Below are positions 1-64,000 of a DNA stretch of 64,000 bases, in pieces. Under the pieces are notes generated by a model. It did no database searches and was not told the origin of the DNA. It saw nothing but the letters and a program-made list of their open reading frames with translations. Position numbers and translations under genes: made by a program. Positions within the stretch are counted from its first letter, which is position 1. Each line of letters begins with the position of its first letter. Location: the NCBI GenBank assembly GCA_030447745.1, contig JAUJOH010000001.1:187440-251439 (forward strand), given 5' to 3'. This stretch comes from Chloroflexota bacterium (lineage in GTDB: Bacteria; Chloroflexota; Limnocylindria; Limnocylindrales; CSP1-4).

Positions 1-1961
1 GCCTCGTCGTCGGGGTATCGGCCGAGCGCAAACCCGAACTCGCTGCCCGCCACGGCACGGCGTCGTGCCCAGATCCGCCCGCCCATCGCGCCGATCAGGC
101 GCCGGCATACGAAGAGCCCGATCCCGGCGCCGGCAGCGGACGCGGCCGTGGTGGGGCTCCGGTAGAAGATCCCGAAGAGCCGCTCGACCTCGGACTCGGT
201 GACCCCGGCGCCCTCGTCGAGCACGCGAACGACGATGTCGGCGCCCTTGGGATCGATCTCGACGCGGACGACCGTGTCAGCCGGGCTGTACTTGGCGGCG
301 TTCGTGAGGAGGTTCCGCAGCACCTGCTCGACGTACGTCTCGTCACCGCGAACGAGGAACCCGGATCGCTCCGCGGGCACCTGGAACCGGGTCTCCGGCC
401 AGCGCGTCGCCTCGGATGCCACGACGCGCTGGAGCACGCGCATCAGGTGCACCGGCTCGTCGCCGACGGACAGGCTGCCGCGCTCGAGGCGGCTGAGGAC
501 GAGCAGGTCCTCGACCAGCCGGAAGAGGCGGTCGGCCTCCGCCTCGATGTCCAGCGCCAGCTCCTGGCTGGTGCCCTTCATCGACGTGTCACGCGAGAGC
601 AGCTTGGATCCCGCCAGAATGGTCGTGATCGGCGTCCGCAGCTCGTGCGACATCACGCCCACGAACGCCTCCTGGAGCTGGCGAGCCTCGCGCTCCTGGG
701 CGTAGATCCGGGCCCGCTCGATCGCCTGCATCGCCTGGTGTCCGGCCACCTCCAGCTGCGCCAACTCGTCGTCGGCCGGTGTGCCGTCGACGGTGCGCTG
801 GACGACGAGCACCGCGGTCGCCGGCGAACCAATCGGCCACGCGACCATGGAACGAGTGCCCGTGATCCCGAGGCGGTCGGAGGCGCCCGGGTAGAGGCGA
901 CGCCACTCGTCCGGAGAGGCGACGACGACGGGCCGGCCTTGCCGGAGCGCGTCGGCCGCCGGCATCCTGACCGCCGGCCCGATCCGGCTGTCGTGGCCGG
1001 CGAGTCCCATCGGGTAGCCGCGGGCATGGGCGAGGCGGAGGTCCCCGGCCGGATCGGTCAGGTAGAAGAGGCCGACGGGAGCGCGCAGCGCCTCGAGGAC
1101 GTGCGCGACGACGACCTCGCCGATCCCCTCTGGCGTGACGAGCGCGGCGAGGCGGGTCGTCAGGGCGTGGAGCCGCTGGAGCCGCTCGCCGGACCGCTCC
1201 GCCGACGCGACGGACCAGCCGGTCGCCGACCGGAGTCGGATGCGGTCGAGGGCCACGGCGGCAAGGGCACCGAGCGCCACGAGACCCCGACGATCCTCGT
1301 CCGGGGTGGACGGCTCCCCGTCACCGTCGTCCGCGCCGGCCGCTGGAGGACCCACGCGGAGCAGACCGAGCGGGCCGGACGGTCCGTCGATCGGGATCTC
1401 GTCCTCCGTGGCTGCCGCGACGCCGGAGCCGGGGGCGACGTCGGCCGCCGTGACCGGCCGCTCGAAGCGGACAGGCCGACCGCTCAGCGCCCTCGCATGT
1501 CGGATCAGCGCGTCCTCCACCTGGAGCGGCGTGCCGAGCGCGCTGAAATCGGTGATCGCCGCCGTCATGACGCTCCACCGCCGGTCGAGGTCGACCGTCG
1601 CCCGCGCCGCTTCCGCGGCGGACTGGAGATTGCGAAGCTCGCGGGCGCGTGTGGCGCGGATCGCGACGCCGGTGAGGACGGCGAACAGCGCCGAAATGGT
1701 GCCGACCAGCAGCGACGCGTCCGCGAGGCGCGTCGTCGCGACCGGCTGGCCCTGGACCCCGACGAGCTCCGCGAGCACGTGGCCGGCCGCCGCCGCGAGT
1801 CCGACCACGATACCGCCCGCCCAGGTGGCGAGGAGCACGGCCACGAACGTGACCACGAACCACGGCTCGGGCGACACGGTGACGTCGAGCAGGAGCTTCA
1901 CGCCGACCCCGAGGCCCACGGCGAGCGCGACGACGAGCAGGCGGACGAGCGATGAGGGCAA
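1..1961 (-). CDS. Sensor histidine kinase (N-terminal TM region, GAF-like region, HisKA, HATPase); 3' end runs off the left window edge
   Basis: Minus-strand frame, not in the ORF track because it has no stop in the window: ...REARQLQEAFVGVMSHELRTPITTILAGSKLL (H-box) ... LRNLLTNAAKYSPADTVVRVEIDPKGADIVVRVLDEGAGV (N/G boxes). N-terminus LVRLLVVALAVGLGVGVKLLLD is TM-like. TTG start is assumed. Confidence 0.85.
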   Translation of the reverse strand, partial: MPSSLVRLLVVALAVGLGVGVKLLLDVTVSPEPWFVVTFVAVLLATWAGGIVVGLAAAAGHVLAELVGVQGQPVATTRLADASLLVGTISALFAVLTGVAIRATRARELRNLQSAAEAARATVDLDRRWSVMTAAITDFSALGTPLQVEDALIRHARALSGRPVRFERPVTAADVAPGSGVAAATEDEIPIDGPSGPLGLLRVGPPAAGADDGDGEPSTPDEDRRGLVALGALAAVALDRIRLRSATGWSVASAERSGERLQRLHALTTRLAALVTPEGIGEVVVAHVLEALRAPVGLFYLTDPAGDLRLAHARGYPMGLAGHDSRIGPAVRMPAADALRQGRPVVVASPDEWRRLYPGASDRLGITGTRSMVAWPIGSPATAVLVVQRTVDGTPADDELAQLEVAGHQAMQAIERARIYAQEREARQLQEAFVGVMSHELRTPITTILAGSKLLSRDTSMKGTSQELALDIEAEADRLFRLVEDLLVLSRLERGSLSVGDEPVHLMRVLQRVVASEATRWPETRFQVPAERSGFLVRGDETYVEQVLRNLLTNAAKYSPADTVVRVEIDPKGADIVVRVLDEGAGVTESEVERLFGIFYRSPTTAASAAGAGIGLFVCRRLIGAMGGRIWARRRAVAGSEFGFALGRYPDDE

Positions 1962-2033
1962 CCGTGCGTGACCTCGCTGAGGGCTGTCTAGTGTGCGGAC
2001 CGCGAGCGGAGCGTCAACTGGCCTGTTCGAGCG

Positions 2034-4568
2034 TCACAGCAACGACTCCGGGTCGACGTCGACCGACCACGGCGGATCCACGCCGCCGTCGAGGATTGCG
2101 GCGGGGTCTCGCCCGCGCAGGACGACGTTCCAGCGCCAGCGGTCGGCACGCCGGGCGATGTATGCCGGCGCCGGGCCCACGACCGTGGCGTCCGCGCTGC
2201 GCTCGCGGACCCGCTCACGCAACCGGCCGACCATGGCTCGTGACTCCGCCTCTGCGGCGTCCCGGTCCTCGAGGGCCACCGTGAGCTTGACCAGCCGACC
2301 GAACGGCGGCGACCCGAAGCGGCGGCGCAGCTCCAGCTCGGCGTCGTAGAAGGCACCGGGCCGGCCGTCGGCGACCGCCCGGATCGCCGGATGCTCCGGC
2401 TGGTAGGTCTGCAGGATCGCCCGACCCGGCCGATCGCCACGGCCGGCGCGGCCCACCGCCTGGGCGAGCAGCTGGTAGGTCCGCTCCGCCGCCCGCTCGT
2501 CGGGGAGGTTGAGCGCCACGTCAGCGGAGACGATGCCGACGAGCGTGACGCCCGGGATGTCGAGCCCCTTCGTCACGAGGCCCGTGCCGACCAGGACGTC
2601 GAGGCGGCCGTCCGCGAAGGCATCGATGACGCGGGCGGCCGCTTCACGTCGCTCGGTCACGTCGCGATCGAGGCGTCCGACGCGCAGGTCCCGGAAGCGA
2701 TCGCGGACCTCGCGCTCGACGCGCTCGGTTCCCGCGCCCAGGTACCGGATCCGGGGCGAGGCGCAGACCGGGCAGCGCGACGCGAGCGGGGCCGCGCGAC
2801 CGCAGTGGTGGCAGCGGAGCGTCATGCCGGCCTGGTGGAAGACGAGGGGCCGCGTGCACTCCTGGCAGGCCTGGACGGCGCCGCAGTCCCGGCACAGCAC
2901 GACCGACGCGGTGCCCCGCCGGTTGATGACCAGGATCGCTTGGTCTCCCGCTTCAGTGTCGAGGGCCGCCAGTCCCGCGGCGAGCGCGCCCGACAACAGC
3001 CCGCGGTTGCCGGCCTGGAGCTCCGCGCGCAGATCGACGACCTCCACCTCGGGCTCCGTGCCCGTCGGACGCGACGGGAGCGCCACGCGCCGGAACGCAC
3101 CCTCGCGGACGCGGCCGACGCTGTCGACCGCCGGGGTGGCACTCCCGAGCACCACGGCCGCGCCGGCGAGCTCGGCGAGCCGGACCGCCGTATCGCGGGC
3201 CTGCATGCGCGGGGTGCGATCGCTCTTGTAGCCCGGATCGTGCTCCTCGTCGACGATCACGACGCCCACGTCGGCGAGCGGCGCGAGGGCTGCCAGACGG
3301 GTCCCGGCCACGATGTCGACCCCGCCCGCGCGGATCCGTCGCCACTCGTCCGCGCGCTCCCCCGCCCCGAGCCCGGAGTGGACGAGCGCGACCCGGGCGT
3401 CGAGGTCCGCACGGAGCCGGTCGACGAGCGGGAGAGCGAGGGCGATCTCCGGCACGAGCAGGAGCGCCGGACGGCCGCGCTCCAGAGAGGCGGCGACCGC
3501 CTCCACGTAGATCGCCGTCTTGCCGCCGCCCGTGACGCCGTCGAGCAGAAGCGGGGTCGGGTCGCGACGGTCGAGCGCGGCGCCGATCGTGGCGACCGCC
3601 GCCGCCTGTTCCGCGGTCAGGTCCGTGCCGGCGGGGCGTCCGCCGCGGCGACCCGGGGCGCGCGCCGCGAGCGGCTGGCGCCGCCGCTCCCGAGTCTCGC
3701 TGGACGCGAGGCCGCGCCGCACGAGCCCGGCCACGGCAGCGGTCCCGTGCGGACCGGCCAGGGCCGCAGCGGGGAGTCCGTCTCGGGGAGCCTGGCGCAG
3801 CTCGGCGAGGGCCGCAACCAGGCGCGGCCCGAGCGGCCGGCCGGGTGGACGATCGCCCCGGGCGACGATGTCGGCCGCCTCGAGGCCGTCACCGGTGGGC
3901 ACGATCCAGCGCTCGAACCGGGGACCCGCGCCGGACGCCGTGAGCGTCCAGTCGAGCGTCACGAGCCCGGCGTCGGCCAACCCGCGGAGGCGCCGGACGA
4001 GGGCGGCGCGCCCCTCGGCGGCGGCGAGCCGTCGAACGGGGCGCGAACCGGCGACGAGCTGGTCGAGGAGCTCGGTGTCGGCTGCGCTCAACCCTGCCGC
4101 CACGGCGTCGTCGACGGCGCCCGGCCGGAGCTCGGCGACGAGCTCGAGGCGCTCGAGCATCTCCGGCGGGAGCATGGCGCGGACGACGAGTGCCGGCGGC
4201 GCCAGGTAATGCGCCGCGATCCACGCGGCAAGCTGGACGGCGAGGGGCGGCAGCAGCGGGCCGTCGGCGCGCACCCGATCGACGAGTGCTCGCGGTGCGA
4301 CGCCGGGCGGGGAGGCAGCCGGACCGAGCACCACGCCGAGCGCCTGCCGACGGCCGTACGGAACCAGAACGGCCTCGCCGGGCTCGATCGGCGCGAGTCG
4401 TGACGGGACCGCGTAGGTCCAGGTCCGCGCGCCGCCCGCGCCGACCGCGTCGACGGCGACCTCGACCAGCTGCGGCGCACCTGACGCCTGGGCGAGGTCC
4501 GGGTGCTCGGCGCCATCCGCGTTCGCAGCCGGCGAGGGTCGCAGCTCGAGCGTCGGCTCGTCGATCAC
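2034..4568 (-). CDS. priA: Primosomal protein N' (replication restart helicase PriA)
   Basis: LLLDGVTGGGKTAIYVEAVAASLERGRPALLLVPEIAL (Walker A), VVIVDEEHDPGYKSDRTPRMQARDTAV, zinc-binding cysteines CRDCGAVQACQECTRPLVFHQAGMTLRCHHCGRAAPLASRCPVC. Confidence 0.95.
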   Translation of the reverse strand: MIDEPTLELRPSPAANADGAEHPDLAQASGAPQLVEVAVDAVGAGGARTWTYAVPSRLAPIEPGEAVLVPYGRRQALGVVLGPAASPPGVAPRALVDRVRADGPLLPPLAVQLAAWIAAHYLAPPALVVRAMLPPEMLERLELVAELRPGAVDDAVAAGLSAADTELLDQLVAGSRPVRRLAAAEGRAALVRRLRGLADAGLVTLDWTLTASGAGPRFERWIVPTGDGLEAADIVARGDRPPGRPLGPRLVAALAELRQAPRDGLPAAALAGPHGTAAVAGLVRRGLASSETRERRRQPLAARAPGRRGGRPAGTDLTAEQAAAVATIGAALDRRDPTPLLLDGVTGGGKTAIYVEAVAASLERGRPALLLVPEIALALPLVDRLRADLDARVALVHSGLGAGERADEWRRIRAGGVDIVAGTRLAALAPLADVGVVIVDEEHDPGYKSDRTPRMQARDTAVRLAELAGAAVVLGSATPAVDSVGRVREGAFRRVALPSRPTGTEPEVEVVDLRAELQAGNRGLLSGALAAGLAALDTEAGDQAILVINRRGTASVVLCRDCGAVQACQECTRPLVFHQAGMTLRCHHCGRAAPLASRCPVCASPRIRYLGAGTERVEREVRDRFRDLRVGRLDRDVTERREAAARVIDAFADGRLDVLVGTGLVTKGLDIPGVTLVGIVSADVALNLPDERAAERTYQLLAQAVGRAGRGDRPGRAILQTYQPEHPAIRAVADGRPGAFYDAELELRRRFGSPPFGRLVKLTVALEDRDAAEAESRAMVGRLRERVRERSADATVVGPAPAYIARRADRWRWNVVLRGRDPAAILDGGVDPPWSVDVDPESLL

Positions 4569-4618
4569 GGTTCGATTGTCGCAGCGGGACTTCGGCCCGG
4601 CTGGCAGCGGCCAGGCCG

Positions 4619-5206
4619 CTAGACCCGGACCCGGCGGTCCGGGTGGCGCTCCCGCTCCTCCGCGATGATCTCGTCGATCCGGCGCGCCGTCCGCTCGACC
4701 TGGCCCGTCTCGTTGGTCACGACGTAGTCGTAGTCGTCCTGGCGCGCGAGCTCGATCGCGGCGTTCCGCTGGCGCACCTCCAGCTCGTCCGCGGACTCCG
4801 TGGCGCGGGCACGGAGTCGATGGAACAGGTCCTCGAGCGACGGCGGCACGAGGAAGATGAGGAGCGCGTCTGGCACCGTCTCCTTGACGACCTGGGCGCC
4901 CTGGACATCGATCTTCAGGATCACGTCCCGGCCCGCTGCGAGCGCGTCACGGACCTCGCCGCGCGGCGTTCCGTACCAGTGCCCGTGGACCTCGTTCGCC
5001 TCGAGGAACTCGCCCATCTCGCGCAGTCGGAGAAAGCGACCCCGGTCGATGAAGTGATAGCTCGTGCCGTCCGTCTCGCCGGCCCGCCGACCGCGCGTCG
5101 TGCACGTGACGACGTAGTGGTAGTCGCGCGCGTCGGGCCGGCGCCGCAGCGCCTCGATGATCGTGTCCTTGCCGACGCCGGAGGGCCCGGAGATGATGAC
5201 CAGCAT
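4619..5206 (-). CDS. gmk: Guanylate kinase
   Basis: MLVIISGPSGVGKDTIIEALRRRPDARDYHYVVTCTTRGRRAGETDGTSYHFIDRGRF. The track ORF extends to 5332 from a TTG inside a tandem repeat; ATG at 5206 is the better start. Confidence 0.92.
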   Translation of the reverse strand: MLVIISGPSGVGKDTIIEALRRRPDARDYHYVVTCTTRGRRAGETDGTSYHFIDRGRFLRLREMGEFLEANEVHGHWYGTPRGEVRDALAAGRDVILKIDVQGAQVVKETVPDALLIFLVPPSLEDLFHRLRARATESADELEVRQRNAAIELARQDDYDYVVTNETGQVERTARRIDEIIAEERERHPDRRVRV

Positions 5207-5286
5207 TGCGCCCGGCGCGCCCTGGGCGGGTTCCGGTCCGTCACTCGCCGAAGCGGTGTCGAGTCGCGGCGCCACGGGGTCGTCAG

Positions 5287-5355
5287 CGCGCTTCACCGGC
5301 CGCCCGCAACGCGCCTCGCCGGCCGCCCGCAACGCGCTTCACCGGCCGCCCGCGG
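5287..5355. repeat. Three tandem copies of a 23-bp unit (CGCGCTTCACCGGCCGCCCGCAA) at the gmk/rluD junction
   Basis: Units at 5287-5309, 5310-5332 and 5333-5355, near-identical. Confidence 0.85.
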
Positions 5356-6397
5356 ATCCGCGGGGCGATTCGGCAGGAGGACCCGGCTCGCCGGCAACGG
5401 CGTCCGCGTGCACCACCCGTCGCCCGGCGTGCCCGCGCCCACTGGCCTCGGCGTCCGCGCCGCGCAGCCGGTCGAGAACCGCCTCCAGCTCGTCCGGCAG
5501 CGGCGCCGTCGCGCGGATCAGGTTGCCATCGGACGGCGAGGCGAGGTCGAGCCGCCAGGCATGCAGGAAGAGGCGACGGAGGCCGTCCGGCCCGCGCCGG
5601 GAGGTGCCCGTGCCGTAGACCGGGTCGCCGGCGACGGGGTGGCCGATCGCGTCGAGGTGGACGCGGATCTGGTGAGTCCGCCCAGTCACGAGGTCGAGCT
5701 CGAGCAGCGTCCAGCCGGAGAACCGCTCGCGCACCCGGTACCCGGTGACCGCAGGTCGCCCGTCCGGCACGACCGCCATCCTCGTCCGGTGGCGTGGGTC
5801 TCGGCCGATCGGCGCCTCGATCCGCCCGACCGCCGCCGCGACGCTGCCGAGGACGAGCGCGAGGTACGTCTTCTTGACGCGCCGCGCCTTGAGCTGGGCC
5901 ATCAGCGATGCCTGTGCGGCGTCGTGCTTGGCGACCATGAGCAGCCCGCTGGTGTCCCGGTCGAGGCGGTGCACGATCCCTGGCCGCCGGACACCGGCGA
6001 TCCCGCCGAGGTCATGGGCATGGGCGAGGAGCCCGTGGACGAGGGTGCCCGACGCGTGTCCGGGTGCGGGGTGGACGACCAGACCCGCCGGCTTGTCGAC
6101 GATCAACACGTCCGCGTCCTCGTGGACGACGCTCAGCGCGATCCGGGCGTCCGGCTCGAGGTCGAGTGGCGCCGGCGGCGGGACGTCGAGCGCCAGCCGG
6201 TCGCCCGGTGCGACGACGTCCCGGGCCCGGAGCACCGAGCCCGCTCGGGTCAGCCGCTCCTCGGCGATGAGGCGCTGGACGTAGCTCCGCGACAACCCGG
6301 TCGCATCGGCGACGAAGCGGTCGACCCGCTGCACCGCGGCCCCGTCGGGGACGACCACGTGCCTCGGCCCGACCGCGGGCGGCGACGGGTCAGCCAC
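5339..6397 (-). CDS. rluD: RluA/RluD family 23S rRNA pseudouridine synthase
   Basis: S4-like N-term VDRFVADATGLSRSYVQRLIAEERL; GLVVHPAPGHASGTLVHGLLAH; GIVHRLDRDTSGLLMVAK; GRTHQIRVHLDAIGHPVAGDPVYG. GTG start overlaps the lspA stop. Confidence 0.92.
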   Translation of the reverse strand: MADPSPPAVGPRHVVVPDGAAVQRVDRFVADATGLSRSYVQRLIAEERLTRAGSVLRARDVVAPGDRLALDVPPPAPLDLEPDARIALSVVHEDADVLIVDKPAGLVVHPAPGHASGTLVHGLLAHAHDLGGIAGVRRPGIVHRLDRDTSGLLMVAKHDAAQASLMAQLKARRVKKTYLALVLGSVAAAVGRIEAPIGRDPRHRTRMAVVPDGRPAVTGYRVRERFSGWTLLELDLVTGRTHQIRVHLDAIGHPVAGDPVYGTGTSRRGPDGLRRLFLHAWRLDLASPSDGNLIRATAPLPDELEAVLDRLRGADAEASGRGHAGRRVVHADAVAGEPGPPAESPRGSAGGR

Positions 6398-7013
6398 GCG
6401 GGTCCGGTTCGCGGCGCGGCCGGCGCGGCGGAGCGTCCTCCGAGGCGGCCGCTCCGGCGAGCGACGGTCGGAGCGCGAGGAGCACGAGGAGCAGCAGCGC
6501 CGCGCTGATCGCGGCGTCCGCGACGTTGAAGGTGTACCAGCGCAGGTCGCCGATCCCCGCGTCGACGAAGTCAACCACGTAGCCGAGCCGGACTCGGTCG
6601 ATCAGGTTGCCGATCGCGCCGCCCAGGAGCAGGCCGAGCGCGGTCGACAGGACGACGCTGCGAGGGGACCGGGCGTGAAACCAGGCGATCGCGCCGATCA
6701 CCACGATCGACACCGCGGCGAACAGCGCGGCGTTGTCGCGGAACAGGCCGAACAGGGCGCCGGTGTTGCGCGACAGGACGAGCCGGACGAGGTCGCCGAT
6801 CACCGCCAGCGGCCGGGTCGGGTCGACGTTGTCGAGGATCCACGCCTTGGACAGCTGGTCCAGGACGAGCACGGAGCCGGCGAGGCCGAGGAATAGCTCC
6901 CACTGCGGCCGGTGCGCTGGCCCGCGCGTCGCGGCCACGTGGGAGGCGGTCGTGGCCGGTGTTGCCGTGTCCTGCAGCTCGTCGCCTCCCCCGTCGTCCG
7001 GGCTGTCGGGCAT
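6390..7013 (-). CDS. lspA: Lipoprotein signal peptidase (signal peptidase II)
   Basis: LVLDQLSKAWILDNV, RNTGALFGLFRDNA, GGAIGNLIDRVRLGYVVDFVDAGIGDLRWYTFNVADAAIS (catalytic Asp motifs). Confidence 0.94.
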   Translation of the reverse strand: MPDSPDDGGGDELQDTATPATTASHVAATRGPAHRPQWELFLGLAGSVLVLDQLSKAWILDNVDPTRPLAVIGDLVRLVLSRNTGALFGLFRDNAALFAAVSIVVIGAIAWFHARSPRSVVLSTALGLLLGGAIGNLIDRVRLGYVVDFVDAGIGDLRWYTFNVADAAISAALLLLVLLALRPSLAGAAASEDAPPRRPRREPDPRG

Positions 7014-7018
7014 CCAGC

Positions 7019-10000
7019 CTACCCGTTCCGCGCTCGTCGGAGGACGGCGACCCGGACCCTGCCCGTCGACAGCTGGAGGTCCGCGGTCGCTGCTCCGGTG
7101 TGGCCGGCAGCGCCGTCGCCTGCCTCGTCCCACGGCGCGACCGCGTCCGCCTGCACGTCCCCGAGCACGGCCGGCAGCCATGGGCGGAGCGCCGCGGTCG
7201 TCGTCTGGTCGGCCGCGATCGCCAGATCGATCCGCTCGTCGAGCGCGAGCCCGGCGTCCTTGCGGAGATCCTGGACGGCGCGCGTCAGCTCGCGTGCGTC
7301 CCCCTCCGCCCGCAGGTCAGGGGTCAGCTCGGTGTCGATCACGACCACGAGCCCCTCGTCGTGGGCGACGGCCGTGCCCGGTCGAGGCGAGGCGAGCACC
7401 TCGACCTCGTCCGCCGTGAGTCGCTGCCCGGCCAGCGTGACGGCGCCGTCCGCGTGCCACTCGACACGGCCCTCGCGGGCGGCGGCCATGACCGCCGGGA
7501 TGGCAGGGCCCAGCCGCTTGCCGATCTTCGGCAGCAGCGGCTTCACCCGTCGCTCGACGAGCTCCGACTCGTCGCCGATCAGCACGACCTCCCGGACGTT
7601 GACCTCGTCGCGGACGAGCTCGAGCAGCGCCTCGCGCTCGGTCAGCTCACCGCCCGGGAGCGCGAGCCAGAGGCGGGCGAGCGGCTGGCGGGTGCGCACG
7701 CCGGCCGTGCTGCGAAGCGCGCGTGCCAGCTCGACCGCCTTGCGCGCGGTGGCCATTGCCCGTTCGAGCGGCTCGTCGCGCAGGGTCGAAAGCTCCGGAG
7801 CCGGCCAGCCGGTCAGGTGAACGGAGTCGCGCGCTGTCGGGTCCACCGTCGTCACGAGGTTGCCGTACATCCGCTCGGCCAGGAACGGCAGGATCGGCGC
7901 CACGATCCGGGCCACGGCCACGAGCGTCTCGTGCAGCGTCGCGAACGCGGCGGAGCGGTCGGCGCCGCCGGCTCCACGCGAGAACCGGCGCCGCGACAGC
8001 CGCAGGTACCACGTCGAGAGGTCCTCGATCCAGGCATCGATCGCGCGCGTGGCCGTCAGGGCGTCGAAGTCCTCGAGTCGATCGCCCACCACGGCGGCGA
8101 GGTCGGCGGCGCGCGACAGGATCCAGCGGTCCATCGGCGAGCGCTCCGCCGGCGGTGGAGCCTGCTCCCCAGGGGTCCAGCCCGAGAGGCGCGCGTAGGT
8201 CACGAAGAAGGCATAGACGTTCCAGAGGACGAGGAGCCGCCGACGCGCCTCGTCCGCGGCGTGCCACCCGAACAGGATGTTGTCCTCCGGCCGGGCCGAT
8301 GCGTAGAGCCAGCGCATGACGTCGACGCCCATCCGCTCGGCGCCGTCGTCGAACTCGATCGAGTTCCCCGAGCTTTTGTGCATCGGGCGGCCGTCCTCGG
8401 CGAACAGCGTGGCGTAGCCGAGGATCGTCCGGAACGGCGCCTCGCGGCGGAGCACCGTCGACATGGCGAGCATCGCGTAGAACCAGTTTCGGAACTGGCC
8501 CGGGAAGCTCTCGGTGATGAAGTCGGCCGGGAACCAGCGCGCCCAGTACTCGGGGTCCTCGCGGTAGTGGAGCGTCGAGAACGGCACGATCCCCGCGTCC
8601 AGCCACGGGTTCCCCACGTCGGGGATCCGGCTGACGGGGTGGCCGCAGGTCCGGCACGCGATGCGCACCTCGTCGATGAAGGGCCGGTGCGGGGTGTGGC
8701 CCTCGAAGCGGTCCCAGCCCTCGGTCGCGCGCTCCTTGAGCTCCTCGCGTCCGCCGACGACGTCGAACGTCCCGCATGCCGCGCAGTCGTAGATCGGCAG
8801 CGCCAGCCCCCAGTAGCGCTTCTTGCTGATCATCCAGTCGTGCATGTTCAGGAGCCAGTCGAGCTCGCGCTCGTGGCCGAAGCCCGGGATCCACCGGATC
8901 TTCTCGACCACTTCCATGATCTGGTAGCGGAGGCTCGACTCGACCTGGTCGCGGGTCAGCGACTCGCGCGGCTGGTCGTACACCGGGCCCATCGCGATGT
9001 ACCACTCGTCGACGAGGCGGAACACCAGGGGCGTCTCGCACCGCCAGCAGTGCGGGTACCGGTGCCGGTACGTCTCCAGCCGGTAGAACCGGCCTTCGCG
9101 CCTCAGGTGCTCGACGATCGGATCGGCCAGGTCGCGGACGTCCCGGCCGGACAGCGACCCGAAGCCCTCGACGACGATGCCGCTCTCGTCGAGCGGCGCC
9201 ACGACCGGCAAGCCCAGCCGCTTGCCGAGCTGGAAGTCCTCGGCGCCACAGCCCGGGGCGATGTGGACGATCCCCGTCCCCTCCTCCTCCCCGACCTCCT
9301 CCCAGCCGACGACGCGGTGCTCGTACGGCCGGTCCGGCGAGTCCCGTGTCCCGTTCGCGAATGCGTCGCGCACCGCGGGCAGGTCGTCGTACGGACCCTC
9401 GTACCGCCAGCCGACGAGGTCGCGCCCGGGCCGCTCCTCGAGCACCTCGAAGGGTCCCGCCAACGCCTGCCTCAGCGTCCCCTTGCCGACCCAGAACCGG
9501 TCCTCGGCCTGTTTCACCAGGACGTATGCAAGATCCTCGCGGACGGCCGCTGCGACGTTCGAGGTGAGCGTCCAGGGCGTGGTCGTCCAGACGAGGAGCG
9601 CCTCGCCGGGTCGGTCTGTGAGGGGGAGGCGGACCGTCAGGCCCGGGTCGTCCCGATCCTGGTATCCCTCGTTCATCTCCATCTGCGAGAGCCCGGTGCC
9701 GCAGCGGGCGCACCACGGCATCGTGTCGTGACCCTTGTAGATCCAGCCGCGCCGGTGGCATTCGGCGAGGAAGCCCCAGATCAGGTCGTTGTTCTCGTTG
9801 CTGAACGTGAAGTAGCTGCCCCCGGTCTCCGGCATCCCGAGCCGGCCCACGAGCATCTCGACGGTGTCCGTGACCGGCCCGTCCGGACCGTCGATCGTGA
9901 CCGTCCGTCCGGGATCCGCGGCCAGCAGATCCCGCAACCGGCGCAGCTCGTCCGGGTCGTTCCAGTCCATCCACATGCCCAGCCGGATCGACTGCTCCGT

Positions 10001-10393
10001 CATCCGCGCCGCGAACGTCAGCACCCGCTGCTTGCACAGCGACACGAACTCGGCGATGCCGTACTCCTCGATGTCGCGCTTGCTCGTGAAGCCGAGGTCG
10101 CGCTCGACGTTGACCTCCACCCAGAGCCCCTGGCAGTCGAAGCCGTTCTGGTAGCGCTGGTCCTCGCCGCGCATCGCGTGGAAGCGCTGGAACAGGTCCT
10201 TGTACGTCCGTCCCCAGGCGTGGTGGACGCCCATCGGGTCGTTGGCGGTGATCGGCCCGTCGAGGAAGCTCCACCGCGGCCCGCCCGCGTTCTGCGCGCG
10301 GAGCCGCTCGAAGGTCCGCGCCTCGGCCCAGCGGGCGAGGATCTCGTGCTCCTGCGCGGCGAGATCTGGCTTCGGGTCGACGTGCTCGAACAT
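7019..10393 (-). CDS. ileS: Isoleucyl-tRNA synthetase
   Basis: DGPITANDPMGVHHAWGRTYKDLFQRFHAMRG (HIGH-like), MHKSSGNSIEFDDGAERMGVDVMRWLYA (KMSKS-like), editing domain TTPWTLTSNVAAAV. ATG at 10393 (MFEHVDPKPDLAAQEHEILARW). Confidence 0.94.
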   Translation of the reverse strand: MFEHVDPKPDLAAQEHEILARWAEARTFERLRAQNAGGPRWSFLDGPITANDPMGVHHAWGRTYKDLFQRFHAMRGEDQRYQNGFDCQGLWVEVNVERDLGFTSKRDIEEYGIAEFVSLCKQRVLTFAARMTEQSIRLGMWMDWNDPDELRRLRDLLAADPGRTVTIDGPDGPVTDTVEMLVGRLGMPETGGSYFTFSNENNDLIWGFLAECHRRGWIYKGHDTMPWCARCGTGLSQMEMNEGYQDRDDPGLTVRLPLTDRPGEALLVWTTTPWTLTSNVAAAVREDLAYVLVKQAEDRFWVGKGTLRQALAGPFEVLEERPGRDLVGWRYEGPYDDLPAVRDAFANGTRDSPDRPYEHRVVGWEEVGEEEGTGIVHIAPGCGAEDFQLGKRLGLPVVAPLDESGIVVEGFGSLSGRDVRDLADPIVEHLRREGRFYRLETYRHRYPHCWRCETPLVFRLVDEWYIAMGPVYDQPRESLTRDQVESSLRYQIMEVVEKIRWIPGFGHERELDWLLNMHDWMISKKRYWGLALPIYDCAACGTFDVVGGREELKERATEGWDRFEGHTPHRPFIDEVRIACRTCGHPVSRIPDVGNPWLDAGIVPFSTLHYREDPEYWARWFPADFITESFPGQFRNWFYAMLAMSTVLRREAPFRTILGYATLFAEDGRPMHKSSGNSIEFDDGAERMGVDVMRWLYASARPEDNILFGWHAADEARRRLLVLWNVYAFFVTYARLSGWTPGEQAPPPAERSPMDRWILSRAADLAAVVGDRLEDFDALTATRAIDAWIEDLSTWYLRLSRRRFSRGAGGADRSAAFATLHETLVAVARIVAPILPFLAERMYGNLVTTVDPTARDSVHLTGWPAPELSTLRDEPLERAMATARKAVELARALRSTAGVRTRQPLARLWLALPGGELTEREALLELVRDEVNVREVVLIGDESELVERRVKPLLPKIGKRLGPAIPAVMAAAREGRVEWHADGAVTLAGQRLTADEVEVLASPRPGTAVAHDEGLVVVIDTELTPDLRAEGDARELTRAVQDLRKDAGLALDERIDLAIAADQTTTAALRPWLPAVLGDVQADAVAPWDEAGDGAAGHTGAATADLQLSTGRVRVAVLRRARNG

Positions 10394-10503
10394 CGGGCCT
10401 CGCGGTGAGCCGCCGAGGGGCCGGCGGCGGGGGCGGACGGCGGTCGCCGACGGCGCCGAGCCCGGACGCCGGCTGACGGTGGGTCCGAGTATCCTACGCC
10501 GCG

Positions 10504-12315
10504 ATGCTCCCCGGGCCCGAGGCCAGGCCGCGCGCGCGATCACCGTTCACGGCCGCCTTCCTCTCCCTGCTCTTTCCCGGGCTCGGACACGCCTATGCCG
10601 GCGCACCGCAGCGCGGGCTCGCGTTCGCGGCGCTGCCGCTCCTCGTCATCGCCCTCGTCATTGGGGTCCTCCTCAGGATCCCGCAGACGGACCTGCTCGC
10701 CCTGATCCTCCAGCCGTGGCTGCTGACCTCGATCTTCGTGCTGAACCTGCTCGCGCTCGCATACCGGATCGTCGCCGTCGTCGACGCGTACCGGGTGGCC
10801 GGGTTCGTGAACGCGTGGACCGCCAGTGGCGGTCGCGTCGGGCGGCCGCGTGTCCCTCGCCAGCCGCTCTCGATCGCCGGGCTGCTCGCGGTGATCCTCG
10901 TCCTCAGCGGCGCGCACGTCGCCGTCGCCCGCTATGACCTGCTGGCGATGGACACGGCGGGTTGCATCTTCCTCGAGCGGGACTGCCCCGCATCGACGCC
11001 GCCGGCGTCGTCGCCCTCGCCGGCCGCCTCCCGGGATGCCTTGCCAGGATCGTCCCAGGACCCGGCCGCGAGCGGCGAGCCGGCCATGAGCCTGCCGCCC
11101 GTGGGATCGGCCGTGCCGAACGTGACGGCCACGCCGTGGAACGGGACCGACCGGCTGAACATCCTGCTGATCGGCGCCGACGAGCAGGCCGGAGCGCACA
11201 ACACGGACACGCTGATCGTCGTCTCGATCGACCCGACGACGCGCCAGGTCGCGATGTTCACGCTGCCGCGGGACACGGCGAACGTTCCCATCCCGCCCGG
11301 GCCCGCCCGCAACGTGCTCGGCTCGGTCTACCCGCACAAGATCAACAGCCTCTACGCGACGGTCGAGGACCGGCCGGACCTGTTTCCGGGCACCGAGCGG
11401 ACGCGCGGTTACAACGCCCTCAAGGCCGTGGTCGGCGAGCTCTTCGGCCTCGACGTCCACTACTTCGTCGAGGTCAATTTCGACGGCTTCGTGCGGGTCA
11501 TCGATGCGCTGGGTGGCGTCACCGTCACCGTCCAGTCACCGGTCGTCGACGACCGCTTCCCGGCCGGTCGTGGGCAGCTGCGCCGGGTCTACATCCCGGC
11601 GGGCGTCCAGCGCATGACCGGCGAGCAGGCGCTCGTGTACGCCCGGTCGCGCAACGCCTCCAACGACTTCGTCCGCGGGCAGCGCCAGCAGCGGATGCTG
11701 CTCTCGCTGGCCCGGCAGGTGAACGCCGCCGCGGTCCTGCCGCGCGTCAACGAGCTGGCGACGGCGCTGTCCGGCGCCATCCGCACCGACGTGCCGCGCG
11801 ACCTGCTCGACGATCTGCTCCGCCTCGCCGGTGACATCGACCTGTCCACGATCCGCTCGTACGTCTTCTCGGCGCCGGTCTACGGCCGGGAGGTCCAGGA
11901 GCCGATCTACTACCTGTACCCGGACGTCGAGCGCATCCGCGCGGCGGTGCGCGATGCCTTCGTCGTTGATCCGGCTTTCGCGGCCCGCCGCGAAGCGCTC
12001 GCGGAGGAAGGGGCGCGCGTCTGGGTGCTGAACGGATCGGCCGAGGAAGGGCAGGCGTCGACGGTCGCGACCTATCTCGAGTACATCGGGCTGGCGGCGT
12101 CAGCGCCCAACCAGCGCCCGGACAAGGCGGGGCTGGCAGCCACGCGGATCGTCGTCTACAACGGCGCGGAGGCTCGCCTCGAGAGGACCATCGAGGTGCT
12201 CGAGGAAATCTTCGGGGTCGAGGTCGAGGTCGCGGACGATCGCGCGGCACGCGTCGACGTCGTGATCACGATCGCCGGGTCGACGCCGACGCTCACGCCG
12301 CCGCCCGCCCCGTAG
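10504..12315 (+). CDS. LytR-CpsA-Psr (LCP) family cell-wall ligase with LytR C-terminal domain
   Basis: NILLIGADEQAGAHNTDTLIVVSIDPTTRQVAMFTLPRDTANV; MTGEQALVYARSRNASNDFVRGQRQQRMLLSL; C-term VWVLNGSAEEGQASTVATYLEYIG. Confidence 0.88.
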   Translation: MLPGPEARPRARSPFTAAFLSLLFPGLGHAYAGAPQRGLAFAALPLLVIALVIGVLLRIPQTDLLALILQPWLLTSIFVLNLLALAYRIVAVVDAYRVAGFVNAWTASGGRVGRPRVPRQPLSIAGLLAVILVLSGAHVAVARYDLLAMDTAGCIFLERDCPASTPPASSPSPAASRDALPGSSQDPAASGEPAMSLPPVGSAVPNVTATPWNGTDRLNILLIGADEQAGAHNTDTLIVVSIDPTTRQVAMFTLPRDTANVPIPPGPARNVLGSVYPHKINSLYATVEDRPDLFPGTERTRGYNALKAVVGELFGLDVHYFVEVNFDGFVRVIDALGGVTVTVQSPVVDDRFPAGRGQLRRVYIPAGVQRMTGEQALVYARSRNASNDFVRGQRQQRMLLSLARQVNAAAVLPRVNELATALSGAIRTDVPRDLLDDLLRLAGDIDLSTIRSYVFSAPVYGREVQEPIYYLYPDVERIRAAVRDAFVVDPAFAARREALAEEGARVWVLNGSAEEGQASTVATYLEYIGLAASAPNQRPDKAGLAATRIVVYNGAEARLERTIEVLEEIFGVEVEVADDRAARVDVVITIAGSTPTLTPPPAP

Positions 12316-12398
12316 CGGCTCCCCGGCAGGCGCGCGCCGGCCGCGCCTCAGCGGGTCGACTGGGCCGTCGGACGAGCCGCGACGCGCTCGACGTCGCG

Positions 12399-14213
12399 TC
12401 AGGCCTTCTCCGTCACCCGGTACTCCAGGTAGCGCCCGGTCATCAGCCGCGTCTGCGCGTCGAGGGCCGGCAGGTTGGAGAAGAGCAGGCCGACCAGCGG
12501 CAGCGCCGCCCACTGGAGGTACGACAGCACGCGCGGCACGAGTCCCCACTCGGGCGGGCGCGGTGGCGCGATCCGCTCCTCGACGTAGACGAGGAGCAGC
12601 AGGCAGCACAACGCGCCGGTCAGCAGCCAGGCGGCGTACAGCGGCAGGTTCTGGCCGAGCGTCGACTGGGCGAACTCGCCGCGGTCGAACTGCCAGCTGA
12701 TCCAGAGCGGGATGTTCGAGCCGAAGATGATCACGAAGGGCGCAATCGCCCAGTTGATGTGGTCGAGCCACAGGTCGATGAGCCGGCGGACCCGTTTCCA
12801 GCGCGGGATCTCGGAATGCGCGAAGGCGTTCCGGATGTAGTACGGGATGTCCGTGATGCCCCATGCCCAGCGGCGGATCTGGGTGTACTGCTGGACCAGC
12901 GTCCGCGGGTATGACTTCGCGCGCACCGCATCCCCGTACATCGGGATGAACAGCGGGATCGCCTGGAACTCGCCCGAGTAGCGGAAGAACGACTTCCAGT
13001 AGAAGCGCGAGTCCTCCGGGATCGCGTCGGTCGCCCAGTAGTCCACTTCGTGGACGGTCTGGAGCGAGACCGAGTACGACGAGAACGAGACGAGCTTCTC
13101 GGGCGTGAGCGAGCGCCACATCTGGACGTGGGTCGCGCCGATCGCCACGAGACGGACCGGGATCGGCACGTCCCACAGGTTGTTGTGGAACATCGGCACC
13201 GGCTGGTAGAGCCGCCGGAAGCGGTCGGAGTCCGTCAGGAACGTCCATGACAGGTAGCCGAAGTACTGGGGGTGCACGCGGTAGTCCGAGTCGAGGTCGG
13301 TCACGACCACCTCGCTCGGGTCGAACCCCAGTCCCGCCAGCTCGCGGTAGAGCCAGCGCCCGCCGTACGCCATCGCCGATGACTTGCCGACGACGATGCC
13401 CGGCTCGAGCGGATCGAGGATGTGGAAGAAGTGGAGGAACCGGTCGCCGAACAGCTCGCGCAGGCGGGCGACGTTCTCGCGCCCGCCGAGATCCGTCTCG
13501 CGGGTGATGATCGCGACCATCTTCCGCTCGCGCGGCCAGTCCGCCTCGGCCAGCGCGCGGACCGTCTCGTAGAGCTTCTCGAACGGTTCCGTGTAGGTGG
13601 GCACGAGCGCGACGTGCCACAGGCGGTTCGGGTCGGGGAACGGCTCGCCGCGTCGCGCGAGCAGCCGCTCGATCGTCCGGCGCTCGTCGCGCAGCCGGTC
13701 GAGCGCCCGGCGGCCGCCGGCGACGGCGAGTCGATCGCCGGCGTTGCGGAGCCGCGCCACCCGACCTCTGACGGACGGGATCAGTCGGTCCAGCTCCTCG
13801 CGGCGACCCCGCAGGTCTGCCAACGCGAACGTCCGGGTCCGCCAGTCGACGCTCATGACGCTGCGCATCCTGAGGAACGCGACGAGCACGCTCCCCGTCA
13901 GCATCGACGCCTTGTAGAACCAGTAGAAGTCGAAGGTCAGGACGAACCAGGCGACGACCTGTGGGAACCGGAGCGACAGGATCAATGGCGAAAGGATGAG
14001 CGTCCACGTGACGACGCCCGGGACGATCTCGAGCAGCCGCTGCAGTCGGTGCGCGCGGTCGGAGCCGCGATCGTCGACCCGGTAGGGCCGAGCGGTCGAG
14101 GAATCCCGGCCAACCCGGGCCATCGAGGTCGGCCGCAGGCCGCGGCCCGCCGCGGGGCCGCCGTCCGCGAGCGGCGCCGTCGCGAGTGCTCCGGGCGCGT
14201 CGGGCTCAGGCAC
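12399..14213 (-). CDS. Membrane glycosyltransferase, GT2-like
   Basis: VALVPTYTEPFEKLYETVRALAEADWPRERKMVAIITRETD; VVVTDLDSDYRVHPQYFGYLSW; multiple TM segments. Confidence 0.78.
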   Translation of the reverse strand: MPEPDAPGALATAPLADGGPAAGRGLRPTSMARVGRDSSTARPYRVDDRGSDRAHRLQRLLEIVPGVVTWTLILSPLILSLRFPQVVAWFVLTFDFYWFYKASMLTGSVLVAFLRMRSVMSVDWRTRTFALADLRGRREELDRLIPSVRGRVARLRNAGDRLAVAGGRRALDRLRDERRTIERLLARRGEPFPDPNRLWHVALVPTYTEPFEKLYETVRALAEADWPRERKMVAIITRETDLGGRENVARLRELFGDRFLHFFHILDPLEPGIVVGKSSAMAYGGRWLYRELAGLGFDPSEVVVTDLDSDYRVHPQYFGYLSWTFLTDSDRFRRLYQPVPMFHNNLWDVPIPVRLVAIGATHVQMWRSLTPEKLVSFSSYSVSLQTVHEVDYWATDAIPEDSRFYWKSFFRYSGEFQAIPLFIPMYGDAVRAKSYPRTLVQQYTQIRRWAWGITDIPYYIRNAFAHSEIPRWKRVRRLIDLWLDHINWAIAPFVIIFGSNIPLWISWQFDRGEFAQSTLGQNLPLYAAWLLTGALCCLLLLVYVEERIAPPRPPEWGLVPRVLSYLQWAALPLVGLLFSNLPALDAQTRLMTGRYLEYRVTEKA

Positions 14214-15195
14214 CCTCGGTGATCGGCGTCAGCCAGTGCCGGTACTCCGGCAGCCGGCCCCGGACCGCGTGGAAGTAACGGTCGCGGACGAGCCGCCCGA
14301 TCGGGCCGACCGTCCCCGAGCCCACCGGCCGATGGTCGACCTCGACCACCGGCGCGACCTGGACGCCGGTCCCGCACAGGAACATCTCGTCCGCCACGTA
14401 CAGCTCGGAGCGGTCGATCGAGCGGATCTCGACCGGGACCTTCTCGTTGTGCAGCAGCTCGACCATCGCCTTGCGGGTCACGCCCTCGAGGATGTCGTCG
14501 CTCACCGGCGGCGTCAGGGCGACGCCGTCACGGACGACGAACAGGTTGGCGGCAGAGGCCTCGTTGACGTGCCCGTCGCCGGTCAGAACGACCGCCTCGT
14601 CGAAGCCGTTGAGCTCTGCCTCGGACTTCTGGAAGGCCATGTTGACGTAGCCGCCGACGATCTTCCCCCGCGCCGGGAGCGCCTCATCCGGGTTGCGGCG
14701 CCAGGACGAAGTCATCATCCGCACCCCGGCCTCCGTGTCGATGTAGTTGCCGAACGGGAGGCTGACGATCGACAGCTGGTGATCCAGGTTGTGGAGCCGG
14801 ACGCCTATGGCCCGGGTCGACTTGTAGAACGACGGCCGGATGTAGACGTCCTCGCGGAACCGATTCCGGCGCACGGTCTCGACGATCAGGCCGGTCAGCT
14901 CGTCAACGGAGGGCACGTCCTCCATCAGCAGGATCCGGCACGACTGGCGGATCCGCTCCACGTGCTCGCGCACCTTGAGCCCGTAGAGGGTCTCGTCGTC
15001 GCGGTTCCAGTAGGCGCGGATCCCCTCGAAGGTCGCCGTCCCGTACATGAAGGCGTGGGTCATCACACTGACTTTCGCATCGCCGAGCGCGACGAAGTCG
15101 CCTTCGAAGTAGCAGATCAGGTCGTCGAGCGACGGAGCCGCCGTCGAGGCAGCCGGCGTCGCGGCGGTGGCTTCGGTCGGTTTGTGGGTCAGCAT
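14206..15195 (-). CDS. ilvE: Branched-chain amino acid aminotransferase
   Basis: SVMTHAFMYGTATFEGIRAYWN; GGYVNMAFQKSEAELNGFDEAVVLTGDGHVNEASAANLFVVRDGVALTPPVSDDILEGVTRKA. Confidence 0.93.
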   Translation of the reverse strand: MLTHKPTEATAATPAASTAAPSLDDLICYFEGDFVALGDAKVSVMTHAFMYGTATFEGIRAYWNRDDETLYGLKVREHVERIRQSCRILLMEDVPSVDELTGLIVETVRRNRFREDVYIRPSFYKSTRAIGVRLHNLDHQLSIVSLPFGNYIDTEAGVRMMTSSWRRNPDEALPARGKIVGGYVNMAFQKSEAELNGFDEAVVLTGDGHVNEASAANLFVVRDGVALTPPVSDDILEGVTRKAMVELLHNEKVPVEIRSIDRSELYVADEMFLCGTGVQVAPVVEVDHRPVGSGTVGPIGRLVRDRYFHAVRGRLPEYRHWLTPITEGA

Positions 15196-15270
15196 CGGGA
15201 GCGCGCTCCTGCTGGGTCGACGGCCCCGCCGGCCGCGTCACGAGAGAGTCGGGACAGCCGGCCGAGTATA

Positions 15271-16341
15271 TCAGTGGGCCTCGACGGCTCCGCCGTAGCC
15301 GCTGGCCAGGACGCCGACGACCAGCGCCAGGTACGCGGCGTAGAACAGCCCGCCGACGAGAAGCCCCTTGCCCTGCAGGCGGCCGCGGCGGGCCATCGGG
15401 ATGAAGATCGCCGCCGACGACGCGAACGCGATCCCGGCCGATGCGAACGCGACATAGGATCCCTCGGTGATCCGCCAGGCGTCGGCCGCGAAGAGCAGGG
15501 CGACGATCGTCGGGATCGTCGACTGGAACACCATCGCGCCCGTGATGTTGCCCATCGCCAGCGTGTCCTTGCCCTGTCGGATCCAGATGATGGAGTTGAA
15601 CTTCTCGGGCAGCTCCGTCGCGATCGGGGCGATGACCAGCGCGAGCAGCGCCTCGTCGACGCCGAAGGTCGAGGCGATGTGCTCGACCGCGTCGACGAAG
15701 AAGACCGCGCCGACGATGATCAGCCCGAGGGCCGCGAGGACCTGGAGGTTGACCAGCCGCAGACGCGGGACGTGCGGGCTGACGGCGTGGTTCCCGCGGT
15801 CCAGCCGCCTGAAGCGCAGCGGCGCGAGCTCGCTCTCCTCCTCCGCCGCCGCTTCCGCGAAGTGGCCCTTGACGTACCACGCGTAGATGCCGAGCAGCAC
15901 GGCGGCCACGACCCACTTCGGCCAGTCCGGCTCGATCGGCAGGAACGCCGCACCGATCGCGATCGCGTACGCCACCGCGAAGTAGCGCATGTCGTGGGCC
16001 AGCACCCGCGTGTCGACCGGCATGACGTCGCCCGCCGGCCGCCTCCGGGCACTGATCAGGACCGCGACGCCGGTGACGAACATCGCGAGCGTCGAGAGCA
16101 TGAACGGCGCGCCGAGAATGGCCCCCACGCCGACCTGGTTGGCGGCCTCGCCAGTGGCGAACAGGATCGCGATGATCGGGATCATCGTCTCGGGCAGCGC
16201 CGTCCCGACCGCCGCGAGCACGGAACCCACCGCCCCTTCGGCGAGCTGCAGCTTCCGGCCGAACCACTCGATCCCGTTCGTGAACAGCTCCGCGCCGAGC
16301 AGGATCACGAACAACGCGATGATGAGGACGATGAAGTCCAC
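15271..16341 (-). CDS. Na+/Ca2+ exchanger (CaCA) family membrane protein
   Basis: ILLGAELFTNGIEWFGRKLQLAEGAVGSVLAAVGTALPETMIPIIAI and a second alpha repeat VDEALLALVIAPIATELPEKFNSI. Confidence 0.86.
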   Translation of the reverse strand: MDFIVLIIALFVILLGAELFTNGIEWFGRKLQLAEGAVGSVLAAVGTALPETMIPIIAILFATGEAANQVGVGAILGAPFMLSTLAMFVTGVAVLISARRRPAGDVMPVDTRVLAHDMRYFAVAYAIAIGAAFLPIEPDWPKWVVAAVLLGIYAWYVKGHFAEAAAEEESELAPLRFRRLDRGNHAVSPHVPRLRLVNLQVLAALGLIIVGAVFFVDAVEHIASTFGVDEALLALVIAPIATELPEKFNSIIWIRQGKDTLAMGNITGAMVFQSTIPTIVALLFAADAWRITEGSYVAFASAGIAFASSAAIFIPMARRGRLQGKGLLVGGLFYAAYLALVVGVLASGYGGAVEAH

Positions 16342-16731
16342 TCAGCCCTCCGTGGCCACAGCGAGCGCGATGCTCAGGGCGATGATGCCAAGGGTCGACG
16401 AAGCGACGAGGGCCATCACCCGCTCGTCGCGCCGCAGGTAGCCGACGAGCGAGACCGCGACGCGGACGGCCGGCGTCGCGATGACGACGGCCAGCCCCGG
16501 CCACAGGAAGCCCTCCGGGCGCGGCAGGGCCGCCCAGGGAGGACTCCCGAGATCGAGTGGCGGCCCGCCCTCGAGCGGCGACCGTCCCGCGGCCAGCAGC
16601 GCGACCACCCCGAGGGTCAGCAGCCCGACTGCCAGCCACGTGCCGCCGGTGAGCAGCCGGGCCAGGACCCGATCGAGCGGATCCGCGGTGTCGCCCTCGT
16701 GGCCCCGGAGCGTCGACGCGCCGCCCGTCAC
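16342..16731 (-). CDS. DUF1634-like membrane protein
   Basis: DPLDRVLARLLTGGTWLAVGLLTLGVVALLAAG...LGIIALSIALAVATEG. GTG start overlaps the TauE stop by 4 nt; DUF1634 genes commonly neighbour TauE/SafE. Confidence 0.7.
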   Translation of the reverse strand: MTGGASTLRGHEGDTADPLDRVLARLLTGGTWLAVGLLTLGVVALLAAGRSPLEGGPPLDLGSPPWAALPRPEGFLWPGLAVVIATPAVRVAVSLVGYLRRDERVMALVASSTLGIIALSIALAVATEG

Positions 16732-17546
16732 ACCGACAGCCCCATCGCCCGCCGGATCATCTGGACGGCGGTGTAGAGGAGCACCACCACGAACAGCACG
16801 CGCAGGAGCCGCAGGTCGACCCGGTGTGCGACCCGCGATCCGGCCGACGCGCCGAGGAACACGCCGATCGCGGTGGGCCCCGCGACATACGGATCGATCT
16901 CGCCGCGCAGCAGGTAGATCACCGCGCTCGCCGAGGCCGTGATGCCGATCATCAGGTTGCTCGTCGCAGTGGCGACCCGGAGTGGCACGCCCATGCCGAG
17001 GTGCATCACCGGGACCTTGACCAGCCCGCCCCCGATCCCGAGCAGGGCCGACACGACGCCCGCGCCGAGGCTCCCGACCGCCCCGCGCCCGAGGTTCCGG
17101 ACCCGATAGCCCGGACCGGACAGGTCGAGCCCGAACGGCGCGGCGGTGGCACCCCCCGTGTCCGTCGGACCGTCGGCGGCCCGGGCGACGCGCGGCCGCA
17201 GCATCGAGACGGCGACGTAGACGAGCAGCGCGGCGAACAGCCCGGCCAGGACCTCCTCGGACAGCACGAACGCGACGAGTCCGCCGACGAGGGCACCGAT
17301 CGCTGTGAAGAGCTCGAGCGCCATCCCCAGCCTGAGGTTCGCGACCCGGCGCTCGAGGTAGACGCCGGCCGCGGCGCTGCTCGTCACGATGACGCACACC
17401 AGCGACACGCCGACGGCCTCCCGGAGGTCCCGCCCGAAGCCGAGCGTCAGCATCGGCACGATCAGGATGCCGCCGCCCAGACCCAGCAGCGACCCGAAGA
17501 CGCCCGCCGCTGCGCCGCCCGCGAGCATCAGCAGCCCGACGGTCAC
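16728..17546 (-). CDS. TauE/SafE family anion exporter
   Basis: MLAGGAAAGVFGSLLGLGGGILIVPMLTLGFGRDLREAVGVSLVCVIVTSSAAAGVYL; second half LGAGVVSALLGIGGGLVKVPVM. Confidence 0.9.
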   Translation of the reverse strand: MTVGLLMLAGGAAAGVFGSLLGLGGGILIVPMLTLGFGRDLREAVGVSLVCVIVTSSAAAGVYLERRVANLRLGMALELFTAIGALVGGLVAFVLSEEVLAGLFAALLVYVAVSMLRPRVARAADGPTDTGGATAAPFGLDLSGPGYRVRNLGRGAVGSLGAGVVSALLGIGGGLVKVPVMHLGMGVPLRVATATSNLMIGITASASAVIYLLRGEIDPYVAGPTAIGVFLGASAGSRVAHRVDLRLLRVLFVVVLLYTAVQMIRRAMGLSV

Positions 17547-17623
17547 CTCACGTTCGGCGAGGCGGGCGGGCGACGTCGCCGCCGATCACGCACTCGCCCG
17601 GCGGCGCCGTCCGCCCGAGGGTT

Positions 17624-17890
17624 TCAGGGGCGGAGATGCTGCGGCGCGTACGGCAGCAGGGCGACGTGGCGCGCCCGCTTCAGCGCCACGGCCAGCTCCC
17701 GCTGGTGGGCGGCGCAGGTGCCCGTCTTGCGGCGGGGCTCGATCTTGGCTCGCTCGGACAGGTAACGGCGGAGGCGGTTGACCTCCTTGTAGTCGATCTG
17801 CGCCGTCTTGTCGGCGCAGAACGCGCACACCTTCCGGCGGCGTCGGTCGCGGTAGTAATCGTCTCGCTTCTTTGATCGGGTCGGCGGCAT
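17624..17890 (-). CDS. rpsR: 30S ribosomal protein S18
   Basis: [65 protein letters not shown]. Confidence 0.96.
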
Positions 17891-17963
17891 GGGTGAGGAT
17901 CCTTTCGGCGGAGCGGCTGGCAGCCGCTGGAGGTATCGGGGAGCGCGGTGGGGCGCGCCGAAT

Positions 17964-18416
17964 TCAGAAGGGCAGGTCGTCCAGGTCGTTGTCCTCGCGG
18001 CCGCGGCTGCCGTACGCGCCGCCCGCGGGTGCCGGGGCGCGCTCGCCGCTCGGCGCGCCGAAGGTCCCCTCCCCCTCCTCGCGGTTGCGCCGCTCGAGGT
18101 TGATCACGTTGTCGGCCGTGATGTCGAGGGACGTCCGCTTCTGACCGTCGTTGCCCTCGAACTCGCGCGACTTGAAGCGTCCCTCGACGAAGACGCGGCT
18201 GCCCTTTCGGAGCTGCTCGGCGGCCCGCTCGGCCCGGTCGCCGAAGACGCTGACGCGAAACCAGTCCGTCTCGTCGGTCCACTCGCCGGTCTGCTGGTTC
18301 TTCGTGCTCTGGTTGACGGCCACGCTGAACTGCGTGACCGGCCGACCGCTCGGGGTGTAGCGCATCTCCGGGTCGCGGCCGAGATTGCCGATGATCATGA
18401 GCTTGCACAGCGCCAT
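17964..18416 (-). CDS. ssb: Single-stranded DNA-binding protein
   Basis: [36 protein letters not shown]...[30 protein letters not shown], acidic tail [10 protein letters not shown]. Confidence 0.96.
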
Positions 18417-18431
18417 GGCAGCCGTCCCTTC

Positions 18432-18863
18432 TCACTCGATGGCGGCCGGAGCCGCCTCGCTCTCGGACTCGTCGATCCGCTCGCCTTCCTCGTCGTCCGG
18501 CTCGTCCTCGGCCGGCGGCAGCGCGGTCTCCTCGCCGATCTCCCCGGCCCCATCGTCGCGGCGGACGGCGCGGACCGGGCGCTCGATGCGCGTCACGAGG
18601 TGGCGCAGGACCTCCTCGGTGATCTGGAGCGCGCGCTCCAGGTCCGCGACAGCAGCCGGCGGGCCCTCGAACACCACGATGTGGTAGGAGCCCTCGCGGT
18701 GGCGGTCGATCGAGTACGCAAGGCGCCGACGCCCCCAGGGCGCAACCTTCACGATCTGGCCGCCCGAGGCGACGAGTTGACGGGTCGTCCGGTCGATGAG
18801 GGCCTGGCTGCGTTCGTCCGCGACGTCCGGACGCAGCACGAGCATCAGTTCGTAGCGGCGCAT
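18432..18863 (-). CDS. rpsF: 30S ribosomal protein S6
   Basis: MRRYELMLVLRPDVADERSQALIDRTTRQLVASGGQIVKVAPWGRRRLAYSIDRHREGSYHIVVFEGPPAAVADLERALQITEEVLRHLVTR. Confidence 0.95.
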   Translation of the reverse strand: MRRYELMLVLRPDVADERSQALIDRTTRQLVASGGQIVKVAPWGRRRLAYSIDRHREGSYHIVVFEGPPAAVADLERALQITEEVLRHLVTRIERPVRAVRRDDGAGEIGEETALPPAEDEPDDEEGERIDESESEAAPAAIE

Positions 18864-19103
18864 GCGCCACATACTCCTTCCTGTGGGAACTGCCCCGCTG
18901 GGCACGGCCGGAGGCCGGGGCGGAGCCGAAAGGAAACGCGACGAGTCTAGCACGAGAGACCATCAGATCCTCGCCACGGCAGATCGTCGACACGGCGGGC
19001 GCGCGCCCCGGTCGCTCGCGTCGCGCCGGACTGCGACGGCGCTGCAACGACCCATTCCCACCGTTGGTTGCCCGCCTGAGCACGGACCATCGACCGTCTG
19101 CCC

Positions 19104-19331
19104 ATGAGCGAGTCGCCGCGCCACCCGTCCGAGGCCACCTTCCCCTCCGAGGAGGACCCGGCGCCCGCGCCGGAGCGCGAACGACCGACGGTCGCCGAGG
19201 TCGAGACGAACGAGGGAGTCGATCTCGGCGGGACCGGAGCGCCGGTCGGGCGCAACAACATCGCCGAGGGTCGCGTCGGCGGGTCGATGGGCGGCCCGCA
19301 TCCGCAGGGCGGACAGGGCCAGGGCGGCTGA
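19104..19331 (+). CDS. Small low-complexity hypothetical protein (75 aa)
   Basis: MSESPRHPSEATFPSEEDPAPAPERERPTVAEVETNEGVDLGGTGAPVGRNNIAEGRVGGSMGGPHPQGGQGQGG. ATG start, disordered composition; coding status uncertain. Confidence 0.4.
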   Translation: MSESPRHPSEATFPSEEDPAPAPERERPTVAEVETNEGVDLGGTGAPVGRNNIAEGRVGGSMGGPHPQGGQGQGG

Positions 19332-19508
19332 AGACCCGCACGGTGGTCACGCCGGAGCGGCCGGCCGGCCCGCGTCCGGAGCGCCCGGCCGGGCCACGTC
19401 CCATGGCCACCGGGGACCATCCTTCCCCCTCGGACGGGACCATCCGGAGGGGTCGCCCGTGTGCGTCCGTGCTTTAGTGTCTCGGCTACGCGGCACGACG
19501 CCGTGGAC

Positions 19509-19601
19509 CGGTTCGCCGGTCGACAAGGGCAAACCCAGGGCGACCTGGGGACGCAAAGCCACGGGACTCGGTTCGCCGAGTCAGCCGGGTTGCCGAAACC
19601 G
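19509..19601 (+). ncRNA. Cyclic di-GMP-I (GEMM-I) riboswitch aptamer
   Basis: CGGTTCGCCGGTCGACAAGGGCAAACCCAGGGCGACCTGGGGACGCAAAGCCACGGGACTCGGTTCGCCGAGTCAGCCGGGTTGCCGAAACCG. Matches the GEMM-I core AGGGCAAACC..., a CCCAGG-GCGA-CCTGGG GNRA hairpin, GGGACGCAAAGCC, a GACTCGG-TTCG-CCGAGTC hairpin, AGCCGGGTTGCCG, and closing P1 CGGTT/AACCG. Confidence 0.93.
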
Positions 19602-19614
19602 TCTGAGGTCCGCC

Positions 19615-19725
19615 ATGAAGCTCGCCAGCTTCAGCAACGCTCGACCGACCGCAACCGCCGTCGCCTTCCGGATCGCGGTGATCCTCGGCGTCGCGCTCGC
19701 CGCGGCCGGGTCCGCCCGCATCTAG
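19615..19725 (+). CDS. 36-aa hydrophobic peptide directly downstream of the c-di-GMP riboswitch
   Basis: MKLASFSNARPTATAVAFRIAVILGVALAAAGSARI. ATG at 19615, 14 nt after the aptamer closing helix, RBS-like GAGGTC; in frame within track ORF 19459..19725. Confidence 0.6.
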   Translation: MKLASFSNARPTATAVAFRIAVILGVALAAAGSARI

Positions 19726-19815
19726 CCGCTCGCCGGGCGCCGCATTCGGCGGAGTCCAACATCGTCCCCTGCGCGACCGGGTCACTCAGGGCTCCGTCGT
19801 TGCACGGATTCGTCG

Positions 19816-19898
19816 TGCCGAAGCAGGGATTCGAACCCTGACGCCCTCGCGGGCCGCCGATTTTAAGTCGGCTGCGTCTGCCGTTCCGCCACTTCGGC
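19816..19898 (-). tRNA. tRNA-Leu(TAA)
   Basis: GCCGAAGTGGCGGAACGGCAGACGCAGCCGACTTAAAATCGGCGGCCCGCGAGGGCGTCAGGGTTCGAATCCCTGCTTCGGCA; long variable arm, anticodon TAA. Confidence 0.95.
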
Positions 19899-19983
19899 CG
19901 GCCGCCAGCGTAGCAAGCGGTTCGCGCGTCGGGCATCCCGCCTCACGGGCATGCGTTCCCGGGAGGGCGCATCGCGGGCAACG

Positions 19984-20793
19984 CTACGCCGCGCGGTAGC
20001 CGACGACCAGCTCTGAGAGGTAGCCCTTGCGGACCCGCCCACCGTTCGCTTCGAGACGCGTCGTGATGCAGTCGAACAACCCTCGGCGACGATCCTCGAC
20101 CAGGGCGATGTGGCCGGAGTAGGTCGACAGGAGCCGCAGGTACTCGGCGGTCGAATACGTCACCTCCCATTCGAACCGACGCACCTCGAGGCGTTCGAAA
20201 CGTCCGGACCGCTCGAGGGCCTCGCCGCCCGGGGGGATCTCGGCCGCAGGCTGGGGCACGTCGTCCGGGTCCGTGGCGGGGTCCCACTCGAGGTAGCAAT
20301 CGACCAGCCGCTCGAACACAGCCGTGTCGCCGCCGGCGACGTGCTGAGCGCCCAGCGTCGCGACAGAGCCGCCCGGCCTCAGCGCGTCGGCGACCTTCCG
20401 GACACCCTTGTCCGGATCGAGCCAGTGGAACGCGCTGGCCGAGACGACCGCGTCAAACGGCGTGGCCGGGAGCGGCCACGTCTCGAAGTCGGCGACGACG
20501 ACCGAGGTGTTCGCAAACCCGTTCAGATTGCGCCGCGCCACCTCGGCCAACCTCGGACCGAGCTCGATGGCGGTGATGTCCGCCCCCCGCTCGGCAAGCG
20601 GCACGGTCAGCTGGCCGGTCCCGGGCCCGATCTCCAGCACCCGCGTCCCCGGCCGGATGCCGGCGAGCCGGACCAGCTCCTCGAGGGCATCGACCGGATA
20701 CCGCGGTCGGACCTCGTCGTAGAGCTCGGCGACCTGGTCGAACGTGCGCCGAAGATCGATCCCGGTGCGGGCTTCTTCCTGTGTGTCTGGCAC
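19984..20793 (-). CDS. Class I SAM-dependent methyltransferase
   Basis: RTFDQVAELYDEVRPRYPVDALEELVRLAGIRPGTRVLEIGPGTGQLTVPLAERGADITAIELGPRLAEVARRNL. GTG start (VPDTQEEARTG) preferred over the longer track ORF. Confidence 0.85.
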   Translation of the reverse strand: MPDTQEEARTGIDLRRTFDQVAELYDEVRPRYPVDALEELVRLAGIRPGTRVLEIGPGTGQLTVPLAERGADITAIELGPRLAEVARRNLNGFANTSVVVADFETWPLPATPFDAVVSASAFHWLDPDKGVRKVADALRPGGSVATLGAQHVAGGDTAVFERLVDCYLEWDPATDPDDVPQPAAEIPPGGEALERSGRFERLEVRRFEWEVTYSTAEYLRLLSTYSGHIALVEDRRRGLFDCITTRLEANGGRVRKGYLSELVVGYRAA

Positions 20794-20958
20794 GCGTGCC
20801 TCCCGGTGACCGCGAGCCACGACGCTCCCCCACATCGCAGCCCACCCTTGTGACTCGGTTGTTCGTCGTCCTCGATGGCGATGACCGTTTCCGGCATGCG
20901 AGGCGCTCGCACTCCGCAAGTCTGCCGTTGTCCCGAGATTCGGTGGACCCCGCGACTT

Positions 20959-20998
20959 GCTGCCGCCTCCGGTGCCTCCACAGCGGCGTACGGCCGTC
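20959..20998 (+). repeat. 40-bp direct repeat, copy A
   Basis: GCTGCCGCCTCCGGTGCCTCCACAGCGGCGTACGGCCGTC; about 35/40 identical to 21614-21653. Confidence 0.7.
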
Positions 20999-21109
20999 GC
21001 ACGGCCTACCCACGGCCGACCGCCGGGAACCAACGGCGGGCGCGTCGCACCGCACCGGCACGGCGCGTCAATACATCGCACGACCAAGGCGCTGGGAGAT
21101 TGGAACAAC

Positions 21110-21577
21110 ATGCCTCGTAACGGCGTCTTTCGCGCCCTCCCGTTCGTGGCGCTCGTCGCCATTCTGTTTCCGGGTGCCGTTCGCGCAGATCACTACTGGT
21201 GCGGGATGGAGGTGGACCCGTCATCGGGTTTGGCGGGTACGACCTTCACGTTCATCAACGGCACCTTCCCGATCAACCTTCGGCTGTACCGCGAGGGCGA
21301 CCTCGTGAGGGAGGTCAGCGTCGACCCGAACGCAATCTACGAGATGACAGCCGGCCGGTCCGACGTAGGCCGATGGCGCGCTCAAGGGGAGTTCGAGGGG
21401 TGCCCTGATCTCGTGGACGAGTCGTTCACGGTCCTGGGGCCGCCCGACACGGCGACAGCGCCCGGCGATACAACCGCTTTGACCGCCGGATTCGTGCTGT
21501 TGGTAGCGGCCGCCTTCGGTAGCCTCGCGTTTGTTCGCCGCCTTCCCTCGCGCCGCCCTATCACGCCCCTCAAGTAG
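21110..21577 (+). CDS. Secreted hypothetical protein with signal peptide and C-terminal TM anchor
   Basis: MPRNGVFRALPFVALVAILFPGAVRADHYWCGMEVDPSSGLAGTTFTFING...TALTAGFVLLVAAAFGSLAFVRRLPSRR. Confidence 0.6.
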   Translation: MPRNGVFRALPFVALVAILFPGAVRADHYWCGMEVDPSSGLAGTTFTFINGTFPINLRLYREGDLVREVSVDPNAIYEMTAGRSDVGRWRAQGEFEGCPDLVDESFTVLGPPDTATAPGDTTALTAGFVLLVAAAFGSLAFVRRLPSRRPITPLK

Positions 21578-21613
21578 CCAGTGCGCCGACTCTGTCCTGA
21601 GGAAGCGACGTGG

Positions 21614-21653
21614 GCTACCGCCTCCGACGCCTCCACAAGGGCGTACGGCCGTC
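21614..21653 (+). repeat. 40-bp direct repeat, copy B
   Basis: GCTACCGCCTCCGACGCCTCCACAAGGGCGTACGGCCGTC. Confidence 0.7.
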
Positions 21654-21758
21654 CACGGCCGCGCGTCGGTGGTCGGTGTCGCGCCGCATGAGGAGGTCGT
21701 CACCGAAGCCGGGCCGCTCGAGGTCCTCACCGCGCTCCATTGGAAGGGTCGGCGAAAA

Positions 21759-21789
21759 GAGAAACCGGCCCCAAGGAGAGGCCGGTTGG
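21759..21789 (-). terminator. Intrinsic terminator, probably the original tRNA-Cys terminator displaced to the far end of the island
   Basis: Minus strand: AACCGGCC TCTCCTTGG GGCCGGTT followed by TCTCTTTT. Confidence 0.7.
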
Positions 21790-21799
21790 TGCGCAGAGG

Positions 21800-21845
21800 G
21801 TGGAGGCGACGACCGGATCTGAACCGGTGAATAGAGGTTTTGCAG
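21800..21845 (-). repeat. Distal att site: truncated 3' fragment of tRNA-Cys
   Basis: GTGGAGGCGACGACCGGATCTGAACCGGTGAATAGAGGTTTTGCAG versus GTGGAGGCGACGACCGGATTCGAACCGGTGAATAGAGGTTTTGCAG at 53991. Confidence 0.9.
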
Positions 21846-21941
21846 TCTCACCCGTGGCGTCCGCGGACGTCCGTTGAGGGTGGTCCTGCGGCACATATCG
21901 ACCCGTCCCACAAGTCGCCCGGCCGCGCCGATACGGCTCTA

Positions 21942-21962
21942 TTGCTACCGCTGTTGCTACCG
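21942..21962 (+). promoter_or_regulatory. Candidate integrase arm-type site pair, left arm
   Basis: TTGCTACCGctgTTGCTACCG; the same 12-bp-period pair occurs at 53923-53943. Confidence 0.55.
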
Positions 21963-22901
21963 GGATCCGCAGGATGCGAGTTGCCGAGGCGGCGGTTGAT
22001 CTCTCAGCTCCCGGGCGCAGAAGCTCCAACTGGACCGCCTGGACACCTGCACGATGCCCGGCCCCGCTCCGGGCGGCCCAACGCCGTGCTCGTGACTGGT
22101 GCGTTGACGGACGAGTCACGGCGACTCGTTTGGTTCCCGAGACCAAGGGCGCTCCTCGACACCCGGCGAGGCTCAGATGCCCTCTGATGGATCTGCTTCG
22201 CTGCCGCTCGAGACGTGTCAGCTGGCGTCACGCGCTCTCAGAGCTCATGCGTTGCGGTCGTCGGCAACGCACCATCGGCATACGTTTCCGGAGGACCCGA
22301 GGAGGACAGGCCCCGCGCGGGACGGGTCACCCTGCGACCCATCACCGTCGACGCTCGCCGACAGCCCGCGCACGGGGTCAACCCGCTGTCTGGCTTCGGC
22401 AACCACGTGCCGGAGGCGAAGTAGTAGAGATCCGTGCCGTTCGGCGCCCATGGCGGCCCATCCCACCGAAACGGGACGGCGCCATGGGCGACGCGCCGGG
22501 GCGGCTCGAAGTCCACTGAGCAGCGGTTGACCATCTGCGTCCTGCGCGAGCTCGTCCGCCAATACCGGTAGCCGTCGCTGTGGTCGCGGTAGCGGTTTGG
22601 GCGCTGATAGCCGCGAAAGAAGGCGGCGTAGCTTTCGGGTCCCTTGAGCCATGCCATGAGCACCGGCTAACTCAGGTCCGGGCACGCTCGCTGCGTCGCG
22701 TACTCGTGGGGCATGAGCGGGCAGGTCTGCTCACCCACGGTATTGCGTCGATTGCTTCGTCGACGTCGTAGATGTCCTCCGTGGCGATGTTGATGACGCG
22801 ACCGTCTTCGTCGAGGGCAAGTTGCACAGGGGCAGCGGGAAAAAAGCTCGCCCTGTTCCGGGCGGACCACCTATCGGACTCCTGCCGCGCAACGGCACGG
22901 A

Positions 22902-23881
22902 CTATCGGGAGGCTGCTTGGCGCCGCGGGGACCCGAGGGGCGGGTCGGTCCGGCTGGGCGCGCGCAAAGCAGCGCCGCCGATCCCGGCTGATTGGGTGGT
23001 GTCGGCGACGCCGAGCGCGGCCGCCGCACGGGCCCACCCGCCATCGTCCTCCGGTTCGAGGCGGAGGTAGCGCGCCGTCGTCGCAATGCTGGCGTGGCCG
23101 AGCAGAGCTGAGACGTCCTCGATCGAGGCGCCGGCTGTGCGCCGAAGCTGGGCGGCCGAGTGTCGGAGGACGTGCGGTCCGACGCCCACGAGACCGGCGC
23201 TTGCCGCGGTACGGCGGAGGCGGGCATAGAAGCCGGACGCGGAGATCGAGAACAGGCGGCCGTCGCATGGCGACGCGTGCGGCCATCGACCCTCGGCTCG
23301 AAGGACATCCAGGATTGCGTCACGTGCCGGTCGAGGAAGACGGCGCCGGCGCTCCCGCCCGCCCTTGACCCGGACGAGATAGCCGCCCGTCTCGAAGTCG
23401 ACATCGCGCAGTCGCAGGCTGAAGACCTCGCTGCGCCGAAGACCCGTCAACAGGATCAGGATGACGATCGCCCGGTCACGTCGCCCGGCTCTTGACGAAG
23501 GAAGCGCAGCCAAGAGGCGCTGGAGCTCGTCAGTGGTGAGTCCCTTGGCAGGGCCGCCGCTGGGCGTGGTCGCCGAATCTCGGCAGCCGGATTGGCCGGG
23601 ATCGCTCCGACACGGCGCGCGAACTCGTACAGCCCCGAGATCGCCGCGAGACGGACACATGTTGTGGAGGCCGCCGGTGGGCGACCGCCCGGGCAGCGAC
23701 CGTACGCGAAGGAGTGAATCGTGATCGGCGCCACATCTGCCGGACTCGGGAAAACGGCAAAAAAGCGGGCCAGGATCCGCCCGTACTCGAGCTGGGTCCG
23801 GACACTCCCGCCGTATCCGTGCGTCTCCGTGAGGAAGGCATTGATGACGTCGGGCCACGGGTCGGGCAGGCCCGGGATCAC
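22902..23881 (-). pseudogene. Tyrosine recombinase/integrase split by a frameshift
   Basis: N-term frame 23456..23881: AFLTETHGYGGSVRTQLEYGRILARFFAVF...ISGLYEFARRVGAIPANPAAEIRRP. C-term frame 22902..23858: LTTDELQRLLAALPSSRAGRRDRAIVILILLTGLRRSEVFSLRLRDVD...HVLRHSAAQLRRTAGASIEDVSALLGHASIATTARYL. The frame switches near 23560-23590. Confidence 0.78.
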
Positions 23882-23934
23882 AAGCGGCCGAATGGAAGTG
23901 GCGGAAGTGCTGTTACTCCTATCACAATCATACT

Positions 23935-23971
23935 ATACTGACCAGTATTGAGCATAATCGACACAGTATTG
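23935..23971. promoter_or_regulatory. AT-rich intergenic region with palindrome ATACTG-AC-CAGTAT and direct repeats CAGTATTG
   Basis: ATACTG 23935-23940 / CAGTAT 23943-23948; CAGTATTG at 23943-23950 and 23964-23971 (21-bp spacing) between divergent genes. Confidence 0.4.
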
Positions 23972-23979
23972 GATGATTG

Positions 23980-24273
23980 ATGGCGCGCATTGAGTTCGAG
24001 GCAGACACGCTCGAGCAACTCGTCGACATGGCCCGCCAGTGGGTCGCGGGGTACGGAGGCGCGACCGCGCGAATCTCCGTGGCGCCGCCGCAGGACCGTC
24101 AGACGGAGCTTCGCGATGTCCTGGCGCGCATCGTCAGCCCGGCGAGCCGCGCCTTCATCCGGGCTGTGGCGGAGCGATCGCTCAGCGACCAGGTACTCGT
24201 AGTCGATGAGGCAGTGCTCACCCGCCTCGGCGTGACCGACGAGAAGGCTTTCGTCGGCGTTCGCGGGCTCTAA
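23980..24273 (+). CDS. Hypothetical protein (97 aa)
   Basis: MARIEFEADTLEQLVDMARQWVAGYGGATARISVAPPQDRQTELRDVLARIVSPASRAFIRAVAERSLSDQVLVVDEAVLTRLGVTDEKAFVGVRGL. Confidence 0.6.
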   Translation: MARIEFEADTLEQLVDMARQWVAGYGGATARISVAPPQDRQTELRDVLARIVSPASRAFIRAVAERSLSDQVLVVDEAVLTRLGVTDEKAFVGVRGL

Positions 24274-24550
24274 TCGGACGATGCGACGACGCGCGCAACG
24301 GGACCTGGTGTTCTGGGATCGAGCCGGTCGTGGGTACCGAATGGAGCTCGAGGACGCCCGGGTGGTCCTCGACGTATTGGGCACCGACGAGGATCGGCCC
24401 GCGCCGGAAGGACCGGCTTAGCGCCGGTCGCCCCGTCGACGCTGCGGCGAAGGGCCGTGGCACCGCCGACAGCCGGATGACGCGGGGCCTACTCCGCGCG
24501 GAGTAAGTCAGCGGCCGCCGCGGCGCGCCGTTGTCCTCGACGGAGAGGGA

Positions 24551-24577
24551 GTCACACTAAGGGCGATTTAGTGTGAC
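24551..24577. repeat. Perfect 10-bp-arm hairpin with GGGCGAT loop
   Basis: GTCACACTAA-GGGCGAT-TTAGTGTGAC; related hairpin at 25041-25064. Confidence 0.7.
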
Positions 24578-25040
24578 CCGCGGAACCGCGGCCGGGTGTG
24601 TGAGTGGTTGCGAGGCGCCTGTGTTCGGCTTAGCGCGGCTGCCCACCGGCGATCGTTCGAGCTGACGTCGGGCACCCGCCCCGCTGTCCTGGTCGCTCTG
24701 TACCCGGCGTTGACGCAGCAGTAACGGGCCGAAGAAGCGGTTTTCGATCAATGGGCGCCTTCGACGCTCAGCCGCGCGGCCAGGGGCCTCAAGGCAGGCG
24801 GCGGCCCTACGACCCGGACCTTCGAGCACAAGGTTCGCACCGAGCGCGTCTGGCGTTCGTCGTCGCAGGTGGCGGCTGATCTATTGATCGGCCCCTGCCT
24901 TGGCGAGAGGCAGGGTCGCGCGGCGTAGGCGCACCGAGGCCGGAGCCCTTCGTAAACGCTGACGCCAGGCGGCATAGCGTTCGCTGCTCGCCGGCCCGTT
25001 CGGGCAGCGTCGGGGGTGACCGCCGTGGCACGGAGGCAGG

Positions 25041-25064
25041 GTCACGCTAGGGCGATCTGGCGTG
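25041..25064. repeat. Related hairpin with GGCGAT loop
   Basis: GT-CACGCTAG-GGCGAT-CTGGCGTG; stem positions covary with 24551-24577. Confidence 0.6.
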
Positions 25065-25127
25065 CTCTGAGCGCAGCCGAAGAGAGTGCTCTTGCGGGCT
25101 GTCCTCAGTCGCCGTGATTGGCGTCCA

Positions 25128-25792
25128 TCAGTCGGGCGAGCTGTTCGAGGATTTGGACCGCGGGGCCGACCTGCGTCGGGTGGTCGTGCAGGGGAACACG
25201 CCGATCGCCGTGCCGACGACCGCGGGGGCCGTCTCGCTGACTGGCACCACGTCGGCTCTGCTCAGTTCGCGTCCAAGTCGCTCAATCCGGACGCCGGTCT
25301 CGACGAGGCGGATCGCCTCGGTGAGCGTCAGCGTGTCGAGGTACTCCTGGCCGGCTCGCAACGGCACCGGGCGTCCGTCCCGGTCGTAGCGGTCGACGAG
25401 CAATCGGATCCGCGCCAGTCCCTTGGCCTGCATAAGCGCGCCGGCCGCCGCGCTTGGCGAATGCCCATCTGCTCGACCTCACGGAGGTGCGCAGTGCGCT
25501 TAACCCGGTCCTGTTCGGCATCCCACGCAGCCGCGCGGGGCCACCCACGAGCCACGCGTGCTGACCAGCGCCCGACGTGCACGCGCGTGGCGCCCAAGAC
25601 TTGCGCCACACGCGTGATGGAGCGTTCAGAGGCAGCCAGGTCCCGGTAGATGGTGAAGGCGTGAAAGCCGCGAGCCGTCTCGCCGGCCTGGCGCTCCCAA
25701 AGTTCCGCGGGGACCTCCTGTGCCACCGGAGCATCCTCCCGAAGCATCATGCCGTTCTGCGTCCAACTTTTGTCCGCCTCGCGCGATATCAA
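25128..25792 (-). pseudogene. Phage-associated HTH protein (terminase-small-subunit-like), frameshifted
   Basis: VPAELWERQAGETARGFHAFTIYRDLAASERSITRVAQVLGATRVHVGRWSARVARGWPRAAAWDAEQDRVKRTAHLREVEQMGIRQAR (25328..25792), continued in another frame as MQAKGLARIRLLVDRYDRDGRPVPLRAGQEYLDTLTLTEAIRLVETGVRIERLGRELS (25128..25433). Confidence 0.5.
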
Positions 25793-26081
25793 TCAAGTCC
25801 CGAGCCAACGGGGGAAGGAGGAGGCCATGACGTCTGCTCTCGAAGCTGATAGGGACCGTCAACCGAGCTCCTCGGTCCACCGAGAAGTTCGCGGTCGGAG
25901 CCGCGCTCGTCAGCGTCGACCCGGCCGATCCGGCCATTGACGAGCTGGAGCGCAACCTCGCGCGACCGCAGCAAATGGAGTCGCCTGAGGCGCACGCCGC
26001 CGTCGAGTGCCTGCGGAGGAAGGCAATGAAGCCGCCCTGTCGCGATCGGACCGCCTGTCGGCAGGCGACACAGGGCTGTCC

Positions 26082-26354
26082 CTACCGGCTGCGCCGCTTC
26101 CAGCCGCGGAAGGCACTCAGCAGACGTTCGCGCTGCTCGGGGGCGATCGATCGTTCGTCGAGCCGGCCGAGAAGCTGGAGTGTCCGCCGCATCTGATCCA
26201 GGTACGTCCGGCAGCCAACGCAGGCGTCGAGGTGTGTCTCGAACCGCGACCGAAGCTCCACGGGCAGCGCGTCCTCGAGATAGTCAGTCACCAACTCAAC
26301 GAGCTCGCGGCACGAAAGGTCGCCAGGAGCAGGAACCGCGGCGTCAGTTGGCAT
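26082..26354 (-). CDS. Zinc-finger (zf-HC2-like) anti-sigma factor, copy A
   Basis: LSCRELVELVTDYLEDALPVELRSRFETHLDACVGCRTYLDQMRRTLQLLGRL (H-x3-C-x2-C). Confidence 0.8.
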   Translation of the reverse strand: MPTDAAVPAPGDLSCRELVELVTDYLEDALPVELRSRFETHLDACVGCRTYLDQMRRTLQLLGRLDERSIAPEQRERLLSAFRGWKRRSR

Positions 26355-26979
26355 CGACGTACCCCCTGATTGCTTGACGCACTTGGACGGGAGCGCGGTG
26401 GAGCAGGACACGCTGGTTGCCGGTCGTGAGGTTCAGCGCTTCGGCCACCCCGCGTGCGGACCACCCTTGAACGTCTCGCAGGAGGATGACGGCGCACTGC
26501 ACCGGTGGCAATGCGTCGATTGCAGCTCGATCTGACCGTTCGTCTCTGCGGCGACGAGCCGCTGGCCGAGATCACGATCCCACGGTCGCGGGTGCTTCGT
26601 CCAGTGCCCGCGTCAGCTGGACCGGTCGTCCGTGAAGAGATCTGACTCGAATGCGATCGGCTCATGTCGAGCTCCTGCTGGACGATCGCGGAAAGCGGCA
26701 AGGTGCGTGCCTCTCGCCGCGCGCGACCCCGAGTTCGGTTGAACAGGATCGCGAATATCCACGTGCGAAGTGACGATCTCGCCTCGAAACGGTCGAGGCC
26801 GTCGAGGAAGGCCAGCCAGGTGTCTTGGACCACCTCCTCGGCCACCGCACTGGACGAGAGTGACAGGCTCGCGACCGCCAGCATCGCCCGTTCATGCCGG
26901 CTGATGAGGCACCGAATGCAGCCTCGTCGCCCCGCCTGGGCGCACCGAGGAGGCCAGCATCGTCACCGAAGTACGGCAA
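26351..26979 (-). pseudogene. ECF-type RNA polymerase sigma factor, degraded (frameshifts and an internal stop)
   Basis: Region 2 AVASLSLSSSAVAEEVVQDTWLAFLDGLDRFEARSSLRTWIFAILFNRTRGRARRE in one frame. Region 4 AIDALPPVQCAVILLRDVQGWSARGVAEALNLTTGNQRVLLHRA in another. TGA interrupts the linker. Confidence 0.78.
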
Positions 26980-27193
26980 GACGGGATAAAAACTCAGGCT
27001 CGGCAGCGCTCACAGCCCGGACAGGACAAACCAAACGGCCGGGAATGTAACGAATGATCGGCGGAATGGACTTCAGGAGACGCGGATCGATCGACGTCCT
27101 CGGCGGCCGGACCTCGTTGCGGCCACCACGGCGTTGCTGCCGACCGAGCCGCGCGCTCGCCAGACAGCAGCTGGCACAGTGAGGAGAGTGAGC

Positions 27194-27919
27194 ATGACCA
27201 ACCGCGATCGCGCACCTGAGGACATCTCGACCCCGGAGCGGATGGGTGTACTGGCCAAGGCGACCGCCGACGCAATGGGGCACAAGGTGCGGGGCGAGCA
27301 CGAGACCGAGGAAGGCGCTCACCAGGCGATGACCCGCGAGGAGGTCGAAGCAGTTATCGACTCGTGGCCGGACGCCCCGAAGACCGTCGCCAGGAAGATG
27401 ATGGAGCAGTACGGTCCGGCCAACGAGGGGACGCCGACCAAGCTCTTCTGGTACCGAAACGGACCGTGGAAGCGGACGGAACTGACGAGCGACGTCGTCC
27501 TCCACGACTTCCCGAGCCCGCACAGCGACTTCCTGACGCAGTTCATCGACTACCGCGTCCCGGTGGAGATGTTCAGCGTCATCGGCGAATACGACGGGAG
27601 CTGCCTCGTCGATCGAACCGCCGGCGAAGTCGCAGCGCGATGCGACTCCGAGGCCGCAAACATCGTGACCCTCAATTTGATGCACGACCTCGTAACTGGG
27701 AAGACCACCGTCGCCCAGGCACGCCAGACTTACGCCGACAACGTCATGGGCTACACGATGGGTCGGTCAGCGCCGTATGCCGAGCGCCTCCAGTTCGATG
27801 TCGCGCAGGGCGGCACCGAGGACCCTGACGAGGCCATGGCGGGCGGGGCGATGGCTCGTCAGACCGTAGCCAAGGTGAAGGATGTGCTGTCCGGCGACGA
27901 CAAACCCGTGGACACCTAG
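27194..27919 (+). CDS. Hypothetical protein, paralog of 37948..38655
   Basis: WPDAPKTVARKMMEQYGPANEGTPTKLFWYRNGPWKRTELTSDVVLHDFPSPHSDFLTQFIDYRVPVEMF...DGSCLVDRTAGEVAARCDSEAANIVTLNLMHDLVTGKTTVAQARQTYADNVMGYTMGRSAPYAERLQFDV. Confidence 0.82.
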   Translation: MTNRDRAPEDISTPERMGVLAKATADAMGHKVRGEHETEEGAHQAMTREEVEAVIDSWPDAPKTVARKMMEQYGPANEGTPTKLFWYRNGPWKRTELTSDVVLHDFPSPHSDFLTQFIDYRVPVEMFSVIGEYDGSCLVDRTAGEVAARCDSEAANIVTLNLMHDLVTGKTTVAQARQTYADNVMGYTMGRSAPYAERLQFDVAQGGTEDPDEAMAGGAMARQTVAKVKDVLSGDDKPVDT

Positions 27920-28070
27920 CGTTACCGCACCGGTCGTCGCGATCGGGACACCATCCCACACCAGGCAGGGACGTGGCGGTCACGCAGCGGCGCGCGATTG
28001 CCCGCCTCCAGATCGATCGTCCGCCTCCGTCGCCGCGGAGGCACAGGACGCGTCCGTGCCGGGTCCGGCA

Positions 28071-29216
28071 TCACCGGCGTCGTACAGACAGGCGACGCAG
28101 CGCCGCGCGAACGACCGATCCGGCCTTATAGCGCTTCGCGCGGATGACGCGTTCGTGCGCGCCAGCCATGTCCACCCACGCGGCCCCGAACGACAGCTTG
28201 TGCTCGAGCAGTCCGTGCATCGCCTCGCCGCGTGCGGGGCGATGGCGGGCGCCGCGCACGTCGACGCCCCCGAGGTCCATCTCGTGGCATCCCTCGCGGA
28301 TCGCGAGCTGGATGGCGCGCCACCGGAGCAGGTGCAGGACCCCGGGGTGGGCTCGCCGCGCGGCGGCGCGGTCGCCGCTTTGCGCCGTCGAGACACGGCC
28401 GCCGTGTCGGTAGAGCGTCAGACCCGCGAGCGGCTGGCCCGACGACGTCCCCTCCCGTGCCTCGAGCAGGACGAGGTGGCCGGCCCGGTGCGCGCGCAGC
28501 CACCACGCCAGGTAGTCTGAACGGGGGCCGAACGAGAACCGGCGCCGCTCGCCGGTCTCGAGCAGCAGGTCGTAGAAGCGGTCGAAGGCAGCGTCCGGCG
28601 GCTCGGTCCCGCCCACGAAGCCGTCGCCGGGCTGGTGCCGGAACCGGACGTCGTGACGGACGATGACCACTCCCTGCTTCTCGGCCTTGTGGATCCGCTG
28701 GCGCGTCCCCTTGGCGATGCCATGGAAGATGCCGCTCTCGTCGCCGCCCGTGAGGGCCAGCGACAGGCGATGACGGGACGGCTGAATCTCCTCGATCGGA
28801 CGGTATCTGGCGCGGCGCAGCCAGTCGCGCCAGCTGCCATCGTCGGCCGCCACCTCGGGATCGACCGCGATGACGTCGATCCCGTTCCCCGCCAGCGCCC
28901 GGGTCACCGCCCACAGCCCGTCGCCCAACCTATCCCCGTGAACGACGGGTGCCGGGCCCCTCGGAACGTAGGCGCTGGCTCCGCCAATCGCCGGCCACGG
29001 CCGTGTCAGGGCGAGGATGCGCAGGTCGCCGGCCACGGCGAACCTCGGCGTCCAGCCACTGGTCCGGCGGTGCTCCGCCCACGCGACCGACTGCAGCACG
29101 TGCCCGCCGGGTCGGTCAACGGCAAGCGCGTCCCAGTCGTCGGTCGGGTCCGTCCGCAGCACTGCCGCTGGAAGCTTCGGCCGATACGTCAACCGCGGCC
29201 CCGATGAGCGGTCCAC
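28071..29216 (-). CDS. FemAB/FemX-like (GNAT-fold) peptidyltransferase family protein, copy 1
   Basis: VLQSVAWAEHRRTSGWTPRFAVAG; GTRQRIHKAEKQGVVIV; FYDLLLETGERRRFSFGPRSDYLAWWLRAHRAGHLVLLEAREG; HLLRWRAIQLAIREGCHEMDLGGV. Confidence 0.78.
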   Translation of the reverse strand: MDRSSGPRLTYRPKLPAAVLRTDPTDDWDALAVDRPGGHVLQSVAWAEHRRTSGWTPRFAVAGDLRILALTRPWPAIGGASAYVPRGPAPVVHGDRLGDGLWAVTRALAGNGIDVIAVDPEVAADDGSWRDWLRRARYRPIEEIQPSRHRLSLALTGGDESGIFHGIAKGTRQRIHKAEKQGVVIVRHDVRFRHQPGDGFVGGTEPPDAAFDRFYDLLLETGERRRFSFGPRSDYLAWWLRAHRAGHLVLLEAREGTSSGQPLAGLTLYRHGGRVSTAQSGDRAAARRAHPGVLHLLRWRAIQLAIREGCHEMDLGGVDVRGARHRPARGEAMHGLLEHKLSFGAAWVDMAGAHERVIRAKRYKAGSVVRAALRRLSVRRR

Positions 29217-29285
29217 GCGCTGCGCCTTCGCGCCTGCCGTTGACTGACGGAGACGATGGGTGTCGATCTGCCCAGGGCCAGACGC

Positions 29286-30980
29286 CTACCCGGTCACGTT
29301 GACCGAAACCGTGTGATAACCGCGAGCGCCGTCCGGCGCGGGCCTGGTGCGCCGTTCGGCCTGTTGCTCGCCCGTCCCGTCCGTCGCGCGGACCCGAACC
29401 TCATGACGCCCGCGCGTCGCCCGCCACGTCGTCCGCCACTGCACCCACGTATCGTCGGAGAGCGGCGCGGAAAGCTCGGCGGTTCGCCACTCGCCGCCGT
29501 CGACCGACACCGCGACGGCCGAGATGCCACGGTCGGGCGCCCATGCCACGCCTGCGATCGTGACGTCTCCCGCAGCGATGCGGCTTGCGGCGCGCGGCAC
29601 GTCGATCCGCGATTGCGTCAGGATCGGCGCTTTCTTCGCCCACCCGAGCGGAACCCAATAGCCGTCGAACGCCTCCAACGTCGTGAGCTCGATCTCGGTC
29701 AACCACTTCGTGGCACTGACGTATCCGTACAGGCCTGGGACGATCAGTCGGGCAGGAAAGCCGTGCGCCGGAGGAAGCTTTTCCCCGTTCATGCCGACGG
29801 CAATCAGCCCTTCCTGCCCATCCCGCCCGCCATGTGCGGTCGGAAAGCCGCCAGTCCAGCCGTCGAACGCCCGCCCCACGATCTGGGTGGCTCCGCGCTT
29901 GACGCCCGCCATCCGCAGCACGTCATCAAGACGTACGCCTGTCCATTTCGCGTTGCCCACCAGCTTGCCACCGACCTCGTTCGAGACGCACGCGATCGTC
30001 ACGAAGCGCTCCTCGAGCGGCATCGACAGCAGCTCGTCGTAGCTGAGCTCCAGCTCCCGCTCCACCATCCCGTGAACTCGCAGTGTCCACTTGTCAGCGT
30101 CAATGCGCGGCACGTCGAGCCTCGTGTCGATCCTGTAGAAGGCGTCGTTCGGCACGACGAGAGGCGTGAGTCCACGCACGTCGAACTCGGATACTCGTGC
30201 GACGGGCGAAGCGGTCGGGGACGGAGGCGCGTCTGTCGCGTCGCCTGGCTCCGGCGACATCGTGGCTGCGTCCGGCGTCGCCGACGGTTCCATCGTTGCC
30301 GCTGGCACGCCGGGCGTGGGCGCAGGGCGTCGCGCCGGCGGCAGCGCGCCGGTGCTGCCGACCGGAGGTCGAGGATTGCTCCGCAGGATCCGACCAGTGA
30401 CGCCCGACGTGACGGCTGCCGCGGCCACAGCACCCGTGAGGAGCAGGAAGCGACGGCGAGGCAGCGTCCGTGTCGGCGTCGTGCCCGCGTCCGATTCCGA
30501 TCCGGCTGCGGGTAGCGATCCCGGTCCGGTTCCTGGACGCCGCGAAGCACGCCCGAGGATCAGCAGGCTGCCGCCACCTGCCGTGACGGCCATCGAGGCA
30601 GTGAGCGCTGCGAGTGGGGGCGACACCGTTGGATCCTGGATCGAAGCGAGGAATCCGAGCGCACCAAAGAAGGCAAGACCGGCGATCGCGATCCACGTCC
30701 GTCGGCGGGCAGCGTGGCCTAGACCGATACCGACGAGGAGCGAGACCAGCACGATCAGCACTTGCAGGGCAAGCTTGTCCGCGTCCCCGAACAGCGACAC
30801 CACCAGGTCCTTTGCACCAGCCGGTTGCCACGCGATGACGACGGCGCCGACCGCATCGACGAGCGACGGGGCTCCGGTGAGGACACCGCCGATCAGTTCG
30901 GCCGCACCGAGCGCGATCGCGACCGCGGCTGCGCCACGCAGGGCCGCGTCGAGGGTCGAGCCTGCCGCCCCTGAGCGCAT
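29286..30980 (-). CDS. Sulfite oxidase-like molybdopterin-binding oxidoreductase with N-terminal membrane domain
   Basis: RIDTRLDVPRIDADKWTLRVHGMVERELELSYDELLSMPLEERFVTIACVSNEVGGKLVGNAKWTGVRLDDVLRMAGVKRGATQIV...GFPARLIVPGLYGYVSATKWLTEIELT; dimer-like domain GVAWAPDRGISAVAVSVDGGEWRTAELSAPLSDDTWVQWRTTWRATRGRHEVRVRATDGTG; TM segments at N-term. Confidence 0.86.
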   Translation of the reverse strand: MRSGAAGSTLDAALRGAAAVAIALGAAELIGGVLTGAPSLVDAVGAVVIAWQPAGAKDLVVSLFGDADKLALQVLIVLVSLLVGIGLGHAARRRTWIAIAGLAFFGALGFLASIQDPTVSPPLAALTASMAVTAGGGSLLILGRASRRPGTGPGSLPAAGSESDAGTTPTRTLPRRRFLLLTGAVAAAAVTSGVTGRILRSNPRPPVGSTGALPPARRPAPTPGVPAATMEPSATPDAATMSPEPGDATDAPPSPTASPVARVSEFDVRGLTPLVVPNDAFYRIDTRLDVPRIDADKWTLRVHGMVERELELSYDELLSMPLEERFVTIACVSNEVGGKLVGNAKWTGVRLDDVLRMAGVKRGATQIVGRAFDGWTGGFPTAHGGRDGQEGLIAVGMNGEKLPPAHGFPARLIVPGLYGYVSATKWLTEIELTTLEAFDGYWVPLGWAKKAPILTQSRIDVPRAASRIAAGDVTIAGVAWAPDRGISAVAVSVDGGEWRTAELSAPLSDDTWVQWRTTWRATRGRHEVRVRATDGTGEQQAERRTRPAPDGARGYHTVSVNVTG

Positions 30981-32089
30981 TAGGGCGTCGTGCCTCTCGG
31001 CCGCTCTCCGCGCGCCGCTTGCAATCGGTCGCGAACGCGCTCTCGGATGTCCCGGACCGCGTACCACACGCGGTCGGTGATGAGATCGAACGTCCCCGGG
31101 TGACGGACGGGCTGCCCGCCGAAACGGCGCTTGACCGCGCTGAAGCCCTCCCAGCCGAAGTCCGCCGTCAGGTCGTCGGGTTCGCGCACCCCCCAGAGGT
31201 CAAGCGAGCAGACGCCCTGGGCCGCGAGGAAGCGCATCGTCGCGGCGAGCGCAACATAGCCCCCGTACGTCTGGGCGAGCTCCGGTCCGCGGAGGGAGCC
31301 GCCGTATAGGCAGTAGGCCCGGCTTCCGAGTCGGGGAGCGGCCACGCCAGAGATCACGCGACCTCGCAGACGCGCGAGCACGAGATACCAGCCATCGGAC
31401 GCCGCGAACGCAGCCGCAAGTTCGCGCAGGAAACTGCGAGGTCGGGTACGGAACCGGCCGCGGGCTGCCGTCGCTTCCAACACTTCGTGGAACGCGTCGA
31501 TCGAGGAACTGTCGGCCGCCGTGTGGATCTCGACCTCGACGCCCTGGCGGGCGGCGCGTCGCGGCAGCCGGCGGGCGTCCGGATGCCAAGTCGCCATCAG
31601 GGCATCGCCTTCGTCGAGGAGGTCCACCACGCGCGTCGTCGGCGCCTGCAGGTCGTGGCGCGCGGGTCGGAGACCAAGCGATATGAGCCGCCGCGGGATG
31701 TGGCCGGTCATGGGGTTGCCCGGGTCCGCGCGTGGATCGACCTTCACGACGAGCGCTCGCTCCGACCGGGCGGCGTCCCGCAGGCCACACACAAGGCTCT
31801 CGAGGATGGCGTCCGCGTCGCGGGCATCCCGATCCCAGACCGGCCCGTGAGGCACGTACAGCACCTGTCGCCCAAGGCGGGTCGAGCGAACGAGCGCCTG
31901 CGCCACACCGCACACCGTTCCATCGGTCCGAGTAGCCAGGATCCTGACAGGCGACTGATCCAGCACTCCCGCCGCGTCACCCCATGCCCAAGCCTGCAGC
32001 ACATCCGCTTCAGGACGACTCACGAGAAACTCGTGCCACGACGAAGCATCTGTAGACGCGGCCTGCCTCGCTGTGATCAATCGAGTCAT
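30980..32089 (-). CDS. FemAB/FemX-like family protein, copy 2
   Basis: DVLQAWAWGDAAGVLDQSPVRILATRTDGTVCGVAQALVRSTRLGRQVLYVPHGPVWD; FHEVLEATAARGRFRTRPRSFLRELAAAFAASDGWYLVLARLRGRVISGVAAPRLGSRAYCLYGGS; SLDLWGVREP. Stop overlaps the next start (TAATG). Confidence 0.78.
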   Translation of the reverse strand: MTRLITARQAASTDASSWHEFLVSRPEADVLQAWAWGDAAGVLDQSPVRILATRTDGTVCGVAQALVRSTRLGRQVLYVPHGPVWDRDARDADAILESLVCGLRDAARSERALVVKVDPRADPGNPMTGHIPRRLISLGLRPARHDLQAPTTRVVDLLDEGDALMATWHPDARRLPRRAARQGVEVEIHTAADSSSIDAFHEVLEATAARGRFRTRPRSFLRELAAAFAASDGWYLVLARLRGRVISGVAAPRLGSRAYCLYGGSLRGPELAQTYGGYVALAATMRFLAAQGVCSLDLWGVREPDDLTADFGWEGFSAVKRRFGGQPVRHPGTFDLITDRVWYAVRDIRERVRDRLQAARGERPRGTTP

Positions 32090-32753
32090 CGTGGGCCCGA
32101 CCCACAGGTCTCGAGCTGGAAGGGGCCCCCGGTCGGAGGTTGTACGCCGTGCGCGCGACGCTCTGACAACGTTCGTACGCGGTAGAGGGCCTGAACCTGG
32201 TGCCATGCGCGACGACATTTGGTCGGCCCCAGAGATGCCCACGCCCGGTCCCCTCCTGGCGTGTCGCCTTCCACGCCCAACACATGGCGAAAACGCATGG
32301 AGTCTGCGGAGCGGGCGACCGGGATGTCGCTCCCTTCTAGGGTAGCCGGGTGCATCGCCGCTCGGTGTTCGTCGAGCGGACGCGATTGAGGATCACTGTC
32401 GCGTCGACGGCACGGTTCCGCTCGTGGAGGCAACTCCCGGACAACGCCACCTCGAGGTACTCGGCAGCGAGCTCGACGGCCCCGCTTTGACACAGTCCAC
32501 TCCCATGAGTCATGCGAGCACGAGCACCGTCAGCCCGAGGGTGGTGTCGGTCACGTCCATACAGTCGCTTGAAGGCCATCAGGCGTTACAGACGCGCCCT
32601 CACGCGGTGCGGCCGGACCCGCTGGTTGGCGGGCGTGACGGGTCTAGTCCCGGGACGCGGTGTAACAGGACCTTGTCCTCGCGTCCGATCTGGTCCGCTG
32701 GCGAGCAGGGCATGCGGATCCTCCTCCGGGGCGCCGGCCGGTCCGCCGCTCCA

Positions 32754-32781
32754 CCTCCCGCAGCTGATCAGCTGCGGGAGG
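32754..32781. repeat. 28-bp perfect palindrome
   Basis: CCTCCCGCAGCTGATCAGCTGCGGGAGG equals its own reverse complement; lies about 30 bp beyond the stop of 32812..33300. Confidence 0.9.
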
Positions 32782-32811
32782 CCCGTCGGTCCCGATACCG
32801 CCCCGTCTTCG

Positions 32812-33300
32812 TCACACGATCACGTTCGCGCCGCCGGCCGAGTGGAAGACGCCGTACAGCGCGGCGGTCAGGACGCCGAAAGCCATGTGGCCGACGAAGG
32901 ACGTCGCGACGTCGAGCTTGCCGTAGTTCTTGTAGGCGAAGCCCTGCCGCCCGACCTCGTTCGTCTCCGGGTCGACTGACGGGAGGATCGCCACGACGGG
33001 CCCGGCCAAGGTGTAGTGGACGAGCGCGCCGACGACGCCCCAGACGAAGAGGTTGTCAGTTACGCCAAGCAGTTGGAAGCCGACGGCGTAAACGATTGCG
33101 ATGACAGCGGCCAGCGCCTCATGGAACACGGCTCCCACGAGGTACGTGGCCGTGCCGGTAAGGCCGAACATCCGCCCCCAGGTGCGAAAGATGTTCTGCT
33201 TGACCGGGAGCCCGAGCGCCTTCTGCAGATAGACCGGCCCCTCCATGATTGCGCCGGCGATCAGACCGGCCAAGATGGCCGGCCCAAACTCCACGTTCAT
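32812..33300 (-). CDS. Hypothetical membrane protein (162 aa)
   Basis: MNVEFGPAILAGLIAGAIMEGPVYLQKALGLPVKQNIFRTWGRMFGLTGTATYLVGAVFHEALAAVIAIVYAVGFQLLG...; several TM segments. Confidence 0.7.
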   Translation of the reverse strand: MNVEFGPAILAGLIAGAIMEGPVYLQKALGLPVKQNIFRTWGRMFGLTGTATYLVGAVFHEALAAVIAIVYAVGFQLLGVTDNLFVWGVVGALVHYTLAGPVVAILPSVDPETNEVGRQGFAYKNYGKLDVATSFVGHMAFGVLTAALYGVFHSAGGANVIV

Positions 33301-33470
33301 CGTTCCTCCCACTGGGTCACGGTGGCTTGGTCTACGCGCATCCGCGACGCGGCATCCCGTGACACGCGACAAGCGAGGTGTCGCGGTCGCGGAAAGGAGC
33401 CCTGGTGTTTTCGGGGCTCCTTGCTTCTCGAGCGACACGCCAGAGCCTGCCGTCACGGCGGAAGCGCGCC

Positions 33471-33615
33471 CGCCCTCCTAGCCGCCGCCGTTCTGGCCGC
33501 CGCCCTCCTAGCCGCCGCCGTTCTGGCCGCCGCCGTTCTGGCCGCCGCCGTTCTGGCCGCCGCCGTTCTGGCCGCCGCCGTTCTGGCCGCCGCCGTTCTG
33601 GCCGCCGCCGTTCTG
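33471..33615. repeat. 15-bp tandem repeat array (GGCCGCCGCCGTTCT units, about 9-10 including variants)
   Basis: Seven perfect 15-bp units from 33511 to 33615, then interspersed GCCGCCGCCCTCCTA variants to 33471. Confidence 0.95.
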
Positions 33616-33696
33616 GCCTGCTGCCACTGGCACGACCAACGCGCCCAACGCGAGGGCCACGCCAGCGATGGCTGCGGGGATTCTTCGGCTCTTCAT
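33508..33696 (-). CDS. Secreted QNGGG-repeat peptide (62 aa)
   Basis: MKSRRIPAAIAGVALALGALVVPVAAG followed by (QNGGG)x7 then TAG; clear Sec-like signal peptide. Confidence 0.6.
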   Translation of the reverse strand: MKSRRIPAAIAGVALALGALVVPVAAGQNGGGQNGGGQNGGGQNGGGQNGGGQNGGGQNGGG

Positions 33697-34134
33697 CAGC
33701 GCCGCTCCTTGCCTGTACCCCTGTATCCGTGCGATCCCGGGCCGTCTGGGGCGTGGCCCGGACCGCGGCGTCCACCTCTCTTGTCTACGCCCGGACCACC
33801 TTTGTTACACCGCATGTCACATATCCGTTCAGGTCACGCTGACAACCGTTGGGCACACGTCACCCGTCGAAATCGATCGTTCCGTCCCATGCCGCCTGCG
33901 CGGCTGCCCGGTAGCTCTCGTGGGCTCGATGCACGGCCTCGTCGGCGTCCGCGAAGTCCTGGGACGCTGCCGGAAGTCGATCTCGTTCGCGCTCGGCCGC
34001 ACCAGGCCTGAAGCGCCAGTGCGACGGACATGCCGCGACCCCACCGTCGCACGGCGTCCGGGACCCGCTGGGTTGAGCTCAAGGGGTCGGCATCCCCGAT
34101 CTGGCCGGCGAGCGAGATGAGGTCGCGCTTGCCG

Positions 34135-34437
34135 CTATGCACCGCCGGCCGGTGAGGACAGCTCGCGGAAAACGCCGAGCAAGCGCTCGAGGATCAGAGA
34201 CGGGACGTCTTCCCGCGGCGACGCGCCGGTGACCACAATCGCCCGTCGCATCTGGTCGAGGAACACCGAGCACCCGTGGCATTCTGCGACGTGCCGGTCG
34301 GCGGTGGCACGGACCGTCGACGGCAACGCCCCGTCCAGGTACTCGGTCTCGAGCTCGACGAACTCGATGCAACGGAGGTCGCCGTCTCCGTCGTCGGGAT
34401 CACCAGTGGCGCGTTTCGGGAGCCGCAGATCTGTCAC
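34135..34437 (-). CDS. Zinc-finger anti-sigma factor, copy B
   Basis: LRCIEFVELETEYLDGALPSTVRATADRHVAECHGCSVFLDQMRRAIVV; paralog of 26082..26354. Confidence 0.8.
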   Translation of the reverse strand: MTDLRLPKRATGDPDDGDGDLRCIEFVELETEYLDGALPSTVRATADRHVAECHGCSVFLDQMRRAIVVTGASPREDVPSLILERLLGVFRELSSPAGGA

Positions 34438-34484
34438 GTCGTCGTTGCACCTCCGTCTGGTAGTCCACCCGAAGGCCGCCGGTG

Positions 34485-35327
34485 TTACACATCGTTCGCG
34501 TCGCGGATGTACTCCTCCAGCACGGCCCGGATCCTGGTCCTGGCCCGGTGCAGCAGGACACGCTCGTTGCCGGGAGTGATCTCGAGTTGCCGCGCGACAT
34601 CGGATGATGCCCAACCCTCGATGTCGCGGAGCGTCACGACGACGCGCTGGACCGGCGGCAGCGTCTCGATGATCGACGCCACGAGCTCCTGTGTCTCATG
34701 GGCGAGCACGATCTGCTCAGCCTCGGATCCCCAGCTCGCCGGCGGCGTCTTCCAGTGGCCCGGCCAAGGCTCGTCTCGACCTGCAAATCGACGAGGATCG
34801 ACGGCCGCCTCCTCGTCACTCGCCTCCGCGCGAACCAGCATGGACAGCGGGAGCATTCTTCGCTCGCGTCGGCCACGGGTCTTGGCCTTGTTCGTCAGGA
34901 TCCCGAAGATCCACGAGCGAAGGCTTGACCGTTCCTGGAACCCGGCGATCCCCTGCAGGACCGCGATCCAGGTCTGGGCGACCTCCTCGGCAATCTCGCG
35001 GCTCGGAAGATAGATCATGGCCACGCCGAGGAGCGGCCGGTAGAGTCGCTCCACGAGCTCGACGAACGCCTGCTCGTCGCCGGCGCGCAGGGCCGCCACG
35101 CTGTCCGTCTCGTCCGAGCCGGCGTCCGCTATCGGTTCCGCTCCTTCGCTGGCCAATGGCGGCGGTGCCGCCATCCGGGCTCCGGCGTGCGCCGCGGGGA
35201 TGGCCTGGATGGCAGCAGACGGCATCGCCGACCGCCGAGACCGAGCGAAGACGCCTCCGGCCGCCTCGCGCGCGTTCAGGTCAGCCGTCACCTGGGTGTC
35301 CTCCGTCCTCGTGGTCGCCGGCGGCAA
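34485..35327 (-). CDS. ECF-type RNA polymerase sigma factor, copy B (intact)
   Basis: REIAEEVAQTWIAVLQGIAGFQERSSLRSWIFGILTNKAKTRGRRERR; IETLPPVQRVVVTLRDIEGWASSDVARQLEITPGNERVLLHRARTRIRAVLEEYI. Exact start uncertain. Confidence 0.9.
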   Translation of the reverse strand: MPPATTRTEDTQVTADLNAREAAGGVFARSRRSAMPSAAIQAIPAAHAGARMAAPPPLASEGAEPIADAGSDETDSVAALRAGDEQAFVELVERLYRPLLGVAMIYLPSREIAEEVAQTWIAVLQGIAGFQERSSLRSWIFGILTNKAKTRGRRERRMLPLSMLVRAEASDEEAAVDPRRFAGRDEPWPGHWKTPPASWGSEAEQIVLAHETQELVASIIETLPPVQRVVVTLRDIEGWASSDVARQLEITPGNERVLLHRARTRIRAVLEEYIRDANDV

Positions 35328-35599
35328 CGACAGGGGAACGCTTCTCCTTCATGGATGCGATACGACGTCCTTTGGCTCCCAGTCGTGTGCGTCCGGTGGG
35401 GTAGTGGTCCATCGCCGGTGCTCCAGCGGTCGGCGAACGCCACGGACGGAACCGGCTCCGCATTGATAGCGTCCCGTGGTGTCCGTTGCGGAAACCGTTT
35501 GTGAACAATCCCGAAACGCAGGCTCGCGGCCTCGCCGCCGCCTGCGCACGGACACCCGTGCGCCGGCGCCGCCCGATCGCGTCGGCCTATCCTTTGGTC

Positions 35600-36334
35600 A
35601 TGAGCGGACTGGTGACGTCGAGCCAGGCGAGCATCTACGTACCGGACGAGGCGGACCGTCCGGGACGCATCCTCGTCGTGGACGACGAACCGATCGTGCG
35701 TGAGGTTGTCGTCAGGTACCTCGAACGGGACGGATTTCGCGTTGATCAGGCGGCCGATGGACCAAGCGCGACGGAATCGCTCGCGCATGGACCGGACCTT
35801 GTCGTGCTCGACATCATGCTTCCGGGAGGCAACGGCCTCAGCCTCCTCCAGACCATCCGCCTGAGCAGCCATGTTCCGGTCATCCTCCTGACCTCCCGAT
35901 CCGAAGAAGCGGACCGCATCGTCGGGCTCGAGCTCGGTGCCGATGACTATGTCGTCAAGCCGTTCTCACCTCGGGAGCTCGCGGCTCGGGTGCGATCGGT
36001 CCTCAGGCGGACGCGTCACCAGGCCACCTCCGGTCGCATGGACTTCGATGGGCTTGTCATCGACCCTCCCCTGCGCGAGGTCCGGCTCGCGGGGAACGTG
36101 GTCCAGATGAGGCCGAAGGAGTTCGACGTCCTCGCGTTCCTGGCGGCGTCTCCGCGCCAGGTCTTTTCTCGGGGCCAGCTCCTCGAGCAGGTCTGGAACT
36201 CCCCGACGGAGTTCCAGGACCTCTCCACCGTCACCGTCCACATCCGGCGCATTCGGCAGAAGATCGAAACCGATCCGCTCCATCCAAGGTGGATCACCAC
36301 CGTGTGGGGGATCGGCTACCGCTTCGAGCCGTGA
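35600..36334 (+). CDS. OmpR/PhoB-family response regulator
   Basis: RILVVDDEPIVREVVVRYLERDGFRVDQAADG...DLVVLDIMLPGGNGLSLL...GADDYVVKPFSPRELAARVRSVLRR; winged helix VQMRPKEFDVLAFLAASPRQVFSRGQLLEQVW...TVTVHIRRIRQKIE. Confidence 0.94.
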   Translation: MSGLVTSSQASIYVPDEADRPGRILVVDDEPIVREVVVRYLERDGFRVDQAADGPSATESLAHGPDLVVLDIMLPGGNGLSLLQTIRLSSHVPVILLTSRSEEADRIVGLELGADDYVVKPFSPRELAARVRSVLRRTRHQATSGRMDFDGLVIDPPLREVRLAGNVVQMRPKEFDVLAFLAASPRQVFSRGQLLEQVWNSPTEFQDLSTVTVHIRRIRQKIETDPLHPRWITTVWGIGYRFEP

Positions 36335-37611
36335 TGAGGACTCGCTCCGTCCTGCGGACGGTCGCCCCGATCGGTGCCCCATTCGCGATCGCGCTCGGTG
36401 CGTTCGTGGTGTTCGAGCTTGTCGTCCATCCCGCTCCGGAGGAACGACCCGCCGTCCTCGCCGTCTTCATCACTGTCGCTGGAGGGACGGCCGTCGCCGG
36501 GTGGACGCTTCCGTGGTTGACGGTCCGCCTCGACTCGCTGTTGCGGATGGTGCTGTTCGTGGCGATCGCCTCGATGGCAACGACGGCTGCGGCCGTCGCG
36601 ATCTGGGCCTACGTCTTCATGCGTTCGTCCGCGGAGCTGTTCGCGCTATTGGTGGTGCTCGGGTTCGGCGTCGCTGCCGGGCTGGTCCTGGAGACCACCG
36701 TCGCTCGATCACTTGCGGGGGACGTCCAGCAGCTTCGTGCGGCCGCGACACGAATCGCGGCCGGGGACCTCTCGGCACGTACGGAGCTGGACCGGCTCGA
36801 CGAGGTCGGCCAGGCTGGGCGGGCGATCGACACCATGGCGAGCCGACTGCAACGGATGGAGGAGGACCGGGGACGGGCCGACAAGGCGCGGGAGGCGTTC
36901 CTGGCTGGTGTCGGCCATGACCTGCGAACGCCGCTTGCCGCCCTTCGAGCGGCAGTGGAAGCCCTCGAGGACGGGCTAGCGCCCGACTCGGCGGCCTATT
37001 TCGCGGCCAGCCACCGCAACCTGGCCGCACTGCAGAGCCTCGTGGACGATCTGTTCATCCTCGCCCGGATCGAAGCCGGAAGCCTGCAGTTTCCGCATGC
37101 GCCCGTTGACCTCGCGGAGGTGGCCGACGAGGCGGTGGAGGCCCTGACCCCAACGGCACGGCAGCGCAACGTCGTGCTGCGGCTGCAGGCCACGAGTGAG
37201 GTCGTCGTCCTCGGCGGTTCGGCAGAGTTGTCTCGAGCGATCCGGAACCTGCTGGACAACGCCATTCGACACGCACCGTCTGGCACCGAAGTGCTGATCG
37301 AGGTGACGGACGGCGACCGGGCGGTCGTCCGCGTCGTCGATCAGGGTGACGGGCTCCGCGAGAACCTCCTGTCCGAACTGAGCCGCCGGTACGAGCAGCT
37401 CGGTGCGATCCCGACACATGCGGGCCGCGGCACGGGACTTGGGCTCGTCATCACCAAGGGGATCGCCGAGGCGCACGGCGGTGGGATCCGGGCGGAGGCA
37501 GGGCCCGGTGGCCGCGTCTGGTTCTGGATCCCCCGGAGCCGAGGGTCGGAACTCACCGCGGGCGCGAACGCCGGTTCAGCCGATGTTCCGCAACAGGTCG
37601 GCGCGTCGTGA
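36334..37611 (+). CDS. Sensor histidine kinase
   Basis: HAMP-like LRAAATRIAAGDLSARTELDRLDEVGQAGRAIDTM; FLAGVGHDLRTPLAALRAAVEAL; IRNLLDNAIRHAPSGTEVLIEV; GTGLGLVITKGIAEAHGG. ATG overlaps the regulator stop. Confidence 0.94.
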   Translation: MRTRSVLRTVAPIGAPFAIALGAFVVFELVVHPAPEERPAVLAVFITVAGGTAVAGWTLPWLTVRLDSLLRMVLFVAIASMATTAAAVAIWAYVFMRSSAELFALLVVLGFGVAAGLVLETTVARSLAGDVQQLRAAATRIAAGDLSARTELDRLDEVGQAGRAIDTMASRLQRMEEDRGRADKAREAFLAGVGHDLRTPLAALRAAVEALEDGLAPDSAAYFAASHRNLAALQSLVDDLFILARIEAGSLQFPHAPVDLAEVADEAVEALTPTARQRNVVLRLQATSEVVVLGGSAELSRAIRNLLDNAIRHAPSGTEVLIEVTDGDRAVVRVVDQGDGLRENLLSELSRRYEQLGAIPTHAGRGTGLGLVITKGIAEAHGGGIRAEAGPGGRVWFWIPRSRGSELTAGANAGSADVPQQVGAS

Positions 37612-37947
37612 TTTCCGGATCCGGGCGGATCTGGCGCCGGGATGCGCGCAGGACCGAGCAGATGGCCTTATCCGCGTCCGAGCGTTGTTCCTCGCTTAGT
37701 GGCGCCACGACCTATTCCGGCCGGGTTGGTTGCTGAGCGGACGCGATTGTCCCGGAATGTCGACGCCCCTCCCGCCTCATGGCCGCCCGGCTCGCGCCTC
37801 GTCCTCGCTCCCGACGTCGCGCCTCGGAACGCTGGTCCTCCGAGTTGCGATCGGGGCGGTAGCTAGCGAGGGGTGGTTGGGGAAGTCGTATGCGGCGTGG
37901 TGCGCGAACCCCAGGTTGCGGTCCGCCGGTAGCAGCAGGAGAGCACA

Positions 37948-38655
37948 GTGACAGAACGGGATCGAGAACCACGAGACATGAGCCCGCGCGAGCGCGTTGC
38001 CTCGCTCGGGAGTGCCGTGGTGGACGCCGCGAAGCACATGGCGGTGGGTGGCCACGAGACCGAGCACGGCACGGAGCAGCGCGTCGGGCTGGCGCAGGCA
38101 GAAGCGATCGTCGAGAGCTGGCCTGACGCACCGAAGAAGATGGCACGCCAACTGCTCGAGCAGTACGGACCGCCGAACGAGGCGACGCCGACGAAGTTCT
38201 TCTGGTACCGCACTGGACCCTGGAAGCGGATCGAGCTGACCAGCGATGCCGTGGTCCACAACTTCCCGGCGCCGCACAGCGACTTCCTGACGCAGTACAT
38301 CGACTACCACGTGCCGCTCGGAATGTTCGACGCCGTCGCTGCCTTCGACGGCAGCTGCCTGCCTGACCGGACGGCCGGCGAAGCCGGGGCACGGTGCGAC
38401 CTTGAGGCGGCGAACATCCTGACGCTGAACCTCATGCACGACATCGTGACCGGCAAGACGAGCGTCGAGGCAGCGCGCGAGGCGTACGCAGATACCCTGT
38501 CCGCGTACATCCTCGGCCGGTCGGCTCCGTATGCCGAACGTTTCCAGTTCGACGTGCCGCGAGGCGGAACCGAGGACCCGGACGAGCCGAATATCGCGAG
38601 CTCGATGGCCCAGCAGACGGTCGAAAAGGTCAAGGACGTCGTCAGGGGCACGTAG
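37948..38655 (+). CDS. Hypothetical protein, paralog of 27194..27919
   Basis: WPDAPKKMARQLLEQYGPPNEATPTKFFWYRTGPWKRIELTSDAVVHNFPAPHSDFLTQYIDYHVPLGMF...DGSCLPDRTAGEAGARCDLEAANILTLNLMHDIVTGKTSVEAAREAYADTLSAYILGRSAPYAERFQFDV. Confidence 0.85.
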   Translation: MTERDREPRDMSPRERVASLGSAVVDAAKHMAVGGHETEHGTEQRVGLAQAEAIVESWPDAPKKMARQLLEQYGPPNEATPTKFFWYRTGPWKRIELTSDAVVHNFPAPHSDFLTQYIDYHVPLGMFDAVAAFDGSCLPDRTAGEAGARCDLEAANILTLNLMHDIVTGKTSVEAAREAYADTLSAYILGRSAPYAERFQFDVPRGGTEDPDEPNIASSMAQQTVEKVKDVVRGT

Positions 38656-38796
38656 CACGCCGGCACGGACGCTGCCCTCGCTTGACCGTGTTTCGGGCGG
38701 TCGCGACACTCGGCTCGCGAGTCCGACGCGGGAACCGGGGACACGACAACGGAGGCACACCATGCCGCGCCAGCCCCAGGACGAGCCAACACCGCG

Positions 38797-39753
38797 ATGA
38801 GGATCGCCGCGGCGCAAGCTCACACTCGATGGAACGATCCCGCGAAGACGACAGATGTGATCACGGACTGGATCGATGCGGCGGCCGCGGCCGGCGTCGA
38901 GCTTCTCGCATTCGGCGAGACGTTCCTCGGCGGGTACCCCTTCTGGGTCGACGAGACCGCGGCCTCGCTCTGGAACGACGACCTGCAGAAGCGCGCCTTC
39001 GCGCAGTACCTCTCCGGGGCCGTCGAGCTGTCCGGGCCGGAACTCGCGCGCATTGTCGAGTGCGCCCGCGATCAAAGGGTGTTCACGTATCTAGGCGTCG
39101 CGGAGCGGGGCTCGGGCGCAGCGCGCGGGACGGTTCGCTGCACGCTCGTCGCGATCGACTCCGACGCGGGCATTGTGAGCGCACACCGCAAGCTGATGCC
39201 AACGTTCGGCGAGCGCCTCGTGTGGGGAACCGGCGACGGGAACGGGCTTCGAGTTCACATGGGTCCCGGAGGCGTCCGCGTCGGCGGGCTGAACTGCTGG
39301 GAGAACTGGATGCCGTTGGCACGTGCCGCGATGTACGCCGGGGGCGAGGACGTCCACGTCGCGGTCTGGCCCGGCAGTGTAAGGAACACGGACGGGCCGA
39401 CGCGCTTCCTCGCTCAGGAGGGCCGCGTCTACGCCCTCTCAGCTTCCTCGTTGATCTCGCTCGCGGACGTCCCGGACGACTTTCCGCTCAAGGACGAGGT
39501 CGCGAGCAGGTACGGCGGCGACCGCGAGCACCTGCTCTACAACGGCGGCTCGTGCATCGCCGGGCCCGACGGGCAGTGGATCGTTGAGCCCGTGATCGGC
39601 GAGGAGCGCCTCGTCTGCGCCGACGTCGATGTCGCCCAGATCCGTGCCGAGCGTCAGAACTTCGACCCGAGCGGTCACTACAGCCGACCTGACGTCCTCG
39701 AGCTCCGCGTCCATCGACGCAGGTTGAACGCAGCCGACTTCGACGACGCGTGA
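38797..39753 (+). CDS. Carbon-nitrogen hydrolase (nitrilase family)
   Basis: MRIAAAQAHTRWNDPAKTTDVITDWIDAAAAAGVELLAFGETFLGGYPFW (catalytic Glu), HRKLMPTFGERLVWG (Lys), GGLNCWENWMPLAR (Cys). Confidence 0.9.
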   Translation: MRIAAAQAHTRWNDPAKTTDVITDWIDAAAAAGVELLAFGETFLGGYPFWVDETAASLWNDDLQKRAFAQYLSGAVELSGPELARIVECARDQRVFTYLGVAERGSGAARGTVRCTLVAIDSDAGIVSAHRKLMPTFGERLVWGTGDGNGLRVHMGPGGVRVGGLNCWENWMPLARAAMYAGGEDVHVAVWPGSVRNTDGPTRFLAQEGRVYALSASSLISLADVPDDFPLKDEVASRYGGDREHLLYNGGSCIAGPDGQWIVEPVIGEERLVCADVDVAQIRAERQNFDPSGHYSRPDVLELRVHRRRLNAADFDDA

Positions 39754-39832
39754 CGATAGCGGCGATCAAGAGACGGCCACCGGTCCGGCGCGCCGCATCC
39801 CTCAATGTTGATCGCTCCCTGCTCTTGCTCAG

Positions 39833-40783
39833 ATGATCCGATCCGCCCCGCCGCACGTTTTGATCGTCCTGTTCGTCGTGCTCGTCGTTGGGTGCACCCC
39901 ATCTGCGGCGATCACCCCCGCGGCAACAGCCGGCCCTTCCGCTACGTCCGTCGCCGCCGTCATGCCAAGCGCGTCGAGCCGCAGCACGGGACGGCAGGAC
40001 AGTCAAGAACCACGACGAGACGGCATTGCGCCGACGGCACGAGCGTCGACCCCCGCGCCCGGTGTGCCAACGCCGTCACCGGCCGGTACACCGCGCGCTC
40101 GCGGTCGCCCGCGGCCGCATATCGTTGAGCATGGCCCACGAGACAAGGACCGCATTGCGCTGACGTTCGATGCCGATATGACGCCTGATATGCAGAGACG
40201 ATTGCAGGCCGGCGTCGTCGGCTCTTGGTACAACACCGACGTCATCCGGGTCCTCGAGAAGTACAAGACGCCGGCGACACTCTTTCTGACGGGCCTGTGG
40301 GTCGAGAGTTACCCGGGGGAGGCTCGGGCGCTCGCGGACAACGAGCTGTTCGAGATCGGCAACCACTCCTATCGACACCACGCGTTCACGCCATCGTGTT
40401 ATGGCCTTCCCTCCATCGGGGATGAGGAGGACGAGTCGGAGATCCGTCGATCTCAACAGGTCATTCGCGAGCACACCGGACAAACGCCGTCGCTATTCAG
40501 GTTTCCCGGCTTGTGCTTCGACGCGTACGACGCACGCGTCCTTGCCGCGAACGGACTGACGGTCGTTCAGGGTGACCTTCCCGCGGGCGACGGCTTCAAC
40601 CACGACACAGCGTCAATCGTCGAGCATGTGACCCGCAACGTTCGGAATGGATCGATCGTCGTCATGCACATGCACGGCGGCCCGAACGCGCCGAAGACGG
40701 CCGATGCGCTCGAGCTCCTGATCCCGGAGCTGCAGAGAACCTACTCGTTGGTCACCGTATCCACGCTGCTCGACGACGGCTGA
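39833..40783 (+). CDS. Polysaccharide deacetylase, lipoprotein-type N-terminus
   Basis: LIVLFVVLVVGC lipobox-like; IALTFDADMTPDMQ; TPATLFLTGLWVESYPGEARALADNELFEIGNHSYRHHAFTP; SLFRFPGLCFDAYDARVLAANGLTVVQGD. Confidence 0.86.
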   Translation: MIRSAPPHVLIVLFVVLVVGCTPSAAITPAATAGPSATSVAAVMPSASSRSTGRQDSQEPRRDGIAPTARASTPAPGVPTPSPAGTPRARGRPRPHIVEHGPRDKDRIALTFDADMTPDMQRRLQAGVVGSWYNTDVIRVLEKYKTPATLFLTGLWVESYPGEARALADNELFEIGNHSYRHHAFTPSCYGLPSIGDEEDESEIRRSQQVIREHTGQTPSLFRFPGLCFDAYDARVLAANGLTVVQGDLPAGDGFNHDTASIVEHVTRNVRNGSIVVMHMHGGPNAPKTADALELLIPELQRTYSLVTVSTLLDDG

Positions 40784-40841
40784 ACGTGGGAGCCTCCGCA
40801 CTCGACGATTTCTCTGGCAGTGCGCGCGACCTACCAGGCGG

Positions 40842-41720
40842 CTACGGACGATAGAGTCCGTCAGCCCGCCAGACCGGCCGGCGCGCGAGCTCGCGGTCGA
40901 TCTCGTCGTCGGTTAGCCCTATCGGTCGGTAATGGAGCGCGAGGAACTTTCTGGCGCGGCGGTTCATCGCAGCTCGAACGGTCGACCTCTCGACTGAAAC
41001 CTGCGACAGGACGTCATCAACTGCCACGCGAAGCCAGGTCGCCCGGCTAACGCTCGTGGCAAGTGCCCCGTTCACCTCGATGACGCTTCGATAAAGCGCG
41101 GCCAACGTGGCCCTGACCTCGGGGTAGGCGAGTTGCACGCGCTTACCCGGAACAAGGATCGGGGCTCCCGCAGTCCGTATCCAACGGGCCTGAGCGTGAA
41201 GTGCCACCTTTTGCCACGTTTGCGCCAGGCCAGCCGTGGCCACGCCGCCTGAGTGAATGATCTTGTTCCTGAGGGCCTGCACGAAGTCGACAAGGGATTC
41301 CGCATCTGATTCCGGTGTCAGGCCGGCACGTCGCAGGTCGCCACGGAGGGGCCCAAGCATTCGCGCTTCTGGATTGCCGATGTCCAGAAGCTGCCCGTCA
41401 ATCTGCAGCAGGCGAGCTGCATCGACCAGCAGGTCGTTGTAGACGGAAACGGCGAACGGGATCGCCATCGCCGCGAGGAACGACTCACTTTCGGCGAACT
41501 GATCGACCGCCTTGCTGAGCTTGACCGACATGGTGCGAGCGTCCGCGACCGTCGGGAAGGCGTCGGAAAGGAGTTCCTCGCCGACACCACCGGCTACCAT
41601 ACGAGCAGCCTCAGTGGCGCCGATCTGTGTAGCTACGAAGGCGGCAGCGATGGCGTCGTTCGTCTGAACGCGCCACTTGGAGAAGTCTCGGAACGCGGGA
41701 TATCGGATGAGGGTGGGCAT
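40842..41720 (-). CDS. Hypothetical protein (292 aa)
   Basis: MPTLIRYPAFRDFSKWRVQTNDAIAAAFVATQIGATEAARMVAGGVGEELLSDAFPTVADARTMSVKLSKAVDQFAESESFLAAMAIPF...; non-repetitive composition unlike shadow ORFs. Confidence 0.65.
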   Translation of the reverse strand: MPTLIRYPAFRDFSKWRVQTNDAIAAAFVATQIGATEAARMVAGGVGEELLSDAFPTVADARTMSVKLSKAVDQFAESESFLAAMAIPFAVSVYNDLLVDAARLLQIDGQLLDIGNPEARMLGPLRGDLRRAGLTPESDAESLVDFVQALRNKIIHSGGVATAGLAQTWQKVALHAQARWIRTAGAPILVPGKRVQLAYPEVRATLAALYRSVIEVNGALATSVSRATWLRVAVDDVLSQVSVERSTVRAAMNRRARKFLALHYRPIGLTDDEIDRELARRPVWRADGLYRP

Positions 41721-42124
41721 ATTTCGCTAGTGCCCCGGCCGGCGGACGGTCGTCAGACGACCTGGCGTAGTGCGCGGACGTGGGCCGGACACACAGAGCG
41801 ACGACATGGACCACCGATCCCTGGAGCTACGTGCCTTCGCCGCCGCGTGGCCAGATGCGGCATATCCGCCGCGCCAGGAGCGAGGTCCGCGCCGTGATCG
41901 CCGTCTCGTCAAATCGATCTGCGTCGGCCACTCTGCGACTGGTTTACGGCGAGCATCAGCAGCTCTCGTCGCGGCCTGGTCCATGGCACTCATGTCTAAT
42001 CGGCGCACTCAAGCAGAACGGTCGTACCGTTGCTCGTAGGCACCGCATCTGGGACACAAGACCGAGCCAGGTGACGGTGGACGAACGTGCTCCGCCGCTG
42101 GGGCAGTCCCCGGAGGATGCGCTT

Positions 42125-42419
42125 ATGAAGCGATCAGTCCTATCGCTCGCGGCCGCTCGGCCTCGCGCTCGCCATCTCGGCCCCCGTGGCCGCGGACAGC
42201 GGCGACGCGGTCGAGATCATGGTCATGAAGCACGCGTGCGGCGAGTCGATCCAGTCGGAGGCGGACTTCGAGGCCGTCGAGGCCAAGGGCGAGGGCAATC
42301 CGGTCGAAGACGGCGAACAACCACCAGCTCTGCAGTCTCTTCCCGACCTGCACAAAGGACTGAGCCGAGTCGGTGCGATTAGGGTTCCTGGTTCGGCCCG
42401 TCGCGCTGATGGCTGATCC
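42125..42419 (+). pseudogene. Truncated or frameshifted secreted hypothetical protein
   Basis: MKRSVLSLAAARP in one frame; LGLALAISAPVAADSGDAVEIMVMKHACGESIQSEADFEAVEAKGEGNPV in the next frame. Confidence 0.35.
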
Positions 42420-42538
42420 CACGAGGCGTACTTGACGCGGTGCGAGAACGACAGGCCGTCCGACCGTCGAACGGCTTGCGGACCTGGACGGCTAAAGGCC
42501 GCCGGGACGACGGCCGCCCGGCTCGCCCGGTCCGCGAA

Positions 42539-43499
42539 CTACGTCGCAGTCGGCCGCGACGTTTCCGTTCCTGCCTCCTCCACCACCGTCCGCGCGCCCG
42601 ATGCTCGTCGTCGCTGCCGAAGGGCAAACAGAACCAGGATGACGATCGTCGCGACGTACGGCAGCATCGCCACGAACTGCGGCGGGATCGCGCTCCCTGG
42701 AGGCGCAGCGTGAGCATACATCAAGCCGAAGAGCAGGCTCGCTCCGAGCACCCCGATTGGGTGCGCCCGTCCGAACATCACCGCGACCAGGGCGATGAAG
42801 CCGCGACCGGCGGTCATCCCGAGGACGAACTGAGTGACCAGCGAGATCGACAGCTGCGCCCCGGCAAGCCCGCACAGGACGCCCGTGCCGACGAGCGCCG
42901 CGTAGCGCGTCGCGCGCACCGGGACCCCGACCGACGCCGCCGCGGCGGGCGCCGCCCACCGCCCGAAGGCGGATCCCCCACGGGTGGCGGAACAGCCAGA
43001 CCTGGAAGGCAATCGCGAGCCCGAACGCCAGATAGACGAGCGGGGAGTAGCCGGACACGAGCGGTCCGAGCACCGGCACGTCCTCGACGACGGCGATATG
43101 AATGTCGGGCAGGCCGCGCATCGACGGGTCGTAGAAGCTGCCCTGAACGCCGAAGACCGGGCGGATCAGGTAGCTCGTCAGCCCGAGCGCCAAGAGGTTG
43201 AGCGCGAGGCCGGAGACGATGGCGTCGCCCTCGAGGTCGACGACGATCACCGCGTAGACGGCCGAAAGGAGGGCGGCCGCCAGCACCGCCAGCGCGGCTC
43301 CCGCCCATGGGTTGCCGGTCCAGTACGTCCCCGCGACGGCGAAGAAGGCGCCGACGAGCATGAGCCCCTCGAGCCCGACGTTGAAGATCCCGACCCGCTC
43401 GCTGAGGATGCTGCCCAGCGCGGCGAGGAGGATCGGCGACACGAGCCGGATCGTCGACGCGAGGAGCGCCAGGTCGAAGACCGCAGGCAGCCAGTCCAC
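42539..43499 (-). pseudogene. Nucleoside/BMP-type ABC transporter permease 2, one apparent frameshift
   Basis: VDWLPAVFDLALLASTIRLVSPILLAALGSILSERVGIFNVGLEGLMLVGAFFAVAGTYWTGNPWAG...FRHPWGIRLRAVGG, then in another frame PAAAASVGVPVRATRYAALVGTGVLCGLAGAQLSISLVTQFVLGMTAGRGFIALVAVMFGRAHPIGVLGASLLFGLMYA. Break near 42950-42975. Confidence 0.75.
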
Positions 43500-43506
43500 C
43501 GAGGCC

Positions 43507-44581
43507 TCAGTCCGCGCCGATGGCGCGCCGGACGCGCGATGGATGGCGACCCGGATCGCGACGACGAGGATGATCGTCGCCTGAACGACGTCGACGAGCT
43601 GGAGCGGCACCTCGGTCGAGCGCGCATCCCGGTCGCCCCAACCTCGAGCCCCCCGAGGAAGAGGCCCGCGCCGAGGGTCAGGACCGGGTTGAGGCCCGTC
43701 AGGATGGCGGCAGTGAAGCCGGACCAGGCCCAGCCGCTCGTCGTGATGACGCCCTCGATGTAGCGATGGTTGACTCCGAGGACGACGAGCGCACCGGCGA
43801 GGCCACAGATCGCGCCGCTCAGCAGCGTGGCCGCCAGCACGCGTCGGGCGGCCGGGATGCCACCGTAGTCGGCGAACGCCCGGCTGTGGCCGACGATCCG
43901 GAACTCGTACCCGGCGACCGTTCGGGCCAGGAACCATCGGACGAGCAACGGCAGGACGACGATCACGAGCACGCCCAGATGCAGGCGGCTGCCCGGCACG
44001 CCGGGCAGCCATGCCGCCTCCGGGACGATCGGCGTCTGGGCCACGCCGCCGGCCGCCACGTCGCGCAGCGGATAGGTCACCACCCATGCCGCAAACAGCG
44101 CGCCGACGTAGTTCAGCAGGAGCGTCGTGATCAGCATCGGCACGCCGAGGCGCGTGTCGAGCACGCCCGGTAGGAACACCCAGGCGGCCCCCGCGAGGCA
44201 GCCGGCGAGGAGCGCGACGAGCGGCGCGATGGGGAATGGGATCCCTCGAAGCGCAAGCGCGGCGACCGCCGCGGCAAGGGCGCCGAGGATCATCTGGCCC
44301 TCGGCGCCGAGGTTGAGCGCGCCGGCCCGCAGCGCGAGCCCGATGCCGATCCCGGCGACGATGATCGGAATGCTGCGGACGACCGTGGCGGTCAGGTTCT
44401 GCGGCGTGCCGACGGCGCCCCGCAGCAGCTCGCCATAGGCGCCGAAGACGTCCTCGCCCGCGACGAGGATCGCGGCGGCGCCGAGCAGCAACGCGAGGCC
44501 GATGGCGATGAGCGGCACGGCCGCCGCGGCGACGACCGCGCGCGGGCCGACGCGGTGACGGCCCCCCGCCTCAACCGCCAT
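43507..44581 (-). pseudogene. Nucleoside/BMP-type ABC transporter permease 1, apparent C-terminal frameshift(s)
   Basis: RSIPIIVAGIGIGLALRAGALNLGAEGQMILGALAAAVAALAL...MLITTLLLNYVGALFAAWVVTYPLRD...GWAWSGFTAAILTGLNPVLTLGAGLFLGGLEVGATGM, then another frame STEVPLQLVDVVQATIILVVAIRVAIHR. Break near 43620-43630. Confidence 0.75.
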
Positions 44582-46145
44582 TGGGGCCTCGAGTCTCCAT
44601 CCCGGGCCCGGGCGCTCCGACGGCGGCTGTCCCGGCCATGAGCAACCCCAGCCGGACCTCGTCCGCCTCGGAGCCGGCGACCTCGCCGGCGATCCGGTTG
44701 CCGTAGAGGACGACGATCCGATCGGACAGCATCCGGATCTCCTCGAGATCCGAGCTGATCAGCAGGACCCCACTGCCCGTGGCGCGGCGATCAAGAAGCG
44801 CCCGGCGGACGAACTCGGTGGCCGCGACGTCGATGCCGCGGGTGGGCTGCGCAGCGACGGTCAGCGCGTGCGGGTCGGCGAGCTCGCGGGCGAGAACGAC
44901 CCGCTGCGCGTTTCCGCCGGACAGCGTCGCGACTGGCGCGTCCAGGTTACGGGCGGGGATCCGGAACGCGGGCACGACCCGTTCGCAACGCCGCCGGATC
45001 CCGTCCAGGTCGAGCAGCCGCCGCGGCGGCTCCCCGGGCTTCCCGGCGTGCCGCCCGAGGATCAGGTTGTCGCGAATGCTCGCGTCGCCGGCGAGGCCAC
45101 GACGGTAGCGGTCCTCGGGGATGTAACAGACGCCGGCGGCCCGCCGCTCGGCGACGGTCGAACCAGAAACGTCGCGGCCATCGACGACGATCCGCCCGCT
45201 CGCGATCGGGATGAGGCCGGCAATGGCGTCGGCGAGCTCCGCCTGGCCATTGCCCGCGACGCCGGCCACACCGACGATCTCGCCGGCGCGGACGACCAGG
45301 TCGACCGGCCCGAGACCCGGCGCGCGCACGCCGTGAAGCTCCAGAACCGGGCGACCGGCCTCGACGACCGGCCGCTCGAGGTCGATGACGACCTCGCGTC
45401 CGACCATCGCCCGGGCGAGCGTCGTGACATCGGTCTCGGCCGCCGCCAGCCTGGCGGTCACCCGGCCATCCCGGAGCACCGTCACCTGCTCGGCGTGGCC
45501 CACGACCTCGTCGAGGTGATGGCTCACGAACACGATCATCCGGCCCTCGGCGGCGAGGGCCCGGATCGTGCCGAACAGCCGATCCGACTCTCGAGGCGTC
45601 AGGACGGCCGTCGGCTCGTCGAGAATCAGGATCGCCGCACGACGGTAGAGGGCGCGGAGGATCTCCACCCGCTGCAGCGCGCCGACCGAGAGCGACGAGC
45701 CCCGTGCGTCGGGCTCGACGTCGCGCCCGAATCGGTCCGACAGCTCTCGCACCACGCGCCGCGCCTCGTCGCGGTCGAACAGCCCGAGCCGACGAGGCTC
45801 CTGGCCGATCGTCAGGTTCTCGGCAACGGTCAGCGACGGGAAGAGCATGAAGTGCTGGTGGACCATCGAGATCCCCAGCCGGTGCGCGTCCGGGACGTTC
45901 CCGATCGCCGCCTCCTGCCCATCGATCAGAATCCTCCCGGCGTCGCGCACGACGTGCCCGGCGAGGACCTGCATCAGGGTCGTCTTGCCCGCGCCGTTCT
46001 CGCCGACGACCGCGTGGACGCGGCCCGGAACGAGATCGAGATCGACGCCGTCAAGGGCCCGGACGCGGCCGTAGTTCTTAACGATGCCGCGCATCGAGAC
46101 GGTCGGAGCCACCCGTGGGGTGGCCCCGACCGGTGTGGCGGTCAC
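44571..46145 (-). CDS. ABC transporter ATP-binding protein with two NBDs (nucleoside/sugar type)
   Basis: VHAVVGENGAGKTTLMQVLAGHV; SLSVGALQRVEILRALYRRAAILILDEPTAVLTPRE; second NBD VARLSGGNAQRVVLARELADPHALTVAAQPTRGIDVAATEFV (read as VATLSGGNAQRVVLARELA in the track). Confidence 0.92.
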   Translation of the reverse strand: MTATPVGATPRVAPTVSMRGIVKNYGRVRALDGVDLDLVPGRVHAVVGENGAGKTTLMQVLAGHVVRDAGRILIDGQEAAIGNVPDAHRLGISMVHQHFMLFPSLTVAENLTIGQEPRRLGLFDRDEARRVVRELSDRFGRDVEPDARGSSLSVGALQRVEILRALYRRAAILILDEPTAVLTPRESDRLFGTIRALAAEGRMIVFVSHHLDEVVGHAEQVTVLRDGRVTARLAAAETDVTTLARAMVGREVVIDLERPVVEAGRPVLELHGVRAPGLGPVDLVVRAGEIVGVAGVAGNGQAELADAIAGLIPIASGRIVVDGRDVSGSTVAERRAAGVCYIPEDRYRRGLAGDASIRDNLILGRHAGKPGEPPRRLLDLDGIRRRCERVVPAFRIPARNLDAPVATLSGGNAQRVVLARELADPHALTVAAQPTRGIDVAATEFVRRALLDRRATGSGVLLISSDLEEIRMLSDRIVVLYGNRIAGEVAGSEADEVRLGLLMAGTAAVGAPGPGMETRGPNGG

Positions 46146-46164
46146 GACGGGTGGACCGCCTCGC

Positions 46165-47307
46165 TCACCCTTGGGCGAGGAAGTCGGTGACTACGAACAC
46201 GCCCGAGACGAACTGCTCCGCCAGGTCACGGACCTGGTCCTGGACCTCCTGCGGGATCCCGGACGGCGGAACGAGGTCCTCGAGGGTGATGAAGGCGGGA
46301 CCGACGCCCTGCTCGGCAAGGCCGTAGGCCGCCACGCCGCCGCTGAACTCGCCGCCGGCGAGATCGCAGACCGCCTCCCGAACGCCGACGTCGGTCCGCT
46401 TCACCATCGACTCGATGATGTGCTCGGGATCGATCGCCCGCTGGTCGGTGTCGACACCGGTCGTCATGAAATCGCGCTCGGCCGCCGCCTCGAAGACGCC
46501 CGTGTTACCGGCGGCCGAGAACGCGAAGACGTATTCGGCTCCGGCGTCGTTCTGCGCGAGGGCGAGCTCCTTGCTCGTGGCGGGATCATTGAACCCGGTG
46601 GCCCAGCCGAGGTCGACGGTGACCTCCGGGTTGACCGCTTTCACGCCCTCCTCGAACCCGACGGACCAGCGACGGAGGAACGGCGCGTCCACGGCGCCGA
46701 CCGCGCCGATCCGGGGCGACTCGGGGAAGCCCTCGTATTCACCGGTCGCGAGGAGCGCCAGGGTCGCACCGAGAAGGAACGTGCCCTCGTGCTCCTTGAA
46801 GAGGAGCCCGCGGACGTTCGGGCTCTCGACGGTCGCATCGACGATCGCCCACTGCTGGTCCGGGTTCTCGCCGGCCAGCCGGGTGACGGCGTCGACCGCA
46901 TCGAACGAGTTGGTGACGATCAGGTCGTAGCCCTCGTCGATCGCCGCCTGGAGGTTGTCCTCCATCGACGGGATGTCCGCGGACTCCACGACGCGCGTCT
47001 CGACGCCACACTCGGTGCCGCCGGCCTCGAGCCCGTCCACGATCAGCTCGAGGAACGGGTTCTGCCCGATCGGTCCCGTGCTCACGTACACGGCTCGCAG
47101 CCCGGTCGCGGAGGCAGCCGGGCCCGCGGACTCGCCGCCCGCGCTTGCCGGCACGCCGGCGGTGCCGCCGGATGGCGGATCGGAGGTCGCGGGAGCCCCG
47201 GCGGATGCCGCGGTCGATGCGGCGGGGGTGGGCCCGCCCGTGCCGCACGCCGCAGCGAGCAGGGCGACGGCGCCCGCCAGAGCTGCCGTCCGTCGAACGT
47301 GGTTCAC
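46165..47307 (-). CDS. BMP-family (Med/PnrA-like) substrate-binding lipoprotein
   Basis: MNHVRRTAALAGAVALLAAACGTGG lipobox; GQNPFLELIVDGLEAGG; NQQWAIVDATVE equivalent NPDQQWAIVDATVESPNVRGLLFKEHEGTFLLGATLALLATG; AEYVFAFSAAGNTGVFEAAAERDFMTTGVDTDQ. Confidence 0.9.
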   Translation of the reverse strand: MNHVRRTAALAGAVALLAAACGTGGPTPAASTAASAGAPATSDPPSGGTAGVPASAGGESAGPAASATGLRAVYVSTGPIGQNPFLELIVDGLEAGGTECGVETRVVESADIPSMEDNLQAAIDEGYDLIVTNSFDAVDAVTRLAGENPDQQWAIVDATVESPNVRGLLFKEHEGTFLLGATLALLATGEYEGFPESPRIGAVGAVDAPFLRRWSVGFEEGVKAVNPEVTVDLGWATGFNDPATSKELALAQNDAGAEYVFAFSAAGNTGVFEAAAERDFMTTGVDTDQRAIDPEHIIESMVKRTDVGVREAVCDLAGGEFSGGVAAYGLAEQGVGPAFITLEDLVPPSGIPQEVQDQVRDLAEQFVSGVFVVTDFLAQG

Positions 47308-48134
47308 CTGTTCCCCTCCGTTGTGCTCCCGTCGGCCGCGGCGAGTTGGCGGATGGCCTCGAGGCCGACCTCGATCATCCGCTCCTTGCCCTCCCGGACG
47401 ACGTCCCGATGCGGGTTGTAGATGCTGGCGTCCTCGGGGTCGCCCTCGGACGGATTGCCATCCACCGTGAAGATTCCGCCGGCCCGAACGCGCCGCAGGG
47501 CCGCGACGATCAGCAGCGCCGCGAGCTCCATCTCGTAGCCGACGAGCGGGGTCTGCGACCAGACCGCGCGCTCGTCGGGCAGTGCGCCGGGATAGAAGGC
47601 TGCCTTGGTCATCACCACGCCCGTCCCGAAACGGACGCCGCCGTGGGCCGTCGCGGCGTCCACGAGCGCACGCGTCACCGCGAGGTCCGAGATGGCCGGG
47701 TACGAGAGCGGCAGCAGCTGATGGCTGACGCCGTCCTCGCGGATCGCCCCCGTGGCGACGATCAGGTCGCCGGACCGGACCTCGTCGAGCGCCGAGCCTG
47801 CCGTCCCGAGCCGGATGATCGTCCGCGCGCCGCCGAGCACGAGCTCCTCGAACGCGATGGCGGCACCGGGCCCGCCGACACCGTGCGACGTCACCGTCAC
47901 GTCGATGCCGCGCCAGCGGCCCTGCCAGGTCACGTACTCGCGGTATCGGCCCAGCTCACGACCGCCATCGAGCCGCCGCCCTAGCTCGACCGCGCGGTCG
48001 GGGTCGCCGACAGTCAGGACGTACGGGCTGATCGAGTCCCGCGGAACGAGCAGACAGGGCAGCAGCGCCGAAGCCGTGGTGCGCGACGACTCGGCGGCCG
48101 GCGCGTCGCTCGTGGTCGTCAGTCGTCCAGCCAT
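47304..48134 (-). CDS. Nucleoside phosphorylase (PNP/UDP family)
   Basis: SPYVLTVGDPDRAVELGRRL; VTVTSHGVGGPGAAIAFEELVLGGARTIIRLGTAGSALDEVRSGDLIVATGAIREDGVSHQLLPLSYPA; VGYEMELAALLIVAAL. Confidence 0.88.
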   Translation of the reverse strand: MAGRLTTTSDAPAAESSRTTASALLPCLLVPRDSISPYVLTVGDPDRAVELGRRLDGGRELGRYREYVTWQGRWRGIDVTVTSHGVGGPGAAIAFEELVLGGARTIIRLGTAGSALDEVRSGDLIVATGAIREDGVSHQLLPLSYPAISDLAVTRALVDAATAHGGVRFGTGVVMTKAAFYPGALPDERAVWSQTPLVGYEMELAALLIVAALRRVRAGGIFTVDGNPSEGDPEDASIYNPHRDVVREGKERMIEVGLEAIRQLAAADGSTTEGNR

Positions 48135-48544
48135 ACCCGGTCCTGGTTGTCCGGATCATCGATCGGCGATGAGATGAACAGAACCCGGGGCGCGTCCCCG
48201 AACTCGCCGCCGTGGGGCGTGCCAGCGGGAATGATCCACACATCGCCCGGCTTCACCGGCCGCGTGACGCCGCCAACGGTCACGGAGCCGCTGCCGTGCA
48301 GGACGTAGCCGATCTCGTCGTGCGTCTCGTGAACGTGCCGGCGGAACGGCCCGGGGTGACCCTGGAAGACAAAGACGCTGGACTGTGTCCCATGTCCGAT
48401 GTACGTCCGCTTGAAGACGTCGCCCTCCGTCAGGAGATCGGCGTCGACTGCCGCGGCGACGTCCACGACGTCGACCTTCGTGTGAGCGATGGCCTGCTGA
48501 CAGGTCGGGCAGATGTGCTGCTCGTGGCCCGGCGTGTCGTTCAT
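48119..48544 (-). CDS. Cupin domain protein with N-terminal CPTC motif
   Basis: MNDTPGHEQHICPTCQQAIAHTKVDVVDV...GHPGPFRRHVHETHDEIGYVLHGSGSVTVGGVTRPVKPGDVWIIPAGTPHGGEF. Confidence 0.82.
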   Translation of the reverse strand: MNDTPGHEQHICPTCQQAIAHTKVDVVDVAAAVDADLLTEGDVFKRTYIGHGTQSSVFVFQGHPGPFRRHVHETHDEIGYVLHGSGSVTVGGVTRPVKPGDVWIIPAGTPHGGEFGDAPRVLFISSPIDDPDNQDRVWLDD

Positions 48545-48575
48545 CGCGTCATCCTCCTCGTGTGCGTGGGCTGCG

Positions 48576-49235
48576 CTACGGCCGTGGGGGTGCGGACGGG
48601 TCGACTCGGGCGCGATCGGCACGCGCGACGGTGGCCTCGAACAGGAAGTGATAGACCTCCGCGTGGCGCTTGGCCTCCATCACGTCGTCGCCCCAGATAT
48701 ACGCGCCGTGGTCGGCGACGACGATCGCGAACGTGGCCGCGAACCGGGGGTCGTCGAGTACCCGGGTGATCTGGTCGACAAGCTCCGGTTCGCGGGGCGT
48801 GTTGCGGATCACCGGCAGCAGGTGGACGTCGCGGTTTGCGACGCCACGGATGCCCTTGAGCATCTCGAGATCGCGGATCGCGACATGGTCAGCGCCCCGG
48901 GCAAGGTCCCCGGCGAGGACGGCCGAGAGCGCATGCGAGTGGACGACACTGCGGGCCCCGCGCTCGCGGGCGGCGAGGCAGAAGATTGAGTTGCACTCGC
49001 TCGGGCGGAGGGACTCGTTCGGCGGCCGGCCGACGATGCTGCCGTCCGCCGGGTCAACGGTGAAGAAGTCGTCGGCGCGGACGCGCTCCTTGTGGACGCC
49101 GGTCGGCGCGAGCAGGAGACCGCCACCGTCGGCCGGTCCGCAGATGCCCCCGCCGGTGCCCGATACCCAGTTCCGCCCGTAGAAGTTGCGGAGCAGCTCG
49201 GTCAGCAGCTGGCGGGTCTCGCGCTCCGTCGTCAT
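48576..49235 (-). CDS. Methylthioribulose-1-phosphate dehydratase / class II aldolase family (MtnB- or Ald2/DrdA-like)
   Basis: MTTERETRQLLTELLRNFYGRNWVSGTGGGICGP...LLLAPTGVHKERVRADDFFTVD...LRPSECNSIFCLAARERGARSVVHSHALSAVLAG...VADHGAYIWGDDVMEAKRHAEVYHFLFEA. Confidence 0.85.
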   Translation of the reverse strand: MTTERETRQLLTELLRNFYGRNWVSGTGGGICGPADGGGLLLAPTGVHKERVRADDFFTVDPADGSIVGRPPNESLRPSECNSIFCLAARERGARSVVHSHALSAVLAGDLARGADHVAIRDLEMLKGIRGVANRDVHLLPVIRNTPREPELVDQITRVLDDPRFAATFAIVVADHGAYIWGDDVMEAKRHAEVYHFLFEATVARADRARVDPSAPPRP

Positions 49236-50380
49236 CCCGCACTCCGGGTATCGGTCCGGGTCCCCGTGCCCAACCCGTCCGGCCGCGGGCGGCGAAGAGC
49301 CTCCTCGATCGTCGATTCGTAGGGCGGGCGGATCACCCCGACCTCGGTCACGAAGGCGTCGATCAGCTCGGCCGGGGTGACGTCGAAGGCGGGGTTCCAG
49401 ACGTCCACGTCGGGCGGGGCAACAAGCCGGTCGCCGAGCCCCCGGATCTCGTCGGGCGCACGCTCCTCGACGACGATGGCCGCGCCGTCCGGCGTGGTCC
49501 GATCGAACGTGCTCAGGGGTCCGGCGACGTAGAACGGAATGCCATGACGGCGCGCGAGCACGGCGAGTGAGTATGTGCCGATCTTGTTGGCCGTGTCGCC
49601 GTTCGCCGCCACGCGGTCGCAACCCACGATCACCGCGTCGACGAGTCCACGCGCCATGGCGGGTCCGGCTGCCCCGTCGACGACCAGCCGGCTGGGCACT
49701 CCCGCGGCCGCCAGCTCCCACGCGGTCAGCCGGCCACCCTGGAGCAGCGGGCGGGCCTCGCAGGCGATCACCTCGTCCAGCTCGCCCGCGTCGTGCTTGG
49801 CGTAGATGGCTGCGAGCGCCGTGCCGTCGCCGCCTGTGGCGAGACGACCCGTGTTGCAGTGGGTGAGGATGCGCCGCCGGTCCTCGAGCAGCCGCCGCCC
49901 GTGCTCCCCTATGGCCGCGCAGGCCAGGCGGTCCTCCTCGTGGATCGTCACGGCCTCCGCGAGGACGGCGTCATGCACGCCGGTGGCGTCCGCGCCGGCG
50001 TGCGCCGCACGCTGCCCGGCCGCAACAACCCGGCCCACGGCCCAGCGCAGGTTGACCGCCGTCGGACGCGCGTTACCGATCCGCTCCGTCAGCAGGGCAA
50101 GGGCGGCGACCGCCTCGTCGGTTGTCGCGGGGCGGGCCTCGGCGAGCCCGACGACGACCCCATAGGCGCCGCAGATCCCGATCGCCGGGGCGCCGCGGAC
50201 GGCCAGCGTGCGAATGGCGTCGACCACCTCGTCGACGTTGGAGAGGCGCCAGTGAACCAGCTCGGCCGGGAGCCGGCGCTGGTCGACGATGACCGGGACG
50301 CCATCGTCCCAGCGCACGCTGGACAGTGGAGCTCGGGCGGCTTCCGCGGGAGGCGGCGGCTGGAGGTCGGCTTGCGTCAC
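49232..50380 (-). CDS. mtnA: S-methyl-5-thioribose-1-phosphate isomerase
   Basis: DEVVDAIRTLAVRGAPAIGICGAYGVVVG; RPTAVNLRWAVGRV; ILTHCNTGRLATGGDGTALAAIY; ACEARPLLQGGRLTAWELAAAGVPSRLVVDGAAG; VIVGCDRVAANGDTANKIGTYSLAVLARRHGIPFYVAGPLSTFD. Confidence 0.93.
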   Translation of the reverse strand: MTQADLQPPPPAEAARAPLSSVRWDDGVPVIVDQRRLPAELVHWRLSNVDEVVDAIRTLAVRGAPAIGICGAYGVVVGLAEARPATTDEAVAALALLTERIGNARPTAVNLRWAVGRVVAAGQRAAHAGADATGVHDAVLAEAVTIHEEDRLACAAIGEHGRRLLEDRRRILTHCNTGRLATGGDGTALAAIYAKHDAGELDEVIACEARPLLQGGRLTAWELAAAGVPSRLVVDGAAGPAMARGLVDAVIVGCDRVAANGDTANKIGTYSLAVLARRHGIPFYVAGPLSTFDRTTPDGAAIVVEERAPDEIRGLGDRLVAPPDVDVWNPAFDVTPAELIDAFVTEVGVIRPPYESTIEEALRRPRPDGLGTGTRTDTRSAG

Positions 50381-50627
50381 GGGGTCCTCGGCGAAAGGTG
50401 GAGGCCCCGGTGGAACCCGTGACCTCGTTGGTGAGGCTGGGTTGACGACGTCAGGCGGGAGAGAAGCTCCGCTCCGCGACCGACGCTGCGATCCCGACCC
50501 CTGGGGGCAGGCAACAGCGGCAACACATGAGGGGTCGGGAGATCGGGGTCGCGCGCACGTCGGGATGCTACGTGATCCGCCGGCTTTGCGCCGCCACAGA
50601 ATCGACCGCAGGGGTCACGACGCCGAT

Positions 50628-50990
50628 GTCATCGCCTCCCGATTCACGGGCAGCCCATCCGGGCGGCGAGGTGCAACCCGTCGACCGTTGGGCCGAACAG
50701 CGTCGCCGAGCCCTGCGTGTGCTGCCAGAGCAGGCCAAGGAAGTACAGGCCCGGCACGTCGGTCACGCCCCGCTGATGGCGCGGGTCGCCGAGCTCGTCG
50801 AGGTACCGCAGATCGAACCAGCTGAGTCGAGGCCGTAGCCCATCGTCCAGATGACGGTCGAGATGCCCGCATCGTCCAGGTCGAGCTCGGCGAGCTCAGG
50901 CGGCTCGAAGGCAACGGGCTGATCGTTATCCGGGGGTACGTCGAGCCCGGCTCGCTCGATGTAAGCGGAGAAGGGCCGCACGGACCCGCG
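50628..50990 (-). pseudogene. C-terminal fragment of an FAD-dependent oxidoreductase / flavin monooxygenase-like gene
   Basis: AYIERAGLDVPPDNDQPVAFEPPELAELDLDDAGISTVIWTMGYGL, then shifted frame YLDELGDPRHQRGVTDVPGLYFLGLLWQHTQGSATLFGPTVDGLHLAARMGCP-stop. Confidence 0.6.
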
Positions 50991-51185
50991 AGACCGTCAG
51001 ATCGACCGTTGCACAAGTAGCGCGCCGGGGCTGACCACTTATCTGACCACTTATGCTGCCGTGCGGTGCGATCCAGTGGCGTCCACAGAAGTCCACCTCA
51101 CGACAGGGTGGACGCACGCGGACGCCATGCCGAGAGCCCCCTCCTCGAGCCGTTCGTTCGGATACCGGAGATCTCCACGCTAGGC

Positions 51186-51395
51186 TCAAAGCGACGGTGG
51201 TACGCGGTCTGCGGTGTTGCCTGACATCTTCTCCTGTCTGGCTCTCCGGCGGTACACCGCCCAGGCACCGTCCTTGGCCGCGCCTCCGCCCTTCCATCTC
51301 TTCGCATAACAGCGCCAGCACTTCCCTTTCGCGTAGTGCTTCCGGCGCGGGTGACAACTGGCTGGGATCACGTGCTTCACCTCGTCTTGGACCAA
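51186..51395 (-). CDS. Small Cys/His-rich (putative zinc-binding) phage-type protein (69 aa)
   Basis: MVQDEVKHVIPASCHPRRKHYAKGKCWRCYAKRWKGGGAAKDGAWAVYRRRARQEK; C-H-P...YAKGKC-x2-CY pattern. Confidence 0.4.
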   Translation of the reverse strand: MVQDEVKHVIPASCHPRRKHYAKGKCWRCYAKRWKGGGAAKDGAWAVYRRRARQEKMSGNTADRVPPSL

Positions 51396-51722
51396 CCTCT
51401 AACCCTGCCCCACAGGTCCGGCCTGAGGTGAGGCAGCAGCGCCACTCGGACGCGCAGTCGGATAGGCCCCCGCCGGCCGGCGACCGAAGAGGGCACTCGA
51501 CGCTACGGACTCCACTTTCAGGGGCGGGGGGAGCTACCCGGTCGCCCTTGCAGCGACGTCGAGACGGTTGTTCACAGGACCGCCGCGTCCTCGGCGATCG
51601 TCCTGCGGCCGCCGGGCTGCTTCCAGGTGGGAGTCCGGTGGCCTACTCGTGCCTCACGGCTGTGATGTGGGCAGGTCGTTGAGGCCCTGGGTCGATTGGA
51701 TCGTCGCCTCCCGATGGGTGTC

Positions 51723-52055
51723 TCAGGACACCTCCTCCAACGCTGTGGCCGGGATCAGGCGACGACGACCTACCTTGACGGAACGAAGGCGGCCTGCGGC
51801 GATCTCGGCGTAGACCGTCGTCCGGCCGACACCGAGTATCTGCGCAGCCTCGGCCACGCCCAGCAGTCGATCCGGCAGAGCGGGTCGCGCCTCGGCTTGA
51901 AGCTCCGCGCGGATCGCGTCGACGAGTGCCACAACTGCCGACGTCAGTGAGTCCTTTGGACTATCGCCACTGGAGCCGGCTCGATGCGGAGGCAGCCGCC
52001 GGACGGTCGGGGTGGAAGTGGATCCCGGCATAGCCGAGACGATGCCTGGGTGCAC
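51723..52055 (-). CDS. Helix-turn-helix (excisionase/MerR-like) DNA-binding protein
   Basis: LPDRLLGVAEAAQILGVGRTTVYAEIAAGRLRSVKVGRRRLIPATALEEV. Confidence 0.78.
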   Translation of the reverse strand: MHPGIVSAMPGSTSTPTVRRLPPHRAGSSGDSPKDSLTSAVVALVDAIRAELQAEARPALPDRLLGVAEAAQILGVGRTTVYAEIAAGRLRSVKVGRRRLIPATALEEVS

Positions 52056-52097
52056 CCGGTGATGAACACCACCCGGAACCGGAAGAGAACCGGAAAT

Positions 52098-52580
52098 CTA
52101 TTCGATCGGCCAGGGGAGGCGGTATTCCTTGAGGTACGTGCTCACCGTGCGCGCACTCACTGGGGGGTCTAGACGTTCGCCAAGCTCTTCGTGCGTGGGT
52201 CGATGACTTTTGGCGATCTCGCGAAACGTGTTGACAAGGGTCTCGCGGCTGTGGGTTCGGCCTCGAGGTCTTCCCGGTTTCGCCGCGCGGGGTCTGGCGA
52301 TAGGCGGGGGAGGTCCGATGTCCTCGTGTAGCGCCAAGAGCGCGGCAGCCACTGGCTCGTTGATGTAGTAGTGATCGCGGTCGTCGCCGGGTCGGCGAGG
52401 CGCCTGCAAGAGGAGGGTCGCGTCCGCCGCCGAGAGCTCGCAGAATGGCGCTTCCGCCACATCGAGAAGTTTTGGACCGAGGCTGACGTGGCCAATCCGC
52501 ACGATCGGCGTGGACCCCCAACGTCGGAACGACACCGAGAACGGCTGCCGGCCCGGCGCAAAAATGTTCTGGTCGGCCAT
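52098..52580 (-). CDS. Hypothetical protein with C-terminal HTH-like region
   Basis: MADQNIFAPGRQPFSVSFRRWGSTPIVRIGHVSLGPKLLDVAEAPFCELSAADATLLLQAPRRPGDDRDHYYINEPVAAALLALHEDIG...THEELGERLDPPVSARTVSTYLKEYRLPW. Confidence 0.6.
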   Translation of the reverse strand: MADQNIFAPGRQPFSVSFRRWGSTPIVRIGHVSLGPKLLDVAEAPFCELSAADATLLLQAPRRPGDDRDHYYINEPVAAALLALHEDIGPPPPIARPRAAKPGRPRGRTHSRETLVNTFREIAKSHRPTHEELGERLDPPVSARTVSTYLKEYRLPWPIE

Positions 52581-52620
52581 CAAGGCGCGGAGCTGGCGAA
52601 GAACCGTCGCGCCGGCCGGA

Positions 52621-53847
52621 CTAAGCCGTGCCAAGGCCCAACGCCTCGTCGATGGCTGCGGCGGCCGCATTGTGCAGTTCGGGCACTATGGCCGCGTAGG
52701 CTGAGGCCGTGATTGCAATGCCGGCGTGGCCAAGCCACTCGCTGATGACCGCAAGAGGAACTCCCTTGGCGAGCATCGTGGTGGCCGCTGAATGTCGCAG
52801 GTCGTGGAAGCGGACTGGCGGCACACCCGCCCGATCGCGAGCTTTGCGGAACTCCCGCGACACCCGCTCCGGGGCCAGCGGCTGACCGACCCCGTCCGTA
52901 AACACGAGTCCATCCCGGTCCTGCCAGGCGGTGGCCGCGGCGTGTCGAGCGAAAAGCTGGCGAGTGCGACGTGTTTCCAGAGCGTTGCGCGCACGCGCCG
53001 GGAGCGGGATGGTCCGTCGCGACTTGGTCGTCTTGGGTTCCGCAAGCACCCATTCGTTTCCGTGGCCCCTCGCGAGTGACCGATGAACGGTGAGCCTGTC
53101 GCGGTCGATGTCGCGCCACGCCAGGCCCAGGAGTTCCCCGAGCCGGAGGCCGGTTGTCGCTGCGAGCGCGTACAACGGGCCGAGCTCGTCCTCCGTTGTC
53201 GCGTCGATCAGCCTCGCCAGGTCAGGAGCGGCCAAGTAGGTGATCGGTCGGTGCGCGACGTACGGCGGCCGTGCGTCAGCGGCGACGTTCCGACCTACGG
53301 AGCCGTCCCGAACGGCATCTGCCAAGGCCCGGCGCAACGTTGCCCGGAGGTGGCGCACCGTTTGCGGCGACAGCCCGCCAGGGTTTTGACGACCTCGCGT
53401 CCGAACTGCCGGCCGTTCGGGCCTTCCGGCCGCAAGGAAGCCGCTTAGTCCAGTCTCCACGTCCGTTGCAGAAAGACGGGCCAACGGGATCCGGCCGAAT
53501 CGTGGGTTGAGGTAGACCCGAACGTGCATTTCAGCCGTGCGCCACGTTGAGGGCCGGACGCGCAGTCGGTGCCTCTCCAGCCAGCGGGCAAGAAAGTCGC
53601 CCGTCGTGAGGCCCGGCCCCGCAGGTGCGAGCGTGCCGAGCCGGAGGTCACGCCGGAGCTCGTCAAGCTTTGCTCGAGCGGACTCGGCCGTCCGACCCGT
53701 GACCGTTCGGCGATGTCGGGTACCGGCGGGGTCTGTCCAGGTGATGGCACCGCGCCACCGGTCACCGTTGCGGTAGACCGACCCTTCGCCGGCAGATCGC
53801 CGGCGAGCCTTCCGGGCCGTAGAATCCGGCATGTCGGGCGTCCTCAC
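52621..53847 (-). CDS. Site-specific tyrosine recombinase / integrase
   Basis: GSVYRNGDRWRGAITWTDPAGTRHRRTVTGRTAESARAKLDELRRDL; TGLRLGELLGLAWRDIDRDRLTVHRSLARG; VRFHDLRHSAATTMLAKGVPLAVISEWLGHAGIAITASAYAAIVPEL (R-H-x-x-R...Y). Confidence 0.95.
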   Translation of the reverse strand: MRTPDMPDSTARKARRRSAGEGSVYRNGDRWRGAITWTDPAGTRHRRTVTGRTAESARAKLDELRRDLRLGTLAPAGPGLTTGDFLARWLERHRLRVRPSTWRTAEMHVRVYLNPRFGRIPLARLSATDVETGLSGFLAAGRPERPAVRTRGRQNPGGLSPQTVRHLRATLRRALADAVRDGSVGRNVAADARPPYVAHRPITYLAAPDLARLIDATTEDELGPLYALAATTGLRLGELLGLAWRDIDRDRLTVHRSLARGHGNEWVLAEPKTTKSRRTIPLPARARNALETRRTRQLFARHAAATAWQDRDGLVFTDGVGQPLAPERVSREFRKARDRAGVPPVRFHDLRHSAATTMLAKGVPLAVISEWLGHAGIAITASAYAAIVPELHNAAAAAIDEALGLGTA

Positions 53848-53922
53848 TGTCAGGACTCCGTCGAGCGCCTCGTCCGTTCGCCGCGGGCGAGGCGTCGTCT
53901 TTTGTTCGCCATTGTACGCCTG

Positions 53923-53943
53923 TTGCTACCGAGGTTGCTACCG
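53923..53943 (+). promoter_or_regulatory. Candidate integrase arm-type site pair, right arm
   Basis: TTGCTACCGaggTTGCTACCG, 48 bp from the att core. Confidence 0.55.
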
Positions 53944-53991
53944 CGCAGACATGGAACGAGGCCCCGAAGGGCCTCGCTCGTTCACAATGAG

Positions 53992-54068
53992 TGGAGGCGA
54001 CGACCGGATTCGAACCGGTGAATAGAGGTTTTGCAGACCTCCGTGTTGAGCCACTTCACCACGTCGCC
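53992..54068 (-). tRNA. tRNA-Cys(GCA), island attachment site
   Basis: GGCGACGTGGTGAAGTGGCTCAACACGGAGGTCTGCAAAACCTCTATTCACCGGTTCGAATCCGGTCGTCGCCTCCA. Confidence 0.95.
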
Positions 54069-54128
54069 ATCTGTGGTTCGCCGGCCCGGTGTCGGCGGAT
54101 GGTCCGCATCGCGCGGACCATATTCGGT

Positions 54129-54202
54129 TGGCTGCCCCTCGAGGATTCGAACCTCGGTTCACGGATCCAAAGTCCGCTGTCCTACCGCTAGACGAAGGGG
54201 CA
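54129..54202 (-). tRNA. tRNA-Gln(TTG)
   Basis: TGCCCCTTCGTCTAGCGGTAGGACAGCGGACTTTGGATCCGTGAACCGAGGTTCGAATCCTCGAGGGGCAGCCA. Confidence 0.95.
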
Positions 54203-54245
54203 GCGTCGCTCTGGCGGGCGGCCGTCGCGCCCCTGGGGCAACAAA

Positions 54246-54321
54246 TGGAGCGGAAGACGGGACTCGAACCCGCGACCCTCACCTTGGCAAGGTGATGCTC
54301 TACCAACTGAGCCACTTCCGC
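54246..54321 (-). tRNA. tRNA-Gly(GCC)
   Basis: GCGGAAGTGGCTCAGTTGGTAGAGCATCACCTTGCCAAGGTGAGGGTCGCGGGTTCGAGTCCCGTCTTCCGCTCCA. Confidence 0.95.
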
Positions 54322-54345
54322 CCGATGACGCGACCACCTTTGCGG

Positions 54346-54421
54346 TGGTGCCGAGAGCCAGGATCGAACTGGCGACACCGCGATTTTCAGTCGCGTGCTC
54401 TACCAACTGAGCTATCTCGGC
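54346..54421 (-). tRNA. tRNA-Phe(GAA)
   Basis: GCCGAGATAGCTCAGTTGGTAGAGCACGCGACTGAAAATCGCGGTGTCGCCAGTTCGATCCTGGCTCTCGGCACCA. Confidence 0.95.
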
Positions 54422-54722
54422 CCGATGGCCAACCAGGCTTTGGCCGCCCGTCGGCGGTCCAGAGGATAGCACGGGGTCGCGACGCCCCTCAAGGCGACGG
54501 ACTGGAGCCAGGCGCGTGGCGGCACGACCTCCGGCTTGCTGCGGCCGCTACTCGTGCCACGGCTATTTCCTGACCATCGGCAGACACAAGGGCGCGAACC
54601 ACCACCGGGTCGAGGTTCTGCGCGCGGTGTGCACGCACGAATCGGCCGCGCGGGCGTGGCGAGCCCCCCGATGTGGCGGCCGAAGGGCCGCGGATAGCAC
54701 TGCCACGAATAGCCCCCGGCGA

Positions 54723-55097
54723 CTACGGTTCCCGGGCTCCGTCGCGCCCCAGGACCGACTCCAGCAGCGCGTACCCGCCGGGGCTGCCCGGCCACCGGCG
54801 CCGGAGCTCCTCGCTCCCGACGCGCTGCCGCACGTATCGAAGCACGAGCACGGCCACGATGATGTCGTCGAGCGGGCCCAGGACCGGGACGAACTCCGGG
54901 ATGAGGTCGATCGGGTTGACGAGCCAGACGATCAGCCCGACCAGCGCGAGTCGGGCGCCCAGAGGCGTCGAGCCGTCCGCGAGCAATGACCGCACGAGCC
55001 GGGCGACGTCCGGCACGACACCCACGGCCTCGCGGAGTGGCACGTCGCGCGGCCGGCCGACCCAGACCAGCGCAATTGCCGCCAGCCAGACGACCAC
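54723..55097 (-). CDS. DUF1232 (YkvA-like) membrane protein
   Basis: DVARLVRSLLADGSTPLGARLALVGLIVWLVNPIDLIPEFVPVLGPLDDIIVAVLVLRYVRQRV. Confidence 0.85.
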   Translation of the reverse strand: MVVWLAAIALVWVGRPRDVPLREAVGVVPDVARLVRSLLADGSTPLGARLALVGLIVWLVNPIDLIPEFVPVLGPLDDIIVAVLVLRYVRQRVGSEELRRRWPGSPGGYALLESVLGRDGAREP

Positions 55098-55138
55098 CAG
55101 TCCGGCGACGACGGTGACGAAGGGTCGGAGGTCCAGCG

Positions 55139-56116
55139 CTACTCCAGCTCCGCCAGCGCCGCCACGTCCGGCTCGGCCAGCGGCCGCTCCCCGGTGAGCT
55201 CCCGCAGCCGGTTGATCCGCTCGACGATCGGCGGGTGCGTCGCGAAGAGCCCGGAAGCCCGCGTCTCGAACTTCTTGATCGGGTTCGTGAAGTAGAGGTG
55301 CTGCGTCGCGCGGTTCGCGACTTCGAGGACCTCCCGGTCCGCGGTGATCTTGGCGAGCGCACGCTCGAGCCCGGACGGGTTGCGGGTGATCTCGACCGAT
55401 GACGAGTCCGCCAGGTACTCCCGCTGGCGGCTGACGGCCAGCTGGACGAACCGTGCGGCGATCGGGGCCAGGATGGCGAGCACCATCGCCAGCACGAGCA
55501 TGATGACCTGGAGAACGCCGCCGCCATCACGACCGCCCGAGCGGCGTCCTCCGCCGCCCCAGAAAGTGAAGCGCAGGAAGAAGTCGGACAGGAGGGCGAT
55601 CGACCCGACGAGCACCCCCACGATCAGCGAGAACCGGATGTCGAGGTTCCGGACGTGCGCGAGCTCGTGCCCGATGACGCCTTGCAGCTCCTCCCGATCG
55701 AGCTTCTCGAGCAGTCCCGTCGTGACGGCGATCGAGGCGTGCTCAGGATCCCGTCCGGTGGCGAACGCGTTCGGCGCAGAGTCATCGATCACGTGCACGC
55801 GAGGCATGGGGATGTTCGCCGCAATCGCCATCTCCTGGACGACGTTCATCAGCTGCGGAGCCGTCGTCTCGTCGACCTCTTTCGCGTTCGACGCGGCCAG
55901 GACGAGCCGGTCGCCCGTGAAGTACGAGCCGAGCGACATGACCAGCCCGACGACGAACGCGAGCGCGGTCGCACCGATCGCTCCGGCCGGCTCGCCCGTC
56001 AACGCATAGCCGGCGGCAAAGCCCAGCGCCCCGAGCAGCACGACCACGACCAGCGCAAGGAGGAACGAGTTGCGCCGGTTGGCCGCGATCTGGTCGTAGA
56101 AGGTCGAGCGAGCCAA
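55139..56116 (-). CDS. htpX: M48 family zinc metalloprotease HtpX
   Basis: MPRVHVIDDSAPNAFATGRDPEHASIAVTTGLLEKLDREELQGVIGHELAHVRNLDIRFSLIVG (HExxH); YLADSSSVEITRNPSGLERALAKI. Confidence 0.94.
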   Translation of the reverse strand: MARSTFYDQIAANRRNSFLLALVVVVLLGALGFAAGYALTGEPAGAIGATALAFVVGLVMSLGSYFTGDRLVLAASNAKEVDETTAPQLMNVVQEMAIAANIPMPRVHVIDDSAPNAFATGRDPEHASIAVTTGLLEKLDREELQGVIGHELAHVRNLDIRFSLIVGVLVGSIALLSDFFLRFTFWGGGGRRSGGRDGGGVLQVIMLVLAMVLAILAPIAARFVQLAVSRQREYLADSSSVEITRNPSGLERALAKITADREVLEVANRATQHLYFTNPIKKFETRASGLFATHPPIVERINRLRELTGERPLAEPDVAALAELE

Positions 56117-56179
56117 AGCGTCCTCTCCGCTCGCGTCGTCCGGCGGCCGTGCGTCGCGGACGGTGTGACGGGTCCGGCC

Positions 56180-56749
56180 TCAGCCGACCGACAAATCGAC
56201 GCGCGGCACGTTCGCTGCTTCGGGCTCGGCATCGAAGAATTCGCGACGGGTGAACGCGAACGGTCCGGCGATCAGCATGCTCGGGAACGTCGCGATGGCG
56301 GTGTTGTAGTCGAGCACCGACGCGTTGTAATGCTGGCGGCTGAACGAGATCTGGTTCTCCGTCGTGGTCAGCTGCTCCTGCAGCTCCAGCACGTTCTGGT
56401 TCGCCCGCAGCTCCGGGTAGTTCTCCACGACCGCGAACAGCGACCGAAGGGCGCCCGTCAGGGCGTTCTCGGCCTGAGCCTGCTCGGCCGGGCCGCGCGC
56501 GCCGGCGGCGACCGCAGCCGCGCGCGCCTCGGTGACCTGAGTCAGGACGTCCTGCTCGAACCCCATGTAGCCCCTGACGGCGTTCACGAGGTTGGGGATC
56601 AGGTCGTGCCGACGCTTCAGCTGCACCTCGATCTGGGCAAACGCCTCGTCCACCCGGAGCCGTCGCTGGACCAGACCGTTGTAGATCGCGATGGTCAGGA
56701 CGACGACGAGGAGGAGGATCACGATGACGACCAGGACCGGGATGTCCAT
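56180..56749 (-). CDS. lemA: LemA family protein
   Basis: YNGLVQRRLRVDEAFAQIEVQLKRRHDLIPNLVNAVRGYMGFEQDVLTQVTEAR...YNASVLDYNTAIATFPSMLIAGPFAF. Confidence 0.94.
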   Translation of the reverse strand: MDIPVLVVIVILLLVVVLTIAIYNGLVQRRLRVDEAFAQIEVQLKRRHDLIPNLVNAVRGYMGFEQDVLTQVTEARAAAVAAGARGPAEQAQAENALTGALRSLFAVVENYPELRANQNVLELQEQLTTTENQISFSRQHYNASVLDYNTAIATFPSMLIAGPFAFTRREFFDAEPEAANVPRVDLSVG

Positions 56750-56832
56750 GTTGCCCTCCGGAAATGGCCGCGCGACGCCGGCTCGGTCGGGCGAGTCTAG
56801 CAGCCCACATCGCGCCGTCGAGCACCGAACGG

Positions 56833-56906
56833 TGGGCGGTACTGGACTCGAACCAGTGACTTCCTCGGTGTAAACGAGGCGCTCTAACCGACTGAGCTAA
56901 CCGCCC
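56833..56906 (-). tRNA. tRNA-Val(TAC)
   Basis: GGGCGGTTAGCTCAGTCGGTTAGAGCGCCTCGTTTACACCGAGGAAGTCACTGGTTCGAGTCCAGTACCGCCCA. Confidence 0.95.
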
Positions 56907-57372
56907 GAGGCGACAGCGTAGGCGCTGGGTTGGGGCTGCGTCGACGGTGACGCCTGGTCCGGGTCGATCTCGCGCGCGGTCGGCGCCGGGCATGCCGAGT
57001 GGCCGGTCGACGGGGCCCTCGCCGCGGCGCGCACACCTGGCGGCGCCGGTCGACGCGCCGGCAGGCCGCGGCGCGCCACCCTTCGTTCGCGTGCCAGACG
57101 TGCGTGGACGGACTGCTGGGTTTGGTCGCGCGTCGAGGCCCGCTTTCCGGCCGTTCCCACGCACGGGCTGCGGCGCTCGGCAGCAACAAGACGGCCGAAC
57201 AGTCCACCGAGGCATGGGTGGCCCGGTTCGGGCCGTCGCAGCCGGTACGAGTCCCGGACCGCATATCCGCACCGATCGACGGCGAGGCCCGCGGTGTGAC
57301 AGTTGGCTTGTTGCCGCGCCGGTGAATCAGAACGAGCGCCCGAGGGCGCCCGTCTCGTCGGTGTCAGGGTGG

Positions 57373-57454
57373 TGCCCAGGCCGGGACTTGAACCCGGATG
57401 AGTTGCCTCATACGCCCCTCAAACGTACGCGTATACCAATTCCGCCACCTGGGC
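57373..57454 (-). tRNA. tRNA-Leu(GAG)
   Basis: GCCCAGGTGGCGGAATTGGTATACGCGTACGTTTGAGGGGCGTATGAGGCAACTCATCCGGGTTCAAGTCCCGGCCTGGGCA; long variable arm. Confidence 0.93.
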
Positions 57455-57493
57455 ACGGTGCTCGCCGGGGTTCGGGACCCGAGGGGGTTGTGG

Positions 57494-57580
57494 TGGTACC
57501 GAGGACGGGACTTGAACCCATACGCCCTTGCGGGCACTAGCTCCTGAAGCTAGCGCGTCTGCCAATTCCGCCACCTCGGC
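57494..57580 (-). tRNA. tRNA-Leu(CAG)
   Basis: GCCGAGGTGGCGGAATTGGCAGACGCGCTAGCTTCAGGAGCTAGTGCCCGCAAGGGCGTATGGGTTCAAGTCCCGTCCTCGGTACCA. Confidence 0.95.
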
Positions 57581-57773
57581 GCGGTCCCTGGCGACCGGTC
57601 CCCGAAGGCTCCGGCCGCCGGCGAGGCGCCATGGTAGCACATCGTCCCCGGCCCTCCGGCACGTCGGACCGACGCAGCCGCGCACCCGCTGACAACGCCG
57701 CGGGCAGCGGTCACGTGCGGCCGCGCCACCGGACGAAACGGGTCCCGCACCGCCCGCCGGCGCCCGCGCAGGC

Positions 57774-58004
57774 TCAGCCGGCCGCCGGCGCGAAGACGAA
57801 CGAGACGAGCGAGAAGAGGACGAAGAGGACGAGCAGGACGATCGTGAACTGCCAGAGCCGGCGCTCCACCCCGCGGCGGCTCCGGTAGACGGCCGAGTCC
57901 CCGCCGAACGTGCCGGACAAACCCGTGCCGCGCGCCTGGAGCAGGATCGCGGCGATGAGCGCGAAGCTCACGATGATCTGGCCGAACGCCAGCAACGGGT
58001 TCAC
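57774..58004 (-). CDS. secG: Preprotein translocase subunit SecG
   Basis: MNPLLAFGQIIVSFALIAAILLQARGTGLSGTFGGDSAVYRSRRGVERRLWQFTIVLLVLFVLFSLVSF. Confidence 0.92.
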   Translation of the reverse strand: MNPLLAFGQIIVSFALIAAILLQARGTGLSGTFGGDSAVYRSRRGVERRLWQFTIVLLVLFVLFSLVSFVFAPAAG

Positions 58005-58082
58005 GGACGGGGGTCCCTCCTGGTGGCTCGGCGGCGGATCGTAGCACAGCCACTTCGCTCCCCGGCCCCCCGGGGACCGGGA

Positions 58083-59684
58083 TCAGCCGCGGGAGCGCGG
58101 TTCGAGCAGGCAGGTGCCCGTCATCCCGTCCCAGCGTGGCAGGCCGGCAAGTCCCAGCACCGTTGGCGCGACATCCGCGAGCACGCCGTTGCGCAATCGC
58201 CGCCCGGCCACGGCTCGACCGCGCAGCACGACCGGCACGTTGTTCAGCGAGTGCGCCGTGACAGGGGCGCCTGAGGCGTCCCGCATCTCGTCGGCGTTCC
58301 CGTGGTCGGCGGTGACCGCCAGCAGTGGGCCGACGCCGGCCGGGTCCCGCGCGTCGACGTCGTTGAGCGCTGCCACGACCCGCGCCAGACACGCGTCGAT
58401 CGCCTCCACGGCCCGAACCGTCGCGTCCCAGACCCCCGTGTGCCCCACCATGTCCGGGTTCGCGTAGTTGGCGACGACGAAGTCGTACGCGTCCGACTCG
58501 ATCGCCTCGACGAGCGCGTCCGTGACCCCCGGCGCGCTCATCTCGGGCTGGAGGTCGTACGTCGCGACCTTGGGGCTCGGGACCAGCCGCCGGTCCTCCC
58601 CGGGCCACGCCGCCTCCCGGCCGCCGTTGAAGAAGTACGTCACGTGCGCGTATTTCTCCGTCTCGGCGACGTGGAACTGGCGCCAACCGGCCTCGGAGAA
58701 GGCCTGCGCGAGCGACCGCGCCTCTTCCGGCGGGAAGGCGACTTCGACCGGCAGCCCGGCCTGGTACGCCGTCATCGTGATGACGAGGAGGTCGTGCGGC
58801 GGCGGCCGTCCATCGGGCGCGGCCCGGTCGAACCCGACGAAGTCGCGATCCGCGAGCGCGTGCGTCAGCTGCCGGGCGCGATCGGCTCGGAAGTTGCCGT
58901 GCACGATCGCGTCGCGGTCGGTGAGCCGCCCGTCGACACCGTCGATCACCGTCGGCCGAATGAACTCGTCGTTCTCGCCGCGGGCGTACCCGCCCTCGAT
59001 GGCCGATGTCGCGGAAGATGCCCGCTCCCCCACCCCGTGGACGATGGCGTCGTAGCCGCGCTCGACCCGCTCCCAGCGCTGGTCGCGGTCCATCGCGTAG
59101 TAGCGCCCGCCGACCGTGGCGATGCGAGCGTCCGGATGAGCGGCGGCGAGGCCCGACTCGAGGCCGCGGACGTGGCCCAGAGCAGAGCGCGGCGGTGTGT
59201 CGCGGCCATCGAGCAGCGCATGGATGCGCACCGCCGGCACGCGGAGTCGCGCGGCGAGCTCAACGATCGCGACGAGGTGCCGGTCATTCGCGTGGACGCC
59301 GCCCGGACCGATGAGGCTGACAACGTGGAGGCGACCCGTCTCCCGCCCCCGCTCGGCGGCGGCCAGCAGGGCCGGTCGGGTCGCGAACGAGCCGTCGGCG
59401 ATCGCCGCGTCGATCCGGGGCAGGTCCTGCAGAACGGGCCGCCCGGCGCCCAGGTTGAGATGCCCGACCTCCGAGTTGCCCATCTGGCCGGCGGGCAACC
59501 CGACCGCCTCTTCCGAGGCCCGCAGAACGGCATGCGGGGAGTCCCCTTCGAGACGGCGCCACGTCGGCATCCGGGCGGCTGCGATCGCATCAGCGGCCGG
59601 ATCGACACCGATGCCGAAGCCGTCGATCACGACGAGCACGATAGGACGGGGGCGGAGGACACCGCCTGGACGAGGGCCGGTCAC
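58083..59684 (-). CDS. gpmI: 2,3-bisphosphoglycerate-independent phosphoglycerate mutase
   Basis: PIVLVVIDGFGIG; GQMGNSEVGHLNLGAGRPVLQDLPRI; HALLDGRDTPPRSALGHV; VVANYANPDMVGHTG; VTADHGNADEM. Confidence 0.95.
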   Translation of the reverse strand: MTGPRPGGVLRPRPIVLVVIDGFGIGVDPAADAIAAARMPTWRRLEGDSPHAVLRASEEAVGLPAGQMGNSEVGHLNLGAGRPVLQDLPRIDAAIADGSFATRPALLAAAERGRETGRLHVVSLIGPGGVHANDRHLVAIVELAARLRVPAVRIHALLDGRDTPPRSALGHVRGLESGLAAAHPDARIATVGGRYYAMDRDQRWERVERGYDAIVHGVGERASSATSAIEGGYARGENDEFIRPTVIDGVDGRLTDRDAIVHGNFRADRARQLTHALADRDFVGFDRAAPDGRPPPHDLLVITMTAYQAGLPVEVAFPPEEARSLAQAFSEAGWRQFHVAETEKYAHVTYFFNGGREAAWPGEDRRLVPSPKVATYDLQPEMSAPGVTDALVEAIESDAYDFVVANYANPDMVGHTGVWDATVRAVEAIDACLARVVAALNDVDARDPAGVGPLLAVTADHGNADEMRDASGAPVTAHSLNNVPVVLRGRAVAGRRLRNGVLADVAPTVLGLAGLPRWDGMTGTCLLEPRSRG

Positions 59685-60481
59685 CCCGTGGCGATCGGGT
59701 CGAGGCGAGCCCGAGCGGTCATCGCGGCGCGGGCGACGATGCCGGCCATCTCGTCCGGCTGGAGCGACGCGCCTCCGACGAGCGCACCGTCGATCGCCGG
59801 CTCGGCCAGGAACTCCGCGATGTTCGCGGACGTGACGCTCCCGCCGTACAGGATCGGGAGCCCCGCTCCGCCGTCCGCCCAGCCGAGGTCGGCAACCGTC
59901 CGTCGGATCCCGTCGGCCATGTCCGAGGCGTCAGCGCCGCGGGCCGTGTGCCCGGTCCCGATCGCCCAGACCGGCTCGTACGCCACCACGAGGCCGCCCG
60001 CCTCGAGCACCGCGGCATCGTGCGTACCCAGCGCGCCGCGCACCTGCGCGTCGACGACGGCCTCTGCCAGCCCCGCGTCCCGCTCGTTGTGCTGCTCGCC
60101 GACGCACAGGATCGGGCGCAGCCCGGCCTCCACGGCGCGGCCGATCTTGCGACCGACGAGCATGTCCGTCTCCCCCGCATCGCGCCGCCGTTCGCTGTGG
60201 CCGACGATGACCCAGGTCGCGAGACCGGCGAGCATCGGCGCGCTCACCTCGCCGGTGAAGGCGCCGTGCAGCTCGTGGTGGACGTTCTGCGCCCCCACGG
60301 CGATCGGAGGGGCGGCATCGGCGAGCGCATCGCGGACCGCCGCCAGCGCCACGAAGGGCGGGCAGACGATCCGCACCACGTCCGCGTCGGCCGTCCGCCG
60401 CGCGATCGTCCGCGCGAGCTCGCCGGCGTCGGCGGGCGTGGTGTGCATCTTCCAGTTCGCGGCGACGATGACGGGGCGCAT
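59681..60481 (-). CDS. tpiA: Triosephosphate isomerase
   Basis: MRPVIVAANWKMHTTPADAGEL; VGAQNVHHELHGAFTGEVSAPMLAGLATWVIVGHSERR; VVAYEPVWAIGTGHTA; LPILYGGSVTSANIAEFLAEPAIDGALVGGASL. Confidence 0.96.
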   Translation of the reverse strand: MRPVIVAANWKMHTTPADAGELARTIARRTADADVVRIVCPPFVALAAVRDALADAAPPIAVGAQNVHHELHGAFTGEVSAPMLAGLATWVIVGHSERRRDAGETDMLVGRKIGRAVEAGLRPILCVGEQHNERDAGLAEAVVDAQVRGALGTHDAAVLEAGGLVVAYEPVWAIGTGHTARGADASDMADGIRRTVADLGWADGGAGLPILYGGSVTSANIAEFLAEPAIDGALVGGASLQPDEMAGIVARAAMTARARLDPIATG

Positions 60482-60489
60482 GGCCGTGA

Positions 60490-61437
60490 TCATGCCAGAG
60501 CGGTTCCGTCGATCGGGGACGCCCGCGGCGCCCGGGGGCCGGGACCCTCCACGTTCGACGGACGACGAGCCGGGGGCACCCGCGGCCGGCGCCGGTCGCG
60601 CAGACCGGCGCTCGCATCGTCGTGGAGGGCCAGCCGCTCGAGCCGCTCGAGCGCTCGCTGAACGGCCGATCGGTGGAACGAGAGCCGCTCCGCGAGCTCG
60701 GTCAGGGTCGCCTCGGGCGTCTCGCGACGGGCCTCCGCCACCGCTCGGACGACATAGGGCTGGTCGGCGAGCCGCCCGTCGCCTTCGAGCGTCTCGATCG
60801 CGGCCAGCTGGCGGCCGGCGGCGCCGACCGCGCGCTGGAGGTTCGCGGCTTCGGCGTTGAGCAGCCGGTTGAGCTCGCCGCGGAGCGCGCGCGAGACCTG
60901 CCGCGCCTCGAGCTCGAGCATCGACGCGCCCGCCCCGATCCGGCGGAGGAACGTCCCGACGCGCTCGGCGCTCTTCCAGGTCACGACGCCGCGTCCGCGG
61001 CGGACGCGCGCCGACGCCGGGAGCCCAATGTCGGCCAGGCGACCGGCGAGGACCGGCGCCTCGTCGGGAGCCACCACGAACTCGAGATGGGCGCGGCCGC
61101 CGGCGAGGCTGAGGGACCCGCGCGAAAGGAACCGGCCGCGCAGCCAGGCCGTGCGGCAGTGGTCCGGGGCGCGTTCCCAGCCGAAGGCGTCCGGCCTGGC
61201 GTCCTTCCGTGGCCGTGCCGCGGTCCCGTGCTGCGCCTGATGGCGGTCCGTCACGCCGCCCCGGCGCAACCGGACGAGCAGCCGCGCCACACTCGCCCGC
61301 CGACCGGCGAGCGCGCCCTCGAGCCCGGCCGACTCGGCGGCGCGGTCGCACGGCCGTCCCGGATCGATGGCGGCGAGTTCCGCCCGGAGGGCGGTGACGA
61401 GGTCCCGGTCGGGGTGTGCGACCGTCGTGCCCGTCAC
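60490..61437 (-). CDS. whiA: DNA-binding protein WhiA
   Basis: FGWERAPDHCRTAWLRGRFLSRGSLSLAGGRAHLEFVV; VGTFLRRIGAGASMLELEARQVSRALRGELNRLLNAEAANLQRAVGAAGRQLAAIETL; C-term HTH TPEATLTELAERLSFHRSAVQRALERL. Confidence 0.9.
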   Translation of the reverse strand: MTGTTVAHPDRDLVTALRAELAAIDPGRPCDRAAESAGLEGALAGRRASVARLLVRLRRGGVTDRHQAQHGTAARPRKDARPDAFGWERAPDHCRTAWLRGRFLSRGSLSLAGGRAHLEFVVAPDEAPVLAGRLADIGLPASARVRRGRGVVTWKSAERVGTFLRRIGAGASMLELEARQVSRALRGELNRLLNAEAANLQRAVGAAGRQLAAIETLEGDGRLADQPYVVRAVAEARRETPEATLTELAERLSFHRSAVQRALERLERLALHDDASAGLRDRRRPRVPPARRPSNVEGPGPRAPRASPIDGTALA

Positions 61438-62771
61438 GCGGTCCGAGCGAAGCCCGGGCGGCGGTGCTCCCGCTCGAGCAGCCCGAGGAGCGCGGTCGCC
61501 AGTCGCGCCGGATCGTGGTGGTGGGCGTTGTCCGGATCCACGACCTGGTCGATCGCGAGGCGGGGTGCCGGGTCGACGCCCGGCGGCCAGCGCGTCAGGC
61601 GGACGGGCTCGGCGCGGTAGGTGTCCGGTGCGCGCGCACCGACACCGCTGTTCACCAGCACCACGTCCGCGATGGCGGGGGAGGTGTGCGCGACGAGCGC
61701 CTCGACGTGCGCCGCGAGGTCGTAGTCGGACGTCTCGCCGGTCTGAGTGGCCACGTTGCAGACATAGACGCGGAGGGCCGAAGTCGACTCGACCGCGGCA
61801 CGGATCTGCGGCAGCAGGAGCGCCGGCAGGAGGCTCGTGTACAGGCTGCCGGGACCGAGGACCACGAGATCCGCCTCCTCGATCGCCTCGACGGCGTCGT
61901 CCGAGCAGGGGACGCCGTCCGGTGAGAGCCAGACGCGCTGGATGCCGCTCGAGCGGGCGATGCGCGACTGACCCGAGATCGTCGTGCCGTCCTCGAGCGC
62001 GGCGTGGAGCGTCAGCGGGATCGGGGACACCGGCAGGACCTGGCCGCGGACCGCGAGCACGCGGTTCATTCGTCGAACGCCCTCTTCGAAGTCGCCGTCC
62101 TCGATGGCTGCCATCGCGGCGATGAGCAGGTTCCCGACCGCGTGTCCCCCGAGACCGGGGTGCTCCGCCGTCCCGGTTCCGGGCGGGCCGCCGACCGGGA
62201 ACCGGTACTGGAGCAGGCCGGCCATCAGTGGCTCCGCGTCGGCGAGGGCGACGATGCAGTTTCGGATGTCGCCGACCGGCGGGATCCCGAGCTCCTCGCG
62301 CAGGACGCCGGAGGAACCGCCGTCGTCGGCAACCGTGACGACGGCGGTCAGGTTGCTGGTGTGCTCCTTGAGCCCGCGGAGCAGCGTCGACAGGCCCGTT
62401 CCGCCGCCGATCGCGACCACGCGCGGCCCGCGCGCCAGGAACCGCTTCTGGTAGATCACCTCGACCAGCGGCTGGTTCGCTCCGGCTGCCGGGCGGAACG
62501 GGTCCATGAAGGCCCGGATCACGCGGATCGCGCCGAGCACCACGAGGCTGGCCCCGAGCAGTCCCACCAGCAGGCCGCGCAGCGCGTAGGGCAGGAACTG
62601 CAGCGTGACGACGTCGATCAGCACCTCCGTCATGCCGCCCGGCTGCAGGTCGCGGGTCGCCTGCCGGATGACGTGGGCGCCGGCGACGGCGAGGAGCAGG
62701 AGCCCGACGAAAGTGACGAGCAGCCATCGCTTGATGCCGATGCCTGGCGTCAGCCATCGTCGGAGGTTCAC
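61434..62771 (-). CDS. yvcK: YvcK/CofD-family protein (gluconeogenesis factor)
   Basis: VVAIGGGTGLSTLLRGLKEHTSNLTAVVTVADDGGSSGVLREELGIPPVGDIRNCIVALAD; ADLVVLGPGSLYTSLLPALLLPQIRAAV. Confidence 0.94.
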   Translation of the reverse strand: MNLRRWLTPGIGIKRWLLVTFVGLLLLAVAGAHVIRQATRDLQPGGMTEVLIDVVTLQFLPYALRGLLVGLLGASLVVLGAIRVIRAFMDPFRPAAGANQPLVEVIYQKRFLARGPRVVAIGGGTGLSTLLRGLKEHTSNLTAVVTVADDGGSSGVLREELGIPPVGDIRNCIVALADAEPLMAGLLQYRFPVGGPPGTGTAEHPGLGGHAVGNLLIAAMAAIEDGDFEEGVRRMNRVLAVRGQVLPVSPIPLTLHAALEDGTTISGQSRIARSSGIQRVWLSPDGVPCSDDAVEAIEEADLVVLGPGSLYTSLLPALLLPQIRAAVESTSALRVYVCNVATQTGETSDYDLAAHVEALVAHTSPAIADVVLVNSGVGARAPDTYRAEPVRLTRWPPGVDPAPRLAIDQVVDPDNAHHHDPARLATALLGLLEREHRRPGFARTA

Positions 62772-62777
62772 GTGGCG

Positions 62778-63716
62778 CTACGTCCGCTCGAGCTCGCGAT
62801 GGAAGACGGCAACCGGACCGAAGCCGCGCTCTCGGAGCCACGCCGCGAGCTCCTCGGTCAGCACGATCGACCGGTGGTAGCCGCCCGTGCAGCCGATGGC
62901 GACGGTCAGCCGGTTCTTGCCCTCGGACACGTAGGCCGGCACGGCAAACTCGAGGAACCCGCGCAGCGACTCGAGGAACTTCGTCGCCAGCGGCTGGCCG
63001 AGCACGTAGGCCTTCACGGAATCGGTCAGCCCGGACAGCTGCCGCAGGTCGTCGACGTAGTAGGGGTTCTGGAGGAACCGGATGTCGAACATCAGGTCCG
63101 CGTCGAGCGGCACCCCGTACTTGAACCCGAAGCTGATCAGCTGAATGGCCAGCGTCTCCGGGCCGACCCGATCGCCGAGGTGGCTGAACAGCTTCTCGCG
63201 CAGCTCGCGGAGCGACAGGTCGGAGGTGTCGAGGACGACATCCGACGCGACCCGGATGGGCTCGAGGATCCGCCGCTCCTGCGCGATCGAGCTCGCGATG
63301 CCGCGCTGATCCGCCAGCGGATGGCGGTGTCGCGTCTCCGAGAAGCGCCGGATGAGCACCTCGTCCCGGGCGTCGAGGAAGAAAATCTGCGGCCGGATGC
63401 CGCGTCCCTCGAGGGCGCCGCGCATGGCGGCCAGCGCGACCGGCGCATCGCCGGCACGGACGTCGAGCACGATCGCCACCCGGGCGAAGCGGTGGCGGTC
63501 GGCCGACACGAGCTCCGCCAACTCCGGGAGCAGCTCGCCCGGCAGGTTGTCGACGACCGAGTAGCCGAGATCCTCGAACAGCTTCGCGGCCGCCGTCTTG
63601 CCGCCGCCGGACAGCCCGGTGACGATGACGACGTGCTGGTCGCCGAGCCCGTCGTCGACGACCGGCTCGCCCGGGGCTGCTGCCGGCGGGGGGCCGGGTT
63701 GCTGGGCAGTGGTCAC
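62778..63716 (-). CDS. rapZ: RNase adapter RapZ (YvcJ, P-loop)
   Basis: VIVTGLSGGGKTAAAKLFEDLGYSVVDNLPGELL; FLDARDEVLIRRFSETRHRHPL; FKYGVPLDADLMFDIRFLQNPYYVDDLR; VAIGCTGGYHRSIVLTEELA. Confidence 0.95.
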   Translation of the reverse strand: MTTAQQPGPPPAAAPGEPVVDDGLGDQHVVIVTGLSGGGKTAAAKLFEDLGYSVVDNLPGELLPELAELVSADRHRFARVAIVLDVRAGDAPVALAAMRGALEGRGIRPQIFFLDARDEVLIRRFSETRHRHPLADQRGIASSIAQERRILEPIRVASDVVLDTSDLSLRELREKLFSHLGDRVGPETLAIQLISFGFKYGVPLDADLMFDIRFLQNPYYVDDLRQLSGLTDSVKAYVLGQPLATKFLESLRGFLEFAVPAYVSEGKNRLTVAIGCTGGYHRSIVLTEELAAWLRERGFGPVAVFHRELERT

Positions 63717-63778
63717 GGGGCCCAGTCTACCGCCGCCCGCACGCCCCCCTTCCCGAGCACGCTGAACGGCGCCGCCGC

Positions 63779-64000
63779 TCAGCGGCCGGTGCGCGCGATG
63801 ACGAAGGCGGTCCCCTCGAACAGGAGGTACATCGTGCCGCCGAGGACGAACGGGCTGACCAGGTCGCCGCCGGGTGTGGCGATGGCCGAGAAGATGGCGA
63901 TGCCAAGGATCACGAAGCGGCGGGCCGCCCGAAGCGCCCCCGAGGTGACGATCCCGACCCGGGACAGGCCGAACAGCAGGATCGGGAACTCCATCACCAG
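63779..64000 (-). CDS. tatC: Sec-independent translocase TatC, C-terminal part (5' end off the window)
   Basis: EFPILLFGLSRVGIVTSGALRAARRFVILGIAIFSAIATPGGDLVSPFVLGGTMYLLFEGTAFVIAR. Confidence 0.8.
   Translation of the reverse strand: MVMEFPILLFGLSRVGIVTSGALRAARRFVILGIAIFSAIATPGGDLVSPFVLGGTMYLLFEGTAFVIARTGR

Follow-up and report, generated by a model that had tools for sequence, protein, structure and literature searches.

A c-di-GMP-I riboswitch followed by a lone predicted membrane micropeptide in a Limnocylindrales genome, with similar units in related bacteria

The reported targets of c-di-GMP-I (GEMM-I) riboswitches are genes for various physiological states, motility and biofilm formation among them (PMC7266159). 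The nearest precedent for a small protein connected with this riboswitch class is found in C. difficile, where two type I toxin-antitoxin loci, CD0977.1-RCd11 and CD2889-RCd12, with toxins of 47 amino acids, are associated with c-di-GMP-I riboswitches (PMC6563280). In the open-access literature, no paper was found that deals with c-di-GMP riboswitches of Limnocylindria or with micropeptides as their targets.

Here we analyse a locus within a window of 64,000 nucleotides (positions 187,440 to 251,439 of contig JAUJOH010000001.1, forward strand; all coordinates below are those of the window) from the 2.43 Mb, 77%-complete genome of an uncultured bacterium of the Limnocylindrales (Chloroflexota). 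A preliminary description of the sequence had interpreted the locus as a GEMM-I riboswitch that controls a single hydrophobic peptide of 36 codons, and this interpretation as a whole is partly supported. The riboswitch belongs to a known class, and its kind of target is unusual but recurrent. We consider it quite probable that the locus is a self-contained, monocistronic, c-di-GMP-responsive unit whose output is one membrane micropeptide.

The aptamer and its binding pocket

Covariance models place the aptamer at 19519-19598 on the + strand. A cmscan search of Rfam reports RF03167 (c-di-GMP-I-GGC) with 68 bits (cut-off 59, E 6e-14), and RF01051 (c-di-GMP-I) matches the same positions with 75 bits against a gathering cut-off of 35, which is the Infernal comparison with the GEMM-I model that had been proposed as a check. 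The aptamer had been drawn somewhat wider in the preliminary description, at 19509-19601. The models bear out the assignment, but about ten of its 5′ bases are part of an upstream hairpin (19506-19521). The RNA is certainly a genuine member of the c-di-GMP-I class, and it is present as a single copy in the genome.

In the alignment, positions 19528, 19555 and 19593 appear to correspond to the pocket bases G20, A47 and C92, in what we take to be the numbering of the Vc2 structure (a cross-check of this numbering was one off at C92), and all three are canonical. Because the pocket bases look canonical, c-di-GMP is expected to be the ligand, and we regard this as likely on the basis of the sequence. 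The host genome encodes four GGDEF domains.

The match to RF03167 raises the question of whether the RNA is a true GGC variant, with an as yet unknown ligand. RF03167 is the family that survives Rfam clan competition, and it also matches 47 of 101 relatives. The bit score of RF01051 is nonetheless the higher of the two, and within the stretch GACGC(G/A)AA the window has the canonical A (GACGCAAA) at the column where the RF03167 consensus has G (GACGCGAA). If GGC is taken to mean G at the A47 column, a reading that comes from the RF03167 consensus, then the window aptamer falls outside the variant. No G was seen at this column among 76 related aptamers when they were read by pattern, which left 7 of the 76 unreadable. 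A true GGC variant is thus improbable here, and we continue with the canonical c-di-GMP-I aptamer.

Some of the related aptamers (L050, L054, L056, L061 and L071, which stand before FWDGxRW proteins, and L052, L066 and L064) have A at the G20 position. This is the change that gives specificity for 3′,3′-cGAMP in GEMM-Ib, and it is possible, from the sequence, that these aptamers are cGAMP sensors in Limnocylindria. Among the proteins they precede are S8-protease-like ones, and long ones that look exported and begin with FWxGxRW.

The leader, the open reading frame and their surroundings

The leader upstream of the aptamer contains a putative −10 element, TAGTGT (TAnnnT, 19475-19480, +), whose T, A and T are invariant in an alignment of six micropeptide leaders, namely that of the window and five from relatives that are described below. 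A scan of both strands of 19300-19950 with the sigma-70 consensus found no promoter. It also missed the conserved TAnnnT element, and is therefore a weak test. Two short hairpins follow on the + strand. The first (CGCGGC ACGAC GCCGUG, 19489-19505) is paired in the minimum free energy (MFE) fold of the window sequence and aligns with a hairpin in the other five leaders, with some of the pairs changed on both sides. The second (GACCGG UUCG CCGGUC, 19506-19521) abuts the aptamer and is also present in the MFE fold; the other leaders have hairpins of different sequence in the same place. The score for an aptamer-adjacent hairpin in the group of six leaders has a mean of 10.3, compared with 7.2 for shuffles (sd 0.95), while the window leader taken alone (0.185) is not above its shuffles.

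The open reading frame begins with ATG at 19615, only 16 nt after the aptamer, and ends with a TAG stop at 19725 (36 codons, + strand). Its product, MKLASFSNARPTATAVAFRIAVILGVALAAAGSARI, has one hydrophobic stretch and a net charge of +4, and is predicted to be a micropeptide with a single transmembrane (TM) helix. A Shine-Dalgarno region, TGAGGTCC, lies at 19604-19611 (+). The other micropeptide leaders have GAGG or AGGAGG at the corresponding site, and in all six leaders the Shine-Dalgarno and start codon are at a similar distance. A longer in-frame reading frame from GTG 19459 (88 aa) was rejected: it begins 5′ of the putative −10 element and crosses the aptamer, and the corresponding frame in the related genus g25 is open for 36 codons only.

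The 16 nt leave no room for a terminator or antiterminator platform, and for this reason translational control is preferred to control by a terminator. Most likely, binding of c-di-GMP would alter ribosome access to the Shine-Dalgarno just 3′ of the aptamer, with the peptide made or not made according to the cellular level of c-di-GMP. When the leader in the window and those of the relatives were folded, the aptamer did not sequester the Shine-Dalgarno in any conserved way. One fold, of 19486-19640, did suggest such sequestration, but it was lost when the leader boundaries were shifted, and in the relatives.

Downstream of the stop codon there is a weak hairpin (19736-19754, +; −13.7 kcal/mol) that has no U-run and could be the 3′ end of the transcript. 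A terminator scan of the locus found none. A convergent tRNA-Leu (UAA) then follows at 19815-19898 on the − strand, outside the unit. The 36-codon frame matches the preliminary description exactly. The earlier claim that it is the only gene the riboswitch could control in cis, followed by a tRNA-Leu on the opposite strand, agrees with what was found, and the micropeptide holds its place as a lone and unusual target, there being no other recognisable + strand gene between the frame and the tRNA. Further 5′ lie a 75-aa reading frame with a Gly-rich C-terminus (19104-19331, +, just 5′ of the riboswitch, no Pfam match) and a ribosomal rpsF-ssb operon (17624-18953, −, Pfam S6 and SSB) that is divergent from the riboswitch. 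A cluster of seven tRNA genes is located elsewhere in the window (53992-57580, −).

The emptiness of the + strand before the tRNA would also fit a standalone c-di-GMP-responsive RNA, or a leader acting in trans or in antisense on the convergent tRNA-Leu, with the reading frame being incidental; antisense-acting riboswitches have been proposed before (PMC9943018). However, the other five micropeptide loci have no tRNA nearby, on which ground an antisense role on tRNA-Leu was rejected, and the similar spacing of Shine-Dalgarno and start codon at all loci speaks for a translated frame. A standalone leader, which the preliminary description had offered as its alternative, is made less likely by a parallel set of micropeptides (ending AGxRW, see below) that follow the same riboswitch type. 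We give these possibilities little credence, and judge that the micropeptide is likely to be the target of the window riboswitch.

A second possibility is that the peptide acts as the toxin of a type I system: small, hydrophobic and located in the membrane, with an mRNA gated by c-di-GMP and an antisense antitoxin that has escaped notice. The size, hydrophobicity and charge of the peptide fit such a role, as does the association of two toxin loci with c-di-GMP-I riboswitches in C. difficile. There, though, the riboswitch goes with the antitoxin RNA, while in the window it is a sense leader. The locus yielded no antisense RNA gene, the (weak) sigma-70 scan being negative on both strands; PADLOC, Pfam and NCBIfam returned no match for the micropeptide, and the latter two matched none of the five peptides tested. 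We regard a toxin as quite unlikely, and retain the interpretation that the peptide is the regulated output of its own leader.

Riboswitch-micropeptide units in related genomes

From the relatives, 76 of the aptamers were extracted with their flanks and the reading frames behind them were read; further loci were added later. The window riboswitch belongs to those with CACGGG aptamers (group A). Most group-A riboswitches precede secreted proteins of approximately 130–170 aa with an N-terminal TM segment, but five more, in two other genera (g25 and g2), precede a lone TM peptide of 31–35 aa. The search for the same riboswitch-micropeptide pair in relatives, which had been suggested beforehand, was successful. 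Neither of the outcomes that had been named as refuting the interpretation came about, since the covariance models match and the pairs exist in relatives. It is weakened, however, by most riboswitches of the group standing before other genes, and by the limits, set out below, of the case for homology of the window peptide to the other micropeptides. The only other genome of the same genus (79% complete) does not contain the riboswitch.

Together with the window, the group-A micropeptides share a common build. They are 31–36 aa long, directly 3′ of the aptamer, with one TM helix, a net charge of +3 or +4, and the motif R(V)P...R[IV]...SVR. The sequences from the relatives are MVARITSLRVPLALVTVLRIGLIVAIAMAGIASVR (G041), MLTLIGSMRVPIALSALFRIGFIIAVASAAVASVR (G025, 35 aa), MATARPRLDALVRVLAVAALAFAGIASVRPI (G105) and MATARPLLGALVRVIAVASLALAGVATVRPI (G106); the fifth, from G053, is cut short by masked bases. 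In g25 the reading frame is open for 36 codons only, so the length of the peptide is fixed. G105 and G106 have strong hairpins (−33 to −34 kcal/mol) immediately beyond the stop codon. The neighbouring genes differ at every locus, and no conserved neighbour was found beside the six. When the pair from g25 and the pair from g2 are compared, the second position of the codon varies least (7 of 46 differences, p ~0.005), and pN/pS values of 0.64–0.70 for group-A pairs indicate weak constraint.

Is the window peptide homologous to the others? Its best pair is with G025, with a score of 52. Twelve decoys taken from behind similar leaders, two of them AGxRW peptides and ten the N-termini of secreted proteins that other group-A riboswitches precede, scored 35 or less. 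The real score was matched by none of 5000 shuffles of the window peptide against G025 and by 3 of 5000 against G041, and the score summed over the four other peptides was reached by 5 of 20000 shuffles when the whole peptide was shuffled and, in the stricter segment-wise test, by 25 of 20000. These values are to be read in the light of the fact that the micropeptide loci were chosen visually from approximately 35 leaders of group A. In the same test the similarity to the g2 peptides alone was not significant, and pairwise BLASTP reported nothing. Class-wide similarity at the DNA level falls on the aptamer, with short, scattered stretches matching in the coding part.

When the five peptides that are intact (the window's among them) were made into a profile and 177 genomes of the class were searched, the only strong matches were those five, with none outside a riboswitch; the weak matches L238-L240 and L244 have no riboswitch. 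A search of 399 genomes of the phylum gave nothing convincing. When the window peptide was left out, the profile of the other four did not recover its ORF from the host genome. The case for homology between the window peptide and the other group-A micropeptides is suggestive but falls short of proof.

The leave-one-out result, and the N-terminal TM segment of the secreted proteins behind most group-A riboswitches, could also be understood if the riboswitch had formerly controlled a longer secreted protein, of which the ORF is the decayed signal or TM part. Against this, intact peptides of near-identical length and C-terminus are present in g25 and g2, with the g25 frame limited as noted above. 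The window peptide also resembles G025 far more than it does the N-termini of the ten secreted proteins, and no recognisable continuation was found in other frames 3′ of its stop. We therefore think a remnant unlikely, and prefer an intact micropeptide gene.

Aptamers of the same type also occur in Actinoplanes and relatives (L177, L187, L188, L198, L206 and L207), and there precede long secreted proteins with the conserved start MRY.PAHA.KSGSVPF.LRGPKS.

A second set of micropeptides follows the aptamers of group B (AGGGATCT). Within 420 nt of 25 of the 76 riboswitches, in 22 genomes, there are one or two peptides of about 28–36 aa that end in AGxRW; where there are two, they are related to each other. 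Control segments had AGxRW matches in G033 only, where riboswitch-peptide units recur in tandem. In this genome, locus L059 (G033:C392:4991-6255) is a tandem array in which three c-di-GMP-I riboswitches share 1.3 kb and every one of them has an AGxRW micropeptide ORF behind it. Among loci found through the AGxRW peptide profile alone, L232, L233 and L236 have a riboswitch, and L234 and L235 have none that is recognisable upstream. The AGxRW peptides appear, for the most part, to be under purifying selection: pN/pS is 0.21–0.34 in four of five pairs, the fifth having 1.21 (8 differences), and a sixth comparison gave pS 0.56 and pN 0.05. No significant homology was detected between group-A and AGxRW peptides.

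Since both sets are linked to riboswitches, micropeptide control has the look of a recurring theme in Limnocylindria. We give somewhat better than even chances to the proposal that c-di-GMP-I riboswitches have repeatedly been recruited there to stand-alone units of one or two membrane peptides of 28–36 aa. For this general phenomenon, group B is the stronger case.

Comparison with known systems

On the basis of these observations, we hypothesise a unit that opens with its own putative promoter and a pair of short hairpins; these lead into the c-di-GMP-I aptamer, and 16 nt beyond it a small cationic peptide with one membrane helix has its start codon. As with other small membrane proteins of bacteria, the cytoplasmic membrane is its probable location, and modulation of a membrane complex its probable role. 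If this is true, then conserved one-gene units with a membrane micropeptide as their only output would represent a new kind of effector in c-di-GMP signalling, and direct control of membrane micropeptides at the RNA level would be a new output of that signalling. The riboswitch model would also provide a handle on small proteins that are missed by annotation.

KdpF, AcrZ and MgtS are proteins of approximately 30–50 aa with a single hydrophobic helix and known membrane partners. The window peptide is like them in size and in having one helix, but unlike them in that no partner is conserved beside the riboswitch-micropeptide units. Compared with RF01051, the window RNA agrees in sequence, in the P2/P3 fold, in the pocket bases and in its site just 5′ of a start codon; it differs in its lone 36-aa target, in a very short P1 and in the two extra hairpins 5′ of the aptamer. 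RF03167 is its best Rfam match after clan competition, and is set apart by the base at the consensus-G pocket column. The C. difficile loci share with it a small protein at a locus associated with c-di-GMP-I (PMC6563280); their riboswitches are associated with the antitoxin RNA, whereas the riboswitch in the window leads the peptide's own mRNA.
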